Assembly (NCBI RefSeq): GCF_022811645.1
Contig: NZ_CP094534.1
Location: 2,542,001 to 2,606,000, forward strand
DNA length: 64,000 nt
Source: Hymenobacter monticola
GTDB lineage: Bacteria > Bacteroidota > Bacteroidia > Cytophagales > Hymenobacteraceae
Direction: 5' to 3'
Shown here: piece by piece, positions 1 through 64,000 of the stretch
Layout of the letters: the number at the start of each line of letters is the position of its first letter
Numbering within the stretch: the stretch's first letter is position 1
Position numbers and translations under genes: made by a program
Notes under the pieces: model-generated
The model's database searches: none
The model's input: the letters and a program-made list of their open reading frames with translations, nothing else
What the model was told of the DNA's origin: nothing

Positions 1-183
1 CACGGCTTCGGCCACGGTGTTGAACACGGGACGGCCCAGGTGCTCGGTGCCGCCCTTGCCGGGCGTGACGCCGCCCACCACGTTGGTGCCGTAATCCATC
101 ATTTGCTGGGCGTGGAACGAGCCCTCGGAGCCGGTGAAGCCCTGCACGATAACCTTGGAATTTTTATTGACCAGAACGCTCAT
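1..183 (-). CDS. sucD: Succinyl-CoA synthetase alpha subunit, 5' part only
   Basis: Seen: the minus strand starts with ATG at 183 and stays open to the window edge, giving 61 residues. They begin [18 protein letters not shown] and include the Gly-rich CoA-binding segment [19 protein letters not shown] and [11 protein letters not shown]. Known: these are signatures of the N-terminal CoA-binding domain of the succinate-CoA ligase alpha subunit, the TCA-cycle enzyme that makes ATP or GTP from succinyl-CoA. The rest, including the phosphohistidine domain, lies outside the window. A strong Bacteroidota-type promoter lies at 247-276, about 60 bases upstream, and supports this start. Confidence 0.93.
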
Positions 184-246
184 TCGGAGGTGTTTTTGAG
201 GAATTTGGTGGGTGGGACGCCCTGGCCCGGTCGGGCAACGGCGCTG

Positions 247-276
247 CAAAAGTAGGGCATTTTGGGGCTAGGGCAA
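247..276 (-). promoter_or_regulatory. Bacteroidota-type promoter for sucD
   Basis: On the minus strand TTG (274-276) is followed after exactly 19 bases by TACTTTTG (247-254), a full match to the Bacteroidota -33/-7 consensus. The predicted start of transcription is near 240, leaving a leader of about 57 bases before the sucD ATG. Confidence 0.7.
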
Positions 277-508
277 GCTGCCCGCCGGAGAGAAGCCCTG
301 CGTGCGCGGAAAAGCAGCGAAGCTGGGGCCGCAGCGGCCTATCAGGGCCTGAAAAAGAGTGAAACCGGGAAACAGGATGTCTGGCTAATACCGCGCTATA
401 TTAGAATAGCTCGGGCAGCGCCGCGCGGCGGCTTGGTTGGCCGGCGTATATTAGCGGCGTTGGCCCGGCGGCATTCTGCTTGGTCACTCGCTTGTTTTCT
501 TCCTTGCC
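277..508. other. Intergenic region between sucD and the GAF gene
   Basis: This divergent intergenic stretch lies outside the sucD promoter. It holds a small imperfect palindrome (GCTAT-ATTAGA-ATAGC near 390-405) and short AT-rich spots, with no clear promoter for the GAF gene. ORFs crossing it do not look coding. Confidence 0.4.
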
Positions 509-1231
509 GTGGCTACCATCCCACTTCCCAACCTGTCCGCCGAAGAGGTCGCGCGCCTGCGCAGCCTGCGCGCCGCCGAACTGCTGCCGGCCCTCACCGA
601 GCCGGTGTTCAACGAGTTTGTGGCCCTCACGGCGCGCATTTTCAGCCTGCCCATCTCGCTGATTTCGGTGGTGGAGGAAACCGACGTGTACTACCCGGCC
701 AACGTGGGCATGCCCGACAACAAGCAGCAGCCGCGCATCGAGGCGCTGTGCGCCACCGCCATCGAGCAGGCCCACGCCGTGGTGTACCACGACCTGGTGC
801 TGGAAGAAAACCCGGAAATCCCGAAGGAAGCCCTGCAGGCGGCCGAAGCCAACGGCCTGCGCTTCTACGCCGGTGCCCTGCTGCTGCTGCCCGACCAGCG
901 CCCGCTCGGCACGCTGTGCGTCATCGACCGCGCCCCGCGCACCTTCACGGCCGAAGAGCAGCGCATTCTGGAGCTGCTGGCGGCCTTGGTGAGCCGCGCC
1001 GTGGCCGTGCGCCACCTGTGCCGCCTCCACCCCGAAACCGGCGAGGCGCAGTGGGCCCGCCTAAGCGCCGAGCTGGAGGAGGAGGTGCAGGCCCTCAACG
1101 CCCTGGTGCGCTACCTCACGGCCCGCCATGGCACGCTGGTGCCGGTGCCCGCCGCCTTTCTGGCCCAGGTAGAAAGCCGGCTGCGCGACCTGCAGGCCCT
1201 GCTCGACGCTTTTCACCCCAGCGCGCAATAG
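509..1231 (+). CDS. GAF-domain sensory protein
   Basis: Seen: 240 residues starting at GTG 509; there is no upstream in-frame ATG. Residues about 25-165 form one GAF domain, with SLISVVEETDVYYPA early and the late motif FYAGALLLLPDQRPLGTLCVID. Residues about 170-240 are Leu/Glu/Ala-rich and probably a coiled coil. No kinase, cyclase or DNA-binding domain is attached. Known: stand-alone GAF proteins of this type bind small ligands or pair with histidine kinases. Inferred: a cytosolic sensor or adaptor with unknown ligand. The neighbours (sucD divergent, a PLP enzyme downstream) give no clear pathway link. The start is the least certain point. Confidence 0.75.
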   Translation: MATIPLPNLSAEEVARLRSLRAAELLPALTEPVFNEFVALTARIFSLPISLISVVEETDVYYPANVGMPDNKQQPRIEALCATAIEQAHAVVYHDLVLEENPEIPKEALQAAEANGLRFYAGALLLLPDQRPLGTLCVIDRAPRTFTAEEQRILELLAALVSRAVAVRHLCRLHPETGEAQWARLSAELEEEVQALNALVRYLTARHGTLVPVPAAFLAQVESRLRDLQALLDAFHPSAQ

Positions 1232-1305
1232 TACCGGGGGCCGCTTGGTGCCTACGGTTTTTGGGAGTCGGCAGCGGTGCGGCCTCACCACGCGGCGGGC
1301 GTTTG

Positions 1306-1313
1306 TACCTTTG
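1306..1313 (+). promoter_or_regulatory. -7 element TACCTTTG upstream of the PLP synthase gene
   Basis: TACCTTTG is an exact match to the Bacteroidota -7 consensus, 37 bases before the ATG at 1351. No TTG lies at the ideal upstream distance, so the -33 part is weak. Confidence 0.5.
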
Positions 1314-1350
1314 TCGCCTCACCCGTCACCATCCCACCCGGTAAATTTTC

Positions 1351-2328
1351 ATGTATTTCAACCACGTCATCGAGGCCGTTGGCCGCACTCCACTCGTCAA
1401 GCTCAACAAAGTCACCGACGGTATCAAAGGCACGGTGCTGGCCAAAGTGGAGTATTTCAACCCCGGCAACTCGGTGAAAGACCGCATGGCCATCCGCATG
1501 ATTGAGGACGCCGAGAAGGCCGGCCTCATCAAGCCGGGCGGCACCATCATTGAGGGCACCAGCGGCAACACCGGCATGGGCCTGGCGCTGGCCGCCATTG
1601 CGAAGGGCTACAACACCATCTTCGTGATGAGCGACAAGCAAAGCAAGGAAAAGCAGGACATCCTGCGCGCCGTGGGCGCCCAGGTGGTGGTGTGCCCCGT
1701 CGACGTGGCCCCCGAAGACCCGCGCAGCTACTACTCGGTGGCCAAGCGCCTCAACCAGGAAACGCCCAACTCCTTCTATCCCAACCAGTACGACAACCTC
1801 TCGAACGCCGCCGCGCACTACGACACCACCGGCCCCGAAATCTGGGAGCAGACCGAGGGTAAAATCACGCACTGGGCGGCCGGCGTGGGCACGGGCGGCA
1901 CCATCTGCGGCGTGAGCAAGTACCTGAAGGAGCAAAACCCCAACATCTTCACCCTGGGCCTCGACACCTACGGCTCGGTGTTCAAGAAGTACAAGGAAAC
2001 CGGCATCTTCGACCACAACGAGATTTACCCCTACAAAACCGAGGGCATCGGCGAAGACATTCTGCCCAAGAACGTAGACTTCGATGTTATCGATTTGTTT
2101 CTAAAAGTGACCGACAAGGACGCCGCGCTGATGACGCGCCGCCTGGCCAAAGAAGAGGGCCTGTTTGTGGGCTGGAGCTGCGGCTCGGCCGTGCACGGCG
2201 CCTTGGAATACGCCCGTGAGCACCTTACGGAAGAGGATACCATGGTCATCGTGCTGCCCGACCACGGCACGCGCTACCTCGGTAAAATCTACAACGACGA
2301 CTGGATGCGCGCCCAGGGCTGGTTGTAA
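1351..2328 (+). CDS. PLP-dependent cysteine synthase / cystathionine beta-synthase family
   Basis: Seen: 325 residues of the fold-type II PLP family. The PLP lysine is K43 in NPGNSVKDRMA, the substrate loop TSGNTG is at 70-75, and the phosphate-binding loop GVGTGGTICG lies near 178-187. There is no C-terminal CBS-pair domain, so it is the length of CysK/CysM-type enzymes. Known: such enzymes condense O-acetylserine with sulfide, or serine with homocysteine. Inferred: cytosolic sulfur amino-acid synthesis. The sequence style (PYKTEGIGEDILP, NDDWMRAQGWL end) is nearer to bacterial cystathionine beta-synthase-like proteins than to classic CysK, but the substrate cannot be fixed from sequence. 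Confidence 0.88.
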   Translation: MYFNHVIEAVGRTPLVKLNKVTDGIKGTVLAKVEYFNPGNSVKDRMAIRMIEDAEKAGLIKPGGTIIEGTSGNTGMGLALAAIAKGYNTIFVMSDKQSKEKQDILRAVGAQVVVCPVDVAPEDPRSYYSVAKRLNQETPNSFYPNQYDNLSNAAAHYDTTGPEIWEQTEGKITHWAAGVGTGGTICGVSKYLKEQNPNIFTLGLDTYGSVFKKYKETGIFDHNEIYPYKTEGIGEDILPKNVDFDVIDLFLKVTDKDAALMTRRLAKEEGLFVGWSCGSAVHGALEYAREHLTEEDTMVIVLPDHGTRYLGKIYNDDWMRAQGWL

Positions 2329-2399
2329 AAAAGCTGAACAATTGCCGGGGCAATCTATGTTCGGTATCTTCGTGGAAGCTTAAATTAACTTCATTATCC

Positions 2400-2810
2400 A
2401 TGTCTGCTAATTTGAACCACATTGTACTCGTCGACGACAACGAAACGACCAGCTTTCTCAACAACCGCCTGTTGGGCCGCCTGGCCGTGGCCGACCACGT
2501 GAGCACGTTCTCGCGCGCCGACGAGGCCTTTGAGCAGCTGTGGGGCAGCGCCAAGGGCGGCAGCTCGGCGCCCGCGCCCGACCTGGTTTTTGTGGATTTG
2601 AAGATGCCCGGCGTGTCGGGCTTCGAGTTTCTGGAGCTCTACAACGCCCTGCCCCAGCCGGTGCAGGACAAAACGGTGATGGCCGTGCTCACCACCTCCA
2701 TGCACGGCGCCGACACCGCCCGCGTGGCCAAGTACCCCAACGTGGAGTACCTCACCAAACCCCTCACCGAAGAAAAAATGCTCAAGCTGCTCGAAAAGCG
2801 GTTTCAGTAA
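2400..2810 (+). CDS. Single-domain response regulator (CheY-like receiver)
   Basis: Seen: 136 residues forming one receiver domain: acidic pair D12-D13, phosphoacceptor D66 in FVDLKMPG, a Thr/Ser switch in LTTS and a conserved Lys in LTKPLT. No output domain. Known: lone receivers pass phosphate to a partner or act by protein contact. Its N-terminal half resembles the receiver at 36751-37170 (FLNNRLLGRL/VADH against FLNERLLKRL/VADH), a subgroup common in Bacteroidota next to PAS kinases. No kinase is adjacent here, so it is an orphan in this locus. A possible promoter is TTG 2342-2344, 20 bases, TATCTTCG 2365-2372. Confidence 0.9.
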   Translation: MSANLNHIVLVDDNETTSFLNNRLLGRLAVADHVSTFSRADEAFEQLWGSAKGGSSAPAPDLVFVDLKMPGVSGFEFLELYNALPQPVQDKTVMAVLTTSMHGADTARVAKYPNVEYLTKPLTEEKMLKLLEKRFQ

Positions 2811-2844
2811 TTAAAGGTCCCTTTCTGAGCTAAAAACAAACAGT

Positions 2845-2879
2845 AAAAAGCCCCGACTCAAGCCGAGTCGGGGCTTTTT
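2845..2879. terminator. Bidirectional intrinsic terminator
   Basis: AAAAAGCCCCGACTC and GAGTCGGGGCTTTTT form a perfect stem with a short loop and T-runs both ways. It lies between the convergent receiver gene and the secreted-protein gene, and overlaps the latter's stop codon at 2878. Confidence 0.85.
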
Positions 2880-3399
2880 ATTTGCCCTTAATCTTGTCGA
2901 ATACCCCTTGGAAGATGCCGGTGTTTTTCTGTTTGAGAATAATGTAGCGCACCGAGAAAGCCGTGGGGAAGCGGTTCCAGTCGGCGGAGTGGAATTCGAT
3001 GGTGGGCTTGAAGTCGAACGCGAGCACAATGCGGGCAAACGGAATCTTGTACTCGGCCCCAATCATGCCGTCGAAGCCCCAGAAGTTGCCGTCGTCTTTG
3101 TGGGTGCCGAAGTGCCCGCCGGCCCCAAAATAGTAGTTGAGGCTGGGACCCAGAATGCCGAAGTGCCGCTCGGCCAGCAGGGTGGCGCTGCGCTCGCGCT
3201 CGGCCAGCATGCCCAGGCCCTCAATCGTGGTTTTGGGCAGCACGAGCTGCTGCACGGTGAGGCCGTAGCTGCCCCCGCCGCTGCGCAGGCCGGCGGCGGT
3301 GCGGTACTTCTGGGCCGCGGCCGGTTGGGCGATTGGGAATAATAACAGGCCGCAGACGAGGCCGTAAGGAAGGCGCGGTGAAATTATAAATAAGGCCAT
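2878..3399 (-). CDS. Predicted secreted/outer-membrane-associated protein of unknown function
   Basis: Seen: 173 residues from ATG 3399. The first ~29 residues look like a signal peptide (hydrophobic LVCGLLLFPIAQPAAA followed by QKY). The body is Gly- and aromatic-rich with alternating patterns (YYFGAGGHFGTHKD, FDGMIGAEYKI) as in small beta-barrel or transport-associated outer-membrane proteins. No named domain recognised. The frame stays open 15 codons upstream, but those codons fall in the inverted repeat 3406-3492, so 3399 is preferred. The stop codon lies inside the terminator stem. Confident as a gene, not in function. Confidence 0.7.
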   Translation of the reverse strand: MALFIISPRLPYGLVCGLLLFPIAQPAAAQKYRTAAGLRSGGGSYGLTVQQLVLPKTTIEGLGMLAERERSATLLAERHFGILGPSLNYYFGAGGHFGTHKDDGNFWGFDGMIGAEYKIPFARIVLAFDFKPTIEFHSADWNRFPTAFSVRYIILKQKNTGIFQGVFDKIKGK

Positions 3400-3405
3400 A
3401 TGAGG

Positions 3406-3492
3406 TAGAGACGCATAATTGCGTCTCGTTGTTGAACGATGCACGAATTCGGTATTGGTCGTTCAACGACGAGACGCAATTATGCGTCTCTA
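3406..3492. repeat. Intergenic inverted repeat, GAGACGCA family
   Basis: An 87-base inverted repeat. Each arm contains TAGAGACGCATAATTGCG or its complement, itself palindromic, followed by a GTTGAACGA/TCGTTCAAC stem. A relative of the same family lies at 63768-63863. The right end (CTA at 3490-3492) supplies the TAG stop of the adenine deaminase gene. Confidence 0.85.
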
Positions 3493-5148
3493 CTCCACCG
3501 CGTCGACGAACGTAAACTGCTGGCCGTCGAACAAGCCTTTGTCGCTCAGCTTCAGGCTGGGAATGACCAGCAACGCCATGAACGAAAGCGTCATGAAAGG
3601 CGCGCCCAGCGGGGAGCCAAACTCCTTGGCCAGGGCATCGACGGCTGCGTAGGCTTCGGCCACAGACGGCCCGGGCTGGTCCGACATGAGGCCGGCCACG
3701 GGCAGGGGCACGAGGATTTCGCGGCCGTCGGCGCCCACCGCGGCCAGGCCGCCCTTGGCCTCGATGACGAGGTTGACGGCGCGGGCCAGGCGCTCGTCGT
3801 CGCAGCCCACGGCGGTGATGTTGTGCGAGTCGTGGCCCACGCTGCTGGCCAGCGCGCCGTGCTGCAGCCCAAAGCCGCGGATAAAAGCGAGTGCCGGCGC
3901 CGCGCCCGGCTGGTAGCGGTTGATGACAGCCAGCTTGAGCACATCGTCGGCCACGTTGGAAACCACGAAGCCGTTTTCAACCGAAGCTGGCAGGTCGACG
4001 CGGGCCGTGATGAGCTGCCCATCAAAGCACTCGATAACGCGGGCCGTGGGCTGAGCCGAAGTGGGCGCGGGCAGCTGAAACTCGGCGGCCGTCACGGGTT
4101 GGGCGTGGAAATTATTGACCACGGCTACAGGCGCGGCCGGCAGCAGAGACTTTCCGTTTTCGGCTACCAGCACGCCGTTGAGGTAGGTTTGCTGCACCTC
4201 GAAATCGCGAAGGTCTTTCACCACGATGAAGTCGGCCGGGTCGCCTTCGCCCAGCAGGCCCACGGGCAGGTTGTAGTGCTTCACGGGGTTCACGCAGGCC
4301 ACGCGCAGCACCTGAAATAAGTCATTGCCGAGCGCCACGGCCCGCTGCACCAGCTGGTTGATGTGGCCCAGCACCAGCGTGTCGGGGTGCTTGTCGTCGG
4401 AGCAGAACATGAGGTTGGCGTAGTGCTCGGGCAGCAGCTCAATCAGGGCGTCGAAGTTGCGGGCCGCCGAGCCTTCGCGGATGAGCACCTTCATGCCCAC
4501 GGCCAGCTTGTCGCGCGCCTCGGCGGCCGTGAAGCACTCGTGGTCGGTGCTGATGCCGGCGCTGGCGTAGTGGGCCGCGTCGTCGGCGCGCAAGCCGGGG
4601 GCGTGGCCGTCCACGGGCCGGCCGGCGGCCTGGGCAATGGCAATTTTCTGCATCACGTCGGCGTCGCGGTGCAGCACACCGGGCCAGTTCATCATCTCGG
4701 CCAGGTAGCCGATTTTGGGATTTTCGAACAGTCGGGCAATGTCCTGGGCTGTGATTTCGGCGCCGGCTGTCTCAAACGGCGTGGCCGGCACGCAGCTGGG
4801 CGCCCCAAAGCAGAACTTGAAAGGGGAGTGGCTGGCGTTTTCGAGCATGAATTCCACGCCGGCCACGCCCAGCACGTTGCCAATTTCGTGTGGGTCGCTC
4901 ACGGTTGCCACCGTGCCGTGCGTCACGGCTAGGCGGGCAAACTCGGTGGGCACTAGCAGCGAGCTTTCCACGTGCACGTGGGCATCCACGAAGCCAGGCA
5001 GCACGTAGGGAAGGGCCGGGTCGGCCTCGGCCTCATCGATGGGCGCAATGCTGGCGATGCGGCCGCCCTCCACCGAAACAATGGCGGGCTGAATGGAACG
5101 GGCGAAAACGTCGACGACGTTGGCCGTGAGCGAAAAAGCGGGAGTCAT
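3490..5148 (-). CDS. ade: Adenine deaminase
   Basis: Seen: 552 residues, normal for the family, starting MTPAFSLTANVVDVFA. The amidohydrolase metal motif VLPGFVDAHVHVESSLL is near 48-64, followed by VSDPHEIGNVLG, VDGHAPGL and the late motif MFCSDDKHPDTL. The C-terminal region has the GHDSHNI motif typical of this family. Known: metal-dependent hydrolysis of adenine to hypoxanthine and ammonia in purine salvage, cytosolic. It is transcribed alone, convergent with nothing; the next minus-strand gene begins 7 bases beyond the repeat that ends this one. Its TAG stop lies in that repeat. Confidence 0.93.
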   Translation of the reverse strand: MTPAFSLTANVVDVFARSIQPAIVSVEGGRIASIAPIDEAEADPALPYVLPGFVDAHVHVESSLLVPTEFARLAVTHGTVATVSDPHEIGNVLGVAGVEFMLENASHSPFKFCFGAPSCVPATPFETAGAEITAQDIARLFENPKIGYLAEMMNWPGVLHRDADVMQKIAIAQAAGRPVDGHAPGLRADDAAHYASAGISTDHECFTAAEARDKLAVGMKVLIREGSAARNFDALIELLPEHYANLMFCSDDKHPDTLVLGHINQLVQRAVALGNDLFQVLRVACVNPVKHYNLPVGLLGEGDPADFIVVKDLRDFEVQQTYLNGVLVAENGKSLLPAAPVAVVNNFHAQPVTAAEFQLPAPTSAQPTARVIECFDGQLITARVDLPASVENGFVVSNVADDVLKLAVINRYQPGAAPALAFIRGFGLQHGALASSVGHDSHNITAVGCDDERLARAVNLVIEAKGGLAAVGADGREILVPLPVAGLMSDQPGPSVAEAYAAVDALAKEFGSPLGAPFMTLSFMALLVIPSLKLSDKGLFDGQQFTFVDAVE

Positions 5149-5201
5149 GCGTTGGCAATAATTAGAAGCAGCGGCCGGTGGGAAGGGGGCGCAAAGAACC
5201 T

Positions 5202-5209
5202 TAACTTTG
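5202..5209 (+). promoter_or_regulatory. -7 element TAACTTTG before the small lipoprotein gene
   Basis: TAACTTTG matches the Bacteroidota -7 consensus, 18 bases before the ATG at 5228. No clear -33 TTG at the usual distance. Confidence 0.45.
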
Positions 5210-5227
5210 AGTTAAAATAGATTGGCT

Positions 5228-5389
5228 ATGAAAAAATCTTTGTCGAGCCTTGTGCTGCTGCTGGCGCTGCTGGTGCTGGGCGGCAGCCTGTTGGGAGGCT
5301 GCGCCCGCCGCACCGCGCAGCAGAAAAAAACCAGCTGGTACAAGCACCACAGCGGCGGCAAAAGCGTGCCGTGTCCGTGCGGGCACTAG
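5228..5389 (+). CDS. Small lipoprotein, 53 residues
   Basis: Seen: ATG 5228 to TAG 5387-5389. A two-Lys start and Leu-rich stretch (LVLLLALLVLGGSLL) lead into the lipobox LLGGC, with the lipidated Cys near residue 26. The mature part is only about 28 residues, basic, with a closing CPCGH. Known: small lipoproteins ending in a Cys-rich CPCGH-like tail recur in Bacteroidota genomes, function unknown. It is divergent from ade and has its own -7 element. The lipobox and promoter argue it is real despite its size. Confidence 0.75.
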   Translation: MKKSLSSLVLLLALLVLGGSLLGGCARRTAQQKKTSWYKHHSGGKSVPCPCGH

Positions 5390-5543
5390 CTGCGGCGCTC
5401 TTCGCTTTTTGCTGATTTTGCCAGCGCATTTGGACAAAAACCAATGGGCCACGTGGCGCCCGGCGCAACCCCGGCGCCCTTGGGGTTGTTAATTTGCCGG
5501 TCAGCCGGCTGCGCCCGGCCATTTCGCTACCCACGCTATTGCT

Positions 5544-5948
5544 ATGCCCGATACCAGCCCCACGCCCCTCGAATCCATTCAGCAAGCCGCCGAACAGGTG
5601 CGCCAGCAGCTCAACCTGAAAACGTTTGACGCCGAAGCCGTGGCGCACCTCGACAACTTTATTGAAGCCCAGCGGGGCGTTTTGCCGGCCGCCGAGCGCG
5701 ATGGCGTGGTGATGGCGCTGGGCTGCTTTCTGGGGCAATGTATGGTGCAGGTGTACCGGGCCGAATGGGGCACGGGCAAGGACGGCAGCACCGGCGTGGG
5801 CCTGGCCGGCAGATTTTTTTTCAACCCCTTTTATTTAGTCAATTCCCAACTGAATGAGGGAGAAACAGCTTCCGTAGCGGCTTTTTTTGCCTCGGTGCCC
5901 CAGCGTTTGAAGACCCCACCGGCCGCGCGTAAGACTTGGATTTCGTAA
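5544..5948 (+). CDS. Hypothetical protein
   Basis: Seen: 134 residues from ATG 5544, ending 31 bases before the cmk start. No signal peptide or membrane segment. It has a helical N-terminal part (LESIQQAAEQVRQQL), then ALGCFLGQCMVQVYRAEW and a Phe-rich segment RFFFNPFYLVN. No family recognised. Codon use fits the neighbours and the spacing suggests co-transcription with cmk. Function unknown. Confidence 0.65.
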   Translation: MPDTSPTPLESIQQAAEQVRQQLNLKTFDAEAVAHLDNFIEAQRGVLPAAERDGVVMALGCFLGQCMVQVYRAEWGTGKDGSTGVGLAGRFFFNPFYLVNSQLNEGETASVAAFFASVPQRLKTPPAARKTWIS

Positions 5949-5979
5949 TCTTGCGGGGCCAATGGCCGCCCGCGTCGTT

Positions 5980-6672
5980 ATGAAACAACTCGTTATCGCC
6001 ATTGACGGCTACTCCTCTTGTGGCAAAAGCACCACGGCCAAAGCCGTGGCCCAGCTGCTGCACTACGCCTACGTCGACACCGGCGCCATGTACCGCGCCG
6101 TGACGCTGTACCTGCTGGAAAACGACATCGCCTTTGATGACCTGGCCGGCATCGAAAAGGCACTGCACGACATCCACATCAGCTTCCGTCGCAACCGCCG
6201 CACTGGCCGCAACGAGCTGTTTCTGAATGGCGTGAACCGCGAGGACGACATCCGTCAGATGCGCATCTCCAACTCGGTGAGCGAGGTCTCGGTGATTCCG
6301 ATGGTGCGGCACGCCATGGTGGCCCAGCAGCAACAAATGGGCCGCAAGCGCGGCGTGGTGATGGACGGGCGCGACATCGGCACCACCGTTTTCCCCGATG
6401 CGGAGGTGAAGATTTTCATGACCGCCGAGGTGGAGCTGCGCGCCAAGCGCCGCCAGGAAGAATTGGCCGAGAAAGGCGAAATCGTGCCGCTGGACGACAT
6501 TATCGAGAACCTGCGCAAGCGCGACCACCTCGACTCGACCCGCGCCGAAAGCCCCCTGCGCCGCGCCCCCGACGCCGTGCTGCTCGATACCACGCACATC
6601 ACCATCACCGAGCAGGTCGATTTCGTGCTCGACAGGGCCTCGTCGGCGCTGTTTGCGGCGGGCTGGGATTAA
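5980..6672 (+). CDS. cmk: Cytidylate kinase
   Basis: Seen: 230 residues from ATG 5980, beginning MKQLVIAIDGYSSCGKST, with the P-loop GYSSCGKS at 10-17. Then come DTGAMYRAVTL (NMP-binding), the VMDGRDIGTTVFP motif and an Arg-rich lid (RRQEELAEKGE). Known: phosphorylates CMP and dCMP with ATP in pyrimidine salvage. An in-frame ATG at 5962 would add six residues (MAARVV) not expected before the beta-strand, so 5980 is preferred. The -7-like sequence TAATCTTG lies at 5946-5953. ispH follows on the same strand after 105 bases. Confidence 0.93.
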   Translation: MKQLVIAIDGYSSCGKSTTAKAVAQLLHYAYVDTGAMYRAVTLYLLENDIAFDDLAGIEKALHDIHISFRRNRRTGRNELFLNGVNREDDIRQMRISNSVSEVSVIPMVRHAMVAQQQQMGRKRGVVMDGRDIGTTVFPDAEVKIFMTAEVELRAKRRQEELAEKGEIVPLDDIIENLRKRDHLDSTRAESPLRRAPDAVLLDTTHITITEQVDFVLDRASSALFAAGWD

Positions 6673-6724
6673 ATTGGGATTAAAGGTGCCGGTATTTTGT
6701 AGGCCTTCCCGCTCGGCTGTTCCG

Positions 6725-6732
6725 TACCTTTG
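6725..6732 (+). promoter_or_regulatory. -7 element TACCTTTG before ispH
   Basis: An exact TACCTTTG lies 45 bases before the ispH ATG. A TTTG occurs upstream at 6696-6699 but with 25 instead of 19 bases between, so the -33 element is doubtful. Confidence 0.5.
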
Positions 6733-6777
6733 CCCCCGGCGAACCACTCGCCGCCGCAGTGGTGTTAAAGGCACAGC

Positions 6778-7659
6778 ATGAAGGTCACGATTGATAAAAA
6801 TTCCGGCTATTGCTTTGGCGTCGAATTCGCCATTCAGATGGCCGAAGACGAGCTGGCGCAGGGCCACAACCTCTATTGCCTGGGCGATATCGTGCACAAC
6901 CGCATGGAAGTGGAGCGCCTGCACCAGCTCGGCCTGCGCATCATCGACCGCGAGCAGCTGGCTGAGCTGCACGACACCAAAGTCCTCATCCGGGCCCACG
7001 GCGAGCCGCCCGAAACCTATCAATTGGCCCTCAAAAACAACCTGGAGCTGATTGATGCGAGCTGCCCGGTCGTGCTCAAGCTGCAAAACCGCGTGAAGCA
7101 CGCCTTCGACCTGAGCCAGCGCCAGGACGGCCAGATTGTGATTTACGGCCAGCCCGGCCATGCCGAAGTAGCGGGCCTCACGGGCCAGACCGGCAACCGC
7201 GCCATCATTGTGATGAACGAGGCCGACCTCGACCAAATTGACTTTGCGCGCCCCGTCACGCTCTTTAGCCAAACCACCAAAAGCACGGCCGGCTTCTACA
7301 AGATGAAGGCCCTGATGGAAGCCCGCATCCAGGCCGCCGGCGGGCAATTGGATAGCTTCGACGCCAACGACAGCATCTGCCGGCAGGTGAGCAACCGCGA
7401 GCCAGCCCTGGCCAAGTTCGCTGCCGAATACGACGTGGTGCTCTTCGTGAGCGGCCGCAAAAGCTCCAACGGCAAGGCCCTGTTTTCGGTGGTGAATGCG
7501 GTGAACCCGCGCAGCTACTTCATCGAAAACGCCGACGAGGTGAACGAGGACTGGCTGGCCGGCGCGCATACCGTGGGCATCTGCGGCGCCACCAGCACCC
7601 CGCTGTGGCTGATGCAGCAGGTGGCCGAGCGCGTGGAAGGCGTGGGCGAGCTGGCGTAG
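6778..7659 (+). CDS. ispH: 4-hydroxy-3-methylbut-2-enyl diphosphate reductase
   Basis: Seen: 293 residues with the three cluster cysteines C12, C96 and C201 and the substrate-binding H40, H74, H128 and E130, at almost the same positions as in the E. coli enzyme. Other marks are RAHGEPP, GQPGHAEV and SGRKSSNG. Known: the [4Fe-4S] enzyme IspH makes IPP and DMAPP in the last step of the MEP isoprenoid pathway, in the cytosol. Start at ATG 6778 is fixed by the conserved beginning MKVTIDKNSGYCFGV. Other MEP genes are not in the window. Confidence 0.95.
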   Translation: MKVTIDKNSGYCFGVEFAIQMAEDELAQGHNLYCLGDIVHNRMEVERLHQLGLRIIDREQLAELHDTKVLIRAHGEPPETYQLALKNNLELIDASCPVVLKLQNRVKHAFDLSQRQDGQIVIYGQPGHAEVAGLTGQTGNRAIIVMNEADLDQIDFARPVTLFSQTTKSTAGFYKMKALMEARIQAAGGQLDSFDANDSICRQVSNREPALAKFAAEYDVVLFVSGRKSSNGKALFSVVNAVNPRSYFIENADEVNEDWLAGAHTVGICGATSTPLWLMQQVAERVEGVGELA

Positions 7660-7679
7660 AGGCGTTTCGCATAGATTTT

Positions 7680-7778
7680 AACGTCTGTCATCCCGAGCGC
7701 AGCAAAGGACCTTCTCACATTGGAACGACTTGTTCTTCAGTGAAAAGGTTCTTCGCTGCGCTCGGGATGACAGACGTT
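7680..7778. repeat. Intergenic inverted repeat, TGTCATCCCGAGCGCAGC family
   Basis: Arms AACGTCTGTCATCCCGAGCG... and ...CGCTCGGGATGACAGACGTT enclose shorter complementary blocks (GGACCTTCTCAC against GTGAAAAGGTTC). It sits between the convergent ispH and macro-domain genes and may serve as a terminator. The similar element at 9568-9674 shares the GAGCGCAGCRAAG core. Confidence 0.85.
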
Positions 7779-7782
7779 GCCA

Positions 7783-8328
7783 TTACTGCTCCGCCAGCGC
7801 CTCCTCGTATAGCCGCCGGTTTTCCTCGTCGAACACCACAAACACCACCCGCTGCGGCCACTCGTGCGCCGCCAGCCACTGCCGCACCTCACGCACGGCT
7901 ATGGCAGCCGCTTCCTGCTTGGGGTAGCCGTAGATGCCGGTACTGATGCTGGGGAAGGCCACGCTTTCAAAGATGCGAGCTGTAGCAATTTTAAGACAGC
8001 TCTGATAACACGCCGCCAACTCCTCGGCTTCATGTTGGCTGCCGCCGTGCCAAACCGGTCCGGCGGTGTGAATAACGTAGCGCGCGGGCAGGTTGCCGCC
8101 GGTGGTTGCGACGGCTTGCCCGGGCGGAAGGCCCGCCGGATATTTTCGGGCCCGCAAGAATTTACACTCCTCCAGAATGGCCGGCCCACCGGCCCGGTGA
8201 ATGGCCCCGTCGACGCCGCCCCCGCCGAGTAGGCTGGAATTGGCCGCGTTGACGATGGCCGAAACCGCCTGCTTGGTGATGTCGCCCTGCACGAGCTGGA
8301 TGCGGTTGGAAAGGGTAGGAGTAGGCAT
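7783..8328 (-). CDS. Macro-domain protein (O-acetyl-ADP-ribose deacetylase type)
   Basis: Seen: 181 residues from ATG 8328. Macro-domain signatures are present: VQGDITKQAVSAIVNAANSS, LLGGGGVDGAIHRAGG and FPSISTGIYGYPK. Known: the YmdB/MacroD-like branch removes ADP-ribose or hydrolyses O-acetyl-ADP-ribose, and the Asn-Ala-Asn and GGGVDGAIH motifs line the ADP-ribose pocket. Inferred: a cytosolic ADP-ribose hydrolase. The frame is open 16 codons further up, but those codons (MNRGPACPIT) are not conserved in the family. Monocistronic, convergent with ispH. Confidence 0.9.
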   Translation of the reverse strand: MPTPTLSNRIQLVQGDITKQAVSAIVNAANSSLLGGGGVDGAIHRAGGPAILEECKFLRARKYPAGLPPGQAVATTGGNLPARYVIHTAGPVWHGGSQHEAEELAACYQSCLKIATARIFESVAFPSISTGIYGYPKQEAAAIAVREVRQWLAAHEWPQRVVFVVFDEENRRLYEEALAEQ

Positions 8329-8466
8329 GGCAATTTTGATGGCGGGTGTAATGGGGCACGCTGGACCACGATTCATGGCCTACGCTTCGGCCGCGTCAAT
8401 TGATGCCTGAGCAGCCGCTTGCGACGCTTCGGCAACGGGAAATGACGCGCCCCGGGGCCCAAAATG

Positions 8467-8474
8467 TACCTTTC
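8467..8474 (+). promoter_or_regulatory. -7-like element TACCTTTC before the 2TM gene
   Basis: Seven of eight positions match TAnnTTTG, 35 bases before ATG 8510; no -33 TTG at the usual distance. Confidence 0.4.
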
Positions 8475-8509
8475 ATCATCAATTCCAACCAACCTCAACC
8501 CCCAAGCTC

Positions 8510-8815
8510 ATGGAACCCCTGCAACGCGACCCCTACCTGTGGCAAAAAGCGAAAGCCCGGGCTAAGTTTCAATCGCACCTGGTCACCTACCTGTGGGTGA
8601 ATGCCTTGCTCTGGGTGATTTGGGCCCTCACCGACCGCTACCATTCCGGCGAAATTCCCTGGCCCATCTGGAGCACCGCCTTCTGGGGCTTCGGGGTGCT
8701 GATGAGCGGACTGGCGGCCTACGGTGGCCTGAGCCGTGAGCACCGCACCCAGCGCGAATACGAACGGCTGGTGCGCGAGCAGGGCGCGGTTGACCCACTG
8801 GATAAGTACCGCTAA
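8510..8815 (+). CDS. 2TM-domain membrane protein
   Basis: Seen: 101 residues. A charged N-terminus (LWQKAKARAKFQSHL) precedes two hydrophobic segments, about 25-42 (TYLWVNALLWVIWALT) and 50-71 (PIWSTAFWGFGVLMSGLAAYG), then a charged Arg/Glu-rich tail. Known: this is the pattern of the 2TM family found alone or fused to histidine kinases in Bacteroidota; biochemical role unknown. It stands alone here. Confidence 0.8.
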   Translation: MEPLQRDPYLWQKAKARAKFQSHLVTYLWVNALLWVIWALTDRYHSGEIPWPIWSTAFWGFGVLMSGLAAYGGLSREHRTQREYERLVREQGAVDPLDKYR

Positions 8816-8859
8816 GCGGTTTGCTGCCTGATAATTGTACCTCTCTTCTGCAAATAAGT

Positions 8860-8970
8860 AAACCGGTCTGGCCCCAACGGAAGGGCTTTCAACTCACTTT
8901 TAAGGACGTCTGTCTTGGCAGAAGTGCTTAATAACCGAGATGAAAGCCCTCCCATTGGGGCCGGCTTTCT
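8860..8970. repeat. Imperfect inverted repeat
   Basis: AAACCGGTCTGGCCCCAA with GGAAGGGCTTTCA pairs imperfectly with TGAAAGCCCTCCC and TTGGGGCCGGCTTT. It lies between the 2TM and RimB-like genes and looks like an aged member of the intergenic repeat population. Confidence 0.65.
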
Positions 8971-9051
8971 TTCAATTGCCTTTTCGCCTGCATCAGCAGG
9001 GGAAGCCTTGCGGCTACGCTGGGCTAGCCGCCGCGGCCTATCTTCACCGCC

Positions 9052-9534
9052 ATGAACCGCCCTCGCTCTCCCAAGCGCCTGCTCGGCCGCCGCGAACTGG
9101 TCGATTTTCCCGCCTTTGCCCTCGGCGGCATCGAGGCCAAGGTGGACACCGGCGCCTACACCAGCGCCATCCACTGCACCGATATTCACATCGAAACCGA
9201 CGCCGCGCAGCGACCCGTGCTGCTTGTGCGCCTGCTCGACCCCGAGCACGACGACGCCAACGGCCGGCCGCTGGCTTTCTCCGATTTTGCGCTGCGCGAC
9301 ATTCGGTCTTCCAACGGCGAGGTGCAGGAGCGCTACGTCATCCGGGCCGTGGTGCAGCTCTACGGCGAAGATTTTGAGGCCGAATTTTCGCTCTCTGACC
9401 GCTCCGATATGAAGTACCCCGTGCTGCTGGGCCGCAGCCTGTTGCGGCAGGGCCGCTTCGTGGTGGACGTGGCCAAGCGCAACCTTTCCTACAAATCCCT
9501 GGCCCATGCCGCCGCGCGCCGCGCCCGGCCCTGA
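9052..9534 (+). CDS. RimB-like retropepsin-type protease (ATP-dependent zinc protease family)
   Basis: Seen: 160 residues with the active-site-like motif VDTGAYTSAIHC (D32-T33-G34-A35) and a second conserved region SDRSDMKYPVLLGRSLL. Known: the family is named ATP-dependent zinc protease but has a retropepsin fold with a DTGA motif. It is the RimB component next to RimK-type glutamate ligases, as in the Pseudomonas rimABK set. Inferred: trims or processes glutamate chains or peptides added by the adjacent RimK-like ligase. It precedes rimK by 220 bases that hold an inverted repeat. Confidence 0.85.
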   Translation: MNRPRSPKRLLGRRELVDFPAFALGGIEAKVDTGAYTSAIHCTDIHIETDAAQRPVLLVRLLDPEHDDANGRPLAFSDFALRDIRSSNGEVQERYVIRAVVQLYGEDFEAEFSLSDRSDMKYPVLLGRSLLRQGRFVVDVAKRNLSYKSLAHAAARRARP

Positions 9535-9567
9535 GTTAGTTTTGCGGCCGGAAGAACATTGTGCAGA

Positions 9568-9674
9568 AGAACGTCATGCAGAGCGCAGCGAAGCATCTTT
9601 ACCGTAACAGTAACCCAATCGACAGGAATTACTTCTGAGGTAGAGATGCTTCGCTGCGCTCTGCATGACGTTCT
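9568..9674. repeat. Intergenic inverted repeat, GTCATGCAGAGCGCAGCG family
   Basis: Arms AGAACGTCATGCAGAGCGCAGCGAAGCATCT (first 15 bases AGAACGTCATGCAGA) and its exact complement, 31 bases each, are separated by about 45 bases. It lies between the RimB-like gene and rimK and shares its core with 7680-7778. Confidence 0.88.
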
Positions 9675-9754
9675 TGCATTTCCCACCCGCCACCTTACCT
9701 CGTCCCACCCGCCCTTTCTCCACCCCCTCACCACCTCCACCCAATCCACCCCCG

Positions 9755-10708
9755 ATGAAACTGGCCATTCTTTCGCGTGAGCCGAAATCCTACTCCACCC
9801 AGCGGCTGGTGGAGGCCGCGGCTGCCAAGGGCCACGAAGCCGTGGTCATCGACCACCTGCAGTGCAACATTGTGCTGGAAAAGGGCCAGCCCGGCATCAT
9901 CTACCAGGGCGCCCGGCTCGAGGGCTTCGATGCCATCATTCCGCGCATCGGCGCCTCGGTCACGTTCTACGGCACGGCCGTGGTGCGGCAGTTTGAGATG
10001 ATGAAGGTGCGTACGGCCATCGACAGCCAGGCCATTGTGCGCTCGCGCGACAAGCTGCGCTCGATGCAGATTCTGAGCCGCGCCGGCGTGGGCATGCCCA
10101 AAACGGCCTTCACCAACTTTTCCGAAGACGTGCCCACCATGATAGAGCAGGTGGGCGGCGCGCCGGTCATCATCAAGCTGCTGGAGGGCACCCAGGGCCT
10201 GGGCGTGGTGCTGGCCGAGTCGGCCAAGGCCGCGCAGTCGGTCATCGAAGCCTTTCACAACCTCAAGGCCCGCATCATTGTGCAGGAATTCATTGCCGAA
10301 AGCAAGGGCGCCGACCTGCGCGCCTTCGTGGTGGATGGCGAAGTGGTGGGCGCCATGAAGCGGCAGGGCAAGGAAGGCGAGTTCCGCTCGAACCTGCACC
10401 GCGGCGGCTCGGGCACGCTGGTGAAGCTCTCGCGGGCCGAAAAAGCGGCGGCGCTGCTGGCCACCAAAGCGCTGGGCCTGGGCATTGCGGGCGTCGACAT
10501 GCTGCAAAGCAAGCGCGGCCCGCTGGTGCTCGAAGTCAATTCCTCGCCTGGGCTGGAAGGCATCGAGAAAGCCACCAAACAGGACATTGCCGGCCGCATC
10601 ATCGACTACTCGACCACGCTGGCCACAAAGAAAAAGGCGAAGCCGAAGGCAAAAAAAGGGGCTGGGCAGGCCGTTGATGCCCAGTCGGACGTGCCGGCCG
10701 GGAAGTAG
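9755..10708 (+). CDS. rimK: RimK-family alpha-L-glutamate ligase (ATP-grasp)
   Basis: Seen: 317 residues from ATG 9755 ([15 protein letters not shown]). ATP-grasp features in order: [20 protein letters not shown], the ATP-binding loop [33 protein letters not shown], and the metal-binding end [13 protein letters not shown]. Residues 290-317 are a Lys/Ala-rich tail ([13 protein letters not shown]) beyond the family core. Known: RimK adds glutamates to the C-terminus of ribosomal protein S6, and relatives make other peptide bonds. Inferred: the target here is S6 or another acceptor. The ORF extends upstream through a Pro/Thr-rich stretch, but family alignment fixes the start. Confidence 0.92.
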
Positions 10709-10728
10709 GGGAGGGCAGTGTATGGTTT

Positions 10729-10913
10729 AACTCCCCTCCTTACCAACCGAAGGTCGGCGAAGCCAAGGAGGGGATGCCGGCGCAAAGCGCCGGCTGGTGG
10801 TTGTGGGCGTTGAATGGCAGGCACAGCAATAGTACTTCCATCGTTCAACGCCCACAACCACCCCCGTCCGAGCCTGCGGCTCGAACATCCCCTCCTTGGT
10901 AAGGAGGGGAGTT
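10729..10913. repeat. Long composite inverted repeat (185 bases)
   Basis: Outer arms AACTCCCCTCCTTACCA and TGGTAAGGAGGGGAGTTT; inner pair GTGGTTGTGGGCGTTGAA and TTCAACGCCCACAACCAC; between them small hairpins such as CCGGCGCAAAGCGCCGG. It lies between rimK and the carboxypeptidase gene, so the transcript linking them would fold strongly here. Confidence 0.85.
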
Positions 10914-10934
10914 TGTCGTTCCTTCGCCTTGCCC

Positions 10935-11900
10935 ATGCCCGACGCCCCCGCTCCCGCCCCGATGTACCTCAACGACCTCACCATTCAGCCGGGCGAGCGG
11001 GTGCTCACGCGGCTGGTGATTTCGCGGCTGCCCTCGGGCACGGTGATTGACGTACCGGTGCACGTGCTGCGGGCCACGGAGCCGGGACCCACGCTGCTGC
11101 TCATGGGCGGTATGCACGGCGACGAGGTGAACGGCATCGAAACCATTCGGCGGCTGGTGCGGCGCGAGCTGCTCACGCCCACGCGCGGCAGCGTCATCGC
11201 CATTCCCATTCTCAACATCTACGGGTTTCTGAATTTCAGCCGCGAAGTGCCCGATGGCAAGGACGTGAACCGCTCGTTTCCGGGGTTTCCGCGCGGCTCG
11301 CTGGCTGGGCGGGTGGCCCACCGCTTCATGCGCGAAATCATGCCACTGATTGACTACGGCATCGACTTTCACACCGGCGGCGCGGCGCGGGCCAACTTCC
11401 CGCAGGTGCGGGGCCTGCTGGGCGTCGACCCCGAAGTGGACGCCCTGGCGGCCGCTTTTGCGGCCCCGTTCACGCTGCACGCTTCGTTGCGGGCGGGCTC
11501 GTTGCGGGAGGCAGCCCACGGGCTGGGCAAGCGCGTCATCGTGTACGAAACTGGGGAGAGCCTGCGGCTGGACGAGCCCGGCATTGAGGAAGCCGTGGCG
11601 GGCACTTTGCGAGTGATGCACCACCTGGGCATGGCCCCGGCGGCCCCCGCGCCGGCCCGGCCCAGCATCGTGTGCCGGCGGCATACGTGGCTGCGGGCGC
11701 GCTTCGCAGGGCTTTTCCGGGCGCACGTCGAGAACGGCCAGTTTGTGGAAAAGGGCCAGATTTACGGTTCCGTGGCCGACCCGTATGGGCAGCAGGCCGT
11801 GCGGCTGGAGTCGCCGCTGAGCGGCTACGTCATCGGTCTCAACCACATGCCGGTGGTGAACCAGGGCGATGCCCTGCTACACATTGCCGTGCCGGAGTAA
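10935..11900 (+). CDS. Succinylglutamate desuccinylase/aspartoacylase-family zinc carboxypeptidase
   Basis: Seen: 321 residues from ATG 10935. Zinc ligands H61 and E64 in MGGMHGDEVNG, H146 in IDFHTGG, and the catalytic-type Glu E205 in VIVYETGES. Residues about 235-321 form a beta-rich C-terminal domain (ENGQFVEKGQIYGSVADPYG). Known: the AstE/AspA family cleaves N-acyl amino acids, and members are found next to RimK and RimB. Inferred: cleaves or edits glutamate-containing products of the adjacent ligase. ATG 10962 (MYLNDL) is a possible shorter start. Eight bases separate it from the GNAT gene, probably one transcript. Confidence 0.88.
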   Translation: MPDAPAPAPMYLNDLTIQPGERVLTRLVISRLPSGTVIDVPVHVLRATEPGPTLLLMGGMHGDEVNGIETIRRLVRRELLTPTRGSVIAIPILNIYGFLNFSREVPDGKDVNRSFPGFPRGSLAGRVAHRFMREIMPLIDYGIDFHTGGAARANFPQVRGLLGVDPEVDALAAAFAAPFTLHASLRAGSLREAAHGLGKRVIVYETGESLRLDEPGIEEAVAGTLRVMHHLGMAPAAPAPARPSIVCRRHTWLRARFAGLFRAHVENGQFVEKGQIYGSVADPYGQQAVRLESPLSGYVIGLNHMPVVNQGDALLHIAVPE

Positions 11901-11908
11901 TTTTCGGC

Positions 11909-12466
11909 ATGGAAATACCTTTTTCGATTGACGCCGGCCGGGTGCGCCTGCGCCACCTGCGGCCCACCGACCTGCCCATTTTTGCCGCCTACCGCGCCGA
12001 CCCGGCGGTGTGCCGCTTCCAGGGGTTCGACCCGTTCGGCCTGGTGGAGGCCCGCGACTTTATTGCGCAGTACGCGGCGGCCCCCATCCCGGCCGCACCC
12101 GGGGAGTGGGTGCAAATTGCCATTGCCCGCAGTGCCGACGACCAGCTTCTGGGCGACTGTGCCCTACACCTGCAGGCCCACGAGCCACGCATAGCGGAAG
12201 TGGGCATCACGCTGGCCCCGCGCTGGCAGGGGCAGGGCTATGCCTCTGAGGCGTTGCAGGCATTGTTGAAGTTCTGCTTTGAGGAGCTGGCCCTGCACCG
12301 CGTGGTGGCCTTGGTCGACCCGCGCAATCAGCCGTCGGTAGCGCTGATGGAGCGCGTGGGGATGCGCCGTGAGGGGCACTTCCGGCAGAATGGCTGGTAC
12401 AAGGGCGAGTGGTGCGACGAATACCAGTACGCCCTGCTAGCCGCCGACTGGGCCGCCGCGGGCTAA
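11909..12466 (+). CDS. GNAT acetyltransferase, RimJ/RimL type
   Basis: Seen: 185 residues from ATG 11909. Acetyl-CoA loop PRWQGQGYASEAL near 103-115, followed by LHRVVALVDPRNQPSVALMERVGMRREG, the classic RimL-like C-terminal pattern. Known: this branch acetylates protein N-termini or small amine acceptors. Inferred: it may act with the RimB/RimK/carboxypeptidase genes, being only 8 bases downstream, but the acceptor is unknown. Confidence 0.88.
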   Translation: MEIPFSIDAGRVRLRHLRPTDLPIFAAYRADPAVCRFQGFDPFGLVEARDFIAQYAAAPIPAAPGEWVQIAIARSADDQLLGDCALHLQAHEPRIAEVGITLAPRWQGQGYASEALQALLKFCFEELALHRVVALVDPRNQPSVALMERVGMRREGHFRQNGWYKGEWCDEYQYALLAADWAAAG

Positions 12467-12481
12467 GCTGCGCCGGCCACT

Positions 12482-12489
12482 TACTTTTG
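12482..12489 (+). promoter_or_regulatory. -7 element TACTTTTG before the OmpH-like gene
   Basis: Exact match to TAnnTTTG, 24 bases before the ATG at 12514. No TTG at the ideal upstream position. Confidence 0.5.
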
Positions 12490-12513
12490 TTTTTTCCTCA
12501 TCTGTGCTCTTCA

Positions 12514-13206
12514 ATGAAAAACCCCATTCAACTAACCATTAACGTTGTTTTGGCCCTGCTGGTGGCCGGGCTCTATTTTCTGCATTTCAACCAAAAGCCG
12601 GTGGCGCCGGCCATTGCCACCGATAAATCCACCGCCGTAGTGGCCTCGCCCGAGCTGAACACGGCCGACACCACGGCTGCCACCACCGAAGCTGCCGCCC
12701 CCGTAGCCGAAACCAGCGCGCCCGCTGCGGCTACCGCCGCCAGCAGCGAAGGCAAAATCGCCTACGTGGAGTCGAGCAAGATGCTGGATGGCTACCAAGG
12801 AATGAAAGACGCGCGGAAGTCCTTCGAGGCCAAGGCCCGCGGCTGGGAAAGCCAGAACCAGAAGCTGATTGCCAACTTCCGCACCGCCGTAGAAAACTAC
12901 CAGAAGCAAGCCCAGGGCATGACCGCCGAGCAGCGCGCCGCCACCGAGCAGAAGCTGCAGGCCCAGCAGCAGGAGTCGGGCCAAGCCCAGCAGCGCATCC
13001 AGGCGCAGGCCCAGGAAGAAGAAGCCAAGCTGACCCAAACCGTGCTCGAAAGCGTGAACAAGAAGGTGGAAGCCTACGGCAAAGCCCACGGCTACAAGCT
13101 CATCCTCATTGCGGCCCCCAGCGGCACCATCGCCTACGGCCAGAAAGACCTCGACATTACGGCCCCGGTGCTGGCCTACCTGAACGCGGAATACCGCCGG
13201 AAGTGA
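12514..13206 (+). CDS. OmpH/Skp-family periplasmic chaperone-like protein with N-terminal anchor
   Basis: Seen: 230 residues from ATG 12514. A single hydrophobic segment at 8-23 (INVVLALLVAGLYFLH) acts as anchor or uncleaved signal. Residues 25-75 are an Ala/Thr/Pro-rich linker. Residues about 80-228 are OmpH-like: GKIAYVESSKMLDGYQGMK, a long Gln/Glu/Ala helix, and the closing YGQKDLDIT. Known: Skp-type chaperones hold unfolded outer-membrane proteins in the periplasm. Inferred: a membrane-tethered Skp-like protein facing the periplasm. A strong terminator follows, separating it from the TonB receptor. Confidence 0.85.
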   Translation: MKNPIQLTINVVLALLVAGLYFLHFNQKPVAPAIATDKSTAVVASPELNTADTTAATTEAAAPVAETSAPAAATAASSEGKIAYVESSKMLDGYQGMKDARKSFEAKARGWESQNQKLIANFRTAVENYQKQAQGMTAEQRAATEQKLQAQQQESGQAQQRIQAQAQEEEAKLTQTVLESVNKKVEAYGKAHGYKLILIAAPSGTIAYGQKDLDITAPVLAYLNAEYRRK

Positions 13207-13233
13207 GGCCGCTTAACGCCGGCAGGCAGCGGG

Positions 13234-13303
13234 AACCTGCTCGGCTGAAACCAAAGCATCTTAACTAACAGATGCTTTGGTTTCAGCCGAGCAGGTTTTT
13301 TTT
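13234..13303 (+). terminator. Strong intrinsic terminator (long inverted repeat)
   Basis: AACCTGCTCGGCTGAAACC... and ...GGTTTCAGCCGAGCAGGTT pair over about 28 bases around the loop TAACTAAC, followed by eight Ts. The stem is longer than the usual terminator and may derive from an intergenic repeat. Confidence 0.85.
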
Positions 13304-13423
13304 CATCAAAAGCTCATTTTTCTGCTGATTAAAGCAACCCTGCTGGACGAAATTTGCTCACCAATAAAACTGCTTGGCGGCCGTTAGGCCGCTAGAGCTG
13401 GCTTTTCTCTCCTTTCCTTCTGC

Positions 13424-15784
13424 ATGAAGCAATTTTTCCGCCTGGCCGCGCTGAGCAGCGCGGCGCTGCTAGCGGGCGCTACCGCCCACGCGCAGCAAAC
13501 CAACCGATTCACCATCAGTGGCTACGTGCGCGACGGCGCCACCGGCGAAAGCCTGCCGGGCGTGGCCGTGGTGCACCCCGCCAGCGGCCAGGGCACCACC
13601 ACCAATACCTTCGGCTTCTACTCGCTCACGCTGGCCGCCGGTGCCGACTCGGTAAAGCTGCTGGTGTCGGCGTTGGGCTACGAGCGGCAGCGGCTGGCCG
13701 AGAAGGCGGAACGCAGCTTCACCCACGATTTTCGGCTGAAGCCGGCCTCCGCTGAGTTGGAGGGCGTGGAGGTGGTGGGCAGCCGCGAAGAAAAAGTGGC
13801 CGAAAGCACCCGCATGGGCACCATCAACATTCCGGTGAGCCAGATAAAGCTGCTGCCCGCGCTGTTTGGCGAAACCGATGTGCTGAAGGCCCTGCAGCTG
13901 CTGCCCGGCGTGCAGGCCGGCGGCGAGGGCAGCAGCGGCCTCTACGTGCGCGGCGGCTCGCCCGACCAAAACCTGCTGCTGCTCGATGGCACGCCCATCT
14001 ACAACGCCTCGCACTTGTTCGGCTTCTTCTCGGTGTTCAATGCCGACGCTATTAAGAACGTGGAGCTGATTAAGGGCGGGTTTCCGGCCCGCTACGGCGG
14101 GCGGCTGTCGTCGGTGGTCGACATCACCATGAAGGAGGGCAACATGCAGAAGCTGCACGGCGAGGGCGCCATCGGCCTCATTGCCTCGCGCTTCACGCTG
14201 GAAGGGCCCATCAAGAAGGACACGGCCTCGTTCATCTTCTCGGCCCGGCGCACCTACATCGACATTCTGGCCCGGCCGCTCATCATGGCCCAGGCCGACG
14301 GGCTGGTGGCCGGCTACTATTTCTACGACCTCAACGGCAAGCTGAACTGGAAGCTCGGCGCCCGCGACCGCCTCTACCTGAGCGGCTACCTGGGCTACGA
14401 CGAGTTTTACGCCAACGACGAGAGCAAGCGCGACAACGGCGACACCTACAAGCAGCGCAACGCCCTGGGCTGGGGCAACCGCATTGCCGCCCTGCGCTGG
14501 AACCACGTGGTGAACGACCGGCTGTTCATGAACGCCCACCTCACCTTCACGCGCTACCAGTTCGATGTGGGCTCGACGCAGGAAAACCATTACCAGGACA
14601 ACGGCCAGACCCGCGACGAGAAGTATAGCCTGAGCTACCTGTCGAATATTCAGGACGTGAGCGCGAAGGTCGATTTTGACTATGTGCCCAACCCCAGCCA
14701 CTACATTCGCTTTGGTGGGCAGGCCATTCGGCACCAGTTCCGGCCCGGCGCTATGCAGAGCGAGGGCAATCCCGACCCCACCCAGAACCAGGCCGTGGGC
14801 CGCCGCATCGGGGCCAGCGAGGCCAGCCTCTACGCCGAAGACGACGTGAAGCTCAACGACCGCCTGAAGGTGAACGTGGGCCTGCGCCTGAACTCGTTTC
14901 TGGTAGAAAAAAAGCTGTACCCCAGCCTGGAGCCGCGCCTGGCCGCCCGTTTTCTGCTCACCGAAGACTGGGCACTAAAAGGCGCTTACGCCCGCACCAC
15001 GCAGTACGTGCACCTGCTCACCAACAGCAGCATTGGCCTGCCCACCGACTTGTGGGTGCCCGCCACGGCCAAAACGTTGCCGCAGAAGGCGCAGCAGTTC
15101 AGCCTGGGCGCGGCCCGCACTGTGCGTTACAAGGGCGAGGACTTTGAGTTCAGCGTGGAAAGCTACTACAAGCCCATGCAGAACCTGATTGAGTTTCGCG
15201 AGGGCGCGGATTTCATCGGGACCACCGACGACAACTACGAATCTAAAATCACCAGCGGCCGGGGCTGGGCCTACGGCGCCGAGCTGTTTTTGCAGAAGAA
15301 AACCGGCAAAACCACCGGCTGGATAGGCTACACGCTGTCGTGGAGCAAGCGCCAGTTTGCGGCCCTGAACCAGGGGCAGACTTACCCCTACAAGTACGAC
15401 CGGCGCCACGATTTCAAGTTGGTGGTCATTCACGAGTTCAGCCCCACGCTCACGCTCTCGGGCACGTTCGTGTACGGCTCCGGCAACGCCGTGACGCTGG
15501 CCCAGGGCCGCTACCAGCTGGGCCCCTACGACACCTACGACGATTACGGCTCGCGCAACAGCTACCGCATGGCCGCCTACCACCGCCTCGACCTCGACCT
15601 GAGCCACACCAAGAAAAAGCGCTGGGGCGAAGTCGTGAACAGCTTCAGCGTGTACAACCTCTACAACCGCAAAAACCCTTATTTCATCTATTTGGGCCGC
15701 GCCGAAGGCAGCCAGCAGCTGAGCTACCGCCAGGTGTCGTTGTTTCCCATTCTGCCCTCGTTCAGCAAAACGTTCCGGTTTTAA
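13424..15784 (+). CDS. TonB-dependent receptor with carboxypeptidase-like N-terminal domain
   Basis: Seen: 786 residues. Signal peptide 1-23 (LAALSSAALLAGATAHAQ). Residues about 28-108 are a carboxypeptidase-regulatory-like domain (GYVRDGATGESLPGVAVVHP). The plug follows at about 130-230 (LLPGVQAGGEGSSGLYVRGG, LLLLDGTPIYNASHLFG, ELIKGGFPARYGGRLSSVVD), then a 22-strand-type barrel ending in Phe (SKTFRF). Known: outer-membrane active importer powered by TonB. The next gene, 24 bases on, is a DUF4249 lipoprotein, a standard Bacteroidota pairing. Substrate unknown. Confidence 0.93.
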   Translation: MKQFFRLAALSSAALLAGATAHAQQTNRFTISGYVRDGATGESLPGVAVVHPASGQGTTTNTFGFYSLTLAAGADSVKLLVSALGYERQRLAEKAERSFTHDFRLKPASAELEGVEVVGSREEKVAESTRMGTINIPVSQIKLLPALFGETDVLKALQLLPGVQAGGEGSSGLYVRGGSPDQNLLLLDGTPIYNASHLFGFFSVFNADAIKNVELIKGGFPARYGGRLSSVVDITMKEGNMQKLHGEGAIGLIASRFTLEGPIKKDTASFIFSARRTYIDILARPLIMAQADGLVAGYYFYDLNGKLNWKLGARDRLYLSGYLGYDEFYANDESKRDNGDTYKQRNALGWGNRIAALRWNHVVNDRLFMNAHLTFTRYQFDVGSTQENHYQDNGQTRDEKYSLSYLSNIQDVSAKVDFDYVPNPSHYIRFGGQAIRHQFRPGAMQSEGNPDPTQNQAVGRRIGASEASLYAEDDVKLNDRLKVNVGLRLNSFLVEKKLYPSLEPRLAARFLLTEDWALKGAYARTTQYVHLLTNSSIGLPTDLWVPATAKTLPQKAQQFSLGAARTVRYKGEDFEFSVESYYKPMQNLIEFREGADFIGTTDDNYESKITSGRGWAYGAELFLQKKTGKTTGWIGYTLSWSKRQFAALNQGQTYPYKYDRRHDFKLVVIHEFSPTLTLSGTFVYGSGNAVTLAQGRYQLGPYDTYDDYGSRNSYRMAAYHRLDLDLSHTKKKRWGEVVNSFSVYNLYNRKNPYFIYLGRAEGSQQLSYRQVSLFPILPSFSKTFRF

Positions 15785-15808
15785 AGCAGCATCGGCTGTC
15801 ATCCTTCC

Positions 15809-16801
15809 ATGAAAAACCTCTCTGCCCTTGCGGCCCTGCTGCTAGCCGCCGCGGCGCTGGCCGGCTGCGAAACCAGCGCCGACCTGCCCGAGCCGCCGCA
15901 CACGCCCCGGGTGTCGTTGTTCTACGTGCTCACGCCCACGCCGCAGGATTCGTCGTTTCTGGAGTTGTTTCAGCAGCGCCAGCTTTACGTGAGCAACAGC
16001 CAGCACGTGTTCAGCAACGACCGCCTCGTGGGCCGGGCCAATGCCACGGTGGAGCTGCGCGACGGCGCCGGCCGCGTGGTGGAGCGCTACCGGCCCGTGG
16101 GCAGTAATTATTCTTCAACCTACCGCAACGACCCGGGCTACTACCGCCCGGTGCTCGGTTTCCGGCCTCAGCCGGGCCAGCCCTACACGCTGCGGGCCTC
16201 CCTGCCGGGCCTCGAAACCGTCGAAAGCACCCAGACCTTGCCCACGGCGCCCACCATTGAAAGCGTCGCTTTTCAGAAGCGCGGGACCACCAACTACGGA
16301 AGCGCAACGGGCCGCCTCACCGTGACCGTGCGCGACGATGCCGGCGCCGATAATTACTACCTGGTGTTTGCCCGCGTCCTCAACGCGCAGGGCCAGCCCT
16401 TGCCCTACGGCGACCTGCAGACCGACGAGGACGACGACAGCGGCATCAGCATCGACCAGTTTCAGCTGTCGAATACCCAGCAGCAATACAACCTCGGGGC
16501 CTTCGGCATCCACCCCTACGCCGATACCAACCACGACGGCGAGCGCCTCACGCTCAATGCCGATGTGCGCTACAATACGGGCTGCTACTCGCCGGGCGCT
16601 TGCCCGCCGCCGGCCTTTGTCGAGGTCACGGTGAGCAGCCTCACGGCCGATGCCTACAACTTTTACCTCTCCAACCGCCGCTACTACGACGCTGACGGCA
16701 ACCCCTTTGCCGAGCCGGCTCCGCTGGCCGGCAACGTGCGCCAGGGCTACGGCCTGTTTGGCGGCGCCACCAATGCCACCTATCGCGTGCAAATACCTTA
16801 A
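15809..16801 (+). CDS. DUF4249-family lipoprotein, partner of the TonB receptor
   Basis: Seen: 330 residues. Lipoprotein signal with lipobox ALAGC (Cys at 20). The mature part has immunoglobulin-like beta patterns (ATVELRDGAGRVVERYRP, GQPYTLRASLPGLETV) and ends with a Gly/Phe-rich segment. Known: DUF4249 lipoproteins are encoded beside TonB receptors in Bacteroidota and are thought to act at the outer membrane in uptake; SusD-like roles have been proposed. Co-transcribed with the preceding receptor by spacing. Confidence 0.85.
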   Translation: MKNLSALAALLLAAAALAGCETSADLPEPPHTPRVSLFYVLTPTPQDSSFLELFQQRQLYVSNSQHVFSNDRLVGRANATVELRDGAGRVVERYRPVGSNYSSTYRNDPGYYRPVLGFRPQPGQPYTLRASLPGLETVESTQTLPTAPTIESVAFQKRGTTNYGSATGRLTVTVRDDAGADNYYLVFARVLNAQGQPLPYGDLQTDEDDDSGISIDQFQLSNTQQQYNLGAFGIHPYADTNHDGERLTLNADVRYNTGCYSPGACPPPAFVEVTVSSLTADAYNFYLSNRRYYDADGNPFAEPAPLAGNVRQGYGLFGGATNATYRVQIP

Positions 16802-16892
16802 CCGAACCATTAAACCCTGCCCGGCTGTTTTCGTCTAAAGCCTGTAAATTGTCTTCCATCATTCACTAGCGCGCTTCGGCGCACCATGTATT

Positions 16893-17183
16893 ATGCGGAC
16901 CAAGTCATTATTTCTCGCTTTTGGCCTGTGCCTGTTGCTGCTGAGCAGCCAGGCCGCGCAGGCCCAGGTTCGGGTCAATGTCGGCATTGGCTACCCGCCG
17001 CCCCGGGCCTACTACGGCCCCCGCTACTACCCGCCCCGGCCGCCGGTGGTGTACGCGGTGCCGCCGCCCCCGCCCGTGTACTATGCTCCCGGGCCGGTGT
17101 ATTACGCCCCGCGCCCGGTTTACGTCGCTCCCCGGCCCTACGGCTACCGGGGCCGCGGCTGGGGCCACGGCCGCCGCTGGTAA
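16893..17183 (+). CDS. Small secreted Pro/Tyr/Arg-rich protein
   Basis: Seen: 96 residues; signal peptide about 1-24 (LFLAFGLCLLLLSSQAAQA), then a low-complexity chain of YYGPRYYPPRPP- and YYAPRPVYVAPRP-like repeats ending in GRGWGHGRRW. Known: similar small secreted proteins rich in Pro and Tyr occur in Hymenobacter-type genomes without known role. Its own terminator (17201-17230) marks the end of the transcript. Inferred: cell-surface or periplasmic structural peptide. Confidence 0.75.
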   Translation: MRTKSLFLAFGLCLLLLSSQAAQAQVRVNVGIGYPPPRAYYGPRYYPPRPPVVYAVPPPPPVYYAPGPVYYAPRPVYVAPRPYGYRGRGWGHGRRW

Positions 17184-17200
17184 CACTGTTCGTTTTGCTC

Positions 17201-17230
17201 AAAGCCCCGCCCATTTCGGCGGGGCTTTTT
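17201..17230 (+). terminator. Intrinsic terminator
   Basis: AAAGCCCCGCC and GGCGGGGCTTTTT form a GC stem with a T-run after the secreted-protein gene. Confidence 0.85.
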
Positions 17231-17311
17231 GCTGCCCGTGGCGGTAGTGAGGGTGGGCAGCGGTGCCGAGCGTTAGCTTCGCGTCCTCTTCCCACCCTGT
17301 ACTACATCGAG

Positions 17312-18502
17312 TTGAAAATTTCGCCTCCGCCGGCTAGCCGGGTGCTGCCGTTGGTGGTGGCCGCGCAATTCGCCTGCACTTCGCTCTGGTTTGCGGGAAA
17401 TGCCGTGCTGCCCAGCCTGTTGCACGAGGCCCACCTGGCGGGCACGCCGCTCAGCACGGTGGTGTCGGCGGTGCAGTTTGGATTCATCGTGGGCACGCTG
17501 GTCTTTGCGCTGCTCGCGCTGGCCGACCGCATGTCGCCCTCTAAGCTGTTTTTGCTGTGTGCCATTGCCGGCAGCCTGTTCAACGCCGGCCTGCTGCTGC
17601 CGGGCCAGACCACGGCGTCGCTGCTGGGGCTACGGTTTGCAGTGGGGTTTTTTCTGGCCGGCATCTACCCCGTGGGCATGAAAATCGCCGCCGATTACGT
17701 GGAGGGCGGGCTGGGCCGCGCGTTGGGCTACTTGGTAGGGGCGCTGGTGCTGGGTACGGCCTTGCCGCACCTGCTGCGGCTGCTGGCCGCGGGCGAGGCC
17801 TGGCGCGGTGTGGTGCTGGGCACCTCGGGCCTGGCCCTGGCGGGTGGGCTGCTGCTGTGGTGGCGCGTGCCCGACGGCCCCTTTCGCCGCCCCGGCAGTC
17901 GGCTGCAGCCCGGCGCGGTCTGGCAGGTGTTGCGGAACAAGCCGTTTCGGGCGGCGGCGCTGGGCTACTTCGGGCACATGTGGGAGCTGTATACTTTTTG
18001 GGCGTTTGTGCCGCTGTGGCTGGCGGCGTATGCACAACGGCACCCCGGCAGTGCCCCGCTGGGGCCGGGCTGGGCGTTTGGCATCATTGCGGTGGGGGCG
18101 CCGGCCTGCGTGGCCGGCGGTTACCTGGCTCAACGCATTGGCAGCCGCCGCACGGCGCGGCTGGCGCTGGCCACTTCGGGTGCCTGCTGCCTGCTGAGCC
18201 CGCTGCTACTGGTGCTGCCCCTGTGGGCCTTTGGCGCCCTGATGGGCTTGTGGGGTATGGCCGTGGTAGCCGACTCGCCGCAGTTTTCAACGCTGGTGGC
18301 GCAGCAGGCGCCGGCCGCCACCAAGGGCACGGCCCTGACGCTGGTTACCTGCCTGGGGTTTGCGCTCACCATCGTGAGTTTGCAAGCGTTTGCGGCGCTG
18401 CACCCGCATCTGGACGCGCGCTATTGGTTCTGGGTGCTGGCGCCAGGGCCGCTGCTGGGCTTGTGGGCCACGCGCCAGGCAGATGCCCCCAGAATGCGGT
18501 AG
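17312..18502 (+). CDS. MFS transporter
   Basis: Seen: about 396 residues with 12 hydrophobic segments, e.g. LPLVVAAQFACTSLWFAGNAVLP at the start and LVTCLGFALTIVSLQAFAAL near the end. The loop FALLALADRMSPSK fits the MFS motif-A region and RFAVGFFLAGIYPVGMKI fits helix 4. Known: major-facilitator permeases of the inner membrane; this one resembles predicted nitrate/nitrite- or CynX-like carriers in layout, substrate unknown. No ATG exists near the natural start; TTG 17312 is chosen, GTG 17342 is an alternative. The frame is open much further upstream through the preceding secreted-protein gene, clearly a high-GC artefact. Confidence 0.8.
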   Translation: MKISPPPASRVLPLVVAAQFACTSLWFAGNAVLPSLLHEAHLAGTPLSTVVSAVQFGFIVGTLVFALLALADRMSPSKLFLLCAIAGSLFNAGLLLPGQTTASLLGLRFAVGFFLAGIYPVGMKIAADYVEGGLGRALGYLVGALVLGTALPHLLRLLAAGEAWRGVVLGTSGLALAGGLLLWWRVPDGPFRRPGSRLQPGAVWQVLRNKPFRAAALGYFGHMWELYTFWAFVPLWLAAYAQRHPGSAPLGPGWAFGIIAVGAPACVAGGYLAQRIGSRRTARLALATSGACCLLSPLLLVLPLWAFGALMGLWGMAVVADSPQFSTLVAQQAPAATKGTALTLVTCLGFALTIVSLQAFAALHPHLDARYWFWVLAPGPLLGLWATRQADAPRMR

Positions 18503-18564
18503 TGCGCGGGCTTTTGCTTAATCTTGCTTTCCGAGCCAATTGGTTGGCCGAAGCATACTTTTTT

Positions 18565-19167
18565 ATGAAACGCACTACCTTGTTTTTGGGCGCCATCCTC
18601 TCGCTGTTGGCGGCTGGCTGCAACCAGACGGCCCCCGTTACCTCGGCGCCCACCGCCACTCCCGAAACCGCAGCAACTCCCGCCGCCCAAGCCGATGCTG
18701 CTACTGCCACAGCCACCGCACCGCCCGCCGCCGCCGCTACCACAGCTGCGCCGGCCACTGCGCCCCAGCTAAAGGATGCCGAAACCCTCAAGCTGGCCTT
18801 CGCCTTCAAGCCCGCGCCCAACCCCGACGACCCCGCCCACCCGCGCACCAGCGCCCACCTGCTGCTGCAAGGCCGCAAGTCGCAGGACATCGACCTGGGC
18901 AAATTCGCCGGCAAGCCCGACGTGGTAGACGCCGCCAAGGCCAAGGCCGCCAACTTCCCGGCCGGCATGCTCATGGGCTTTCGCAGCTACCAGGCTGCCA
19001 CGGGCACTAGCCAGGACTTAGCCGTGCTGAACGAGGACGGCCGGCACCTGCGCATCGTGCAGCGCAAGGTGGAAGAAACCGCCCCCGAAGCCGGCACTTT
19101 CGAGACGTCCCGCGAAATTCCGCTGCCCGGCAACACGATGGTGGTGGTAGCGCCTGCGAAAAGATAA
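18565..19167 (+). CDS. Lipoprotein with Ala/Thr-rich linker, unknown function
   Basis: Seen: 200 residues from ATG 18565. Lipobox LLAAGC with Cys near 19, then a low-complexity Ala/Thr/Pro linker about 20-68, then a compact domain (LKLAFAFKPAPNPDD, HLLLQGRKSQDIDLGKFAGK, ending GNTMVVVAPAKR). No family recognised. The frame is open far upstream inside the MFS gene, but the lipobox fixes the start. It follows the MFS gene by 62 bases. Inferred: an outer-membrane or periplasmic lipoprotein. Confidence 0.78.
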   Translation: MKRTTLFLGAILSLLAAGCNQTAPVTSAPTATPETAATPAAQADAATATATAPPAAAATTAAPATAPQLKDAETLKLAFAFKPAPNPDDPAHPRTSAHLLLQGRKSQDIDLGKFAGKPDVVDAAKAKAANFPAGMLMGFRSYQAATGTSQDLAVLNEDGRHLRIVQRKVEETAPEAGTFETSREIPLPGNTMVVVAPAKR

Positions 19168-19189
19168 GGCAAAATGCGTAGGTTAGGGC

Positions 19190-19564
19190 ATGGAAAATTC
19201 CTCACTACTCGGCCCCATGAAGGGCGCCACGCGCCGCGAAGTCGGCGGCGTGCAGGTTGATGTCGTGCCCACCGGCAACGCCCGCGTGAAGCGCATTGTG
19301 TATCCGGTGGGCTTTCGCTGGTCGAAAAACCTGAAGGACATCGTGGGCACGCCACTCTGCACCCACGCGCATGTGGGCTTTCTGGCTAGCGGCCGGTTCA
19401 ATATTCAGTACCCCGACGGTGTGGTGGAAGAGTTCGTAGCCCCGCAGGCCGTGGCCATCGCGCCCGGCCACGACGGCTGGGTGGTGGGGGAGGAGCCCGC
19501 CATTCTCATCGAGTTCGACTTTGAAGGCGAAACCGTAGAGCGCCTAGGCCTGCGCCGCGGCTAA
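19190..19564 (+). CDS. Cupin-like protein
   Basis: Seen: 124 residues. The beta-barrel pattern THAHVGFLASGRFNIQYPDG and the later FVAPQAVAIAPGHDGWVVG fit a single cupin domain with possible metal ligands in THAH and GHD. No signal peptide. Known: single-domain cupins bind metals and small ligands and have many roles. Inferred: cytosolic, function unknown. It is 22 bases after the lipoprotein gene. Confidence 0.7.
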   Translation: MENSSLLGPMKGATRREVGGVQVDVVPTGNARVKRIVYPVGFRWSKNLKDIVGTPLCTHAHVGFLASGRFNIQYPDGVVEEFVAPQAVAIAPGHDGWVVGEEPAILIEFDFEGETVERLGLRRG

Positions 19565-19577
19565 GCCGACCGAACAA

Positions 19578-19647
19578 GTACCCCGAAGCTCCTGCTTCGG
19601 CTCGCGTCTGAATCGTTCAACGGGCCGAAGCAGGAGCTTCGGGGTAC
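19578..19647. repeat. Intergenic inverted repeat (GTACCCCGAAGCTCC family)
   Basis: Arms GTACCCCGAAGCTCCTGC... and its complement, 24 bases each with a loop of about 22, follow the cupin stop by 14 bases. It may act as the terminator of the 18.5-19.6 kb transcript. Confidence 0.82.
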
Positions 19648-19675
19648 TCGGCCTTTCCTAAATCCGGGCAGGCGG

Positions 19676-19683
19676 TAGCTTTG
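19676..19683 (+). promoter_or_regulatory. -7 element TAGCTTTG before the sigma-54 activator gene
   Basis: TAGCTTTG matches TAnnTTTG, 27 bases before ATG 19711. A weak TTT lies at the -33 distance. Confidence 0.45.
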
Positions 19684-19710
19684 ACGGGCCAAAACCCAAC
19701 AAATTCGCCC

Positions 19711-21063
19711 ATGCCCACCGGCACCCTGCTGCTCATCGACGACGAAGCCATGCTGCGCCAGGCCGTGGCCCGCACCCTGGAGCTGGAAGGCTACACCGTG
19801 CATCAGGCCCCTGATGCCATGCGCGGCCTCGACCTGCTACGCCAGCACGCCGCCGAAATCCTCGTGGTGCTGAGCGACGTGAAGCTGCCCGACGGCCGCG
19901 GCCTCGACCTGCTGCCCCGCTACAAAACCCTCGCCCCCTTGGCCGAAGTGGTGCTGCTGACGGCCTACGGCACCATAGCCGACGGCGTGCGCGCCATGAA
20001 GGAAGGCGCCTTCGACTACCTCACCAAGGGCGATGCCGACGACCAGCTGGTGGTAGTGGTGGAGCGCGCCGCCGAAAAAGCCCGCTTGCAGCGCCGCGTA
20101 GCCGATTTGGAGAAGAAAGTGGGCGCCCAGTACAGCTTCGATTCGATGATTGGCCACGCGCCGGCCCTAGAGCAGGCCAAGCGCCTGGCCCAGCGCGCCG
20201 CCCCCACCGACAGCACCGTGCTGCTAGAGGGCCCCACCGGCGCGGGCAAGGAGCTGTTCGCCCAGGCCATTCACCAAGCCAGCGCGCGGCGCAGCAAGCC
20301 CTTTGTGGCCGTGAACTGCTCGGCCTTTCCGAAAGATTTGCTGGAATCGGAGTTGTTTGGCTACCGCAAAGGGGCCTTCACGGGGGCGCTGGCCGATAAG
20401 AAAGGCTTGTTGGAAGAAGCCAGCGGCGGCACCATTTTCCTGGATGAGATTGGCGAACTAGAACTGAACGTGCAGGCCAAGTTCCTGCGGGTGCTGGAGA
20501 CGCAGCAGTTCACCAAGCTCGGCGACACCCGGCCCACCAGTGTGGACGTGCGCATCGTGGCCGCCACCAACCGCAACCTGCGCGAGGAGGCCGACGCCGG
20601 TAATTTTCGTCCCGACCTCTACTACCGCCTGGCCGTATTCATCGTCCCCGTGCCGGGCCTGAACGAGCGCCGAGCCGACGTGCCCGAGCTGGCCAATTAC
20701 TTCCTGCAGTTCTTCGCCGCCAAGCTGCGCCGCCGCCTGCGCGGCCTGGAGCCCGAGGCCCTGGAGCAGCTCGTGTGCCACGACTGGCGCGGCAACGTGC
20801 GCGAGCTGAAGAACGTGCTCGAACGCGCCGCCATCCTCGCCGACGGCGACACGTTGACCGTGGACGACCTGCCGCCCGAGTTCCACCACCTGCCGCCCGC
20901 GCCCGGCCTCGACGAGGCCACCGACCGCAGCCTGCGCACGCTGGAGCAGCGCCAGATTCGGCAGGTGCTGCTCGACACCGGCGGCAACAAGATGGAGGCC
21001 GCCCGCCAGCTCGGCATCGGCACCAAAACGCTCTACCGCAAGATTCAGGAATACGGCTTGTAG
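19711..21063 (+). CDS. Sigma-54-dependent response regulator (NtrC/AtoC type)
   Basis: Seen: 450 residues from ATG 19711. Receiver about 5-120 with LIDDE and SDVKLPDG carrying the phosphoacceptor Asp; AAA+ domain about 145-375 with Walker A GPTGAGKE, the sigma-54 contact loop GAFTGA, Walker B GGTIFLDEIGEL and arginine finger region; Fis-type helix-turn-helix at the end (NKMEAARQLGIGTKTLYRKI). Known: such proteins open sigma-54 promoters after phosphorylation by a histidine kinase. Inferred: because it lies directly before the kdp genes and no KdpE is present, it may be their regulator, paired with the kinase at 29321. Confidence 0.93.
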   Translation: MPTGTLLLIDDEAMLRQAVARTLELEGYTVHQAPDAMRGLDLLRQHAAEILVVLSDVKLPDGRGLDLLPRYKTLAPLAEVVLLTAYGTIADGVRAMKEGAFDYLTKGDADDQLVVVVERAAEKARLQRRVADLEKKVGAQYSFDSMIGHAPALEQAKRLAQRAAPTDSTVLLEGPTGAGKELFAQAIHQASARRSKPFVAVNCSAFPKDLLESELFGYRKGAFTGALADKKGLLEEASGGTIFLDEIGELELNVQAKFLRVLETQQFTKLGDTRPTSVDVRIVAATNRNLREEADAGNFRPDLYYRLAVFIVPVPGLNERRADVPELANYFLQFFAAKLRRRLRGLEPEALEQLVCHDWRGNVRELKNVLERAAILADGDTLTVDDLPPEFHHLPPAPGLDEATDRSLRTLEQRQIRQVLLDTGGNKMEAARQLGIGTKTLYRKIQEYGL

Positions 21064-21082
21064 CGCCGCTTTCCACCTGCTC

Positions 21083-21130
21083 AAACCGGGTTATTCTGAC
21101 CGTCGCACCGGGTCAGAATGACCCGGTTTT
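21083..21130 (+). terminator. Terminator-like hairpin after the sigma-54 activator
   Basis: AAACCGGGTTATTCTGACC pairs with GGGTCAGAATGACCCGGTTTT around a short loop; a short T-run follows. It separates the activator from the kdp genes, so kdp probably has its own promoter. Confidence 0.75.
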
Positions 21131-21203
21131 CTGCGTTTGGGTCGGAATTAGATTTAGGAGATGTGAAAATTTAGATCTGATTATCAGTGCGGTAAAGGAT
21201 TTT

Positions 21204-21218
21204 TGGGCGCATGGTAGC
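21204..21218 (+). promoter_or_regulatory. Candidate sigma-54 (-24/-12) promoter upstream of kdp
   Basis: TGGGCGCATGGTAGC has the GG and GC of a sigma-54 promoter at the right distance (TGG, N9, TNGC). Other consensus positions match poorly. The location, 56 bases before the first small ORF and just after a sigma-54 activator gene, is suggestive. Inference only. Confidence 0.35.
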
Positions 21219-21273
21219 GCAGTTGGGCCCGGATTGGTAATGGGATTCGGGCAACCTCACAAAGTACCCGCTG

Positions 21274-21369
21274 ATGCACCCGCTCCTGATGATTCCGCTG
21301 CTCACTGCCGCTGGCCTGGCCGGCTTCTGGCTCTTCTACAAATCGGTCGATTTTTTCGACCACCTCTAA
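21274..21369 (+). CDS. 31-residue membrane peptide upstream of kdpF
   Basis: Seen: ATG 21274 to TAA 21369. One hydrophobic helix (LLMIPLLTAAGLAGFWLFY) followed by the acidic-aromatic tail KSVDFFDHL. It ends 12 bases before kdpF. No family name recognised; its position and single-helix form suggest a second small Kdp-associated subunit. A gene call this short rests mainly on context. Confidence 0.55.
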   Translation: MHPLLMIPLLTAAGLAGFWLFYKSVDFFDHL

Positions 21370-21381
21370 CCCCGCTTTGCC

Positions 21382-21462
21382 ATGATGCTCACTCTGCTTT
21401 TCCTCTCCCTGGCCACATTCGGCTACCTGTGCTACGTGCTGCTGAAACCGGAGAAATTCTGA
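21382..21462 (+). CDS. kdpF: Potassium-transporting ATPase small subunit KdpF
   Basis: Seen: 26 residues, ATG 21382 to TGA 21462, a single transmembrane helix with the ending YVLLKPEKF that is typical of KdpF. Known: KdpF stabilises the KdpABC complex in the inner membrane. It lies 48 bases before kdpA. Confidence 0.85.
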   Translation: MMLTLLFLSLATFGYLCYVLLKPEKF

Positions 21463-21509
21463 TGTAAGGGACTGACACGGCCCCTACGATGCCCTCAATA
21501 CACTTAATC

Positions 21510-23210
21510 ATGAACAAAGAACTTCTCGGCCTCCTCGTCATCTTCGGCAGCACCATGCTGCTGGCGCTGCCGCTGGGCCGCTACCTGGCCACCGTGTACC
21601 GGGGCGATAAGAGCTGGACCGATTTCCTGGCGCCGCTGGAGCGGCTGCTGTTTCGGGCTGCTGGCATCGACGCCAACCGGGGCATGACCTGGCAGCAGCA
21701 CCTGATGGCGCTACTCACCATCAACCTGGCCTGGTTCCTGTGGGCGATGGCGGTGTTTTGCCTGCAAGGCAGCCTGCCGCTCAACCCCGACCACAACCCG
21801 AGCATGACGCCCGACCAGGCCTTCAACACGGCCATTTCTTTTTTGGTGAACTGCAATTTGCAGCACTACTCGGGCGAGTCGGGCGCGACGTACTTCTCGC
21901 AGCTGTTTGCCATTACGTTCCTGCAATTTGTGACGGCGGCTACCGGCATGGCGGCCTGCGTGGTGGTGTTCAATGCCCTGAAAGAGGGCACTACGGAGAA
22001 GCTGGGCAACTTCTACAACTACTTCGTGAAGAGCATCACCCGCGTGCTGCTGCCCGTTGCCACGGTGGTGGCGTTGGTGCTGGTGTTCCAGGGCACGCCC
22101 ATGAACTGGGGCGGCAAGGCCAGCCTCGTGACGGTGCAGGGCGACTCGGTGAGCGTAAGCCGGGGGCCGGCGGCGGCCATGATTGCCATCAAAGAACTGG
22201 GCACCAACGGCGGGGGATTTTTCGGGGCCAATTCGGCCCACCCGCTCGAAAACCCCACCTACCTGACTAATGCCGTCGAGAATTTTGCGCTGGTGCTTAT
22301 TCCGCTGGCGATGGTGTTTGCCTTCGGCTACTACCTGAAGCGGCCCAAGCTCTCCTACATGGTGATGGGGGTGATGACGGTGGGCTTTCTCATGCTGCTG
22401 GCGCCCACGGTGTACTATGAAATGCACGGCAACCCCGCCATCGCGCAGATGGGCGCCGACCAGCGCCTGGGCGCGATGGAAGGCAAGGAGGTGCGCTTCG
22501 GCGCGGCGGCCTCGGCCTACTGGGGCATCACCAATACCGTCATTTCCTGCGGCTCAGTGAACTCCATGCACGACTCGCACATGCCCATCTCGGGCATGGC
22601 CGAGCTGCTGGGCATGATGACCAACGCCTTCTACGGCGGGGTGGGCGTGGGCTTTCTCAACTTCTTCGTGTTCGTCATCATCGCCGTGTTTATCTCGGGG
22701 CTGATGGTGGGGCGCACGCCGGAGTTGCTGGGCAAGAAGATTGAGGCGCGGGAGATGAAAATTGCCATCATCGTGGCCCTGCTGCACCCGCTGCTGATTC
22801 TGGCCGGCACGGCCCTGTCGGCCCACCTCTACGCTGGCAACCCCACCGAATACGTCGGCTGGTTGGCCAACCCCGGCTACCACGGCTTCTCGGAGATGCT
22901 GTATGAATTCACCTCCTCGGCCGCCAACAACGGCTCCGGCTTCGAGGGCCTGGGCGACAACACGCCCTGGTGGAACATCTCGACCGGCGTGGTGATGCTG
23001 CTGGCCCGCTACCTGCCCATCATCGGTCCGGTGGCCATTGCGGGGCTGCTGGCCCGCAAGAAGTATATTCCCGAAAGCGCCGGCACCCTGCGCGTCGACA
23101 CGGCCACCTTCGGCGTGATGGTCTTCTTCGTGATTTGGATTATCGCGGCGCTGGCCTTCTTCCCCGCGTTGGCCCTGGGCCCGCTGGCCGAGCATTTCAC
23201 GCTGTACTAA
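21510..23210 (+). CDS. kdpA: Potassium-transporting ATPase channel subunit KdpA
   Basis: Seen: 566 residues from ATG 21510 (MNKELLGLLVIF); E. coli KdpA is 557. Selectivity-filter-like repeats include FLVNCNLQHYSGESG, ELGTNGGGFFGANSAHPLENP, TVISCGSVNSMHDS and TSSAANNGSGFEGL. About ten hydrophobic segments. Known: KdpA is the K+-selective channel-like subunit of the KdpFABC pump in the inner membrane. An ATG 21 bases upstream (MPSIHLI) is in frame but less likely. kdpB follows after 131 bases holding an inverted repeat. Confidence 0.95.
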   Translation: MNKELLGLLVIFGSTMLLALPLGRYLATVYRGDKSWTDFLAPLERLLFRAAGIDANRGMTWQQHLMALLTINLAWFLWAMAVFCLQGSLPLNPDHNPSMTPDQAFNTAISFLVNCNLQHYSGESGATYFSQLFAITFLQFVTAATGMAACVVVFNALKEGTTEKLGNFYNYFVKSITRVLLPVATVVALVLVFQGTPMNWGGKASLVTVQGDSVSVSRGPAAAMIAIKELGTNGGGFFGANSAHPLENPTYLTNAVENFALVLIPLAMVFAFGYYLKRPKLSYMVMGVMTVGFLMLLAPTVYYEMHGNPAIAQMGADQRLGAMEGKEVRFGAAASAYWGITNTVISCGSVNSMHDSHMPISGMAELLGMMTNAFYGGVGVGFLNFFVFVIIAVFISGLMVGRTPELLGKKIEAREMKIAIIVALLHPLLILAGTALSAHLYAGNPTEYVGWLANPGYHGFSEMLYEFTSSAANNGSGFEGLGDNTPWWNISTGVVMLLARYLPIIGPVAIAGLLARKKYIPESAGTLRVDTATFGVMVFFVIWIIAALAFFPALALGPLAEHFTLY

Positions 23211-23216
23211 GCTGCC

Positions 23217-23311
23217 GTAGCGTGGACTCTGCGAGTCCGCGCCCGCCCGAACGACACCCCAACAATACCTGACCAGCGCTTGAAAACGCGGACTCGCAGA
23301 GTCCACGCTAC
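23217..23311. repeat. Intergenic inverted repeat, GTAGCGTGGACTCTGCGAG family
   Basis: Arms GTAGCGTGGACTCTGCGAG... and its complement, 25 bases each, around a loop of about 45. It lies between kdpA and kdpB in the operon. The same element, with a shorter loop, is at 31117-31189, and a decayed copy seems to lie at 29141-29236. Confidence 0.9.
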
Positions 23312-23341
23312 ACCGCTACGGCCTTTTCGCTGACACTTTCC

Positions 23342-25387
23342 ATGGCAACTCCATCTCAATCCCTCTTTCAACCCGCGCTGGTCCGTGAGGCCGTCGGCCA
23401 GGCCTTCGTCAAGCTCGACCCGCGCACCATGTTTCGCAACCCGGTGATGTTCACCGTGGAAATCGGCACGGTGGTCATGTTTTTCGTCACCCTCGGCCTG
23501 CTCTTTAACCCCGATGCGGCGCAGGGCAGCTTCGGCTACAATTTTACCGTATTTGTGGTGCTGTTTCTGACCTTGCTGTTTGCCAACTTCGCCGAGGCCA
23601 TTGCCGAGGCCCGCGGCAAGGCCCAGGCCGATTCGCTCCGCAAAACCCGGCAGGACACACCCGCCAACGTGCGCCTCGACAATGGGCAGATGCAACAGGT
23701 CAGCTCGGCCCGGTTACAAAAAGGGCAGATTTTCGTGGTCGAAGCCGGGGAGATTATTCCCACCGACGGCGAGATTATCGAAGGGCTGGCCACGATTGAC
23801 GAGTCGGCCATTACCGGCGAGTCCGCGCCCGTGATTCGCGAAGCCGGCGGCGATAAGTCGTCGGTGACTGGGGGCACGAAGGTGCTCTCCGACCGTATTG
23901 TGGTGCAGGTGACCACGGCCCCCGGCGAGTCGTTTCTCGACAAGATGATTGCGCTGGTAGAAGGTGCTTCGCGTCAGAAAACACCCAACGAAATTGCCCT
24001 CACCATCCTGCTGGCGGGCTTCACGCTTGTGTTCGTGATTGTGTGCGTGACCTTGCAGCCTTTTGCCGAATACTCGAAGACGCCCATTGCGGTGGCCTCG
24101 TTCATTGCCCTGTTTGTGTGTTTGATTCCGACCACCATCGGCGGGCTGCTCTCGGCCATCGGCATCGCGGGCATGGACCGGGCGCTGCGGGCCAACGTCA
24201 TCACCAAGAGCGGCAAAGCCGTGGAAACGGCCGGCGACGTGGACGTGCTGCTGCTCGACAAAACCGGCACCATCACCATCGGCAACCGCAAGGCCACGCA
24301 CTTCTGGCCCGCGCCGGGCGTGGCCATGCCGGCGTTTATTGAGGCCGCCACCCTCAGCTCGCTCACCGATGAAACGCCCGAAGGCAAGAGCATTGTGGAG
24401 CTGGCCCGCGACAACAAGGTGGACCCGCAGCAGCTGCAAAGCCAACTGGCCGGGGCCGAGCTCATCAAGTTCACGGCCGAAACCCGGAGCAGCGGCGTGA
24501 CGCTGGCCAGCGGCACCCGCCTGCGCAAGGGCGCAGCCGACGCCATGCGCCGCCTGGCCGAAGCCGCCGGCCAAGCCTACCCCAACGAGGTGGCCGAGCG
24601 GGTGCAAACCGTGGCCAAAAACGGCGGCACTCCGCTGGTGCTGAGCGAAAACGACCGGGTGCTGGGCGTGGTGGAGCTGCAGGACATCATCAAGCCCGGC
24701 ATTCAGGAGCGGTTTGCGCGGCTGCGCAACATGGGCATCAAGACGGTGATGGTGACCGGCGACAACCCGCTCACGGCCAAATTCATCGCCGAAAAAGCCG
24801 GCGTCGACGACTTCATTGCCGAAGCCAAGCCGGAGGACAAGATGCAGTACATCCGGGCCGAGCAGCAGCAGGGCAAGCTGGTGGCCATGATGGGCGACGG
24901 CACCAACGACGCGCCCGCTCTGGCCCAGGCCGATGTGGGGGTGGCCATGAACTCGGGTACCCAGGCCGCCAAAGAAGCCGGCAACATGGTGGACCTCGAC
25001 AACGACCCCACCAAACTCATCGAAGTAGTCGAAATCGGCAAGCAGCTGCTGATGACGCGCGGCACTTTGACGACGTTTTCGATTGCGAACGACGTGGCCA
25101 AGTACTTCGCCATTGTGCCGGCGCTGTTTATGGTGGCGATTCCGGCCCTGGGCGCGCTGAACGTGATGGGCCTGAAGTCGCCGCAGTCGGCCATCCTCTC
25201 GGCCGTCATTTTCAACGCCCTCATCATCCCGGCCCTGGTGCCGCTGGCGTTGAAAGGCGTGGCCTACAAGCCCGTCGGCGCCTCGGCCCTGCTGCGCCGC
25301 AACCTGCTGATTTATGGCCTGGGCGGGGTGGTGGTGCCCTTTATTGGGATTAAGATTTTGGACTTGGTGGTGGGGATGTTTTTGTAA
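23342..25387 (+). CDS. kdpB: Potassium-transporting P-type ATPase subunit KdpB
   Basis: Seen: 681 residues. Phosphorylation motif D306-KTGT, actuator loop T158-GES with the regulatory Ser at 161, and the hinge motif [19 protein letters not shown]. These lie one residue from the E. coli positions (D307, S162). Hydrophobic segments sit at about 35-80, 215-275 and 570-680. Known: catalytic subunit of KdpFABC, hydrolysing ATP to drive K+ uptake. The last 76 bases overlap the opposite-strand gene 25312-25944. kdpC follows only after that gene. Confidence 0.96.
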
Positions 25388-25944
25388 AAGACTTCGGTAA
25401 AGCAAAAGTCCCGCGCAATGACGTAGCCCTCGCCGATAAGCAGCAGGTGGAAGGATGGTGTAACTGGTATGTCCTCACTGAGGCCGCCAATACTATAAGT
25501 TGACGCTCCATACTCCGTGCAAGTCGCGATGACATCTTTTGCAATTGTCACAGGGGCATCTTCCAATAACATTCCCGACCCATCAGTCAGGTTTTTGCGG
25601 AGCAGATTTTCGCTGCCTTCCCCTCTTCCAAATAACACGCAACGCCAATCACGCCACCCCTGAAAGCCGGCATGAATTCGCGCTTGAATCTTGAGAAAGA
25701 GTCCCTCCGGGTCTTGCGGCTTTGAATTGATATACACAGTAGCACTGCGGCTATTGTATTTCAGAAGCAATGGATGCTGTGAGTAACTGACAAACTCCCC
25801 TCGCATACCTGGCCTAAGACGTGCTTCTGCTTTCTCCAAATAATCGACGCGGTAATACTTCCCAAGTATTGTGAGAACCGCAAAAGTGGTTTGCGCTACC
25901 ATGACGGTAACTACTTGATTATTTGAAATCGGGGCTTCGAGCAT
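25312..25944 (-). CDS. Hypothetical protein encoded antisense between kdpB and kdpC
   Basis: Seen: 210 residues from ATG 25944, no signal peptide or membrane helix, mixed alpha/beta pattern ([40 protein letters not shown]). Base and codon use are visibly more AT-rich than the kdp genes on both sides. The last 25 codons run antisense into kdpB and end Pro-rich, so the natural C-terminus was perhaps lost on insertion. No family recognised. A -7-like TAATTTTG on the minus strand (25949-25956) lies 5 bases before the ATG. Inferred: a horizontally acquired cargo gene inserted into the operon. Confidence 0.65.
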
Positions 25945-25972
25945 AAATCAAAATTACATCTGTAGCAACCCC

Positions 25973-26533
25973 ATGAAAACCCAATTCCTTCCCGCCCTTC
26001 GCCTCACCTTAGTTATGCTGGTGCTGTGCTGCGGCCTGTACCCGGCCCTCATTACCGCCGCCGCGCAGCTTGCGCCGGGCCGCGGCGAGGGCGAACAAAT
26101 CATGAAAAACGGCCGTGTGGTGGGCTTCACCAATGTGGGCCAGAAGTTTGACCGGCCCGAGTACTTCAACTCCCGCCCCTCGGCCGTCGACTACCACGCC
26201 GACGCTAGTGCCGGCTCGAACAAAGGCCCGAGCAACCCCGAGTACCTGGCCGCGGTGAAAGCGCGCCTCGACACCTTCCTGCTCGAAAACCCCGGTGTGC
26301 GTGCCGCCGACGTGCCCGCCGAACTCATCACCGCCAGCGGCTCGGGCCTCGACCCGCACCTGTCGCCGGCCGGGGCGCTGGTGCAGGTGCCCCGCGTGGC
26401 CCGCGCCCGTAAGCTGGATGCGGCCCGTGTGGAGGCATTGGTTCGGCAGCACCTCGAAGCCAACCCCATCGGCCCCGACCGCGTGAACGTGCTCCGGCTG
26501 AACCTGGCGCTGGATGCGCTGGCGGGCAAGTAA
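25973..26533 (+). CDS. kdpC: Potassium-transporting ATPase subunit KdpC
   Basis: Seen: 186 residues. One N-terminal membrane helix (LTLVMLVLCCGLYPALIT), then RPEYFNSRPSAVDYHADASAGSNKGPSNP and the C-terminal SGSGLDPHLSPAGALVQVPRVARAR, all typical KdpC motifs. Known: KdpC is the periplasm-exposed single-helix subunit that raises nucleotide affinity of KdpB. It is separated from kdpB by 585 bases, nearly all taken up by the antisense gene, so it may need read-through or a separate promoter. Confidence 0.95.
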   Translation: MKTQFLPALRLTLVMLVLCCGLYPALITAAAQLAPGRGEGEQIMKNGRVVGFTNVGQKFDRPEYFNSRPSAVDYHADASAGSNKGPSNPEYLAAVKARLDTFLLENPGVRAADVPAELITASGSGLDPHLSPAGALVQVPRVARARKLDAARVEALVRQHLEANPIGPDRVNVLRLNLALDALAGK

Positions 26534-26631
26534 TGGCCGAGGTTGACCCAGCGATATAGTGACTGTGCCCCAGTGGCGGACGTAACTTTTTTCTTACCCT
26601 TTTGGCCGCGCTCGGCGCCGGCCAACCCTCA

Positions 26632-27768
26632 ATGAAAAACTTGCTAATTCCTGCGCTTGTGGCCTTAAGCACGAGCGCCACCCTGGCCCAAACCACGCCC
26701 ACCACCGACCCGGCTTTGGCCGTGCCGCCCCCCGCCGCGCCTGCTTCGGCGGCTCCAGCGCCCGGCCCGCTCAGCACCTACGGCTTCGTGGATGCCTACT
26801 ACGGTTACGACATCGACCATGCCAACGGCAACGAGCGGCAGTTCTTCCTCTACTCGCACGGTCGTCAGAACGAGTTCACCATCAACCAGGCCCTCATCGG
26901 CTTGCGCTACGACGATGGCCGGGTGCGTGGCGCGCTGGGCCTGCACGCGGGCACTTATGTGAGCGCCAACTACGCGGCCGAGGACCCCGTGCTCCGGCAT
27001 GTGTACGAAGCTTCCGCGGGCTTCCGGCCCTTCGCCAAAGCCTGGCTGGACATGGGTGTTTTTGGCTCGCACATCGGGTTTGAGTCGGCCATTTCGAAGG
27101 ATAACTGGACACTGACGCGCTCCATTATGGCCGAAAACTCGCCTTATTACGAAAGCGGGGCGCGCTTCACCTACGAAGTTGGGCCGAAGCTGACGCTGAC
27201 CGGGCTGGTGCTCAACGGCTGGCAGAATATCCGCGAAACCAACCAGGCCAAAGCCCTCGGCACCCAGATTCAGTGGAAGCCGTCGGATAAGGTGCTCATC
27301 AACAGCAGCACGTTTTATGGCAACGAGCAGCCGCAGGACTCGCTCATTCGGCGGCGCTATTTCCACAATTTCTACATTACCTACGCCGCTTCGGAGCGCA
27401 CCAATCTGGCGCTGGTGTTCGATGTGGGCAAGCAGCGCGGCCTCGGCCGGGAGAAGTACGACACCTGGCACACCGGAGCAGTTTTTATCAAGCAGCAGCT
27501 GGCTGACAAGCTCTCAACCACGCTGCGCGGCGAGTACTACTACGCCGAGCGGGGCGTCATCATCCGCAGCATCATGCCGCGGGCGCTGGACCAGAATTTT
27601 CGCGTGGCCGGCGGCTCACTCAACCTCGATTATTCACCAGCCAGCAACGTGGTGTTTCGGGTGGAAGGGCGGTATCTGAACGGGATGCGGGGCGTATTCG
27701 CCCGCGCCGACAACGCCGACAACCGCAGCTACGGCAACGTGACGACGAGCCTGGCGCTGTCGTTTTAA
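26632..27768 (+). CDS. Outer-membrane beta-barrel porin, BBP2-like, in the kdp operon
   Basis: Seen: 378 residues from ATG 26632; signal peptide about 1-19 (LIPALVALSTSATLAQ), a Pro/Ala linker to about 45, then barrel strands (YGFVDAYYGYDIDH, RGALGLHAGTYVSANYA, RYLNGMRGVFARADN) ending in Phe (TTSLALSF). Known: porins of this outer-membrane family are regularly encoded in Bacteroidota kdp operons. Inferred: it provides an outer-membrane entry path for K+ or acts with KdpFABC under low potassium. Upstream codons from 26602 are not needed. Confidence 0.85.
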   Translation: MKNLLIPALVALSTSATLAQTTPTTDPALAVPPPAAPASAAPAPGPLSTYGFVDAYYGYDIDHANGNERQFFLYSHGRQNEFTINQALIGLRYDDGRVRGALGLHAGTYVSANYAAEDPVLRHVYEASAGFRPFAKAWLDMGVFGSHIGFESAISKDNWTLTRSIMAENSPYYESGARFTYEVGPKLTLTGLVLNGWQNIRETNQAKALGTQIQWKPSDKVLINSSTFYGNEQPQDSLIRRRYFHNFYITYAASERTNLALVFDVGKQRGLGREKYDTWHTGAVFIKQQLADKLSTTLRGEYYYAERGVIIRSIMPRALDQNFRVAGGSLNLDYSPASNVVFRVEGRYLNGMRGVFARADNADNRSYGNVTTSLALSF

Positions 27769-27770
27769 GG

Positions 27771-27910
27771 TTCAACCCCACCCCCTGCCCCTCCCCTCTG
27801 GGGGAGGGGGCTGAATATCATCCGTCAATTACCCTTCACTCATTATTCAGTATTCAATTCTTTACTTGGCTCCCCTCCCCCAGAGGGGAGGGGCCGGGGG
27901 TGGGGTTGAA
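27771..27910. repeat. GC-rich two-arm inverted repeat (CCCTCCCC family, variant 1)
   Basis: Arms TTCAACCCCACCCCCTGCCC... and ...GGGGGTGGGGTTGAA, each about 38 bases and each itself a C-run/G-run palindrome (CCCTCTGGGGGAGGGG), enclose an AT-rich centre of about 60 bases. It begins 3 bases after the porin stop and ends 12 bases before the KdpD-like start. Related to the elements at 43-51 kb. Confidence 0.88.
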
Positions 27911-27922
27911 CGTCAGAACCCC

Positions 27923-29083
27923 ATGCAGCCCGACCCCCGCGACCAATCCGCCGAGCGGTTCCTGCGCCTGGTGCAGGCCAAGCGGCGCGGCACGCTCAAG
28001 GTGTATCTGGGGCTGGCGGCCGGCGTGGGCAAAACCTTTCGCCTGCTGCAGGAAGCCCAAGAGCTGCGCCAACACGGCGTGGACGTGCTGCTCGGCTACA
28101 TCGAGACGCACGGCCGCCCCGGCACTGTGGCCGAGCTACGGGACCTGCCGCTGCTGCCGCGCAAGCAGCTGTTTTACAAAGGCCGGGCGCTGGAGGAAAT
28201 GGACCTGGAAGGCATCGTGCAGCGCCGCCCGCAGGTAGTGGTAGTGGATGAGCTGGCCCACTCCAACGTGCCCGGCTCGCGTCACGAAAAGCGCTGGCAG
28301 GATGTAGAATACCTCGTGGCCCAGGGCATTTCGGTGATTACGGCCGTGAACGTGCAGCACCTCGAAAGCCTGCACGACCAGGTGCTGCGCATCACCGGCA
28401 CCGACGTGACCGAGCGCATCCCCGACCAGCTGCTTAAGCAGGCCGACGAGGTGGTGAACGTGGACCTGACCGTGGGCGAGCTGCGCGCCCGCCTGGAAGA
28501 GGGCAAAATCTACGACCCGGCCAAGGTGCCTACCGCGCTGGCCAACTTTTTCCAGGCCGAAAACCTGCTGCAGCTGCGGCGGCTGGCGGTGCGCGAAGTG
28601 GCCCAGCTGCTGAGCCGGCAGGTGGAATCCGAAGCCGGCGGCGCGCCCGCCGTGGCCGCGCCGCGCCGCAACGACGACCGCCTGCTGGCCTGCATCAATT
28701 CCAATGACGCCGCGGCCAAGGAAATCATCCGCAAAACCTCGCGGCTGGCCGACCGGTTTTCGGCTGCCGCCTGGTACGTGCTCTACGTGCAAACCGGCCG
28801 CGAAACCGCCGACCGCATCGGCCTGGCCACCCAGCGCCACCTGCTCAATAACCTGCAGCTGGCCACCGAGCTGGGCGCCCAGATTCTGCGGGTGAAGGAC
28901 GACGACGTGGTGGGCGCCATCCGGCGGGTGGCGCAGGAGAAAAACGCCACCCTGCTGGTCTGCGGCATCACCCGTGAAAAAGGGTTGTGGGAGCAGCTGA
29001 GCCGGCGCGGCGTGACGGCGGATTTGCTCCGCGCTGTAGCGGATGATGGGTCAGACTTGGATGTGTATCTGGTGACGTATTGA
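27923..29083 (+). CDS. KdpD sensor half (KdpD domain plus USP domain), no kinase domain
   Basis: Seen: 386 residues from ATG 27923. KdpD domain about 15-225 with Walker A GLAAGVGKT (30-38), DELAHSNVPGSRHEKRW and ITAVNVQHLESLHD; universal-stress-protein domain about 245-386. No transmembrane, HisKA or ATPase domain follows. Known: full KdpD (about 900 residues) has these parts before four helices and a kinase; short KdpD-like sensors of this size are found in Bacteroidota. Inferred: acts as a detached K+/c-di-AMP-type sensor with the separate kinase 29321-31120. The ORF extends upstream into the repeat; ATG 27923 is preferred. Confidence 0.9.
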   Translation: MQPDPRDQSAERFLRLVQAKRRGTLKVYLGLAAGVGKTFRLLQEAQELRQHGVDVLLGYIETHGRPGTVAELRDLPLLPRKQLFYKGRALEEMDLEGIVQRRPQVVVVDELAHSNVPGSRHEKRWQDVEYLVAQGISVITAVNVQHLESLHDQVLRITGTDVTERIPDQLLKQADEVVNVDLTVGELRARLEEGKIYDPAKVPTALANFFQAENLLQLRRLAVREVAQLLSRQVESEAGGAPAVAAPRRNDDRLLACINSNDAAAKEIIRKTSRLADRFSAAAWYVLYVQTGRETADRIGLATQRHLLNNLQLATELGAQILRVKDDDVVGAIRRVAQEKNATLLVCGITREKGLWEQLSRRGVTADLLRAVADDGSDLDVYLVTY

Positions 29084-29090
29084 TTGTTCT

Positions 29091-29296
29091 GGCGCTTCAC
29101 CCCCTCCCCCTCTCCCAAAGGAGAGGGGGAGCCTGGTAGTATTTAGTGTGAGTTTCACATGTCCGCGCTTTGCATAGAATGACCAAATATTCTTAATTAA
29201 ATCGTCCACATGCGGACTCATAGAGTTCACACCACACAACCTGCGCCGCCTCGGCTCCCCCTCTCCTTTGGGAGAGGGGGCCGGGGGTGAGGCGCC
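29091..29296. repeat. Nested inverted repeat (CCCTCCCC family, variant 2)
   Basis: Outer arms GGCGCTTCACCCCCTCCCC... and ...GGGGGTGAGGCGCC with the palindromic core CTCCCAAAGGAGAG. Inside, 29141-29236 is AT-richer and itself an imperfect inverted repeat (GTGTGAGTTTCACATGTCCGCG against CATGCGGACTCATAGAGTTCACACC), resembling a decayed copy of the GTAGCGTGG family. Confidence 0.8.
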
Positions 29297-29320
29297 CCGT
29301 CAGAACGAGAACTTAATCTC

Positions 29321-31120
29321 ATGAACCTCAAAACCAAAATCACCACCGGCTTCCTGGCCATGCTGCTGCTGGTGCTCAGCATCGGGGGCTATGCGTACTA
29401 CTCCCTGCGGCAACTCGACCGCAGCTCGCGCGATGTGCTCAAGGCCAACCTATACTCTATAGAGCTGGGCCAACGCATGCTCCGAAGCCTCGACCAGCTG
29501 GCGCGGCAGCCGCTGGCCGACACCGCCGGCACTGCCGCCTTCGCGGCGGCGCTGGCCGAGGAAGCCCGCAACGTGACCGAGCCCGGCGAGCAGCAGGTGG
29601 TGGACGACCTGCGCCGCCTCACCCAGCAGCTGCGGCAGCACCAGCAGCAGGCCCGGCGGGCGGTGGCGGCCGGACAGACCAGCCCGCTAGGCATCGAGGC
29701 CGAGCCGTATGAGTTGGGCGGCCTTACCTACCAGATGATGGCGCTGAATACCGACGCCCTGAACCGCAAAACCGAAGCCGCCAACCAGCGCGCCGACCAG
29801 GCCAACCGCAACCTGCTCCTGTTTGCCACCTTGGCCGTGCTGCTGGGCCTGGCCCTGGTGGCCAGCGTGCCCGAAGCCGCCGTGCAGCCCCTGCGCAAGC
29901 TCACCGCCGCCTTGGACCACGCCACCGAGCGCAACTTTTCGGCCAGCATTCCGCAGGAAAGCCACGACGAATTCGGGCAGGTGGCCCGCGCCTTCAACCG
30001 CATGCTGGGCCAGCTGCGCGAGTACCGCACTTCCACCGCCGCCGAGCTCATTACGGAGCGCAACCGCGCCGCCAGCATCGTGAACACCCTGGACGAAGGC
30101 CTGCTCTTGCTGGATGAAAACCGCACCATTCTGCTGGCCAACCCGGTGCTGTGCGAACTGCTGGGCCTGCCGGCCGAAAAGCTGCTGGGCCGCCCCGCTG
30201 CCACCGTGCGCCTCGAAAACGACCTGTTCCAGGCCATGCTCCGGCCGCTGGACGCGCCCAACCGCGAAGCCGCCGTGGCCGAAGCGCCGCTGCTGCACAT
30301 CAGCCAGCGCGGCGAGGAGGCGTTTTATCAGCTGGCGGTGCAGGACTTGGTGTCCTTCAACGAAGCCACGGAGAAGACCGAGTTTGTGGGCCACATTCTC
30401 ACGCTGCGCAACGTGTCCGATTTCAAAAAGCTCGACCAGGTGAAGTCGAACTTCCTGGCCACCGTAAGCCACGAGCTGAAAACGCCGCTTTCCAGCATCA
30501 ACCTCAACACCAAGCTGCTGCAGGACGAGCGCCTGCCCGCCGACGAGCGCCAGCGCATCACCGGCTACATCCGCCAGGAAACCCAGCGCCTGCAGCGCAT
30601 GGTGGCCGAGCTGCTTGACGTATCGCGCCTCGACGCGGGCGCCGGCATTCAGCTCGACGTGCAGCCCACCAACCTAGCCGACGTGGTGAGCTTCGCCACC
30701 GCCACCGTGCAGCCCCAGCTACACGACAAGCAGCTGCGCCTCGAATTTCACCAGCCCACGCGCCTGCCCGAGGTGCGGGCCGACGTGGAGAAAACAACCT
30801 GGGTACTCATCAACCTGCTGGCCAACGCCATCCGCTACTCGCCGGTGGGGGCGGCCCTCACGGTGCGGGTAGCGGTGGCCGGCGCCTTTGTGCGGGTGAG
30901 CGTGCAAGACCACGGCCCCGGCATCGCGCCCGAGCACCACGACAAAATTTTCCAACGCTTCGCCCAGCTGCCCGACAAAACCGGCTACCGCGGCGGCTCC
31001 GGCCTAGGCCTGAGCATTGCCCGCGAGTTCATCGCCACGCAGGGCGGCCGACTGTGGGTCGAAAGCGAGCTGGGCAGCGGCAGCACCTTCAGCTTCACGC
31101 TGCCAGTGGTGGGAGCGTAG
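29321..31120 (+). CDS. HAMP-PAS sensor histidine kinase of the kdp region
   Basis: Seen: 599 residues. Helix 1 about 8-28, sensor part about 30-162, helix 2 about 164-183, HAMP about 185-240 (LRKLTAALDHATERNF), PAS about 250-360, HisKA with phosphorylated H384 in ATVSHELKTPLSS, HATPase about 480-599 (NLLANAIRYSP, DHGPGIAPEHH, GLGLSIAREF). Known: a membrane sensor kinase. Inferred: phosphorylates the sigma-54 activator at 19711; the KdpD half lies just upstream, so the pair may replace one KdpD. The TAG stop (31118-31120) lies inside the inverted repeat 31117-31189. Confidence 0.9.
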   Translation: MNLKTKITTGFLAMLLLVLSIGGYAYYSLRQLDRSSRDVLKANLYSIELGQRMLRSLDQLARQPLADTAGTAAFAAALAEEARNVTEPGEQQVVDDLRRLTQQLRQHQQQARRAVAAGQTSPLGIEAEPYELGGLTYQMMALNTDALNRKTEAANQRADQANRNLLLFATLAVLLGLALVASVPEAAVQPLRKLTAALDHATERNFSASIPQESHDEFGQVARAFNRMLGQLREYRTSTAAELITERNRAASIVNTLDEGLLLLDENRTILLANPVLCELLGLPAEKLLGRPAATVRLENDLFQAMLRPLDAPNREAAVAEAPLLHISQRGEEAFYQLAVQDLVSFNEATEKTEFVGHILTLRNVSDFKKLDQVKSNFLATVSHELKTPLSSINLNTKLLQDERLPADERQRITGYIRQETQRLQRMVAELLDVSRLDAGAGIQLDVQPTNLADVVSFATATVQPQLHDKQLRLEFHQPTRLPEVRADVEKTTWVLINLLANAIRYSPVGAALTVRVAVAGAFVRVSVQDHGPGIAPEHHDKIFQRFAQLPDKTGYRGGSGLGLSIAREFIATQGGRLWVESELGSGSTFSFTLPVVGA

Positions 31121-31189
31121 CGTGGACTCTGCGAGTCCGCGCCTGTCTGCATTGTTCGCCCGGGCGCGGACTCGCAGAGTCCACGCTAC
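31117..31189. repeat. Intergenic inverted repeat, GTAGCGTGGACTCTGCGAG family
   Basis: Arms GTAGCGTGGACTCTGCGAG... and complement around a 21-base loop. Both ends hold TAG in opposite directions and thereby stop both convergent genes: the kinase at 31118-31120 and the VOC gene at 31186-31188. Confidence 0.9.
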
Positions 31190-31563
31190 TTCCTTCCCGG
31201 AATTTCCTGCAAGGTCCAGGTATTACCGTCGGGGTCTTTGAAGGCGGAGAACTTAATGCCGCCCATATCCTGAATTTCGCCCATAGCCACGCCCCGGCTG
31301 GCCAACTCAGCCCGGGCGGCGGCAATGTCGGCCACCACCAAATGCAGGCCGCGCAGCGAGCCGGCCGGCATGGCCAGGCCCGATAGCCCTTCGGCCAGCA
31401 CGATGGAGCAGCCGGAGCCGGGCGGTGTGAGCTGCACCACGCGCACCGTGGCGCCGGGCCGCACGTCATGGTCGAGCCGGAAGCCGACTTGCGCGGTGTA
31501 GAATTGCTTGGCGCGGTCGATGTCGGCCACCGGCACCGGGATGAGTTCCAGTTTGAAGTCCAT
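31186..31563 (-). CDS. VOC-superfamily (glyoxalase/bleomycin-resistance-like) protein
   Basis: Seen: 125 residues, MDFKLELIPVPVADIDRAKQFY at the start (VPVADIDRAKQFYT) and FKDPDGNTWTLQEIP at the end, the paired beta-alpha-beta-beta-beta pattern of the VOC fold. Known: small VOC proteins are metal-dependent lyases, dioxygenases or binding proteins. Last of a set of four minus-strand genes; 6 bases separate it from the DHFR-like gene. The stop codon lies in the repeat. Substrate unknown. Confidence 0.85.
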   Translation of the reverse strand: MDFKLELIPVPVADIDRAKQFYTAQVGFRLDHDVRPGATVRVVQLTPPGSGCSIVLAEGLSGLAMPAGSLRGLHLVVADIAAARAELASRGVAMGEIQDMGGIKFSAFKDPDGNTWTLQEIPGRK

Positions 31564-31569
31564 AAAAAA

Positions 31570-32100
31570 CTAAGCGGTTGGCTGGTAGGTGAGTACCAGC
31601 ACGCCCGTGCTGGTGGTGTGCGACGATTTTAACTTAAAGTTGGTGGGCGCTTCGGCAAACAGCCGCTTGCCGTGGCCCAGCACCACCGGAAACACCATCA
31701 GGTGGTACTCGTCAATCAGGCTGTGCTGGCGCAGGTATTCCACCAGCTGCGCGCTGCCGTAAATGAGCAGGTTCTGGCCGGGCTCTCGTTTGAGGCGGGC
31801 CACGGCGGCGGCTACGTTGCCCTCCAAAATTTGCGCATTCCATTCGGCCGTTTGCAGGGTGCGCGAGGCCACGTACTTGGGCAGGCTGTTCATGAGGTTG
31901 GCGCCGGGGGCGTCGGGCATGTTGGGCCAGGCGCCAGCAAAGGCCTCGTAGGTGACGCGGCCCAGCAGCAGGGCGTCGCAGGAAGCCATGAGCTCGCCCT
32001 GAAACTCGCCCAGCTCGTCGTTGAAATAGGGGGCAGTCCAGGCCGGGTTTTCCATCACGCCGTCCAGGGTGAGGTATTCGGCGGCAATTACCTTGCTCAT
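31570..32100 (-). CDS. Dihydrofolate reductase-family protein (RibD C-terminal-like)
   Basis: Seen: 176 residues from ATG 32100 (MSKVIAAEYLTLDGVMENPAW). The motifs LLLGRVTYEAFAGAWP, LPKYVASRTL, LLIYGSAQLVEYL and FPVVLGHGKRLF are those of the YwjB/YyaP-like DHFR group. Known: NADPH-dependent reductases of pterin-like or unknown substrates. The start overlaps the stop of the upstream VOC gene by 4 bases (ATGA), indicating translational coupling. Confidence 0.88.
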   Translation of the reverse strand: MSKVIAAEYLTLDGVMENPAWTAPYFNDELGEFQGELMASCDALLLGRVTYEAFAGAWPNMPDAPGANLMNSLPKYVASRTLQTAEWNAQILEGNVAAAVARLKREPGQNLLIYGSAQLVEYLRQHSLIDEYHLMVFPVVLGHGKRLFAEAPTNFKLKSSHTTSTGVLVLTYQPTA

Positions 32101-32555
32101 GCCGTTTGGGCGCATGCCAGCTGAAACTTTTCCGCCGCAGCGGACTTGTCAAAATTGAACATCCACTCCGTGCCGAACCGGTCGATGAGCGTCCCAAACT
32201 TGCCGCCCCAGAACATATCGGCCAGGGGGTCGACGACGGTGCCGCCATCGCCCAGCGCCGTATAAAGCGTGTTGATTTCCTCCTCGCTGTCGCAGTTGAG
32301 GCACATGGCAATGTTGTTGCCGGGGGCGTACGGGCTGCGCGGGTCCAGGGCGTCGCAGGCCATGAGCACAAATTGGCCGGTCGTCAGGGTGCCGTGCATA
32401 ATCATGTCCTGGGCTTCGGCGGGCATGTGCTCGGCCATGCCCGAGTCGCCAACGCGCATCAGCTTGAGCTCGCCGCCGATGCAGCTGTGGTAAAAGGAGA
32501 GGGCATCGCGGCAGGTGCCGTTGGGAAATGCGATGTGGGGGCTGAGAAGTGCCAT
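32097..32555 (-). CDS. PhnB-like VOC protein
   Basis: Seen: 152 residues from ATG 32555. LSPHIAFPNGTCRDALSFYHSCIGGEL, FVLMACDALDP, NCDSEEEINTLYTALGDGG and FGTEWMFNFDKS match the PhnB/YjdN VOC group. Known: function of PhnB is not settled. It is second of four minus-strand genes and overlaps the DHFR-like gene. The ORF continues upstream to 33038 only as an open frame through the DoxX-like gene. Confidence 0.88.
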   Translation of the reverse strand: MALLSPHIAFPNGTCRDALSFYHSCIGGELKLMRVGDSGMAEHMPAEAQDMIMHGTLTTGQFVLMACDALDPRSPYAPGNNIAMCLNCDSEEEINTLYTALGDGGTVVDPLADMFWGGKFGTLIDRFGTEWMFNFDKSAAAEKFQLACAQTA

Positions 32556-32635
32556 GACGTTGGAAAGTTTGGGGGTTGGTGAATGGTTGAAGTTGAGAGA
32601 AGAAAAATGGAGTTGTGCCGCGCCGGACACGCTGA

Positions 32636-33067
32636 TTACAGGGCCGCGGCCGGCGTCGCAAAAGCGGCTGCCGCTTCCGGGGCGGGCGCAAGAGTCCGGC
32701 TGGCGAGGTAGCGCTTCCACAGTGAGTAAATGCCGAACACTACCGCCAGCATCACCAGCGCCGGAAGCGTGCCCACCGCGCCCAGGCCGGCCAACGCCAC
32801 CGATGCCGCCGCCCCAATGAAATCGATAACAAAGCCCGCAAAGGCCCATTCCTTGAGCGTGCGGTATTTGTTCTGGAGCAGGGCCAGCGCGCCCAGGATT
32901 TTGGCCGCGCCGGTGATGTCCATGAGGTAGACTGGCAAGCCGAGCGCCTTCATTCCGGCCACGCCGTTTTGCTCGTGCAGCAGGCCGGCCACGCCGTCGG
33001 CCAGCATCAGGAGGCTGAAGAGGATGGTGAGCGTCCAATAAAGGCGGGCGGTGGTGCGGGGTGTCAT
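32636..33067 (-). CDS. DoxX-like membrane protein
   Basis: Seen: 143 residues from ATG 33067. Four hydrophobic segments, with LTILFSLLMLADGVAGLLHE first, GLPVYLMDITGAAKILGALALL in the middle, and FAGFVIDFIGAAASVAL. Known: DoxX-like integral membrane proteins in Bacteroidota, often next to VOC and AraC genes; role unclear. First gene of the minus-strand set, with a -7 element at 33143-33150, divergent from the GlxA-type regulator. Confidence 0.85.
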   Translation of the reverse strand: MTPRTTARLYWTLTILFSLLMLADGVAGLLHEQNGVAGMKALGLPVYLMDITGAAKILGALALLQNKYRTLKEWAFAGFVIDFIGAAASVALAGLGAVGTLPALVMLAVVFGIYSLWKRYLASRTLAPAPEAAAAFATPAAAL

Positions 33068-33142
33068 GGCGAAAGTTTTTGGGGTGAAAAAGGCGGGGTT
33101 GGCGACAAATATGCTAAAAATTTGATTGTCTAACTGGTTTAG

Positions 33143-33150
33143 CAAAGGTA
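33143..33150 (-). promoter_or_regulatory. -7 element TACCTTTG for the DoxX/VOC/DHFR set
   Basis: On the minus strand TACCTTTG lies 76 bases before the DoxX-like ATG, in an AT-rich stretch that also holds TTTAGCAAAGG/TTAGCAAAAGCC direct repeats which could be regulator sites. Confidence 0.5.
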
Positions 33151-33198
33151 TTAGCAAAAGCCAGGCGCGCAAGGGGGTAATTGTGCCCAAATGCGGGG

Positions 33199-33228
33199 TT
33201 GAATGCGGCAGCCTGTTGCCTACATTTG
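33199..33228 (+). promoter_or_regulatory. Bacteroidota-type promoter for the GlxA/AraC regulator, possibly leaderless
   Basis: TTG (33199-33201), exactly 19 bases, TACATTTG (33221-33228). The ATG at 33233 is only 4 bases further on, so transcription should begin at or within the first codon, suggesting a leaderless mRNA. Confidence 0.65.
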
Positions 33229-33232
33229 AGCC

Positions 33233-34222
33233 ATGAAGCACGTTTCTATTCTGGTGCCGGCCGGCGAGGCGGTGGTGGGCAGCATTGAGGGGCCGCACAA
33301 GGTGCTGAGCCAGGTAAATGACTTTTTGGCCAGCGCGGGACAAGACCCGGCCTTCCAGATTGAACTGGTGGGCCTCACCCGGCACAAGACCTTCAACCAG
33401 GGCCTGTTCACGCTGCACGCCCACCGCACCATCGACGAAGACTTTCGCACCGACCTCATTATTATCCCGGCCCCGCACGGCGACCTGGCGGAGGCCGTGG
33501 CCCTAAACGCGCCCTTCGTGCCCTGGATACGGCAGCAGCACGCCGCCGGCGCCGAGGTGGCCAGCCTGTGCCTGGGCGCGTTCATCCTGGCCGCCACGGG
33601 CCTCGTCGATGGCCGCAAGTGCGCCACCCACTGGCTGGCCACCCAGCAGTTTGCGGCCATGTACCCCGCGGTGCACCTCGTGCCCGAGCAGGTCATCACC
33701 GACGAGCAGGGCCTCTACAGCAGCGGCGGGGCCTATTCCTACCTCAACCTGGTGCTCTACCTCATCGAGAAATACGTGAGCCGTGACCTGGCCGTGTGCT
33801 GCGCCAAAGTGTTTCAGATTGATTTCGGCCGCCGCAGTCAGTCGCCCTTCGTCATCTTCCAGGGCCAGAAAGACCACGCCGATGAACCCGTGAAAAAGAC
33901 CCAGGAATTCATCGAGCAGCACTTTGCCGATAAAATGTCCATCGACGAGCTGGCGGCCCAGGCCTGCCTGAGCCGCCGCAACTTCGAGCGCCGCTTCAAA
34001 AAAGCCACCACCAACACCGTGGCCGAATACATCCAGCGCGTTAAGATTGAAGCCGCCAAAATCAGCCTGGAGTCCTCCCGCGAGAACGTGAACCAGGTGA
34101 TGTACTCGGTGGGCTATTCCGACACCAAGGCCTTCCGCTCGCTGTTTAAGCGCCTCACGGGTGTGTCGCCGTTGGCCTACCGCGAGCGGTACAGGCGCAA
34201 GGCGCCCGCGCTGGCGGCGTAG
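33233..34222 (+). CDS. GlxA-type transcriptional regulator (DJ-1/PfpI domain plus AraC HTH)
   Basis: Seen: 329 residues. DJ-1/PfpI-like domain about 3-180 with the nucleophile-elbow motif SLCLGAFILAATGLVDGR (C113) and THWLATQQF; AraC helix-turn-helix pair about 225-322 (SIDELAAQACLSRRNFERRFKK, VNQVMYSVGYSDTKAFRSLFKRLTG). Known: GlxA-family regulators sense unknown small molecules through the DJ-1-like domain. Inferred: controls the divergent DoxX/VOC/DHFR set and itself through the shared 165-base region. Confidence 0.92.
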   Translation: MKHVSILVPAGEAVVGSIEGPHKVLSQVNDFLASAGQDPAFQIELVGLTRHKTFNQGLFTLHAHRTIDEDFRTDLIIIPAPHGDLAEAVALNAPFVPWIRQQHAAGAEVASLCLGAFILAATGLVDGRKCATHWLATQQFAAMYPAVHLVPEQVITDEQGLYSSGGAYSYLNLVLYLIEKYVSRDLAVCCAKVFQIDFGRRSQSPFVIFQGQKDHADEPVKKTQEFIEQHFADKMSIDELAAQACLSRRNFERRFKKATTNTVAEYIQRVKIEAAKISLESSRENVNQVMYSVGYSDTKAFRSLFKRLTGVSPLAYRERYRRKAPALAA

Positions 34223-34238
34223 CGGGTTTTATAAACAC

Positions 34239-34291
34239 GATTCGGCCCCCGGCAGCGCAGTGCAAGGCACTGCGTTGTCGGGGGCCGAATC
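34239..34291. terminator. Terminator-like hairpin between convergent genes
   Basis: GATTCGGCCCCCGGCAGCGCAGTG pairs with CACTGCGTTGTCGGGGGCCGAATC with one or two mismatches. There is no long T-run, but it sits between convergent genes. Confidence 0.65.
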
Positions 34292-34341
34292 ACATGCGGC
34301 GGTGGGCCTCGTCGCTAAGCCCACCGCTTGGATTGAAGCGG

Positions 34342-34797
34342 TTAGCGGGTGGCCGAGGCCACCACGGCCGGCGTTTGGGCGGACGTCAGCTCGGGCACCG
34401 AGATGGTGGTTTCCTGGCCTTTGCTCACTTCCACGTTGTAGCGGTACCGCTCGCGGCCTACGCGCAGCAGCACGGCGTATTTGCCGGCCGGTACTTCGCG
34501 GAAGTTCAGCTTGCTGCCGTACGAAGCTTGGCGGTTGGTAGCGCTCGTCAGGTTGGCATTGTGCGTGAGGCACACCACATCCAAGTGCATGCGCTCTTGT
34601 TTGGGGTTTTCAACGGTGAGCCACAGGGCCTGGCCGTCGCCCTGCACGGCTTTTACCGAGGGAGCATCCTGGGCGAGGGCGGCGCCGGCGGTGCCCAGCA
34701 CGGCCAGGCCGCCGAGCAGCAAGGCCCGCAGAACCGAAGCAGAGGAGGTGGCGCCAGTCAGTTGCTGGGCGGGGCGGAGGGAGATGGAACGTTTCAT
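34342..34797 (-). CDS. Small secreted protein of unknown function
   Basis: Seen: 151 residues from ATG 34797. Signal peptide about 1-42 (VLRALLLGGLAVLGTAGAALAQ). The mature part is beta-rich (LWLTVENPKQERMHLDVVCLTHNAN, GKYAVLLRVGRERYRYNVEVSKGQ), like a single small beta-sandwich. No family recognised. The ORF continues upstream through the leader but the signal peptide and promoter distance favour 34797. It has a strong promoter at 34923-34952 and a 120-base leader with three repeats. Confidence 0.75.
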   Translation of the reverse strand: MKRSISLRPAQQLTGATSSASVLRALLLGGLAVLGTAGAALAQDAPSVKAVQGDGQALWLTVENPKQERMHLDVVCLTHNANLTSATNRQASYGSKLNFREVPAGKYAVLLRVGRERYRYNVEVSKGQETTISVPELTSAQTPAVVASATR

Positions 34798-34802
34798 GGT
34801 AC

Positions 34803-34871
34803 TTACAGAAAAAAGGTGAGAATGAAAGTTTTGCAGAAAAAAGGTGGGGGCTTGCAGAAAAAAGGCGGGGG
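34803..34871 (-). repeat. Three direct repeats in the leader of the secreted-protein gene
   Basis: Near-identical copies of TTRCAGAAAAAAGGYG start at 34803, 34831 and 34852 (plus-strand sense), that is CRCCTTTTTTCTGYAA on the mRNA strand. All lie between the predicted transcription start and the ATG at 34797. Possibly protein or sRNA binding sites. Confidence 0.7.
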
Positions 34872-34922
34872 CGGGTAGGGAGGAGAAGAGGTGTGGCTTA
34901 TAGTACTGTGCGACGAACAGTA

Positions 34923-34952
34923 CAAATGTATGGTAGGTACTTTGTAAAACAA
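34923..34952 (-). promoter_or_regulatory. Bacteroidota-type promoter for the secreted-protein gene
   Basis: On the minus strand TTG (34950-34952), exactly 19 bases, TACATTTG (34923-34930). The leader to ATG 34797 would be about 120 bases. Confidence 0.7.
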
Positions 34953-35416
34953 GGTACTGTTTCAATTAAGTTGCCGTTTCCATATTGTTAAATCCGTTAA
35001 TGATTGATAATCAGCGCGAAAATTTTACTTGAAAATTTTCATAGAAACGCTTCGGCGTGGATGAAGCGGGTGGAGGGCTGCGATTGGGATGGAAGGCTGA
35101 CGGAAAAGCGCTGGTAGAAGGAGGGCGAGGGCTGCAAATCGTGAGCGTTGTCCGAAAGATGCACGACGAGGGCGGCGGGTTGCCTGGGTGGCTTTCGAAT
35201 GTGGATACCGCCGATGCCGGCGAACGTTACACGGCGCGTAATTTTTTTTCCGGGCGTGCCTTGCCCCCGCCCAAAACGGGCCTATAGCGGTGCTGGCCAT
35301 GCTAATACCGCCCCCGTGCGTGCCCGGCGGGGTGCCCGTGCAACCGTTGGGGAACGCTGCCGGTCAGCCGCTCAGTCATTCCTTTTTCTGCTCACCTGCT
35401 TATTCCCTTTCACCCC
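34953..35416. other. Intergenic region before the serpin gene
   Basis: About 460 bases. The first 90 are AT-rich (GTTAAATCCGTTAATGATTG and neighbours), the rest is GC-rich. Open frames here have basic, repetitive translations and do not look coding. No clear promoter for the serpin gene was found. Confidence 0.45.
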
Positions 35417-36658
35417 ATGCCCCCTTTCTCCTCCAAACCCGCGCTGCTGAGCCTGCTGGCCGGCACCTTATTGTTCACCGGCTGCCATAAGCAAGATGTG
35501 GCCGTGCCCGCCCCCGTGGCCCCGCCCACGCGTCCGCTCACCGGGGCCGAGCGCAGCACCGTGAGCAGCGCCAACGACTTCGCGTTTCAGGCCTTCGACA
35601 AGCTGCGCACGGCCTCCCCGGCCGGCAACATGTGCATCTCGCCGCTGAGTATTTCGGCCGCCCTCACCATGGCCTACAACGGCGCCGACGGCAGCACCAA
35701 GGCCGCCATGAAGCAGACGCTGGGCTTCCAGCCGCTAACTGATACGGAAATCAACGAGGCTTACCAGAGCCTGTTTGCGCTGCTCGGCGGGCTCGACCCG
35801 CAGGTGACCTTTACCACGGGCAATTCCATTTGGTATGGGCAGCAGTACCGGCTGCAGGCGCCGTTTGTGCAGGCCAACCAGCAGTACTTCGGGGCCACGG
35901 TGCGGCCCATCACGTTTGGCGTGCCGGCGGCCACCAGCACCATCAACGACTGGGTGAATACCCAAACGCGCGGCAAAATTGCCACCATTCTCAACGGCAC
36001 CACGTCCAACGACGTGCTGTACCTGATAAACGCCCTTTACTTCAAAGGGGCCTGGACCTACCGCTTCAACCCACAGAACACCCGGCCGGCCCCCTTTTAT
36101 CAGGAAAACGGCACGTCGGCCAACACCGACTTCATGAGCTTGACCACCGGCCGCTACCGGTACTTCCGGGACGCCCAGCAGCAAGTCATCGACCTGCCCT
36201 ACGGCAACCGCCGCTTCAGCATGACGTTTGTGGTGCCGCAGGGCCAGAGCACCCTGGCCAGCGTGGCCGCTCGCCTCACCCGCACCCAGCTCAACACCTG
36301 GCTGGCGGCGGCCGACTCGACCGGGCAAGAATTGCGCGTGCCCAGGTTCAAGTTTGCTTACGAAGAAGGCCTCAACGGCATGCTCAGGCAACTAGGCATG
36401 GGCGAAGCCTTCACGCCTCAGGCCAACTTCAGCCGCATGCTCGACGGCGGCCCGTCCAATCTGTACATCAGCGAGGTGAAGCACAAAACCTACCTGGAAG
36501 TGAACGAAGAAGGCACCGAGGCCGCCGCCGTGACATCGGTGGGCATGGTGACGACCTCCGTACCCATGGCAACGCTCATTAACCGGCCCTTCCTGTTCCT
36601 CATCCGCGAAAAATCGTCGGGCGCCATCCTGTTCATCGGGCAGCTGGTGAACCCTTAA
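35417..36658 (+). CDS. Serpin-family protease inhibitor, predicted lipoprotein
   Basis: Seen: 413 residues. Lipobox LFTGC near residue 23. Serpin marks: FAFQAFDKL, ISPLSISAALTMAYNGADG, LYLINALYFKGAWTYRF, and the end RPFLFLIREKSSGAILFIGQLVNP. The reactive-loop hinge is NEEGTEAAAVTS. Counting from the hinge by alignment with alpha-1-antitrypsin places Thr at P1 and Ser at P1'. Known: an intact hinge of small residues indicates an inhibitory serpin. Inferred: surface-anchored inhibitor of an elastase- or subtilisin-like serine protease. It stands alone, ended by the terminator at 36671-36724. Confidence 0.93.
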   Translation: MPPFSSKPALLSLLAGTLLFTGCHKQDVAVPAPVAPPTRPLTGAERSTVSSANDFAFQAFDKLRTASPAGNMCISPLSISAALTMAYNGADGSTKAAMKQTLGFQPLTDTEINEAYQSLFALLGGLDPQVTFTTGNSIWYGQQYRLQAPFVQANQQYFGATVRPITFGVPAATSTINDWVNTQTRGKIATILNGTTSNDVLYLINALYFKGAWTYRFNPQNTRPAPFYQENGTSANTDFMSLTTGRYRYFRDAQQQVIDLPYGNRRFSMTFVVPQGQSTLASVAARLTRTQLNTWLAAADSTGQELRVPRFKFAYEEGLNGMLRQLGMGEAFTPQANFSRMLDGGPSNLYISEVKHKTYLEVNEEGTEAAAVTSVGMVTTSVPMATLINRPFLFLIREKSSGAILFIGQLVNP

Positions 36659-36670
36659 GCGGTGCCCGAG

Positions 36671-36724
36671 CAATAAAAAAAACGTCATGCCGAGCGTAGC
36701 CTAGGCATGACGTTTTTTTTATTG
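36671..36724. terminator. Bidirectional intrinsic terminator
   Basis: CAATAAAAAAAACGTCATGCC and GGCATGACGTTTTTTTTATTG form a perfect stem with A- and T-runs on either side, between the convergent serpin and receiver genes. Confidence 0.88.
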
Positions 36725-36750
36725 CAACAGCTTGAGCTTCACCTCACTTA

Positions 36751-37170
36751 TTAGCAGGCGCGCCGGTGCTGGTAGTGCAGCTGAAGCACGGTGTCAATTT
36801 TTTCAGCCGTTAGAGGCTTGTTAATGCGGCCGGCGGCGGGCAGGCCATCTAGCCGGTTGAGGTCGCGCGCGTCCATGGAAGTGGTGAGGACCACCACGGT
36901 GGTGGCGTGCCGCTGGGCCGGCGAAAGCTGTTGAAAAGCCTGCAAAAACTCGATGCCGTTCATGATGGGCATCTGAATATCAAGCAAAATCAGGGACGGG
37001 TAGCTGGGCTGCGGCCCTTGGCCCGCCTGCTGCAGCACCGCCAGCGCCTCCTGCCCATTGGCGGCCACCATGATGTGGTCGGCAACGTCGAGACGCTTGA
37101 GCAGGCGCTCGTTGAGGAAATTATTCGTTGGGTCGTCGTCGACCAGCAACACGCTGGTAAGTTTGGGCAT
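36751..37170 (-). CDS. Single-domain response regulator (receiver)
   Basis: Seen: 139 residues. D11-D13 acidic cluster, phosphoacceptor D64 in LLDIQMPIMNG, LTTSMD switch and INKPLT Lys. No output domain. It lies 33 bases downstream of the PAS kinase on the same strand and is its likely partner. Known: such Rcp1-like lone receivers often serve PAS kinases in Bacteroidota and cyanobacteria. Confidence 0.9.
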   Translation of the reverse strand: MPKLTSVLLVDDDPTNNFLNERLLKRLDVADHIMVAANGQEALAVLQQAGQGPQPSYPSLILLDIQMPIMNGIEFLQAFQQLSPAQRHATTVVVLTTSMDARDLNRLDGLPAAGRINKPLTAEKIDTVLQLHYQHRRAC

Positions 37171-37203
37171 AGCTGCTCCCTACGCAAAACTGCTCGGCCG
37201 GGT

Positions 37204-39771
37204 TTAGGCGCGGTTGGGCAGCTGCACCGTGAAGGTGCTGCCCACGCCGGGCGCGCTTTCTACCTGAATGGTGCCGCCGGCGTTTTCCACCATGCGCTTC
37301 ACCATGTAGAGGCCCACGCCGGTGCCCTCCACGTGGGTGTGCAGGCGCCGGAACATCACGAAGAGCTTGCTTTGCTCGTCGGCCGTCAGGCCCAGGCCGT
37401 TGTCCTGCACTTCCAGCCGCACCTGGCCCGGGGGGCAGGTGGCGCGTAGCCGCACCCGCGCGGGCCGGTCGGGGGCGTGGTACTTGAACGCGTTGCTGAG
37501 CAGGTTGTAAACGATGCTGCGCAGGTTTTTGGGCGAGAAGCGCACGGTGGGGCAGGCGGCCACGTCCACGGATAGCTGGCCCTGGGCGGCGGCCACCACC
37601 GGGGCCAGGTCGAGGCGCACCGACTCGATGAGGGCGGCCAGGTCCACCGTTTCGGGTGGCTCGGCGTGGGCCGGCTGCAGCTTGCTCACATCGGTGAGGT
37701 GCACCAGGGTGCGCTGAAAGCGGTCGACGGAGCCCTGCATGAGGCCCAGCAGGTGGGTCACGTCGGGGTGGTGGCGCACGGGTTCGGGCAGCTGTTCCTG
37801 CAGGGCCAGCAACAGGCCTTCGATGTTGGCAATGGGCGCCTTCAGGTCGTGGCTGGCCGTGTACACAAAGGTGTCGAGGTCGACGTTGGTGTAGCTCAGG
37901 CGCTCGTTGGTGTCGCGCAGCTCGTCGTTGGCGGCCAGCATTTCCTCGTTGATGGCGGCCAGCTCCTCGTTCAGCTCCTGCACCCGCTCGCGGGCCTCGG
38001 TCTGGTCGGTAATGTCGGTGACGAGGGTGTAAAAGCCCAGCACTTCGCCATTCTTCACATCCGGAATGTAGTCGGTGCGGATGTGGCGCACAAAGTTTTC
38101 GCGGTAGGGCATCCAGCTTTCAAACGAAAGCCGCTCGCCGGCCAGGGCCCGCACAATGTAGCCTTGCGCATTGGCATAGGCCTGCTCGCCCACCACGTCG
38201 CGCACTTTCCGGCCCAGCAAGGCGGTGGGGTCGATGTTGAACCAGCCCCGGTAAGCCAGGTTGGCAAACTGGTAGCGCTGTTCGCGGTCGAGGTAGCCAA
38301 TCAGTACCGGCAGGGCATCGGTGAGCACGCGCAGGCGCTGCGCGGCGGCTTCGGTGGCCCGGCGGGCGTGCACTTTGGCGGTCGAATCGACAATGAAAAC
38401 CAGGATGCCGGTGGTTTGCCCCCGGTCGTCGCGCAAGGGTTGGTACACGAAGTCCACGTAACTCGACTGCGACTGGCCGGTGCCCGGGTCGAAGAGCTCG
38501 ACCAACATTTCCTTGGCCTCAAACGGCTGGCCGGAGGTGTACACCTCGTTGAGCCGGCTCACAAAGCCCTGCGCTGCCAGCTCGGGCAGTGCCTGGGCCA
38601 CGGGCAGCCCCAGCCGGGGGCGCTGGCCCGTGAGCTGCTGGTAGGGCTCGTTGAAAAAGGTGTAGCGGTGCTCGGGGCCGCCCAGCGTGGCAATGAACGC
38701 CGGCACCTGGCGCAAAATCTGACTGAGCATGGCCTGCTGCTGCAGCAGTTCGCGGGTGCGCTCGGCCACCCGTTTTTCCAGGTCTTGGTTGAGCAGGTAC
38801 ACCTCCTCCTGCGCAAGCGTGAGGGCGGTGTTGGTGGTCAGGAATTCGTCGTTGCTGGCCCGCAGCTCTTCGTTGATGGCGGCCAGCTCCTCGTTCAGCT
38901 CCTGCACTTGCTGGCGGGCCAGCACCTGGGGCGTCACGTCGTAGGCAAACACGAAAATGCCGTTGATAGCCCCCTGCCGGTCGTGCCGCGCCTGGTAGAT
39001 GAAGTTGTAATACCGTTTTTCCAGCTCGCGCCGGTCTTCGTTGTCGTGGTCGAGCTGCACCAGCATCTCGTTGGCGCGGTAGGTTTCGCCGGTGCGGTAC
39101 ACGCTATCGAGCAGGTCGAAGATGGGCTGGCCGGCCAGCTCGGGCATGGCCTCGGCAATGGCGCGGCCCACCAGCGGGCGCGGCCCCACCAGCGCCTGAT
39201 AGGGCGGGTTCACGAATTCGAACACGTGCTGCGGGCCCTGAAACACGCAAATCATGGCCGGGGCGTCACGGAACAGCAGTTCCAGCTGCCCGCGCTCCCG
39301 CTCTGCCACGGCGCGCGCTTCCAGCTCGCGGGCCTGGCTGATGCGCAGGGCCTGCTCGGTGGCGGTGCGGGGCTGGTCGTTGGTGTCGGTGAAGGTGACC
39401 ACCAGCACATCGGCCTGGCGCCGGGCCATCAGCAGGAAGTAGCCGTCGAGGCTGTCGTGCTGGTAATTGTTTTCGCGCCGCGCGGTCTGGCCCGAGAGGA
39501 AGGCGTCGCGGTAAAACGCAAACACCCCCGCCGCGTCGGCCGTGGGGTAAATGGTGTGGAACGACGCGGCCGGGCGCTCGGGCAGCTGCAGCATCTGCTG
39601 CGCGGCGGGGTTGAGGTAGTCGATGCCAAAGTCGACGACGGTGGCACCGGTCGCATCGTACACGGGCCGCATCAGCATCACGCCGTTCTGCGAAATGTCG
39701 AGCAGCACACGCAGCAGGTCTTCCGACGGCGGGAAATCGGGCGGCAGCGCCGGTGGTAGGGATTGAGACAT
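37204..39771 (-). CDS. Multi-PAS cytosolic histidine kinase
   Basis: Seen: 855 residues, no membrane helix. About four PAS domains: 18-130, 165-285, 340-460 and 475-595. Coiled-coil linkers repeat the phrase VQELNEELAAINEE before PAS 3 and after PAS 4. Then a dimerisation/phosphoacceptor region (VYTASHDLKAPIANI, His near 640) and an HATPase domain (NLLSNAFKYH, DNGLGL, GTGVGLYMVKRMVE). Known: Bphy-like light/redox or ligand-sensing kinases have this form, ligand unknown here. It is transcribed with the receiver gene downstream. Confidence 0.92.
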   Translation of the reverse strand: MSQSLPPALPPDFPPSEDLLRVLLDISQNGVMLMRPVYDATGATVVDFGIDYLNPAAQQMLQLPERPAASFHTIYPTADAAGVFAFYRDAFLSGQTARRENNYQHDSLDGYFLLMARRQADVLVVTFTDTNDQPRTATEQALRISQARELEARAVAERERGQLELLFRDAPAMICVFQGPQHVFEFVNPPYQALVGPRPLVGRAIAEAMPELAGQPIFDLLDSVYRTGETYRANEMLVQLDHDNEDRRELEKRYYNFIYQARHDRQGAINGIFVFAYDVTPQVLARQQVQELNEELAAINEELRASNDEFLTTNTALTLAQEEVYLLNQDLEKRVAERTRELLQQQAMLSQILRQVPAFIATLGGPEHRYTFFNEPYQQLTGQRPRLGLPVAQALPELAAQGFVSRLNEVYTSGQPFEAKEMLVELFDPGTGQSQSSYVDFVYQPLRDDRGQTTGILVFIVDSTAKVHARRATEAAAQRLRVLTDALPVLIGYLDREQRYQFANLAYRGWFNIDPTALLGRKVRDVVGEQAYANAQGYIVRALAGERLSFESWMPYRENFVRHIRTDYIPDVKNGEVLGFYTLVTDITDQTEARERVQELNEELAAINEEMLAANDELRDTNERLSYTNVDLDTFVYTASHDLKAPIANIEGLLLALQEQLPEPVRHHPDVTHLLGLMQGSVDRFQRTLVHLTDVSKLQPAHAEPPETVDLAALIESVRLDLAPVVAAAQGQLSVDVAACPTVRFSPKNLRSIVYNLLSNAFKYHAPDRPARVRLRATCPPGQVRLEVQDNGLGLTADEQSKLFVMFRRLHTHVEGTGVGLYMVKRMVENAGGTIQVESAPGVGSTFTVQLPNRA

Positions 39772-39876
39772 GAGAACGGGGCGAAGGCCGGAAAAACAGC
39801 AACTACAGCCACTAAGGTACCAGCGGGCGCGCAGCTTCGGTGGCCGCGCCGGCCCCCGCCGCCGCCGGGCCGTGCA

Positions 39877-40239
39877 CTACCGGCGCTCCACAAACGTCAG
39901 GCGGTTGCTGAAGGGGTCGGTCACGGTCATTTCCAGGGCCGTGGGGTCGTAAAAGGGGGCGTCGAGGCCCGGCCGGTTGTATGTATAATGCTGGGCTAGC
40001 AGCTGCTGGTGAAAGGCCGCGAGGTGCTCAAAATCATCGATGAACACCCGCGCCCCCGGCGAGCAGTCGTCGTGGTGCTCGGAGAGGTGCAGCGTCACGT
40101 CGCCGCGGCTGATTTGCAGGTAGGCCGGGCTGCCGGCGGGCCGGTGCTCCCAGTCGAGGCGAAAACCCAGCCAACCGAGGTAAAACGCCAAGGCTTTGTC
40201 GTAGTCGAAGATGCGGAGAATGGGTTTGACGGTGGCCAT
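39877..40239 (-). CDS. VOC-superfamily protein (bleomycin-resistance-like)
   Basis: Seen: 120 residues from ATG 40239. The motifs PILRIFDYDKALAFYLGWLGFRLDWEHR, YLQISRGDVTLHLSEHHDD and MTVTDPFSNRLTFVERR match the glyoxalase-superfamily group annotated as bleomycin-resistance-like. Known: some members sequester bleomycin; most have no known ligand. A start three codons earlier (40248) is possible. Confidence 0.85.
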   Translation of the reverse strand: MATVKPILRIFDYDKALAFYLGWLGFRLDWEHRPAGSPAYLQISRGDVTLHLSEHHDDCSPGARVFIDDFEHLAAFHQQLLAQHYTYNRPGLDAPFYDPTALEMTVTDPFSNRLTFVERR

Positions 40240-40374
40240 AAGCAGCATGGAGAAGGTGCAGCGGCAAAAATAGTCCCACCCGCGGGGCGCCGTGCAACCC
40301 CGCCGCCGTCTCGCCGGTCAGGGCTGCGACGAGGGCGGTTGCCTCGCGTGTATCATCTTCAATTCCGTAGCCTT

Positions 40375-40743
40375 ATGCGCTTTTCTTTCCTTTTTTCTGC
40401 GGCCATACTGACCGGAATGGGCCTGGCCGGCTGCACCGCCAAAACCGACGTCGAGCCCGAAGTACCCTGCGGCACCTACGCCACGGTGCGCCTGTGCCAC
40501 GGCATGACGGCCATGTGCCCCACCGAGCACACGACCCTCGAACTGGCCGACAGCACCCGGCTGCACCCCACCGGGCCCCTGTGGGCGGCATACCAGCCGC
40601 ACCAAACCGATGGACAGGTGCTCTACATTGGCTACTCCCAAAACAACCCACCCGTTGATGCGGCCGGCAACGTGCTGGCCAACATCACCTGCCTGGAGGA
40701 GCCTTTGCCCTTTTGCCCGCCTCCGGTGCCGGACGGCCGCTAA
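40375..40743 (+). CDS. Cys-rich lipoprotein of unknown function
   Basis: Seen: 122 residues from ATG 40375. Lipobox GLAGC with Cys at 20. The mature part has five further cysteines (CGTYATVRLCHGMTAMC, ITCLEEPLPFC), probably disulfide-bonded in the periplasm or on the surface. No family recognised. It ends before the terminator 40772-40803. Confidence 0.75.
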   Translation: MRFSFLFSAAILTGMGLAGCTAKTDVEPEVPCGTYATVRLCHGMTAMCPTEHTTLELADSTRLHPTGPLWAAYQPHQTDGQVLYIGYSQNNPPVDAAGNVLANITCLEEPLPFCPPPVPDGR

Positions 40744-40771
40744 TACCGGCGTCTGGTGCGGGTAAGCCTCT

Positions 40772-40803
40772 AAAAGCCCCGTCAGCTACTGGCGGGGCTT
40801 TTT
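40772..40803 (+). terminator. Intrinsic terminator
   Basis: AAAAGCCCCGTCAG and CTGGCGGGGCTTTTT form a GC-rich stem with a T-run. Confidence 0.85.
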
Positions 40804-40894
40804 CATGGCCGGCCGTAGGCCCTTGGCAACCCGATGACGGGCAGGCTAGTATGCTCAACGGTAAGCCTTCTACATTTTAAACCAGCCCAACATT

Positions 40895-41245
40895 ATGGCC
40901 ACCGCCCAGCATTCCGAATCCGCCGACATTTACGCGGCCTTCAAACAAGACGTCAACATGACCGCCAGCGAGCTGGAGAAGTGGCTCAAAACCGACGAAT
41001 CCAGGTCGGTGGGCCAGGACAGCGGCGACGGCCAGAGCATCGGCCACCACTCCGGCGAGCGCATCGTCGAAATCCTGCACAAGAAAAAGGCCGACCTCAC
41101 GCCCGACGACGAAGCCCACATGCACAAGGTGCACAGCTACGTGGCGCGCCACTCGGCCCAGGGCCCGCACCATCAAAAGGACGTGGAAACCTCCGCCTGG
41201 CGCTATTCGCTGATGAACTGGGGCCACGACCCGCTGAAGAAGTAG
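40895..41245 (+). CDS. DUF3140-family protein
   Basis: Seen: 116 residues with VNMTASELEKWLKTDESRSVG, GERIVEILHKKKADLTPDDEAHMHKV and the end WRYSLMNWGHDPLKK, which match the DUF3140 family through its whole length. Known: widespread small soluble protein of unknown function, found often in stress-tolerant bacteria. A -7-like TACATTTT is at 40871-40878. Confidence 0.9.
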   Translation: MATAQHSESADIYAAFKQDVNMTASELEKWLKTDESRSVGQDSGDGQSIGHHSGERIVEILHKKKADLTPDDEAHMHKVHSYVARHSAQGPHHQKDVETSAWRYSLMNWGHDPLKK

Positions 41246-41455
41246 CTGGTTGCGGCTGCCAATTGGCGCATTCGTGTTGTTGCAATCAAAACTTGGTAGG
41301 GAAAACGCCCGGCCCAGCCGATAATCGGCGCCGTTTCGACGGTGAAACAATCGGAACGGAGCCCAGCGACCGGGCCGCGGCATAGGGCTTGCAAAGGGAT
41401 GGACAAGCGCTTGACGATACCAACAACGGCGCGTAACCCCTCAAAAACCATTGCC

Positions 41456-41746
41456 ATGAAAACCAAGCTTTTTTCGTTCGTTGCCGCCCTGGGTTTGTTT
41501 GCCACTACCGCTTCTTCGGCCGCCACTGCCACCTATCCTCCCTTCAAAGACCGTCGCGAACTGGCCCGCATCGAGCGCGAACGGGCCCTCGAACGGGCCC
41601 GCCGCGAAGCTGCCCAACGGGAGCAGCAACGCCTCGTTGCCGAGCGCGCCCGCTTCGAAGCCCAGCGCCGCGTCGAGCAGCAGCGCGCCGCCGAGCGCGC
41701 CCGCTGGGAAGCCCAGCACCGCTACGATGGCCGCGGCCGCCGCTAA
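41456..41746 (+). CDS. Small secreted Arg/Glu-rich helical protein
   Basis: Seen: 96 residues from ATG 41456. Signal peptide about 1-20 (LFSFVAALGLFATTASSA), then a single highly charged helix (ARIERERALERARREAAQ) ending RYDGRGRR. Similar repeats of RAxxEAQ. Function unknown; it may be a periplasmic rod-like protein. A terminator follows at once. Confidence 0.72.
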   Translation: MKTKLFSFVAALGLFATTASSAATATYPPFKDRRELARIERERALERARREAAQREQQRLVAERARFEAQRRVEQQRAAERARWEAQHRYDGRGRR

Positions 41747-41765
41747 GTAGTTGTTCATTCTAATG

Positions 41766-41800
41766 AAAAGCCCCGTCAGGATATGGCGGGGCTTCTTTTT
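41766..41800 (+). terminator. Intrinsic terminator
   Basis: AAAAGCCCCGTCA and TGGCGGGGCTTCTTTTT form the stem and T-run after the Arg/Glu-rich gene. Confidence 0.82.
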
Positions 41801-41885
41801 AGTCAAAAACTTCGTCACGCCGAGTTCTTATATCGGTTTGGCTGGACTGCGTTGGCGATTCCCAAGCGAACAATAAATGCATGGT

Positions 41886-41920
41886 AGCAAGCCCCCTCTC
41901 GATACTAAACGGGGCTTGCT
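41886..41920 (-). terminator. Hairpin after the AAA+ ATPase gene
   Basis: AGCAAGCCCC and GGGGCTTGCT pair around a 15-base loop, 24 bases after the ATPase stop. There is no T-run on the minus strand, so it may be a weak terminator or 3' stabiliser. Confidence 0.55.
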
Positions 41921-41943
41921 GCTGCTCGAATGTTGATTGCTGT

Positions 41944-44900
41944 CTACTCCCGCTCCAGCACCTGCCGGATGCCGCCCAGGCCGCTCGAAATATTCTCCAG
42001 CTGCGTGAGCACGCTGTGCAACTGGCCGCCGCTGCTGGTGCGCAGGTTGCGCACGAAAGTGGCTTTGATGGCTTCCCAGCGGGCTTTTTCCTCGGGCGTG
42101 AGCCAGCCCAGCAGCTCGTGTAGCTTGAGCAGGTTGGCCTCGGTGCCGCTGGTCAGGGTTTGGGCTTCGTTGTCGTAGTGGGTGGCCAGGAGGGTTTTTA
42201 CTTCCTCGTCGTTCATCACGGGGCGCACCTTTTCGGCCAGCTTGGCCATGTTGCGGTAGGAGCCCTGCAGCTTGAAGGGCGGTTCGGTGCGGTACTCGTT
42301 GGCCTGCGCCGCCGAGCGGATGTACTCCTCGTTCACGCGGGCCACCACGTCGCGGATGCCTAGCAGCTTCTGCAGCACAGCCACGTACTCGTTGATTTCG
42401 GCAGGGGAGTGGTTGGCCTCGAAGGTGAGGCTGGTGCTGTCGCCGGTTTCGGCCAGCTTGATGAGCGGGTACACGTCGGCCTGGCTTTTGGCGGCGAGGC
42501 GGCTGAGCACGGGGTTGGCCACCAGCGAGTTTTCCACGTAGCTGAGCAGGAAGGTGTCGGCCGTGTCGCCGATGATGTCGCCGAGGTTGTAGATGTCGGC
42601 GCGGTTGGCCAGCATGTCGGGAATGCGGAACTGCTCGCCCGATTCCGTGTAGGGGTTGCCGGCCATCACCACGGCCACCTTGCGGCCCCGGAAATCGTAG
42701 GTGCGGGCGCGGCCCTGGTACACGCCCTCAATCTTGCGCTGGGCGTCGCAGAGCGAGATGAATTTCTGCAAAAATTCGGGATTGCAGTGCTGAATATCAT
42801 CGAGATATATCATCACGTTGTCGCCCATCTCGAAGGCCAGGTTCAGCTTCAGCAGCTCCTCGCGGGCACCGGAGTTGGGCGCCTGAGCGGGGTCCACGCT
42901 CGTCACGGCGTGGCCGATGGCCGGGCCGTTGATTTTCATAAAAATCAGCCCCAGGCGGTTGGCCACGTACTCCATGAGCGTGGTTTTGCCGTAGCCAGGC
43001 GGCGACACCAGCAGCAGCAGGCCCATGAGGTCGGTGCGCTTGTCGGCCCCCGCCGTGCCGATTTGCTTGGCGAGGTTGGCCCCGATGAGCGGCAGATACA
43101 CCTCATCAATCAGCTTGTTCCGCACAAACGATGAGAGCACGCGCGGCCGGAACTCCGCCAGCCGCAGCTCCTCGGCGAAGCGCGCCACCAACTCCTTTTT
43201 CAGCGTCCCAAACGACTCAAACAGCGGCACCACCGAGCGCACGTAGTGGTGCAGTCGCCGCCGGAACTCGGGGAAATGCAGCTGATAGCTCCGCTCATGA
43301 ATGCGGGCGTGCGAGCCCTGCAGGCCGGTGAGGGTTTCGTGCAAGGGCGTGCGGATGATGCGCGCGGGGTCGAAGGTGGCAGTTATTAGCAGCGTCGCCG
43401 CTTCGTTCACCCCGTTAACCCCATCCCCCGGCCCCTTCCCCTCCTGGGGAAGGGGAGCCGAGGCGACGCTGAAAGTTGAGTTCGTCAGGCTCCCCTCCCC
43501 CGGAGGGGAGGGGCTGGGGGTGGGGTTTGGGTGCCGCACAAACGCCCCCAGCCACTGCCGCACCAGCTGGAACTGCGCGGCCGGCTGGTCGGCTAGCGCG
43601 GCCACGCTGGCTTCGTATTGCGGCGTGGCGTTGCGCTCCTTCAGCGACTGCTGGAACTGCTGGTACAGGTCGGCGGCTTCGGGGGCGATGACGAAGGTTT
43701 CGCCGCGGGTCAGCTCCTGAAACAGGTAGTCGCCAGCCTCGGCTACTTCGGGGAGGGTGAATAAGCTAGTGCCGGTAGCAAACTCCTCCACGGCCAGCTG
43801 CAACTCGGCTTTCAGGGGCTCGAACTCGCGGGAATCGGGGAAAACCTGGAGCAGGATGCCAATGCCCTGTAGCTGCTGCTGCCAGGCGGCCTTGCGCTTG
43901 CGGCCCGCGAAGCGCTGCCAGTAGAGCGCGGCGGCGGCGCGGGCGTTGGCCGGGTAGCGCAGCAAATCGGCGGTGCGGGTGAGGCGCACCAGCGCTTCGA
44001 GCAGCAGGGCGGCGTCGTGGTCGTGCACACCTTTGAGGTAGCCCTCGGCGTAGCGCGGGGCCATAAACTGCTGTACGTAAATAGTCAGCTCGGCCACGGT
44101 GAGGTGCGAGAGCTCAGCCAGCGACAGCACGGCCGCCGTGCCGGGCTGCGCCGGCGCGGGCCGCTGGGCCGCCTGCAAAATCAGCCAGGCCAGGTACTCG
44201 GCGCGGTACACGTCGGCGTTTTCCGACACCACCGTTTGGTCCCACACAGCGCGGGCGGCCAGGAAGGCAGGCTCGGTTATTTTCTGGAAGAAATTGGTGC
44301 CCGTGAGGTGGTAGTGTAGGTCGCCGTCGCGCAGTACTACGGTCAGGTCCAGCGGCTGGGTGTTGACGGTGAAGGCGTAGGGGCCGAATTTCAGGGCCTG
44401 GCCGCCGTCGGTAAACAGCTCGGCGCGGTCCTTGAGCTGGCGCACAGCGTCTTCCTTCACCGTTTTGAGGCGGCTCTGAATGTCGTCGGCCTTCACCGGG
44501 TCGCCGAGGCTGACCAGCTCCTGCACGGTCTGGCGCACCTTTTCCACCATCAAATCCGACGCGAAATAGCCGTTGATGTCGGCCACCGTTTCGAAGCGGC
44601 CCAGCCGGTTTTGCACCGCTTTCAGAATGCGTTCGGCCGATTGCAGCAGCGCCGAAGCCCGCTGATTCCGGGCCTCTACCAGCCCCACCTTGCGCGACTC
44701 AAACGCCTCCGAAACCTCCTCGCGCTTGCCCGCCAGCTGCACCAGAAACTGGTCAAATTCCGGAAATTTGCCTTCCAGCTCCTCCAGCTGCACCAGCAGC
44801 TTGGTACTGTACTCGTCGCAGCGGGCGGGCGTGTCGCACAGGTCCAGGTAGTTCACCAGCGCTTGGTCGAGGAGCTTGATTTGGGCCGTGAATTCGGCCT

Positions 44901-47022
44901 GCGCCTCGGTGCCGGCCAGGGCCTGCCGCCGCCGTTTCAGCGCCGCCCGAATCTGGTTGAAGCTGGCGTAAATCGTCGAGATGTTGTCGATGATGCGCGT
45001 GGTTTGCGTGGGGTCGGGCATCGGCAGGTTGCTCACCACCTCAATCAGCAGCTCCAGCTCGCTCGAAACCGCGTTGGCCAGCTTTTCCTGCTCGTTGGCT
45101 TCGGCCACTTTCTGCACCTTCTCAATGGCCTCGGCAATGGCCTGCACGCGCACGGTGTAGGGCTTCAGCGCGTCGGGCTTCAGCAGGAAATCCACCGTTT
45201 GGGCGGCCACGTCCTTGCTGGTTTGCTCCAGGTCGGCGGCGGCTTTTTCCACGGTGGGCAGCTCCACGTAGCGCAGCTCTTTTAGGGAAATGACCTCGCC
45301 GCGCACCGTGCGCAGCTCCGCCAGCATCTGCACGAACTCGTTCACGTCGGTGGCCGTGGTGCGCTTGATGCGGCCGGTCAGCTCGTCGGCTTTGGCCAGC
45401 ACGCGCTGGGTTTCGGCGTCGGTGCTTTTGCGGATGCTTAGCACTTTGTCGAACTCCTCAACCGCCGCATTAGCTGCCTGCTGAATGTCGCGCAGCGGCT
45501 CGGCCAGCGCTTGAGCGGCCGGCTCGCGCAGCCAGTGGTAGGTGTCGGTGAGGGTGGTGGTGAGGCGAATCAGGTCGAGGTAGAGGCCGGCGTAGCTGTC
45601 GTCTTTGCTGAGCAGCGTCAGTACCTCCTGCGTTTCGGCCATAGCCCGCACTATTTCTTTGTTGCCCAGCTTGTAGAGGTAGGAGCCAGAAGTGACGGGC
45701 AGCTCAAAATCGGGCGCTACATAGGGCGTTTGCCAAATTTGTACCGCATGGTGCTTCTTCGGCTCATCATCCTTGCGGAAATAGCACAGCTCGCCGTTTT
45801 CAAACAGTGCGTAGCCGTGGCAATTAATGGGGTTTTCAACCCGCTGCGCGATGATGTTATAGGAAAATAATAAATACGCGCCGCTGTCCTTATTGTAGAA
45901 AACATACAGGGAATCTTCGCCGTTGGGCGAGGCTACGCGCTTCTCAAACAGCATGTCGCGCAGGCCGTTGTCAAATAATTTTCCCTCGCCGGTTTGCAGG
46001 TAAAAACCGTGCGAAAATATGAGTCCCTGGCCGTCGGGCAGCAGCACGCAGGCATCGGCCAGCGCGTCCAGGCGCTGCGCTGTTTGCTGCTTGGAGTTGT
46101 AAATGAAATACCGGTAATCGGGCTCCTGATAGGGCCGGATTTTCAGCAGAATTAAGTTACCGACAATGGCGTAATAAATCTCCGAATCGTCGAGCGTCTG
46201 GTCCTTATCGGCCACCGGCTCGGCGTAAATGCCGCGACCGGTGGCGGTGTTGTCCTCCACTTTGATGGTGAGGTCGCCGCCGATGGTTTCGACAAAAACC
46301 CGGTCCTCGATGCTGATGTGCGGGTGTTTGCCGCTCCGCTGCATGTCGCGCGTGGTGCGCTTCCAGGTGAACTCGTGCTGCGGCGGGTACACGTATTCGT
46401 GGTCGCTGCGGTTGTCGATGTAGGTCAGTGCCTCGTTCTGCAACAGCCACTTGAACGTCTTGATGTCGTTCACACTTTTGCCCACCCGAAACACCATGAA
46501 CAGGTGGTTGCCGAGCACCGCGAATTTTACGAACTGCGTGTTCTTGTAATAACGGTACAGGTCGCGGAATTCGCCGGCAAACTGCGCGTTATTAATCAGG
46601 TCCAGCGGCAGCGGCTGAAACTCGTGGTTCACGTAATTATAGGCCCCGAAAACATCGGATAATTCCACCTCCGTTTTCAGGCCCAGCACCACGTTGAAGC
46701 CGAAGAGAAATTTATCGCCCACCGGCACCATGTCCCACGGCACGCAATTGTGCTCGGTGGTGATGCGCCCGGTCCCAATCAGCTTGGTATCAATCGCGCC
46801 AAACACCGTTTTGCGCTCGGCGTTCAGCTTGTCGAGGCGGGCTTTGAGGTCGGCGCCGCTCTTGTGCAGGCGGTTGCGCAGGATTTCGTAGGTGCCGCCT
46901 TCGAGTTGGACGCCGTTGACCCCATCCCCCGGCCCCTTCCCCTCCGGGGGAAGGGGAGCCGAGGCGGCGCGGGTTTTTTCTTTTTCGTTGGTAATGGCGG
47001 GGTTATTGCTATCGGGGCTCAT
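41944..47022 (-). CDS. Very large AAA+ ATPase of the DUF3686 / 'DNA repair ATPase' family
   Basis: Seen: 1692 residues from ATG 47022. N-terminal beta-propeller-like region about 40-450 (DUF3686-like, FIYNSKQQTAQRLDAL style blades), a coiled-coil rich middle about 450-850, a helical region to about 1290, and one AAA+ module about 1310-1600 with Walker A SPPGYGKTTL near 1341 and Walker B MIYLDDIQ near 1406, then AGNPYTESGEQFRIPDMLANRAD. Known: database name is DNA repair ATPase but proof is lacking; members sit beside PspA, flotillin and YqiJ genes. Odd: residues ~19-37 and ~1166-1203 are translated repeat elements. An upstream start (47055) is possible. Last gene of the cluster. Confidence 0.88.
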   Translation of the reverse strand: MSPDSNNPAITNEKEKTRAASAPLPPEGKGPGDGVNGVQLEGGTYEILRNRLHKSGADLKARLDKLNAERKTVFGAIDTKLIGTGRITTEHNCVPWDMVPVGDKFLFGFNVVLGLKTEVELSDVFGAYNYVNHEFQPLPLDLINNAQFAGEFRDLYRYYKNTQFVKFAVLGNHLFMVFRVGKSVNDIKTFKWLLQNEALTYIDNRSDHEYVYPPQHEFTWKRTTRDMQRSGKHPHISIEDRVFVETIGGDLTIKVEDNTATGRGIYAEPVADKDQTLDDSEIYYAIVGNLILLKIRPYQEPDYRYFIYNSKQQTAQRLDALADACVLLPDGQGLIFSHGFYLQTGEGKLFDNGLRDMLFEKRVASPNGEDSLYVFYNKDSGAYLLFSYNIIAQRVENPINCHGYALFENGELCYFRKDDEPKKHHAVQIWQTPYVAPDFELPVTSGSYLYKLGNKEIVRAMAETQEVLTLLSKDDSYAGLYLDLIRLTTTLTDTYHWLREPAAQALAEPLRDIQQAANAAVEEFDKVLSIRKSTDAETQRVLAKADELTGRIKRTTATDVNEFVQMLAELRTVRGEVISLKELRYVELPTVEKAAADLEQTSKDVAAQTVDFLLKPDALKPYTVRVQAIAEAIEKVQKVAEANEQEKLANAVSSELELLIEVVSNLPMPDPTQTTRIIDNISTIYASFNQIRAALKRRRQALAGTEAQAEFTAQIKLLDQALVNYLDLCDTPARCDEYSTKLLVQLEELEGKFPEFDQFLVQLAGKREEVSEAFESRKVGLVEARNQRASALLQSAERILKAVQNRLGRFETVADINGYFASDLMVEKVRQTVQELVSLGDPVKADDIQSRLKTVKEDAVRQLKDRAELFTDGGQALKFGPYAFTVNTQPLDLTVVLRDGDLHYHLTGTNFFQKITEPAFLAARAVWDQTVVSENADVYRAEYLAWLILQAAQRPAPAQPGTAAVLSLAELSHLTVAELTIYVQQFMAPRYAEGYLKGVHDHDAALLLEALVRLTRTADLLRYPANARAAAALYWQRFAGRKRKAAWQQQLQGIGILLQVFPDSREFEPLKAELQLAVEEFATGTSLFTLPEVAEAGDYLFQELTRGETFVIAPEAADLYQQFQQSLKERNATPQYEASVAALADQPAAQFQLVRQWLGAFVRHPNPTPSPSPPGEGSLTNSTFSVASAPLPQEGKGPGDGVNGVNEAATLLITATFDPARIIRTPLHETLTGLQGSHARIHERSYQLHFPEFRRRLHHYVRSVVPLFESFGTLKKELVARFAEELRLAEFRPRVLSSFVRNKLIDEVYLPLIGANLAKQIGTAGADKRTDLMGLLLLVSPPGYGKTTLMEYVANRLGLIFMKINGPAIGHAVTSVDPAQAPNSGAREELLKLNLAFEMGDNVMIYLDDIQHCNPEFLQKFISLCDAQRKIEGVYQGRARTYDFRGRKVAVVMAGNPYTESGEQFRIPDMLANRADIYNLGDIIGDTADTFLLSYVENSLVANPVLSRLAAKSQADVYPLIKLAETGDSTSLTFEANHSPAEINEYVAVLQKLLGIRDVVARVNEEYIRSAAQANEYRTEPPFKLQGSYRNMAKLAEKVRPVMNDEEVKTLLATHYDNEAQTLTSGTEANLLKLHELLGWLTPEEKARWEAIKATFVRNLRTSSGGQLHSVLTQLENISSGLGGIRQVLERE
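43417..43527. repeat. GC-rich two-arm repeat inside the AAA+ coding sequence
   Basis: Complete two-arm element: AACCCCATCCCCCGGCCCC... on one side and ...GGGGCTGGGGGTGGGGTT on the other, with GAGTTCGTCAGGCTCCCC between. It is read in frame as about 37 residues (NPTPSPSPPGEGSLT, then APLPQEGKGPGDGVNGV) at ~1166-1203 of the ATPase, between two helical parts. Confidence 0.9.
46917..46966. repeat. Single repeat arm near the N-terminus of the AAA+ gene
   Basis: One arm of the same family (GACCCCATCCCCCGGCCCC...GGGGGAAGGGGAGCC), in frame as APLPPEGKGPGDGVNGV, residues about 19-37. Only this arm is present. Confidence 0.88.
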
Positions 47023-47503
47023 AATTAGGGTAGAGGACAGCCAAATGCTCGGCAATTGTCTTTAACACTTTTGGGGTGTTATGCAGGACCTCCTCGTTGG
47101 TGAAGCGGAGGACCAGGAAGCCATACTCCTGCAATTCGTGGGTGCGGCCGCCGTCGTATTCGGCCTGGCTTTCGTCGCCATGGATGCTGCCGTCGACTTC
47201 AACAATCAGCCACGCGGCGAGGCATACAAAATCCACAATGAAAGACTCGATGGCGTGCTGGCGGCGAAAAGGCGCGTTCAGCTTATTGCCGCGCAGTTCT
47301 TGCCAAAGGTGGTTTTCGGCGGGCGTGGGATGCTTGCGGTTGTGCTGGGTGTAGGCTTTGAGGGACGTTTTCCAGCGCTTGGCGTCGGTGGTAAACATGC
47401 CGAAGGGGTAGACCTCAGCCCCGTTAACCCCATCCCCCGGCCCCTTCCCCTCCGGGGGAAGGGGAGCCCGACGACTATCGTCCGAAATTTCGTCAGCACT
47501 CAT
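47009..47503 (-). CDS. DUF559-domain (Vsr-like endonuclease fold) protein
   Basis: Seen: up to 164 residues. Residues about 50-160 are a DUF559 domain: HPTPAENHLWQELRGNKL, FRRQHAIESFIVDFVC, LIVEVDGSIHGDESQAEYD and LRFTNEEVL, including the acidic-Glu-Val-Asp-Gly core of PD-(D/E)XK/Vsr-like nucleases. Known: DUF559 proteins resemble very-short-patch repair nucleases, activity mostly untested. With the ATG at 47503, residues 13-28 are repeat-encoded (APLPPEGKGPGDGVNGA); with ATG 47398 the repeat is leader. Its 3' end overlaps the ATPase start by 14 bases. Confidence 0.82.
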   Translation of the reverse strand: MSADEISDDSRRAPLPPEGKGPGDGVNGAEVYPFGMFTTDAKRWKTSLKAYTQHNRKHPTPAENHLWQELRGNKLNAPFRRQHAIESFIVDFVCLAAWLIVEVDGSIHGDESQAEYDGGRTHELQEYGFLVLRFTNEEVLHNTPKVLKTIAEHLAVLYPNYEPR

Positions 47504-47606
47504 GACGTGACTTATTCAAACAAAAAAGAAGAACAAACTACTGCCAACCGTCCGTGCCGCCTCGGCTCCCCTTCCCCCGGAGGGGAAGGGGCCGGGGGAT
47601 GGGGTT
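47425..47606. repeat. GC-rich two-arm inverted repeat
   Basis: Arms TAACCCCATCCCCCGGCCCC... (47425-47467) and ...GGGGCCGGGGGATGGGGTTT (47564-47606), the complement, with about 95 AT-richer bases between. The right arm meets the TAA of the flotillin gene at 47606-47608; the left arm lies in or just before the DUF559 reading frame. Confidence 0.9.
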
Positions 47607-49771
47607 TACAACTGCAGCGTCTTCGCCGGCTTATCCCCAATGCCCAACGCCTTGGCTGTGCTGGCCAGCTGCGCGATGGTGCCGCGCGTGGACTCGTCGC
47701 CGGCCTTATTCATCATTTGCAGCAGCAGGGCCGACACGCTCAGGTTCTTCATGTCCTCGCTGCTCAGACCGAACTTATCCACGAAGCGGCGCAGGTTGGT
47801 TTTGAAATCCCCGTCGCCGTCGTGGCCGAAGAAGGCGTCTTTCACGGTGCCTAGCACTTCGGAATTGTGCACGGCGCGGTCCACCATTTTGCCCTTGGTG
47901 ATGGAGCCGATAATCTGGTCGAAGAACATGGTTTCGCCGCCCACGATGTCGATTTTGGCCGACTTCAGGGCTTCTGAAATTACGCCAGCCTGAGCGCCGG
48001 CAATGTCTTTCTGGATGTTGATTTGGGCCAGCTCCACCGACTTTTCCTTGTCGAGGCGCAGCTTGAATTCCTCGTGGTCTTTGCCCACGCCGTCGAGCTT
48101 CTTCATGGCGTCAGCCTTGGCTTCGATGCCCTTGGCTTCCACGGCAAAGCGCTGCTCGTTCACGGTTACTTCGGCCAGGCCACGCTTCTGGTCGGCGTCG
48201 GCTTTGGCTTCGATGACGCTGGCTTCGGCCAGGCCTTTTTCGCGGTTCACCTTAGCGGCCACCACGCCCAGCTTCTCGTCGGCCTCGGCCTGGGCCGTGG
48301 CTTTCGCCTGGATGGCCTGTGCCTCGGCCGTGGCGGTTAGCTGCAACACGTTGGCTTCGGCCTCGCCTTCTTTCTGGCGGGCGGTGGCTTTGGCCTGCAT
48401 CACCTGGGCCTCGGCCAGGCCCACGGCGCTGGCTTTGCTGGCCTCGGCTTCGGCCATGATGCGCATGGCCTGCGAGCGGTGCTCCGACGAAGCTTTCTCG
48501 GCTTCGGCATCAATCAGCGACTGCTTGGCGCGGAATTCGGCGGCCTGCTTGGCCATGTCGGCGTTGCCGACCAGCGCAATGGTGGCCTGCTCGGTTTCCT
48601 GCTGGGCCTTGGTCACGGCCACCAGCTTTTCGCGGTCGGCCGCGGCCTGGGCGCGGGTGTCTTTAATGCGCTCTTCCTCAATTACCGTGGCTTTTTCTAC
48701 CGTAATGCGCTCGCGGATGATGCTCTGAATATTCTTGCGCTCCTCTTCTAAGGCCTTTTCTTTTTCAATCTGGGCCAGGGCCACGATGCGCTCCCGCTCG
48801 TTGATTTCGAGAGAACGGGCCTGCTCCACGCGCTCGGTTTCCACGGCATCGGTGCGCTGCTTGTTGCGCTCGGCCACCAGGATTTGCCGGTCGCGGTTTT
48901 GCTCCGAAATCTTGATTTCCTCGTCGGCGGCAATACGGGCTTTTTCGCCTTTCATGCGCTCTTCCTGGCGTACTTTCTCGGTTTCGGCCGCTTCCCGGGC
49001 CTTGATGTTGGCAATTTCGCGGAACTGCTTTTCCTGGTTTTCGGCCAGCTGCTTTTCAAGCTGCAGAATGGTTTCCTGCGCCTCCACGTCCTGCTTCTTG
49101 ATGGTTTTCTGTTGGTCGCGCTGAATCTGGTTGGCCTGAATTTTCTGCTCCGAGGTCAGGGCAATAATCTTCTTGATACCTTCGGCGTCCAGAATGTTGT
49201 CCTGGTTCAGCGCCTGCAAGGGCGTCTGTTCCAGATAGTCAATGGCGCAGTCGTCAAGCACATAGCCGTTCAAGTCGGTGCCGATGATGCGCAGAATCTC
49301 CTGCTTGAACTGCTCGCGGGAGTTGTAGAGCTCGATGAAGTCGAAGTGCTTGCCCACCGTTTTCAGGGCTTCCGAAAACTTGGCGTCGAACAGGCTTTCG
49401 AGCGCCAGCGGGTCGGAGGCGCGGTGCGCGCCGATGCTCTGGGCCACGTTTACCACGTCCTCGTGGGTTTTGTTGACGCGGATGAAGAAGTTCACCTTCA
49501 CGTCGGCCCGCAGGTTGTCTTTGCACACCAGCCCTTCGGAGCCGGCGCGGGAGATGACGATGGTTTTCAGCTTGATGTCCATCAGCTCCAGCTTGTGCAG
49601 GATAGGCACCACGATGATGCCGGAGAAGGACACCTTGGCGTCGCCCATGCCGGTGCGCAACAGGGCCTCGCCCTGCACGGCTTTCTTGTACATTTTGGCG
49701 ATAACTGACAAAAAACCAAGGAGAAACAGGCCGACGATAATCAGGACGGCCCAGGAAAGGGATGCTAGCAT
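47606..49771 (-). CDS. Flotillin / SPFH-domain protein (YqiK-like)
   Basis: Seen: 721 residues. N-terminal membrane segment 4-26 (LSWAVLIIVGLFLLGFLSVIA), SPFH/Band-7 domain about 30-200 (ALLRTGMGDAKVSFSGIIVVPILHKLE), then a very long Glu/Ala/Lys/Arg coiled coil about 200-610 (QEKQFREIANIKAREAAE). The C-terminal part holds the flotillin-type IGSITKGKM region. Known: YqiK/flotillins organise membrane microdomains; E. coli YqiK lies beside YqiJ, as here. Inferred: forms a large membrane-bound cage or scaffold with the PspA and AAA+ partners. TAA stop abuts the repeat. Confidence 0.93.
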   Translation of the reverse strand: MLASLSWAVLIIVGLFLLGFLSVIAKMYKKAVQGEALLRTGMGDAKVSFSGIIVVPILHKLELMDIKLKTIVISRAGSEGLVCKDNLRADVKVNFFIRVNKTHEDVVNVAQSIGAHRASDPLALESLFDAKFSEALKTVGKHFDFIELYNSREQFKQEILRIIGTDLNGYVLDDCAIDYLEQTPLQALNQDNILDAEGIKKIIALTSEQKIQANQIQRDQQKTIKKQDVEAQETILQLEKQLAENQEKQFREIANIKAREAAETEKVRQEERMKGEKARIAADEEIKISEQNRDRQILVAERNKQRTDAVETERVEQARSLEINERERIVALAQIEKEKALEEERKNIQSIIRERITVEKATVIEEERIKDTRAQAAADREKLVAVTKAQQETEQATIALVGNADMAKQAAEFRAKQSLIDAEAEKASSEHRSQAMRIMAEAEASKASAVGLAEAQVMQAKATARQKEGEAEANVLQLTATAEAQAIQAKATAQAEADEKLGVVAAKVNREKGLAEASVIEAKADADQKRGLAEVTVNEQRFAVEAKGIEAKADAMKKLDGVGKDHEEFKLRLDKEKSVELAQINIQKDIAGAQAGVISEALKSAKIDIVGGETMFFDQIIGSITKGKMVDRAVHNSEVLGTVKDAFFGHDGDGDFKTNLRRFVDKFGLSSEDMKNLSVSALLLQMMNKAGDESTRGTIAQLASTAKALGIGDKPAKTLQL

Positions 49772-49785
49772 ATTCGTGGAATTTA

Positions 49786-49940
49786 CCTCATCCCCCGGCC
49801 CCTTTCCCCGGAGGGGAAGGGGAGCCAGACGAAGAGCTTTTGTAAAAGGTTTTGAATAAAAGAGATGGTTAGAAGACGTCGTCTAAATTTTTGTCAGGCT
49901 CCCCTTCCCCTGGAGGGGAAGGGGCCGGGGGATGGGGTTA
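49786..49940. repeat. GC-rich two-arm inverted repeat
   Basis: Arms ACCTCATCCCCCGGCCCC... (about 49786-49831) and ...GGGGCCGGGGGATGGGGTTA (49893-49940), separated by about 60 AT-rich bases. The last TTA is the stop codon (TAA) of the YqiJ-like gene on the minus strand. Confidence 0.9.
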
Positions 49941-50591
49941 AGAAGTCTGGTAAGGCTCCACCAAATAGCAGCGCCGGGCCGCGTCAAAGTCAATCACCAG
50001 CCCGGTTTCGCCCTTGCGAAGCGGGGCGCTGGTGCTGCGGATATTGAGCATGAGCGGGGCGCCGTCGATGCGGACGGATGCCTGGCCGAGGTGGTCGGCG
50101 GTGGCGGGCAGCAGCACGGTGCACACCTTGCCGATGACTACGGCGCCGCCGTCATGGTCCTTTTCGAGGGCGGTGAAGAGCTTCACGAAAGGCAGCGTGA
50201 GGAATTTGGCCACGAACAGGCTGCCGACGAACAGCGGCAGTAGAAAGGCCAGCCCGAGCAGGAGGGAAGTGTTGCCGGTGTAGTAATTGGCCAGAATGCT
50301 GCCCGCCCACAGCGGCAAAAACACGAAGCTGAGGAACACCATCAGCGGGATGCGGCCCAGGTTGAAGAAGGCCAGCGCGCCGTTGAGCCAGCCGGCGGGG
50401 GCGTCGTGGTGCAGGTCGCCGGGGTGGTGGAAGTGGCCGTGGTCGTCCACCTCCAGGTCAAGGTCCACCGTTTTCATGTCCAGCACACCCACAATCACCG
50501 TGAGCCAGTAGAGCAACACGAACACCAACAAGCCGGTGGGCACCAGATTGGGCGGAGCAATGGCAGCTTTTAAAAGGTCGGTCATGGGCAT
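49938..50591 (-). CDS. YqiJ-like (DUF1449, OB-fold) membrane protein
   Basis: Seen: 217 residues from ATG 50591. Three hydrophobic segments: 14-36 (LVPTGLLVFVLLYWLTVIVGVL), 78-98 (IPLMVFLSFVFLPLWAGSIL) and 104-125 (LLLGLAFLLPLFVGSLFVAK). His-rich loop HGHFHHPGDLHHD between 1 and 2. A C-terminal OB-like beta domain follows (GGAVVIGKVCTVLLPATADHLG). Known: YqiJ/DUF1449 proteins partner flotillins of the YqiK type, similar to NfeD. Starts at 50597 (GTG) or 50585 are possible. It stops in the repeat. Confidence 0.9.
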   Translation of the reverse strand: MPMTDLLKAAIAPPNLVPTGLLVFVLLYWLTVIVGVLDMKTVDLDLEVDDHGHFHHPGDLHHDAPAGWLNGALAFFNLGRIPLMVFLSFVFLPLWAGSILANYYTGNTSLLLGLAFLLPLFVGSLFVAKFLTLPFVKLFTALEKDHDGGAVVIGKVCTVLLPATADHLGQASVRIDGAPLMLNIRSTSAPLRKGETGLVIDFDAARRCYLVEPYQTS

Positions 50592-50654
50592 ATGCACGGC
50601 AGCTTAAAGGTAGGAGAATTGAGAGAACTCCGTGGGCGGCCCGGCCCGTTTTGC

Positions 50655-51362
50655 TTATTCGGTGTAGCCAAGCTTCGCTTTTAGGGCTTTGAGGTCTTCG
50701 CTGGCTTTGCTGGCACCGGTGCTGCCGAGGGCCTTGTCAATTTCGGCGTCGATGCTTTTGCCAGACTGGGCAATTTCGCCGTACGATTCGGCCAGGGCCT
50801 CCTGCACGGCAATCTTTTCCTTCATGCGCTCAAGCAGCGCCACCGTGCCCGACGAGTCGAGCTGAGCCATCTGCTTGTTGATGGCGATGGTGGCGGTGCT
50901 CACCGTCACGCGGGCCTTCAGGGTTTTCAGCTCGTTTTCCCACTGGCTGATGGTTGTTTTCAGCGTGGCCACGTTCTGGTCCATCTGGGCGGCCGACTGC
51001 TCAAACTTTTCCTGGTCTGAAGCGGCGCGGGCGGCCTGGGCTTCGTTTTCGGCCTTCTTGAGCAGGGCTTCGCCAGCCAGCCGGTCGGCTTCGGCGGCGT
51101 CCAGCTCGCCGCGGTGGGCGCGCTGCAGCAGGAGCACAGCCTTGCTCTCGTAGTCGGCCGCTTTGGTGCGGAAGCCCTCGCCCTCGTTGCGGGCCCGGAT
51201 GGCCATGGCCTTCACTTCGGCCAGGCCGTGCAGGCTTTTGTCGAGGTCCTGGCGCAGGTCGCGCAAGCCCTGCTCGGTCATTTTGATGGGGTCTTCAAGC
51301 TGGTTGACGGCCGCGTGGGCTTCCGACTGGCCGATTTTGAAGAGGCGGTTGAGGATGTTCAT
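50655..51362 (-). CDS. pspA: PspA/IM30-family protein
   Basis: Seen: 235 residues, nearly all helical: MNILNRLFKIGQSEAHAAV amphipathic N-terminus, EDPIKMTEQGLRDLRQDL, then a long coiled coil rich in Glu/Ala/Lys and a small C-terminal helix (LKALKAKLGYTE). Known: PspA/Vipp1 ESCRT-III-like proteins bind stressed membranes. Inferred: the membrane-repair effector of this cluster. It lies 63 bases before YqiJ without a repeat between, so this pair has normal operon spacing. Confidence 0.93.
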   Translation of the reverse strand: MNILNRLFKIGQSEAHAAVNQLEDPIKMTEQGLRDLRQDLDKSLHGLAEVKAMAIRARNEGEGFRTKAADYESKAVLLLQRAHRGELDAAEADRLAGEALLKKAENEAQAARAASDQEKFEQSAAQMDQNVATLKTTISQWENELKTLKARVTVSTATIAINKQMAQLDSSGTVALLERMKEKIAVQEALAESYGEIAQSGKSIDAEIDKALGSTGASKASEDLKALKAKLGYTE

Positions 51363-51404
51363 GGCGTTGATGTTTAAGATGATAGTTTAATTTTCGGCTA
51401 CGAT

Positions 51405-51530
51405 AACCCCACCCCCGGCCCCTCCCCTCGTGGGGAGGGGAGCCTGACGGCTTAATGAATTCTTCAGCTGACATCTGCTGACGTCTGGCTCCCCTTCCCC
51501 CGGAGGGGAAGGGGCCGGGGGATGGAGTTT
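51405..51530. repeat. GC-rich two-arm inverted repeat
   Basis: Arms AACCCCACCCCCGGCCCC... and ...GGGGCCGGGGGATGGAGTTT separated by about 37 bases, between the PspA start (51362) and the YbjN-like stop (51537). A transcript linking the two genes would carry this hairpin. Confidence 0.88.
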
Positions 51531-51536
51531 CGCGGC

Positions 51537-51932
51537 CTACTTCGAAAACGAAATCAGTTCCTCCGAAAACTCACTCAATAGCAAGCCCAGAGAATTTACG
51601 CAGGCTTCGAGTTCGGCAACGTCGAGGGTTTCGATTTGCAGGGTGTCGCGGAAGATGAGCTTGCGGCCGGTGTCATCGAGGGCGAAGGCGCCGTGGATGA
51701 TGTCGCGGTTTTTTTGCAGCAGGCGCTGGTACACTTCCAGCGAGGGAGCGGGCAGGTCGAGCAGGTATTGCTCCATAATCAGCAGCGGGTCGCCGCAGCC
51801 AATGACGAGGTTCTTGATGGCCAGCTCCGGCTTGTCGACCACGAACACGCTTTCCCGCTCGTCGGCGTGGCAGATGTCGAAGCCCAGTTCCAAAAGGTAG
51901 CCTTTGATGGTAGCGAAGTAAGGGTTGGTCAT
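51537..51932 (-). CDS. YbjN-like / type III chaperone-like protein
   Basis: Seen: 131 residues; pattern of an alpha/beta YbjN/CesT-like fold: helix IKGYLLELGFDIC, strands ESVFVVDKPELAIKNLVIGCGDPLLIMEQYLLDLP, then FALDDTGRKLIFRDTLQIETLD and a final helix. Known: YbjN-type proteins are thought to act as peptide-binding chaperones and accompany PspA- and flotillin-like genes in some genomes. Inferred: adaptor or chaperone at the head of the minus-strand cluster. Function untested. Confidence 0.7.
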   Translation of the reverse strand: MTNPYFATIKGYLLELGFDICHADERESVFVVDKPELAIKNLVIGCGDPLLIMEQYLLDLPAPSLEVYQRLLQKNRDIIHGAFALDDTGRKLIFRDTLQIETLDVAELEACVNSLGLLLSEFSEELISFSK

Positions 51933-52063
51933 GCAGGAAAAGGTGGAATTGAAATGCTGCTCAAAAAAGTAGCGACACAGGAGAAGGCTTCGCCGGACTT
52001 GTGGTAGTTTTACGACGCAATAATAAGCAAAGTTTTGGATGTGCTCATGTTTTGAGCGAAATA

Positions 52064-52078
52064 ATATTGCCGTAATAT
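52064..52078. promoter_or_regulatory. Possible operator palindrome at the XRE gene start
   Basis: ATATT-GCCGT-AATAT overlaps the ATG at 52077 in the 144-base region between divergent genes. It could be the binding site of the XRE regulator itself. Inference only. Confidence 0.35.
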
Positions 52079-52868
52079 GTCATTCGTTGGTAAGAATATT
52101 CGCAAGCTTCGCACGGTTAAGAAGCTGAGCCAGGCGGCTTTTGCGGAATTATTTGGCTTGGCCCGGCCCAGCGTGGGGGCGTATGAGGAAGGCCGTTCAG
52201 AGCCGAAGATGGAAACGCTCATACAGATTGCTCAGCATTTTGGCTTGTCGGTAGACTTGCTACTTACGAAAGAGCTCACGGTAAATGAGCTGTACCACTT
52301 CGACATCTTTAAAGAGCAGCTGCAACAGCCGGTGGCCGCGCCGGCTCCCGTTGCCAAAGCCGATAAGCAACCCAACGTGACGCCCCTGGTGTACCGCAAC
52401 CGGGCGCTGGAATACATCGTGCGCCACCACGACCCCGCCTTCATCGACGGGCTGCCGTGGCTGCAGCTGCCGCACCAGCTTGCGGGGCCCACGCGGGCCT
52501 TCGAGGTGTCGGGGGCCGACATGCTGCTGCACCGCCAGGGCCTGCGCCACCAGGACATTGTGCTGTGCAGCCGCATCGACAAAGCCAAGCCCCGCCTGAA
52601 AGCCGGCAACGTCTACGTCTTCGTCACCCAAAGCAAAGTTCTCATCCGCCGCCTGGCCGAGCGCCCCGAAGAAAACCAGCCCCTCCGGCTGCGCGCCGAC
52701 AACCCCGACTACGGCAGCCAGGAGCTGGAGCTGCAGCAGGCGCTGGAAATCTGGGAGGTGAAGGGCGTGTTCACCACGCACCTGCGCGCGCCCGCGCTGC
52801 TCGATGAGCGGGTGGCCGAGCTGGAACGCAAAGTGGAAGAGCTGGCCGAGCGGCTGGATAACCGATAG
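52077..52868 (+). CDS. XRE-family regulator with S24/LexA-like C-terminal domain
   Basis: Seen: 263 residues. Helix-turn-helix 3-60 (KLRTVKKLSQAAFAELFGLARPSVGAYEEG). Residues about 90-225 resemble the LexA/CI peptidase-like domain with EVSGADMLLHRQGLRHQDIVL where active proteins have GDSM; the Ser nucleophile is missing. A coiled coil closes the protein (ELERKVEELAERLD). Known: such regulators repress divergent operons and release them on a signal. Inferred: controls the PspA/flotillin cluster and itself. Confidence 0.85.
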   Translation: MSFVGKNIRKLRTVKKLSQAAFAELFGLARPSVGAYEEGRSEPKMETLIQIAQHFGLSVDLLLTKELTVNELYHFDIFKEQLQQPVAAPAPVAKADKQPNVTPLVYRNRALEYIVRHHDPAFIDGLPWLQLPHQLAGPTRAFEVSGADMLLHRQGLRHQDIVLCSRIDKAKPRLKAGNVYVFVTQSKVLIRRLAERPEENQPLRLRADNPDYGSQELELQQALEIWEVKGVFTTHLRAPALLDERVAELERKVEELAERLDNR

Positions 52869-52954
52869 CCGGCCCCGCACATGCTGCGCGCAGCGCTGTA
52901 TCCTGGCGGCTGAACGCACCGGCGAGAAACGAAACCGGGATGGGTTTCAGCGGA

Positions 52955-53602
52955 CTAGCCCTTCGTGCCGCACTCGGCGCAGAACTTTTGCTCGGGCTGC
53001 AGCTTTGCGCCGCAGCCGGTGCAGTGGCGCTCCTGGGGCTTGGCAGCGGGGTTGGGGGTGCCGCAGCTGCCGCAGAATTTCTGGTCGGCCGTGAGCTTGG
53101 CCTGGCAGTTGGGGCACTGCAGCAGGGCGTCGCGGTTCAGGAAATCGATGTTTTGGGTGTAGTCTTGCTGGCGCGTTTTATGGCGAATTTGCTCTTGGGT
53201 GGCCTGGGCCTGGTGGGCGCGCAGCTCCTCCTGCTCGTCGGGGGCGCAGTCTTCGCAGAGGCCGGCGCTGTGGTTCCAGCAGGCATCGGGGCACACCCAG
53301 TGGCCGCAGCGGGTGCATTGCTTGAACTGCTGCTTGCCCTCGGCCACAGCCTTTTGCAGGGCTTCGTCGTGGGCCTTGCCGCCCACGGCGCGCTGGATGT
53401 GGTAAGCCGCATTCTCGGCTCCGCCCAGGCCGCCAAACAAACTGCCCGCCGCCTGCAGCAGGCTCCCGGCTATACCGATGGCGTTGGGCTGGAACCGCGA
53501 CATGTAGCCGTTGCGGCACTTGTCGCAGTGAAACTTAAACTGAAAGCCTTTGTCGGTGGACAGGTCGTCGTAGTTGGCAACGAATTGGACGAGGTTGCTC
53601 AT
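52955..53602 (-). CDS. Double zinc-ribbon protein of unknown function
   Basis: Seen: 215 residues from ATG 53602. Several CxxC pairs: HCDKCRNGY near 24, then QCTRCGHWVCPDACWN and LCEDC in the middle, CPNCQ with CGSCGTPNPAA and CTGCGA with CAECGTKG at the end, the last two pairs forming zinc ribbons. Gly-rich amphipathic stretch GIAGSLLQAAGSLFGGLGG near 40-60. Known: zinc-ribbon proteins of this kind occur next to flotillin/PspA type clusters and elsewhere. The frame extends to 53698 upstream. Cytosolic or membrane-associated. Confidence 0.82.
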   Translation of the reverse strand: MSNLVQFVANYDDLSTDKGFQFKFHCDKCRNGYMSRFQPNAIGIAGSLLQAAGSLFGGLGGAENAAYHIQRAVGGKAHDEALQKAVAEGKQQFKQCTRCGHWVCPDACWNHSAGLCEDCAPDEQEELRAHQAQATQEQIRHKTRQQDYTQNIDFLNRDALLQCPNCQAKLTADQKFCGSCGTPNPAAKPQERHCTGCGAKLQPEQKFCAECGTKG

Positions 53603-53801
53603 AGCGGAACGGGAAAGGGTATGGATGGACAAAAATAGAGGCAGCTCCGGTTTGGCGGTTAGGGAAGCCGGCATGCCCACTGCATCGCCGCGCGGCATTT
53701 TTTATTACAGCAATCAACTGTCGCTGCCATCACACGCATTGCCCGGCCCTCGAAGCCCAGCCTGGCGAAATCTGGTCATTTGATTTGCGTAGCTTCGGGT
53801 C

Positions 53802-54704
53802 ATGGCCACTACCCACACCCTCGAAGACTTTTACCGCGTCAAAGTCAACTGGCTGCCCGACAACCTGCGCCAGGACCTCGGCCATTTCAACGTGTTTCGG
53901 CTCGATGACTTTGTGGGGCCAGCCGCGAGAAGCCTGCCGTATAGCCGCAAGGATTTCTATAAAATCACCTTCGTGGTGGGCCGGAGCACCTACCACTACG
54001 CCGACAAAAGCGTGGGCGTGGAAGGCAATGCCCTCTTCTTTTCCAACCCGCAGGTGCCCTACCATTGGGAGCCGTTTGATGAGCGGCAAAGCGGTTTTTT
54101 CTGCATTTTCACCGAGCATTTCCTGCAGCAGCACACCAGCATCCGGCTCTCCTATTTTCCCGTGTTTCAGCCCGATGGCCAGGCCATTTACCTGCTCGAC
54201 GAAGCCCAGCAGGCCCATGTGCACCAGCTCTACCAAAAGATGTTCGACGAGCTGGATTCGGACTATGCCTTTAAATATGACCTGCTGCGGGCCTACGTAC
54301 TCGAGCTGATTCACAGCGCCCAGAAGCTGCAGCCGGCCACCACGCTCTACCGCGGAAGCACGGCCGCTACGCGCATTGCATCGCTCTTTACCGAACTGCT
54401 GGCCCGGCAGTTTCCCATCGAAGTGAAAGGGCAGCAGGTGAAGCTGCGCACGGCGCAGGACTTCGCTGCGCAGCTGGCCGTGCACACCAACCACCTCAAC
54501 CGCGCCCTCAAGGAAGTAACCGGAAAAACCACCACCCAGCTCCTGGCCGAGCGCCTGGTGCAGGAAGCCTGGGCCTTGCTCAAGCACACCGACTGGCCGG
54601 TGGGCCTCATTGGCTACAGCCTGGGATTTGAGGAGCCGGCGCATTTTAACAACTTTTTCAAGAAGCACACCGGCCACACGCCCACCGCCGCGCGGGTTGT
54701 TTGA
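53802..54704 (+). CDS. AraC-family transcriptional regulator
   Basis: Seen: 300 residues. Cupin-like sensor about 25-190 (YKITFVVGRSTYHYADKS, ALFFSNPQVPYHWEPF) and C-terminal HTH pair about 195-297 (FAAQLAVHTNHLNRALKEVTGKTTTQLL, IGYSLGFEEPAHFNNFFKKHTG). Known: ligand-sensing AraC activators. It precedes the SDR gene by 82 bases on the same strand; this AraC+SDR pairing is common in Bacteroidota and suggests it activates the SDR. -7-like TAGCTTCG at 53790-53797. Confidence 0.9.
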   Translation: MATTHTLEDFYRVKVNWLPDNLRQDLGHFNVFRLDDFVGPAARSLPYSRKDFYKITFVVGRSTYHYADKSVGVEGNALFFSNPQVPYHWEPFDERQSGFFCIFTEHFLQQHTSIRLSYFPVFQPDGQAIYLLDEAQQAHVHQLYQKMFDELDSDYAFKYDLLRAYVLELIHSAQKLQPATTLYRGSTAATRIASLFTELLARQFPIEVKGQQVKLRTAQDFAAQLAVHTNHLNRALKEVTGKTTTQLLAERLVQEAWALLKHTDWPVGLIGYSLGFEEPAHFNNFFKKHTGHTPTAARVV

Positions 54705-54786
54705 TTTTCGTAAGCATTGGTTTGAATGAGGCAAACGGGCGGGCCGGGGCCAGCCCGAACTTTGTGCTGTACTAATAGAACGATTT

Positions 54787-55623
54787 ATGGACACCCCCCA
54801 AACCTGGTTTATCACCGGCGCCTCGCAGGGCCTGGGCTTGGCCCTGGCCACCCAGCTGCTGGCAGCCGGGCACCGCGTGGCGGCTACCTCGCGCCACTTG
54901 GCCGGCCTCACCGCCGCCATTTCAGAGCCCACAGCATCCTTCCTGCCGCTGGCCGTCGACCTGCCCAGCGAAGCCAGTGTGGCGCAGGCCATTGAAGTCA
55001 CCCTTGCCACCTTCGGCCGCCTTGATGTGGTGGTGAACAACGCCGGTTACGGCATGGGCGGCAGCATCGAGGAAATGACCGATGCCGAAACCCGCCACAG
55101 CTTTGAAACCAACGTGTTTGGTGCGCTGAACGTTATTCGAAAGGCCCTGCCCCACCTGCGGGCGCAGGGCAGTGGGCACATCATCAACATTTCCTCCATT
55201 GCCGCCATGGCGGGCGCCACGGGCTGGGCTATTTATTCCGCGACGAAGGCGGCGATGAGTGCTTGCTCGGAAGTGCTGGCCCAGGACGTGGCCGATTTCG
55301 GCCTGAAAGTGACGGTGGTAGAGCCCGGCGCGCTCCGCACCAATTTCCTTGCGCCCGAATCTCTGGTGATGGCCCGCCAGCCCATTGCCGAGTACGAAGC
55401 CGTGCGCGCCTCCCACGCCCGCTACCTCACCATGAACGGCGCCCAGGCCGGCGACCCGGCCAAAGCCGCGGACGCCATCATTGGCCTGGCCAGTGAAAAA
55501 AATCCACCGTTACACCTGCTGCTCGGGACCGATGCCTACGAGCGGGCGCAAGCCAAACTGGCCTCACTCACTCAGCAGTTTGACACCTGGCAGGCCGTCT
55601 CAAAATCCATCGCCTTTGACTAA
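54787..55623 (+). CDS. Short-chain dehydrogenase/reductase
   Basis: Seen: 278 residues. NAD(P)-binding ITGASQGLGLALA (TGxxxGxG), NNAGYG, active-site Ser in NISSIAA, and the YSATK catalytic Tyr/Lys. Known: classical SDR, oxidoreductase with unknown substrate. It follows an AraC gene on the same strand and is probably its target. Confidence 0.92.
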   Translation: MDTPQTWFITGASQGLGLALATQLLAAGHRVAATSRHLAGLTAAISEPTASFLPLAVDLPSEASVAQAIEVTLATFGRLDVVVNNAGYGMGGSIEEMTDAETRHSFETNVFGALNVIRKALPHLRAQGSGHIINISSIAAMAGATGWAIYSATKAAMSACSEVLAQDVADFGLKVTVVEPGALRTNFLAPESLVMARQPIAEYEAVRASHARYLTMNGAQAGDPAKAADAIIGLASEKNPPLHLLLGTDAYERAQAKLASLTQQFDTWQAVSKSIAFD

Positions 55624-55664
55624 AGCCCGCGCCGGCGGCCACCAATAGCATTGAGCCAACTGCC

Positions 55665-57887
55665 CTACTCTCGGATAAGCTTCCAGTTCACCGACAGGTT
55701 GAACACGCGGCCTTCCACCGGCGCCCAGAGCTCGGGGAACGTAGGGTTGGCCCGGTCGCCGAACACCACGGCTTCGCGGCGGGTCTGGCGGTAGTCCAGC
55801 AGGTTTTCGCCGTTGAGGATGAAGGCCCAGGGGCCGGTAGCGTAGCGCACCAGGGCCGCCACAATGGGGTAGCCGGGGCGGGTGGAGCCGTCGTCGAGGT
55901 ACTGGCGGCCGGTGTAACTGGCCTCGATGCCCAGCGCCAGGTGCTCGCCCACTTCCTGGGTGGCCACGGTGGAGAGCTTGTGGCGGGCGGCCAGGGGCAC
56001 GTTGGGGTTCAGGGCGTCGTAGCGGCGGCGGGCGTAGGTGTAGAGGTAGCCGAGGTAGATTTCGGTGCCGTTGTAGCGCAGGCGGGCGTAGCTTTCCAGG
56101 CCCTGACTCACGGTGGGCGCGGCGGCATTGTACCAGCGCAGCGGCAGGAACGGGTCATTAGGGTCGATGGCCGCGGGTTGGGTGAGCGTCAGTGGGTCTT
56201 GCAGGCGGGTGTAGAAGAAGCCTTGGTTTAGGTTCAGGCTGAGGCCCGAGGCGAAGCGGTGCAGGTAGTTCACATCGCCGTTGAGGCCCTGGCTGCGCTC
56301 GGCGCCCAGGCCCCGCAGGGGCTGCACGCGAGTGATTTCGCGCTCGTCGAGGTCGTTCACGTAGGGCACGGGCACGCGGTAGCCGTAGCCGCCGTTCAGG
56401 CGCAGGGTGAAGTCGGCGCTGGCCTTAAAGAGCACGGCCAGGCGGGGCAGCAGGAAGGTGCCGTACCGGTTGTGGTGGTCGAGGCGCAGGCCGCCCTGCA
56501 CGTTGAGGGCGGGCGTGAGCTGCCAGTCGTCCTGTACGAAACCGCCCACCGTGGCGTAGGTGTAGTCGTTGAGCAGGGGCGTGCGGCTTTCGGCCGGCAG
56601 CGGCTGGAAGTCCTCGCCCAGCACGTTGAGGCCGCCCACCAGCGTGTGGTGGCCGTAGCGGTGCAGGTAGCTCACCTCGGAATAATACGACAGCTGCCGG
56701 GCCGCGTAGGCCACGGTGTTGGTGCTCACCCCGCGCCGAAACCAGCTGGCGGTGCCTTTCACGGTGAGGCTGCCGCCGTTTGTGCTGTCCTGGGTGTAGA
56801 TGAGGTCGGCGGAGTGGCGCTGGGTGCGGTTCGTGACGAAGAAGCGGGGCGAGGCGTCGGTGGTTTTGTTCTGCACCACGGCCGCGTCGCCGCCCTGGCG
56901 GTCTTCCACGGTGCCGGTGTAGCCAAGGGCCAGCTGGCCGTTTTTCGGATAATAAAACAGGCGCGGATGCACCGTGAAGTTGCGCAGCCGGGGCACGTCC
57001 ACGAAGCCGTCGCCGTCCACGTCGGTGCTTTGCTGGCGGGTGCCGCCCGCAAACAGCGTGTAGCCCACCCGCTGGCCTCGCCCGCTGGCAAAGCCGTTGA
57101 GGTTGCTTTCGCGCAGCGTCGACTGGTTGGCCGTGAACGTGAGCTGCGGAGTGCCCAGCACCGGCGCCTTGCTCACCAGGTTTACCAGGCCCGCAATGGC
57201 GCCGCCGCCATACAGCGTGGAGCTGGAGCCCTTAATAAGCTCAATCTGGCGCAAATCGAGCGGCGGAATCTGCAGGATGCCGAACGAGCCTGAATAGCCC
57301 CCAAGCAGCGGCAGGCCGTCGCGCAATATCTGGGAATAGCGCCCCGGCAGGCCCTGAATGCGCAGGTCGGCATTGCCGGTAGTAGGGGAAGTGGGCTGAA
57401 TCTGAGTGCCGGCCAGGTCGCCGAGCAGCGAGGCAATGTTGCCAGGCTTGATGCCGTTTTCCTCGGTCAATTCCTCCTCGCCAATCACTTCCACGCGGGT
57501 GGGCAGGTCTTCGAGGCGGGAGTTGGTGCGGGTGGCCGTCACCAGCACTTCTTCCTCAATGGCCTGGGCGCTGGCGGCCAGCTGCAGGATGAGCGGGGTG
57601 CCCGCGGTCGGGGCGGCCACCAGCCGCGCGCGGTAGCCCAGGGCCTCCACGCGCAGGCGGGTGCCGGGGGCCGGGGCGGGGGTGAGCACGGCCTCGCCGC
57701 GCACGTCGGTGGCGGCACCCACGCCGGTGCCGGGCACGCTCACGCTGCCCCCAATCACGGGCGCCTGGCTCAGCGAATCGCGCAAGATGACCGTGAGCGA
57801 CTGCGCCCGGCCGCTGTCTGGCAACAGCCAGAATGCCAGCGCCAGCAGCAGGCCATTGCGCCGCCAGAAAGAAGTAGAAACAGCCAT
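55665..57887 (-). CDS. TonB-dependent receptor
   Basis: Seen: 740 residues from ATG 57887. Signal peptide about 1-28 (LLLALAFWLLPDSGRAQ), carboxypeptidase-like domain about 30-105, plug about 120-230 (VLVTATRTNSRLEDLPTRVEVIGEEELTEENG-type signature, LIKGSSSTLYGGGAIAGLVNL), then a barrel ending NLSVNWKLIRE. Known: VLVTATR- and IKGSSSTLYGGGAI-type plugs are found in siderophore, cobalamin and catecholate receptors. Ligand unknown. Stands alone, convergent with the SDR gene; the stop is 42 bases from that gene's stop. Confidence 0.93.
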   Translation of the reverse strand: MAVSTSFWRRNGLLLALAFWLLPDSGRAQSLTVILRDSLSQAPVIGGSVSVPGTGVGAATDVRGEAVLTPAPAPGTRLRVEALGYRARLVAAPTAGTPLILQLAASAQAIEEEVLVTATRTNSRLEDLPTRVEVIGEEELTEENGIKPGNIASLLGDLAGTQIQPTSPTTGNADLRIQGLPGRYSQILRDGLPLLGGYSGSFGILQIPPLDLRQIELIKGSSSTLYGGGAIAGLVNLVSKAPVLGTPQLTFTANQSTLRESNLNGFASGRGQRVGYTLFAGGTRQQSTDVDGDGFVDVPRLRNFTVHPRLFYYPKNGQLALGYTGTVEDRQGGDAAVVQNKTTDASPRFFVTNRTQRHSADLIYTQDSTNGGSLTVKGTASWFRRGVSTNTVAYAARQLSYYSEVSYLHRYGHHTLVGGLNVLGEDFQPLPAESRTPLLNDYTYATVGGFVQDDWQLTPALNVQGGLRLDHHNRYGTFLLPRLAVLFKASADFTLRLNGGYGYRVPVPYVNDLDEREITRVQPLRGLGAERSQGLNGDVNYLHRFASGLSLNLNQGFFYTRLQDPLTLTQPAAIDPNDPFLPLRWYNAAAPTVSQGLESYARLRYNGTEIYLGYLYTYARRRYDALNPNVPLAARHKLSTVATQEVGEHLALGIEASYTGRQYLDDGSTRPGYPIVAALVRYATGPWAFILNGENLLDYRQTRREAVVFGDRANPTFPELWAPVEGRVFNLSVNWKLIRE

Positions 57888-58156
57888 TAAGAAGAAGAAA
57901 TGGTTGAAAAAACCGGCATACGGCAAACCGGCCCGTAGGGCCAAACCTCTTGCCCGGGTGGTGAAGGCGCCGTGAAGCACGCCGTCTAGCTTGGCGGTGC
58001 TTCACTGCGCGAGGGAAGCGCCTTGTCCCAACGGCTGATTCTTTCACGCCTGAAGTTCTTTCAGCAAGCCGCCGCTGAAGGCACCGACGCAGCTGGAAGG
58101 CCCCGAAACGGCTTAATTTGCACGGAAAGCCATTCTTCAGCCCTGCACGTAGCCCC

Positions 58157-58852
58157 ATGAATCGCATCGACCGCCTGTTCGGCATCACCACGCTGCTGCA
58201 AACAAAGAAACACGTGCCGGCCGAGCAGATTGCCGAACGGTTCGGCATCAGCGTGCGCACCGTGTACCGCGACATCAAGGCGCTGGGCGAGCAGGGCATT
58301 CCCATCAGCTTCGAGCCAAACCGGGGCTACTTCCTGGTGCAGGGTTATTTCCTGCCGCCGGTTTCCTTCACCCCGGAAGAGGCCAATGCCCTGGTGCTGC
58401 TGGAAGCCATTGCCGGCGTGCTGGCCGATACTTCCATTCGAGCCCACAGCGCCACGGCGCTGCACAAAGTGAAAGCCGTGCTGCGGGCGCCGGCGAAAGA
58501 CCGGCTGGAGCAATTCACCAGCCGCATCGAGCTGCACGTGCCCGAGTACGCGCCGGGGCCGGCCGACTACCTGGCCCCCTTACAATCGGCCATTGCCAGC
58601 CGGCACATTGTGGAGCTGGCCTATTGCGACAAAAGCGGCGTCGCCAGCCAGCGCCGGGTCGAGCCCATTGGGCTGGCTTTCTACAATTTTGCCTGGCACT
58701 TGGTGGGGTGGTGCCACCTGCGGCAGGACTACCGCGACTTTCGGCTGACGCGCATGCAGCAGCTCACGGCCACGACCAGCCCGTTCACGCAGCCGCAGCA
58801 CATCACCCTCACCGAGTACATTGCCCGCCTGCACCGGCCGCAGGCGGTCTGA
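58157..58852 (+). CDS. WYL-domain transcriptional regulator (YafY-like)
   Basis: Seen: 231 residues from ATG 58157. Winged HTH about 1-60 (IDRLFGITTLLQTKKHVPAEQIAERFGISVRTVYRDIKAL) and WYL domain about 135-215 (VELAYCDKSGV, RRVEPIGLAFYNFAWHLVGWC). Known: WYL regulators respond to nucleic-acid or nucleotide ligands. Inferred: controls the VOC gene 102 bases downstream. The -7-like TTAATTTG is upstream near 58113. Confidence 0.9.
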   Translation: MNRIDRLFGITTLLQTKKHVPAEQIAERFGISVRTVYRDIKALGEQGIPISFEPNRGYFLVQGYFLPPVSFTPEEANALVLLEAIAGVLADTSIRAHSATALHKVKAVLRAPAKDRLEQFTSRIELHVPEYAPGPADYLAPLQSAIASRHIVELAYCDKSGVASQRRVEPIGLAFYNFAWHLVGWCHLRQDYRDFRLTRMQQLTATTSPFTQPQHITLTEYIARLHRPQAV

Positions 58853-58954
58853 TTTTTTTCTGGGGCGAAAATCGGACTGCCATAGGGCTGTCAGTGGGGG
58901 GCGCGTGCTTTGGGGCATCAATTCCAAACCCCCACTTTTTAACCGTTTTCGCTT

Positions 58955-59359
58955 ATGAATTTCGCCTCCGTCCGGGTCATCACCGCCGACATCGACCGCC
59001 TTCTGCCGTTCTACGAGCAAGTGACCGGTATGCCCGCCACCCGCTTCACGCCCGATTTCGCCGAGCTGCGCACGCCCACGGCCACGCTGGCCATTGGCAG
59101 CACGCGCACCCTGCAGTTTGAGGGCGGCCAGGGCGCCCGCGCCGCCAGCAACCAGTCGGCCATTCTCGAATTCCGCGTTGCCGACGTGGATGCCGAATAC
59201 CAGAAGCTGGCCGAAGTGCTCCGCGGCAGCGTGGTGCAGGGCCCCACCACCATGCCCTGGGGCAACCGCTCCTTCCTGTTCCGCGACCCCGACGGCAACC
59301 TGGTCAACTTCTTCGCGCCCGTCACGCCCGAGGCCATCCAGCGGTTTGAAGGGCGGTAG
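58955..59359 (+). CDS. VOC-superfamily protein
   Basis: Seen: 134 residues. FASVRVITADIDRLLPFYEQVTGMPATRF, FRVADVDAEYQKLAEVLRG and SFLFRDPDGNLVNFFAPVTPEAI form the two VOC half-modules. Known: glyoxalase/bleomycin-type small proteins; substrate unknown. Follows the WYL regulator. Confidence 0.88.
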   Translation: MNFASVRVITADIDRLLPFYEQVTGMPATRFTPDFAELRTPTATLAIGSTRTLQFEGGQGARAASNQSAILEFRVADVDAEYQKLAEVLRGSVVQGPTTMPWGNRSFLFRDPDGNLVNFFAPVTPEAIQRFEGR

Positions 59360-59392
59360 ATAGCGGCCCAGGCTGCTCAGGTCAAAGCAACG

Positions 59393-59425
59393 AAAAGCCC
59401 CGTCGGTTACCGGCGGGGCTTTTTT
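59393..59425 (+). terminator. Intrinsic terminator
   Basis: AAAAGCCCCGTCGGTTACCGGCGGGGCTTTTTT: short-loop GC stem with T-run after the VOC gene. Confidence 0.88.
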
Positions 59426-59457
59426 GGGCGTGTTGGAAAGATTTTGCCAATAGAACA

Positions 59458-60144
59458 TTATTTGATGCGTTCCAGCAGCCAGGTGCCCAAGGGCGGGCCA
59501 TCGGGTGCGGTGCCTTGGGCGGGCGGCAGCAGGAGCGGGGCCACCGCGCCGCCGGGCAGCGTGGGCTGGTCGGGGGCGGTGAAGGTGGGGCCATTGTCGG
59601 TGCCGGCGTCGTAGGCGCGGGCGGGCACGCGGCGCTGCGTGGCCCATTGGCCGGTGGCGTCGAGCAGGTTCTCGGCTTCGAGGGCGGCAAACCAGTCGGG
59701 GCTGGGCGCAATCATCGTGACCAGGCTCAGGCGCGGGTGGGCGGCATCGAGGCGAATGGTGTCGGCCACGGCGCCCGGCGAATTGAAGTAGGGCGCTTCC
59801 ATCGTGCGGAAAGCCACGCCGCTGCGTTGCAGGGCCGCTATTTCGGCGCGCAGGGCGGTATTGTTGCCTCGCTCGGCCATGTCCTTGATGCCGAGGCTGG
59901 CCGCCTGGCCGGGTTGGAACAGCAGCCCCCCGGCCGCGTGCGACGCCCCGATGACGTTTGAAAAGTGCGCGCCGGCCGGGAAGTTGGCATGGGTACCGGC
60001 GCTCCAGGTGGCCTCGAAGGTGACGCGGTAAAGGGCCGGGCCCGGCGTGGGCGCGGGCAGTATCTCGCCGGTATCGGCGGATTTAGAACAGGCCGCCAGC
60101 CCGACGACAAACAACGGCAAAAGGCGGTGGCGCGAACGAGGCAT
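59458..60144 (-). CDS. Spondin-N-domain lipoprotein
   Basis: Seen: 228 residues; lipobox LAAC near residue 19. The domain starts YRVTFEATWSAGTHANFPAG and includes HFSNVIGASH, LVTMIAPSPDWFAALE and YDAGTDNGPTFTAPDQP, all hallmarks of the spondin-N family. Known: bacterial spondin-N proteins are secreted, with role unknown; in animals the domain joins matrix proteins. Inferred: surface-displayed adhesive or structural protein. Confidence 0.88.
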   Translation of the reverse strand: MPRSRHRLLPLFVVGLAACSKSADTGEILPAPTPGPALYRVTFEATWSAGTHANFPAGAHFSNVIGASHAAGGLLFQPGQAASLGIKDMAERGNNTALRAEIAALQRSGVAFRTMEAPYFNSPGAVADTIRLDAAHPRLSLVTMIAPSPDWFAALEAENLLDATGQWATQRRVPARAYDAGTDNGPTFTAPDQPTLPGGAVAPLLLPPAQGTAPDGPPLGTWLLERIK

Positions 60145-60567
60145 GGCGTAAGTGGAAAAGCAACCGAAGCACTTGCCAGGCCAGACGCCGGCTACTGACC
60201 ATCCTTACGCCCAGGCCGGTGTTTTATTGTGAGGCCGTGAGCACCGAATGCCGCGCTGTCACGGCAATGCCAAGCTGACTGACCCGGTCCTGGCGCTGTT
60301 CAAGCAAGACGGCGGAAAGCCGTGGCAGAGCCGGAAAGGCCCGCCAGTTATTGGGCGGACTTTATCAATGAAAGCAAGTTGGGCAGCGCAGTCCGAGTCA
60401 AAGCGCAGCAGTGCTTCATCGGTGAAGCCTATGATACGGATAGGCGGCAGGCCAGCTGCGCCGGTAGCATAAGTCGGTAAGGTTTTGTTTGTCAACGGCG
60501 TTGGTGGTCCTTACATTAGCCGGCAGTTACTCCGCTGGAAATTCCTCACTGCCCCATCCCTTTCCGC
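60145..60567. other. Intergenic region between spondin and FG-GAP genes
   Basis: 423 bases between divergent genes. A possible small minus-strand ORF lies at 60259-60495 (listed). The last 70 bases are AT-richer with ACATTAGCC near 60514, but no full promoter match was found. Confidence 0.4.
60259..60495 (-). CDS. Possible small protein or gene remnant
   Basis: Seen: 78 residues, MTNKTLPTYATGAAGLPPIR then IIGFTDEALLRFDSDCAAQ. The composition looks protein-like in the first 50 residues, with GC-rich third positions, but no family is recognised and no promoter or operon supports it. It may be a short hypothetical gene or the fragment of a decayed one. Confidence 0.3.
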   Translation of the reverse strand: MTNKTLPTYATGAAGLPPIRIIGFTDEALLRFDSDCAAQLAFIDKVRPITGGPFRLCHGFPPSCLNSARTGSVSLALP

Positions 60568-62196
60568 ATGAAAACACTGTCTACTCTTACTAGCTGCTTT
60601 CTGCTGGCGCTGGCCGGCCTGCTGGCGCCCATGACGGGGGCGGCCCAGGGTCCACTCTTTGCCCGGGTGGCAAACTATAACCCGGGTGCGTCCTGGGTGA
60701 AGGCGGTGGCGGTGGGCGATGTTGACAACGATGGCCAAATGGACATTGTAACGGCAAACCAGGGGACCGCCAATACGGTCACGGTGCTGCTGGGGCAGAG
60801 CAGCGGGGGCTTTGCCCGGAGCCTGCAGCTCCCCAGCGGCAACGGTACCCGCGATGTCGCGTTGGCCGACGTAAACGGTGATGGGCGACTCGATATTTTC
60901 ACCGCCGCCGATTACGCAAGTGCCGTCGGGGTGCTGTTGAGCCAGGCCGGGGGTGGGTTCGCCCCGGTGGTGCTATACTCCACGGGGTTGGCCAGCAGTC
61001 CGCGGAGTTTGGCGCTGGGCGACGTCAACGGCGACGGGTGGCTCGACCTGGTTGTGGCCACGGGCGGCGATATTGTGGTGATGCCCGGGCTGGCCGGGGG
61101 GATGTTTGCGTCGGCAGTACACTATTCCACGGGCGTGGGTAGCAGCCCGCGGGGCCTGGCGCTGGGCGACCTGAACGGCGATGGCCGCTTAGATGTGGTC
61201 ACGGCCGATTTTGCCAGCAATTCGGCTGCGGTGCTGCTGGGGCAGGCCGGCGGAACCCTGGGCCCGGCGGCGACATTCCCGGTTGCGGCTGAACCCACTT
61301 CCATCGCGCTAGGCGACCTGAACGGCGACGGGCGACCCGACTTGCTGGTGTCGCACGACGCAATAAGCAGCTACAGCGTCAGCGTGTTATACGCGCAGGC
61401 CAGCGGCGGCTACTCCCTCCAGCAGTATTACAATGACGGGAGTAGCTTCGACGTGGCGGCGGCTGATTTTAACGGGGACGGCCACCTCGACATTGTAGCC
61501 GTGGACCCTGCCTATCATGTCCATGTGCTGCTCTGGCAGGCGCCCAATACTTTTTCTCCCCCCACGCAGTACACCGCCGGCACTTTCCCCAATGACGTCG
61601 CGGTGGCCGATGTGAACGGAGACGGCCAACCCGATGTGGTGACGGCCAACAACAACGGCGGCACGATTGGGGTGTTGCTCAACCTGACTCCGGTGCCGCC
61701 GCCCGTCCTCCGCAGCGTGAGCCCGGCCAGTGGCCCGGTCGGCACCGTTGTCACGCTGACGGGTAGCTATTTGTCGCGGGCCTCGGCGGTGCAGTTTAAC
61801 GGCGCGGCCGCGGCCCAGGTCACCGCCGTTTCGGCTTCCCAGCTCACGGTGGTGGTACCCGCCGGGGCTATTTCGGGGACTGTAACGGTGACCACGCCCA
61901 GCGGCGCGGCCACATCGGCCGGGACGTTCACGGTGTCGGCACCGTTGGCTTCGGCGGGGCCGCGTGCGGCCATGCTGGGCGTGCATCCCAACCCGGCCCG
62001 GGGCCAGGTCAGGCTGACTGTGCCCTCCGTTGCTCACGAGCGCCAGCTTTTCATCGTCGATGCCGTGGGCCGAACCGTGGCGCAACAGCTGGTGCAGCCC
62101 CACACCAGCGCCGTGGTGCTGTCTTTGGCGGGGCTGCCGGTTGGCGTCTACTCGGTGCAGTGCGAGGCAGCCAGGGCACGGCTACTTATCGAATAG
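60568..62196 (+). CDS. Secreted FG-GAP/VCBS-repeat protein with IPT/TIG domain and T9SS-like C-terminus
   Basis: Seen: 542 residues. Signal peptide about 1-26 (CFLLALAGLLAPMTGAA). From about 40 to 375 at least seven repeats carry the calcium-type motif DVNGDGRLD or similar (VGDVDNDGQMDIVTA, LGDLNGDGRLDVVTA). An IPT/TIG domain at about 385-465 (SVSPASGPVGTVVTLTG). The end (LGVHPNPARGQVRL, VYSVQCEAARARLLIE) fits a type IX secretion C-terminal domain. Known: seven-bladed propellers of this type are surface adhesins or lyases. Inferred: cell-surface calcium-binding adhesin. Confidence 0.9.
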   Translation: MKTLSTLTSCFLLALAGLLAPMTGAAQGPLFARVANYNPGASWVKAVAVGDVDNDGQMDIVTANQGTANTVTVLLGQSSGGFARSLQLPSGNGTRDVALADVNGDGRLDIFTAADYASAVGVLLSQAGGGFAPVVLYSTGLASSPRSLALGDVNGDGWLDLVVATGGDIVVMPGLAGGMFASAVHYSTGVGSSPRGLALGDLNGDGRLDVVTADFASNSAAVLLGQAGGTLGPAATFPVAAEPTSIALGDLNGDGRPDLLVSHDAISSYSVSVLYAQASGGYSLQQYYNDGSSFDVAAADFNGDGHLDIVAVDPAYHVHVLLWQAPNTFSPPTQYTAGTFPNDVAVADVNGDGQPDVVTANNNGGTIGVLLNLTPVPPPVLRSVSPASGPVGTVVTLTGSYLSRASAVQFNGAAAAQVTAVSASQLTVVVPAGAISGTVTVTTPSGAATSAGTFTVSAPLASAGPRAAMLGVHPNPARGQVRLTVPSVAHERQLFIVDAVGRTVAQQLVQPHTSAVVLSLAGLPVGVYSVQCEAARARLLIE

Positions 62197-62220
62197 AGTT
62201 GCTGGTATCTGTTCAAATTT

Positions 62221-62253
62221 AAAAAGCCCCGCCAGCTACTGGCGGGGCTTTTT
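62221..62253. terminator. Bidirectional intrinsic terminator
   Basis: AAAAAGCCCCGCCAGC and CTGGCGGGGCTTTTT stem with A- and T-runs, between the convergent FG-GAP and HxlR genes. Confidence 0.88.
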
Positions 62254-62283
62254 GTTGGCGGCGCAAGGAGGCGCGCCGCCTGG

Positions 62284-62700
62284 TTACGCCAGGGCCTGCT
62301 CGCGGGCGCGCTGCTGGTACTTGGCCACGGCCGCGTCTTTGCCGGCCTGCAGTTCTTCCAGCAAGCCGGGGGCTACGACGGTGGAGCCGTGCCGGGCACC
62401 CCACAGCAACAGCTCCACAATGATGGGAACGGTATCCAGGCCTTTTTCCGTCAGGCGGTAGGTGAATTTCGATTTCTTGTCGGCGGCCACGGCCTTGGTT
62501 AAGAGGCCTTGCGCCTCCAGGAGTGCCAGGCGGTCGGCCAGCACGTTAGTCGCCATTTTCTCGGCTGACTGCAGGAACTGCCCATAGGTTGATTTGCCCG
62601 CAAACACGATGTCCCGGAGAATGAGCAGGGCCCATTTGTCGCCCAGCACATCAAGCGAGGTGCTGACCGGGCAGGTAGAACGCTGTTTTAGCTCTTTCAT
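62284..62700 (-). CDS. HxlR-family transcriptional regulator (QorR/YtfH-like)
   Basis: Seen: 138 residues from ATG 62700. CPVSTSLDVLGDKWALLILRDI, winged-HTH core LQSAEKMATNVLADRLALLEAQGLL and TEKGLDTVPIIVEL. One N-terminal Cys (C9-C10 in STCPVS), the position used for redox sensing in related regulators. Known: HxlR proteins bind palindromes as dimers and many respond to quinones or electrophiles. It is divergent from a QorB/YtfG-type oxidoreductase, the same arrangement as ytfH-ytfG in E. coli. Two operator palindromes lie between. Confidence 0.92.
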   Translation of the reverse strand: MKELKQRSTCPVSTSLDVLGDKWALLILRDIVFAGKSTYGQFLQSAEKMATNVLADRLALLEAQGLLTKAVAADKKSKFTYRLTEKGLDTVPIIVELLLWGARHGSTVVAPGLLEELQAGKDAAVAKYQQRAREQALA

Positions 62701-62705
62701 CACAA

Positions 62706-62736
62706 TAAAATTATTTCACTTGCTATTTGCAAGCAA
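62706..62736 (-). promoter_or_regulatory. Candidate hxlR promoter overlapping operator 1
   Basis: On the minus strand TTG (62734-62736), 20 bases, TAATTTTA (62706-62713). Operator 1 (62719-62733) fills the spacer, which would allow autorepression. Confidence 0.5.
62719..62733. promoter_or_regulatory. HxlR operator 1 (CTTGCTATTTGCAAG)
   Basis: A 5-5-5 palindrome (CTTGC/GCAAG). It is the exact reverse complement of the site at 62760-62774, and both lie between divergent promoters. Confidence 0.7.
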
Positions 62737-62743
62737 TATGCAA

Positions 62744-62751
62744 TATCTTTG
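62744..62751 (+). promoter_or_regulatory. -7 element TATCTTTG for the NmrA-like gene
   Basis: Exact match to TAnnTTTG. TTG at 62720-62722 lies 21 bases upstream. Transcription should begin near 62758, just before operator 2. Confidence 0.55.
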
Positions 62752-62759
62752 CGCTATCA

Positions 62760-62774
62760 CTTGCAAATAGCAAG
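62760..62774. promoter_or_regulatory. HxlR operator 2 (CTTGCAAATAGCAAG)
   Basis: Inverse copy of operator 1, 41 bases further on (start to start). It lies at the predicted transcription start of the NmrA-like gene, a position for repression. Confidence 0.7.
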
Positions 62775-62807
62775 TAAATATACGCGTTTTTTATTCCTCA
62801 TACCATC

Positions 62808-63671
62808 ATGATTTTAGTAACTGGAGCCACCGGTGGCCTGGGCCACGAAACCATCGACTTCTTGCTCAAGACCACCCCGGCCGCGGAAATTGCCGCCCTG
62901 GTGCGCGACGCCGGCAAAGCCACGGACCTCGTGGAGCGGGGCGTCGACGTGCGCCAAGCCGATTACTTCGACTTTCCCGCTTTGGTGCAGGCCTTCCAAG
63001 GCGTCGAGAAGGTGCTGCTGGTTTCGGCCGTGGCGTTTACCGACCGGGTGCAGCAGCACCGCAACGTCATCGACGCCGCCAAGGAAGCCGGGGTGAAGCA
63101 CCTGTTCTACACCAGCATCCAGCGCAACTCGGACTTTGTGATGCCGCAGGTGACGGAAAGCGACCTGGCCACGGAAGCCTACCTCAAGGCGTCGGGGCTG
63201 GTGTACACCATTCTCCGCAACGGCTACTACTTCGAAGGCCTGGGCTACCTGATTGGGACCGAGGTGCCGGACGCGGAAATTCGTTTCCCGGCGGGCGAAG
63301 GCAAAATAGCGTTTATCAAGCGCACCGAGCTGGCCGCCGCCACGGCCACCCTGCTCACCAGCGAAGGCCACGACAACCAGGAATACACCCTGACCGGCAG
63401 CGAGGCCTATTCGTTTCACGACGTGGCCCGGGAACTCTCTGCGCTGGCAGACCGGCCCATTACATATAAAAGCAGCGAGACGGCCACCTACATCGCCCAG
63501 ACGATAGCCGCCGGCTTCCCCGATTTCGTCGCCACCTTCTTTGCCCAGTGGGGTGATGCCGCTAAGCACGGCATGCTGGCCGGCACGGACGACACCGTGG
63601 AGCGCCTGCTGGGCCGCAAGCCCACGTCGCTGCGCGAGTACCTGAAAGCGACTTATTTCCCGAATGCCTGA
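62808..63671 (+). CDS. NmrA-family NAD(P)H oxidoreductase, QorB/YtfG-like
   Basis: Seen: 287 residues, starting MILVTGATGGLGHETIDFLL with the GATGGLG NADP loop, then LLVSAVAFTDRVQQHRNVIDAAKEAGVKHLFYTS, and a YTLTGSEAYSFHDVARELSALADRP segment. Known: QorB/YtfG reduces quinones with NADPH; SDR-like extended NmrA fold without the classical Tyr-Lys active site. Inferred: electrophile/quinone defence under HxlR control. Confidence 0.9.
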   Translation: MILVTGATGGLGHETIDFLLKTTPAAEIAALVRDAGKATDLVERGVDVRQADYFDFPALVQAFQGVEKVLLVSAVAFTDRVQQHRNVIDAAKEAGVKHLFYTSIQRNSDFVMPQVTESDLATEAYLKASGLVYTILRNGYYFEGLGYLIGTEVPDAEIRFPAGEGKIAFIKRTELAAATATLLTSEGHDNQEYTLTGSEAYSFHDVARELSALADRPITYKSSETATYIAQTIAAGFPDFVATFFAQWGDAAKHGMLAGTDDTVERLLGRKPTSLREYLKATYFPNA

Positions 63672-63699
63672 CCCTGGTGGCCAGTAAGGCGCCGCAATC

Positions 63700-63742
63700 G
63701 AAACGAAAAGCCCCACCAGTTGCTGGTGGGGCTTTTCGTTTC
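63700..63742 (+). terminator. Intrinsic terminator
   Basis: GAAACGAAAAGCCCCACCAG and CTGGTGGGGCTTTTCGTTTC form a perfect 20-base stem with a short T-run. Confidence 0.85.
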
Positions 63743-63767
63743 TATGAAGCTGTTTAGCAAATTATCA

Positions 63768-63863
63768 GCACGATGTAGAGACGCATATTTGCGTCTCGTC
63801 GTCCGCGCAAATCGGCTCATTTCGTTCATCGACGAGACGCAAATATGCGTCTCTACATCGTGC
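63768..63863. repeat. Intergenic inverted repeat, GAGACGCA family
   Basis: Arms GCACGATGTAGAGACGCATA... and complement. The core GAGACGCATATTTGCGTCTC (20 bases) is itself palindromic. Same family as 3406-3492, with ATTTG in place of AATTG. Lies between the NmrA-like and M16 genes. Confidence 0.88.
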
Positions 63864-63897
63864 CAGCGACTTTTTGAACAATTTTTTTGCCCCGCGC

Positions 63898-64000
63898 CTA
63901 GTTCACCGGCTTGCCGGTGGCATCGAGCAGGGTGAGCTTGCCGTTGGCGAACTTCTTCACTTCCTCGTACTGGGTGGCTTTGTCGCCCACCACCACGTAC
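63898..64000 (-). CDS. M16-family metallopeptidase, C-terminal end only
   Basis: Seen: the minus strand from the window edge to TAG 63898-63900 encodes 33 residues, YVVVGDKATQYEEVKKFANG and then KLTLLDATGKPVN. Known: this closing pattern is usual in the C-terminal domain of Bacteroidota M16 (insulinase-like) zinc proteases. The catalytic part is outside the window, so the assignment rests on the tail alone. Confidence 0.65.
   Translation of the reverse strand, partial: YVVVGDKATQYEEVKKFANGKLTLLDATGKPVN

Follow-up and report, generated by a model that had tools for sequence, protein, structure and literature searches.

The palindromic arms in this window, by which we mean the whole 64,000-nt stretch of the Hymenobacter monticola genome that was analysed, have a nuclease as their partner. 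We argue that they form a REPIN-like system in which a homing-type DUF559 nuclease is the driving enzyme, and we put a probability of about 0.7 on this reading. The arms and the DUF559 gene are associated, and loci that have the two side by side occur in five phyla. That the nuclease moves the arms is what we infer.

The arm is a C/T-stem hairpin that consists of AACCCCATCCCCCGG, the hairpin CCCCTTCCCC/GGGGAAGGGG and then AGCC. Most of the arms lie in one cluster. The AAA+ (DUF3686) gene (41944..47022, minus strand) has two in-frame arm insertions. One is a pair inside the gene, with arms at 43417..43459 (+) and 43488..43527 (-). The other is a single arm (46919..46960, +) fused in frame at the N-terminus as residues 22-38. 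An arm within the DUF559 reading frame (47426..47468, +) gives the peptide APLPPEGKGPGDGVNGA, and another (47564..47606, -) reaches with its outer end to the stop codon of a 721-aa gene that lies upstream. One pair is upstream of that gene (49785..49826, +, which is slightly degenerate, and 49897..49939, -) and one is upstream of the PspA gene (51405..51444, +, and 51487..51528, -). A related pair of the CCCCTCCCC subtype is at 27774..27811 (+) and 27868..27907 (-). Another pair (29100..29131, +, and 29257..29280, -) is of the CCCCTCTCC subtype, a subtype that also adjoins the genome's second DUF559 gene (L114). Every arm in the first-pass annotation was found where it had been placed, including the single arm and the variants, and the peptides it quoted are indeed in frame, two of them in the AAA+ gene and one in the DUF559 ORF. 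It overlooked a two-arm copy of a different subtype, CCCCTCCTT, at 10732-10910. The first arm of this copy is at 10732..10774 (+), the loop holds extra sequence, and the second arm (10888..10910, -) is identical to an arm of L145. L145 is the genome's third DUF559 gene, which is flanked by the CCCCTCCTT subtype.

The claimed crowding of copies is also real. With up to 2 mismatches CCCCGGCCCCTTCCCC has 10 matches in the window against 0.37 expected, and 0 of 100 shuffles reach 10. The window has 14 strict pyrimidine-stem hairpins, 8 of them within 43.4-51.5 kb, and each of 10 shuffles has 0. The exact core CCCCGGCCCCTYCCC occurs 16 times in the 6.12-Mb genome, and 7 of these are in the 8-kb cluster stretch. 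The TTCCC form of the core occurs 7 times in the whole genome, 6 of them inside the same stretch. Six cluster-bearing genomes (G000, G009, G023, G034, G042 and G044) have 26 of 27 TTCCC cores inside the cluster among the matches listed, a tally that leaves aside one of the 11 core matches of G044 and assigns G023 its cluster solely because its spacing resembles that of L074. The TTCCC arm subtype is locally confined. Subtypes such as CCCCTCCTT..AAGGAGGGG are listed at many genomic places. Folding was compared with shuffles for three two-arm copies and the single arm, with the pair at 49785-49939 left out. The two-arm copies fold far better than their shuffles (z of -7.5, -9.2 and -11.4) and the single arm has a z of only -1.9. 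Known RNA families have no match in the window at gathering score.

A G-quadruplex motif (four runs of at least 4 G, 1-2 nt apart) is present in nine arms, from 27776 to 51427. Inverted pairs of another family (AACGTCTGTCATCCCGAGCGCAGC, AACGTCATGCAGAGCGCAGCGAAGCATC) are found at 7680-7778 and 9567-9675, and these resemble the CGTC type by eye only. Two further inverted-repeat families have copies that are distant from each other in the window: GTAGAGACGCA..TGCGTCTC at 3402-3493 and 63768-63863, and GTAGCGTGGACTC..GAGTCCGCG at 23217-23252 and 31154-31189.

The DUF559 gene of the cluster (47009..47503, minus strand) encodes a single-domain nuclease (PF04480) whose N-terminus reads through an arm. 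It scores 104.8 bits against PF04480, which has a curated cut-off of 20.6. The fold of its predicted model is that of the homing endonuclease I-Bth0305I and Vsr, of PD-(D/E)XK type, and the protein keeps conserved acidic and histidine residues of the EDxHD / I-Bth0305I catalytic domain. Among the known defence families in PADLOC there is no match for this protein and there are two weak matches for that of L145. The DUF559 unit is present in 7 of 12 near relatives and absent in 5. An intact domain is found at the cluster in L005-L008, L012, L018, L023 and L074. All 8 of these relatives have strict hairpins in the fetched stretch, between 2 and 6 each. The fetched stretches of L009, L021, L059 and L010 have zero, and all four lack the unit. 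There are two exceptions. L025 has arms though there is no DUF559 gene in its cluster, and the cluster of L011 has a broken DUF559, arms of another subtype and no strict hairpin.

This co-occurrence extends across the genus. PF04480 has 241 matches in 103 of 120 Hymenobacter genomes, with 0-6 per genome. We looked for C/T-stem hairpins around the gene, within 300 nt. The best-match loci, one per genome, have a hairpin within this distance in 30 of 30 cases and on both sides in 20. Twenty lower-scoring loci have one in 16 cases by the strict definition and in all 20 with an 8-bp stem. Taken together, a hairpin adjoins the gene at 50 of the 50 loci sampled from the 241 matches (stem 8), with arms on both sides at 37 and identical nearest left and right cores at 14. 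Control stretches ~50 kb away, all offset from a DUF559 gene except for one offset from a RAYT gene, give 0/20 strict and 1/20 relaxed. A generic inverted-repeat score of at least 40 across the gene is reached at 27/29 and 16/20 Hymenobacter DUF559 loci and at 0/20 shifted loci. We dropped this score as a test because RAYT loci reach it too (18/26, with repeats of another kind) and a Bacteroidota draw of DUF559 loci reaches it in only 6/23. The partner of the arms is the DUF559 nuclease, which the first-pass annotation treated only as a gene that contains the repeat.

The adjacency is not limited to Hymenobacter. In the Bacteroidota draw a hairpin is found at 20 of 28 DUF559 loci by the strict definition, at 24 with an 8-bp stem, and at 21 when the stem is 7 bp and the window narrower. 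In two further Bacteroidota genomes a hairpin is present at 2 of 5 loci and absent at the other 3. In Planctomycetota it is present at 13 of 17 strong DUF559 matches versus 0 of 13 weak, helicase-type matches. For plasmids we chose 10 of 37 DUF559 records (6 Pseudomonadota, 2 Deinococcota and 2 Cyanobacteriota). A hairpin is present at 9 of these, and the locus without one is from one of the two cyanobacteria. One plasmid site is between sufB and sufC and another is between paaD and paaZ. A Photobacterium plasmid (L326, 1892-3321) has 14 hairpins in 1.4 kb adjoining a DUF559 gene, many of them ~147 nt apart.

The type of arm follows the phylogeny of the nuclease. Four arm classes on the tree of 50 Hymenobacter DUF559 domains, which leaves out the short L091, need 4 changes where the minimum is 3. 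The shuffled mean is 16.4 and 0 of 200 shuffles are as low, although orthologous copies inflate this result. The number of arms goes with the nuclease of the matching type, whereas the other type has little bearing on it. D arms are present in 55 of 55 genomes that have a D nuclease, with a median of 23. Genomes without a D nuclease have a median of 2, with none in 27 of 65 and some in 38. When 3 own arms are subtracted the median is 20 (p 1.8e-9). D arms correlate with the D nuclease (rho 0.63) and hardly with other nucleases (0.15, p 0.11), and the remaining arms correlate with other nucleases (rho 0.57) and hardly with the D nuclease (0.12, p 0.18). In these comparisons a D nuclease is a best E of 1e-24 or lower, a line that was set after the gap was seen, and some copies in the set (G006, G034, G038 and G046) carry a stop or are split. 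A phylogeny-aware test on a 48-genome tree of one helicase has 9 independent pairs, of which a mean of 5.8 go the same way and 0.1 the opposite way. The median p is 0.031 with a range of 0.008-0.375, and the phylogeny-corrected support is modest. When the data are recoded as presence or absence of any extra D arm there are too few differences for significance. Over all types, arm number correlates with DUF559 number at rho 0.59 versus 0.41 with RAYT number (partial 0.57 and 0.36), with the reservations that overlapping matches are counted more than once and that the reversed control pattern is not clean in G114 (94), G087 (19) and G036 (15). These three genomes seem to carry another repeat that fits the reversed pattern.

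One can imagine a scenario where DUF559 is a passenger. Some transposase or recombinase would spread the hairpins, and the nuclease would merely land or be kept beside them, or would have been domesticated and use the arms as sites. The nuclease gene is indeed stable in its place. Among the 50 Hymenobacter domains all pairs with at least 80% identity share genomic place and flanks, so the gene has not been seen jumping. Arms also persist without it, since the 17 genomes that lack DUF559 still have 2 to 215 arm matches, and for REPs, local amplification without the transposase has been proposed (PMC8049555). What this scenario finds hard to explain is the type-specific matching of arms and nucleases together with an adjacency that recurs in five phyla. 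We consider it unlikely, but it is one of the two most serious competitors.

The other is about history, and here the DUF559 domains embedded in host proteins are informative. In-frame copies are found in leucyl-tRNA synthetase (L187), methionine synthase (L206/L237), HsdR (L191), a type ISP enzyme (L185), a DNA methylase reading frame (L186), a UvrD-type helicase (P0004) and a PD-(D/E)XK protein (L232). They lie between or within the Pfam domains of the host and have arm-like peptides on one or both sides; L187 has the arm-like peptides only and no hairpin. Pfam lists DUF559 and other domains in the 7 host reading frames and no intein domain. The helicase is present in 120 of 120 Hymenobacter genomes, which allows one loop to be followed. 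G005, G109, G038, G098 and G063 have a full in-frame element in this loop, and in G061 and G092 the element has a broken frame. The loop is 498 nt in G005 versus 3-9 nt in seven near relatives, and it is 18 nt in H. monticola itself. Of 20 further genomes, 17 of which were picked on hints of extra sequence, 18 could be measured (in L285 and L286 the contig ends). Nine of the 18 have two hairpins, 2 have one hairpin and a two-arm-like peptide, and the rest are short or remnants. All 18 gaps are multiples of three. Thus one loop occurs in three states: empty, two-armed and full.

On the helicase tree these states need 11 changes, and each of the six full elements is a separate change. This count scores the unclear remnants (L270, L272, L274, L275, L280 and L284) as empty and the one-hairpin rows (L288 and L289) as two-armed. 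At the same time, a single clade of the DUF559 copies in the helicase is not rejected (AU p 0.19), and the states fit repeated gain and repeated loss alike. The common ancestor of the helicase copies also covers two other rows, in G074 and G059. These lie ~4 and 8 kb from the helicase gene, which again hints at spread over short distances. A MITE or IS element would show terminal inverted repeats and a target-site duplication, and would come with a transposase. For the arms the ends are GCCTCACCCCCC/GGGGGGTGAGGC, and no clear target-site duplication was found at the one helicase site examined, for which L267 had no anchors.

The second competitor would have a single ancient insertion per place, which was then lost many times. 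There would be no recent movement, and the likeness of arms within a genome would come from gene conversion. The single helicase clade is compatible with this. So is the cluster itself, since DUF559 can occupy that place with arms of a different subtype, as in L011, and L012 and L018 also have DUF559 there. It sits poorly with the helicase tree, on which the states need 11 changes and each full element is a change of its own. It also sits poorly with the pairs upstream of the 721-aa and PspA genes, which are filled in few lineages among arm-free relatives. The first pair (49785-49939) is present in 3 of 12 near relatives and the place is arm-free in 9. The second (51405-51528) is present in 2 of the 10 near relatives that have the anchors and arm-free in 8. 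We do not favour old insertion with loss, and we hold it to be about as improbable as the passenger scenario.

It is very doubtful that the arms are ordinary REP or REPIN elements moved by a RAYT, that is, by a Y1 tyrosine transposase, an idea behind the first-pass annotation's suggestion to look for a RAYT/TnpA-REP transposase. The anatomy is the same, with two inverted hairpins and a variable spacer. A Y1_Tnp match is present in 83 of 120 Hymenobacter genomes, and arm number does correlate with RAYT number. The RAYT genes themselves speak against it. Arms are found at 0 of 30 Hymenobacter RAYT loci, each of them the top match in its genome, and at 0 of 4 loci of the genome's own Y1 genes, and we reject RAYT as the partner. 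The inverted repeats that RAYT loci do carry are different ones: many of the Hymenobacter RAYT genes (L115-L144) have a set of their own beside them, without C/T-stem arms.

The arms in the AAA+ gene are DNA insertions. Eighty related AAA+ loci were collected, and all but L069 and L079 were aligned. Only 6 of these 78 have residues 22-38, all of them Hymenobacter, and in relatives without this peptide the protein begins shortly before QLEGGTYEILRN. The internal loop has a two-arm peptide in 16 of the 78. Seven of these (L005-L008, L023, L025 and L074) have arms like those of the window, and nine (L012, L018, L019, L022, L024, L026, L036, L042 and L044) have other arm sequences in the identical loop. 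Since the frames were read from stop to stop, arm peptides that are 5' of the start codon elsewhere (e.g. L018, L022 and L030) may be untranslated. The same conclusion comes from the DNA. Among 12 near relatives the loop is filled in 7 and short in 5, and the N-terminal arm and the DUF559 unit are jointly missing in L009, L021, L025, L059 and L010. The peptides are missing from most homologues and the DNA from near relatives, so the arms are real insertions that are translated as short peptides. In this respect the earlier idea of a REP-like palindrome that enters genes as an open frame holds, since the result that would have refuted it, the same peptides in every homologue, did not come up. 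Tolerance in protein loops is enough to account for the peptides, with no need for them to be a useful module. That they are conserved sequence of the AAA+ and DUF559 proteins can be rejected with near certainty, for although open reading frames pass through them, most homologues do without them and different arm sequences fill the same loop elsewhere. In L006, L007, L011 and L023 a second short palindrome of the CGCCGCTTGATGCGCGGAATCC type lies in the loop of single arms, apparently as a nested insertion. Planctomycetota homologues L075, L077 and L078 have longer inserts of a different sequence at the same AAA+ loop.

It is worth comparing the arms with known systems. REPINs are described as multicopy repeats that amplify locally and consist of two hairpin arms in inverted orientation, separated by a variable spacer, and their RAYT partner as a gene of few copies that is vertically inherited and flanked by the repeats, with more repeats where it is present (PMC8049555; PMC3733652). 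The C/T arms likewise form two inverted hairpins with a variable spacer. DUF559 has few copies per genome and is vertically inherited, as its shared flanks indicate, and genomes with DUF559 have more arms. By this analogy the arms and DUF559 would work like REPIN/RAYT. The partner differs, as RAYT is an HUH tyrosine transposase whereas DUF559 is predicted to have the PD-(D/E)XK fold of Vsr and I-Bth0305I. We do not file the system as REPIN/RAYT because the defining RAYT was tested for and is absent. We regard it as new in kind because its partner comes from an unrelated enzyme class; it would be less so if the nuclease were a passenger.

Other palindromes share single traits with the arms. Rickettsia palindromic elements are ~150-bp palindromic repeats that are found in frame in unrelated genes (PMC10969869). 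The habit of in-frame insertion is alike, with no sequence link to the arms shown. RPE-4 and RPE-6 are equated with CGTC repeats, for which a 2013 survey reports that a dedicated transposase is apparently lacking (PMC3733652). The arms differ from these in that they have a partner gene. In two Xanthomonas species the same survey noted REPs at much the same position of recB, and it describes CGTC-tagged REPs with a terminal CGTC and an 8-9 bp stem that begins with A/T pairs (PMC3733652). The arm stems are instead C/T runs that start with C, though the detector itself requires C/T stems. TGACG or GACGA is found within 14 nt of 30/105 Hymenobacter hairpins versus 8/210 shuffled sides. It is nearly absent from the other hairpin sets (1/60, 0/34 and 1/26), so we do not regard CGTC as a tag that the arms share in general.

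The nuclease has relatives of its own. It is like I-Bth0305I and the EDxHD enzymes in its predicted fold and its acidic and histidine residues. It is unlike them in that no intron or intein was seen here; the DUF559 gene is instead flanked by arms at its sides and may be translated within a host protein. A homing endonuclease would cut the empty allele and be copied into it; what is seen here is one helicase loop in full, two-armed and empty form. Caulobacter VsrA is a Vsr-like DUF559 protein with the same domain. Genetic evidence makes it responsible for the SOS response on loss of ScmA methylation, and it was interpreted as mismatch repair (PMC12907096). The words 'inverted repeat' and 'palindromic' do not occur in the main text of that paper (PMC12907096). 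A search of titles and abstract openings, mostly outside subscription journals, found no publication that ties DUF559 to palindromic repeats, though an earlier description of the tie may exist.

The scenario we prefer for the homing-type nuclease would run as follows. A DUF559 gene bordered by hairpin arms would be the full element, from which the two-arm copies would derive as non-autonomous forms. The nuclease gene would be a long resident at one place while arm copies spread, those of the TTCCC subtype mostly within a few kb. The nuclease would recognise the arms and cut at or near target and arm sites, and repair would fill the break with a copy of an arm pair close by or of the entire element. 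Copies with a length in threes and an open frame would survive inside protein loops, which would be a matter of survivorship. A step of cutting and repair would fit the lack of a clear duplication, the occupation of one site in many species, the alike arms of each genome and the short-range spread. We can go further and suggest that DUF559 nucleases as a family power a selfish system that is present in five phyla or more. Nuclease genes with hairpin arms would spread themselves and their short palindromic derivatives by cutting and repair and not by transposition, and would leave unspliced in-frame inserts in host proteins, like an intein without splicing. We think the odds of this wider claim are about even.

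Many palindromic repeats have no known enzyme, and the tie to a homing-type nuclease is a concrete candidate mechanism that can be tested. It would give a role to the DUF559 nucleases, a poorly understood family. It would also account for odd peptides that recur in annotated proteins, which would be inserted DNA, among them the nuclease domains within tRNA synthetase, methionine synthase and UvrD-type helicase. Even if the mechanism should fail, the nuclease gene and the hairpins are still found together in five phyla. Together, the arms and DUF559 look like a type of selfish DNA system that has gone unrecognised until now.
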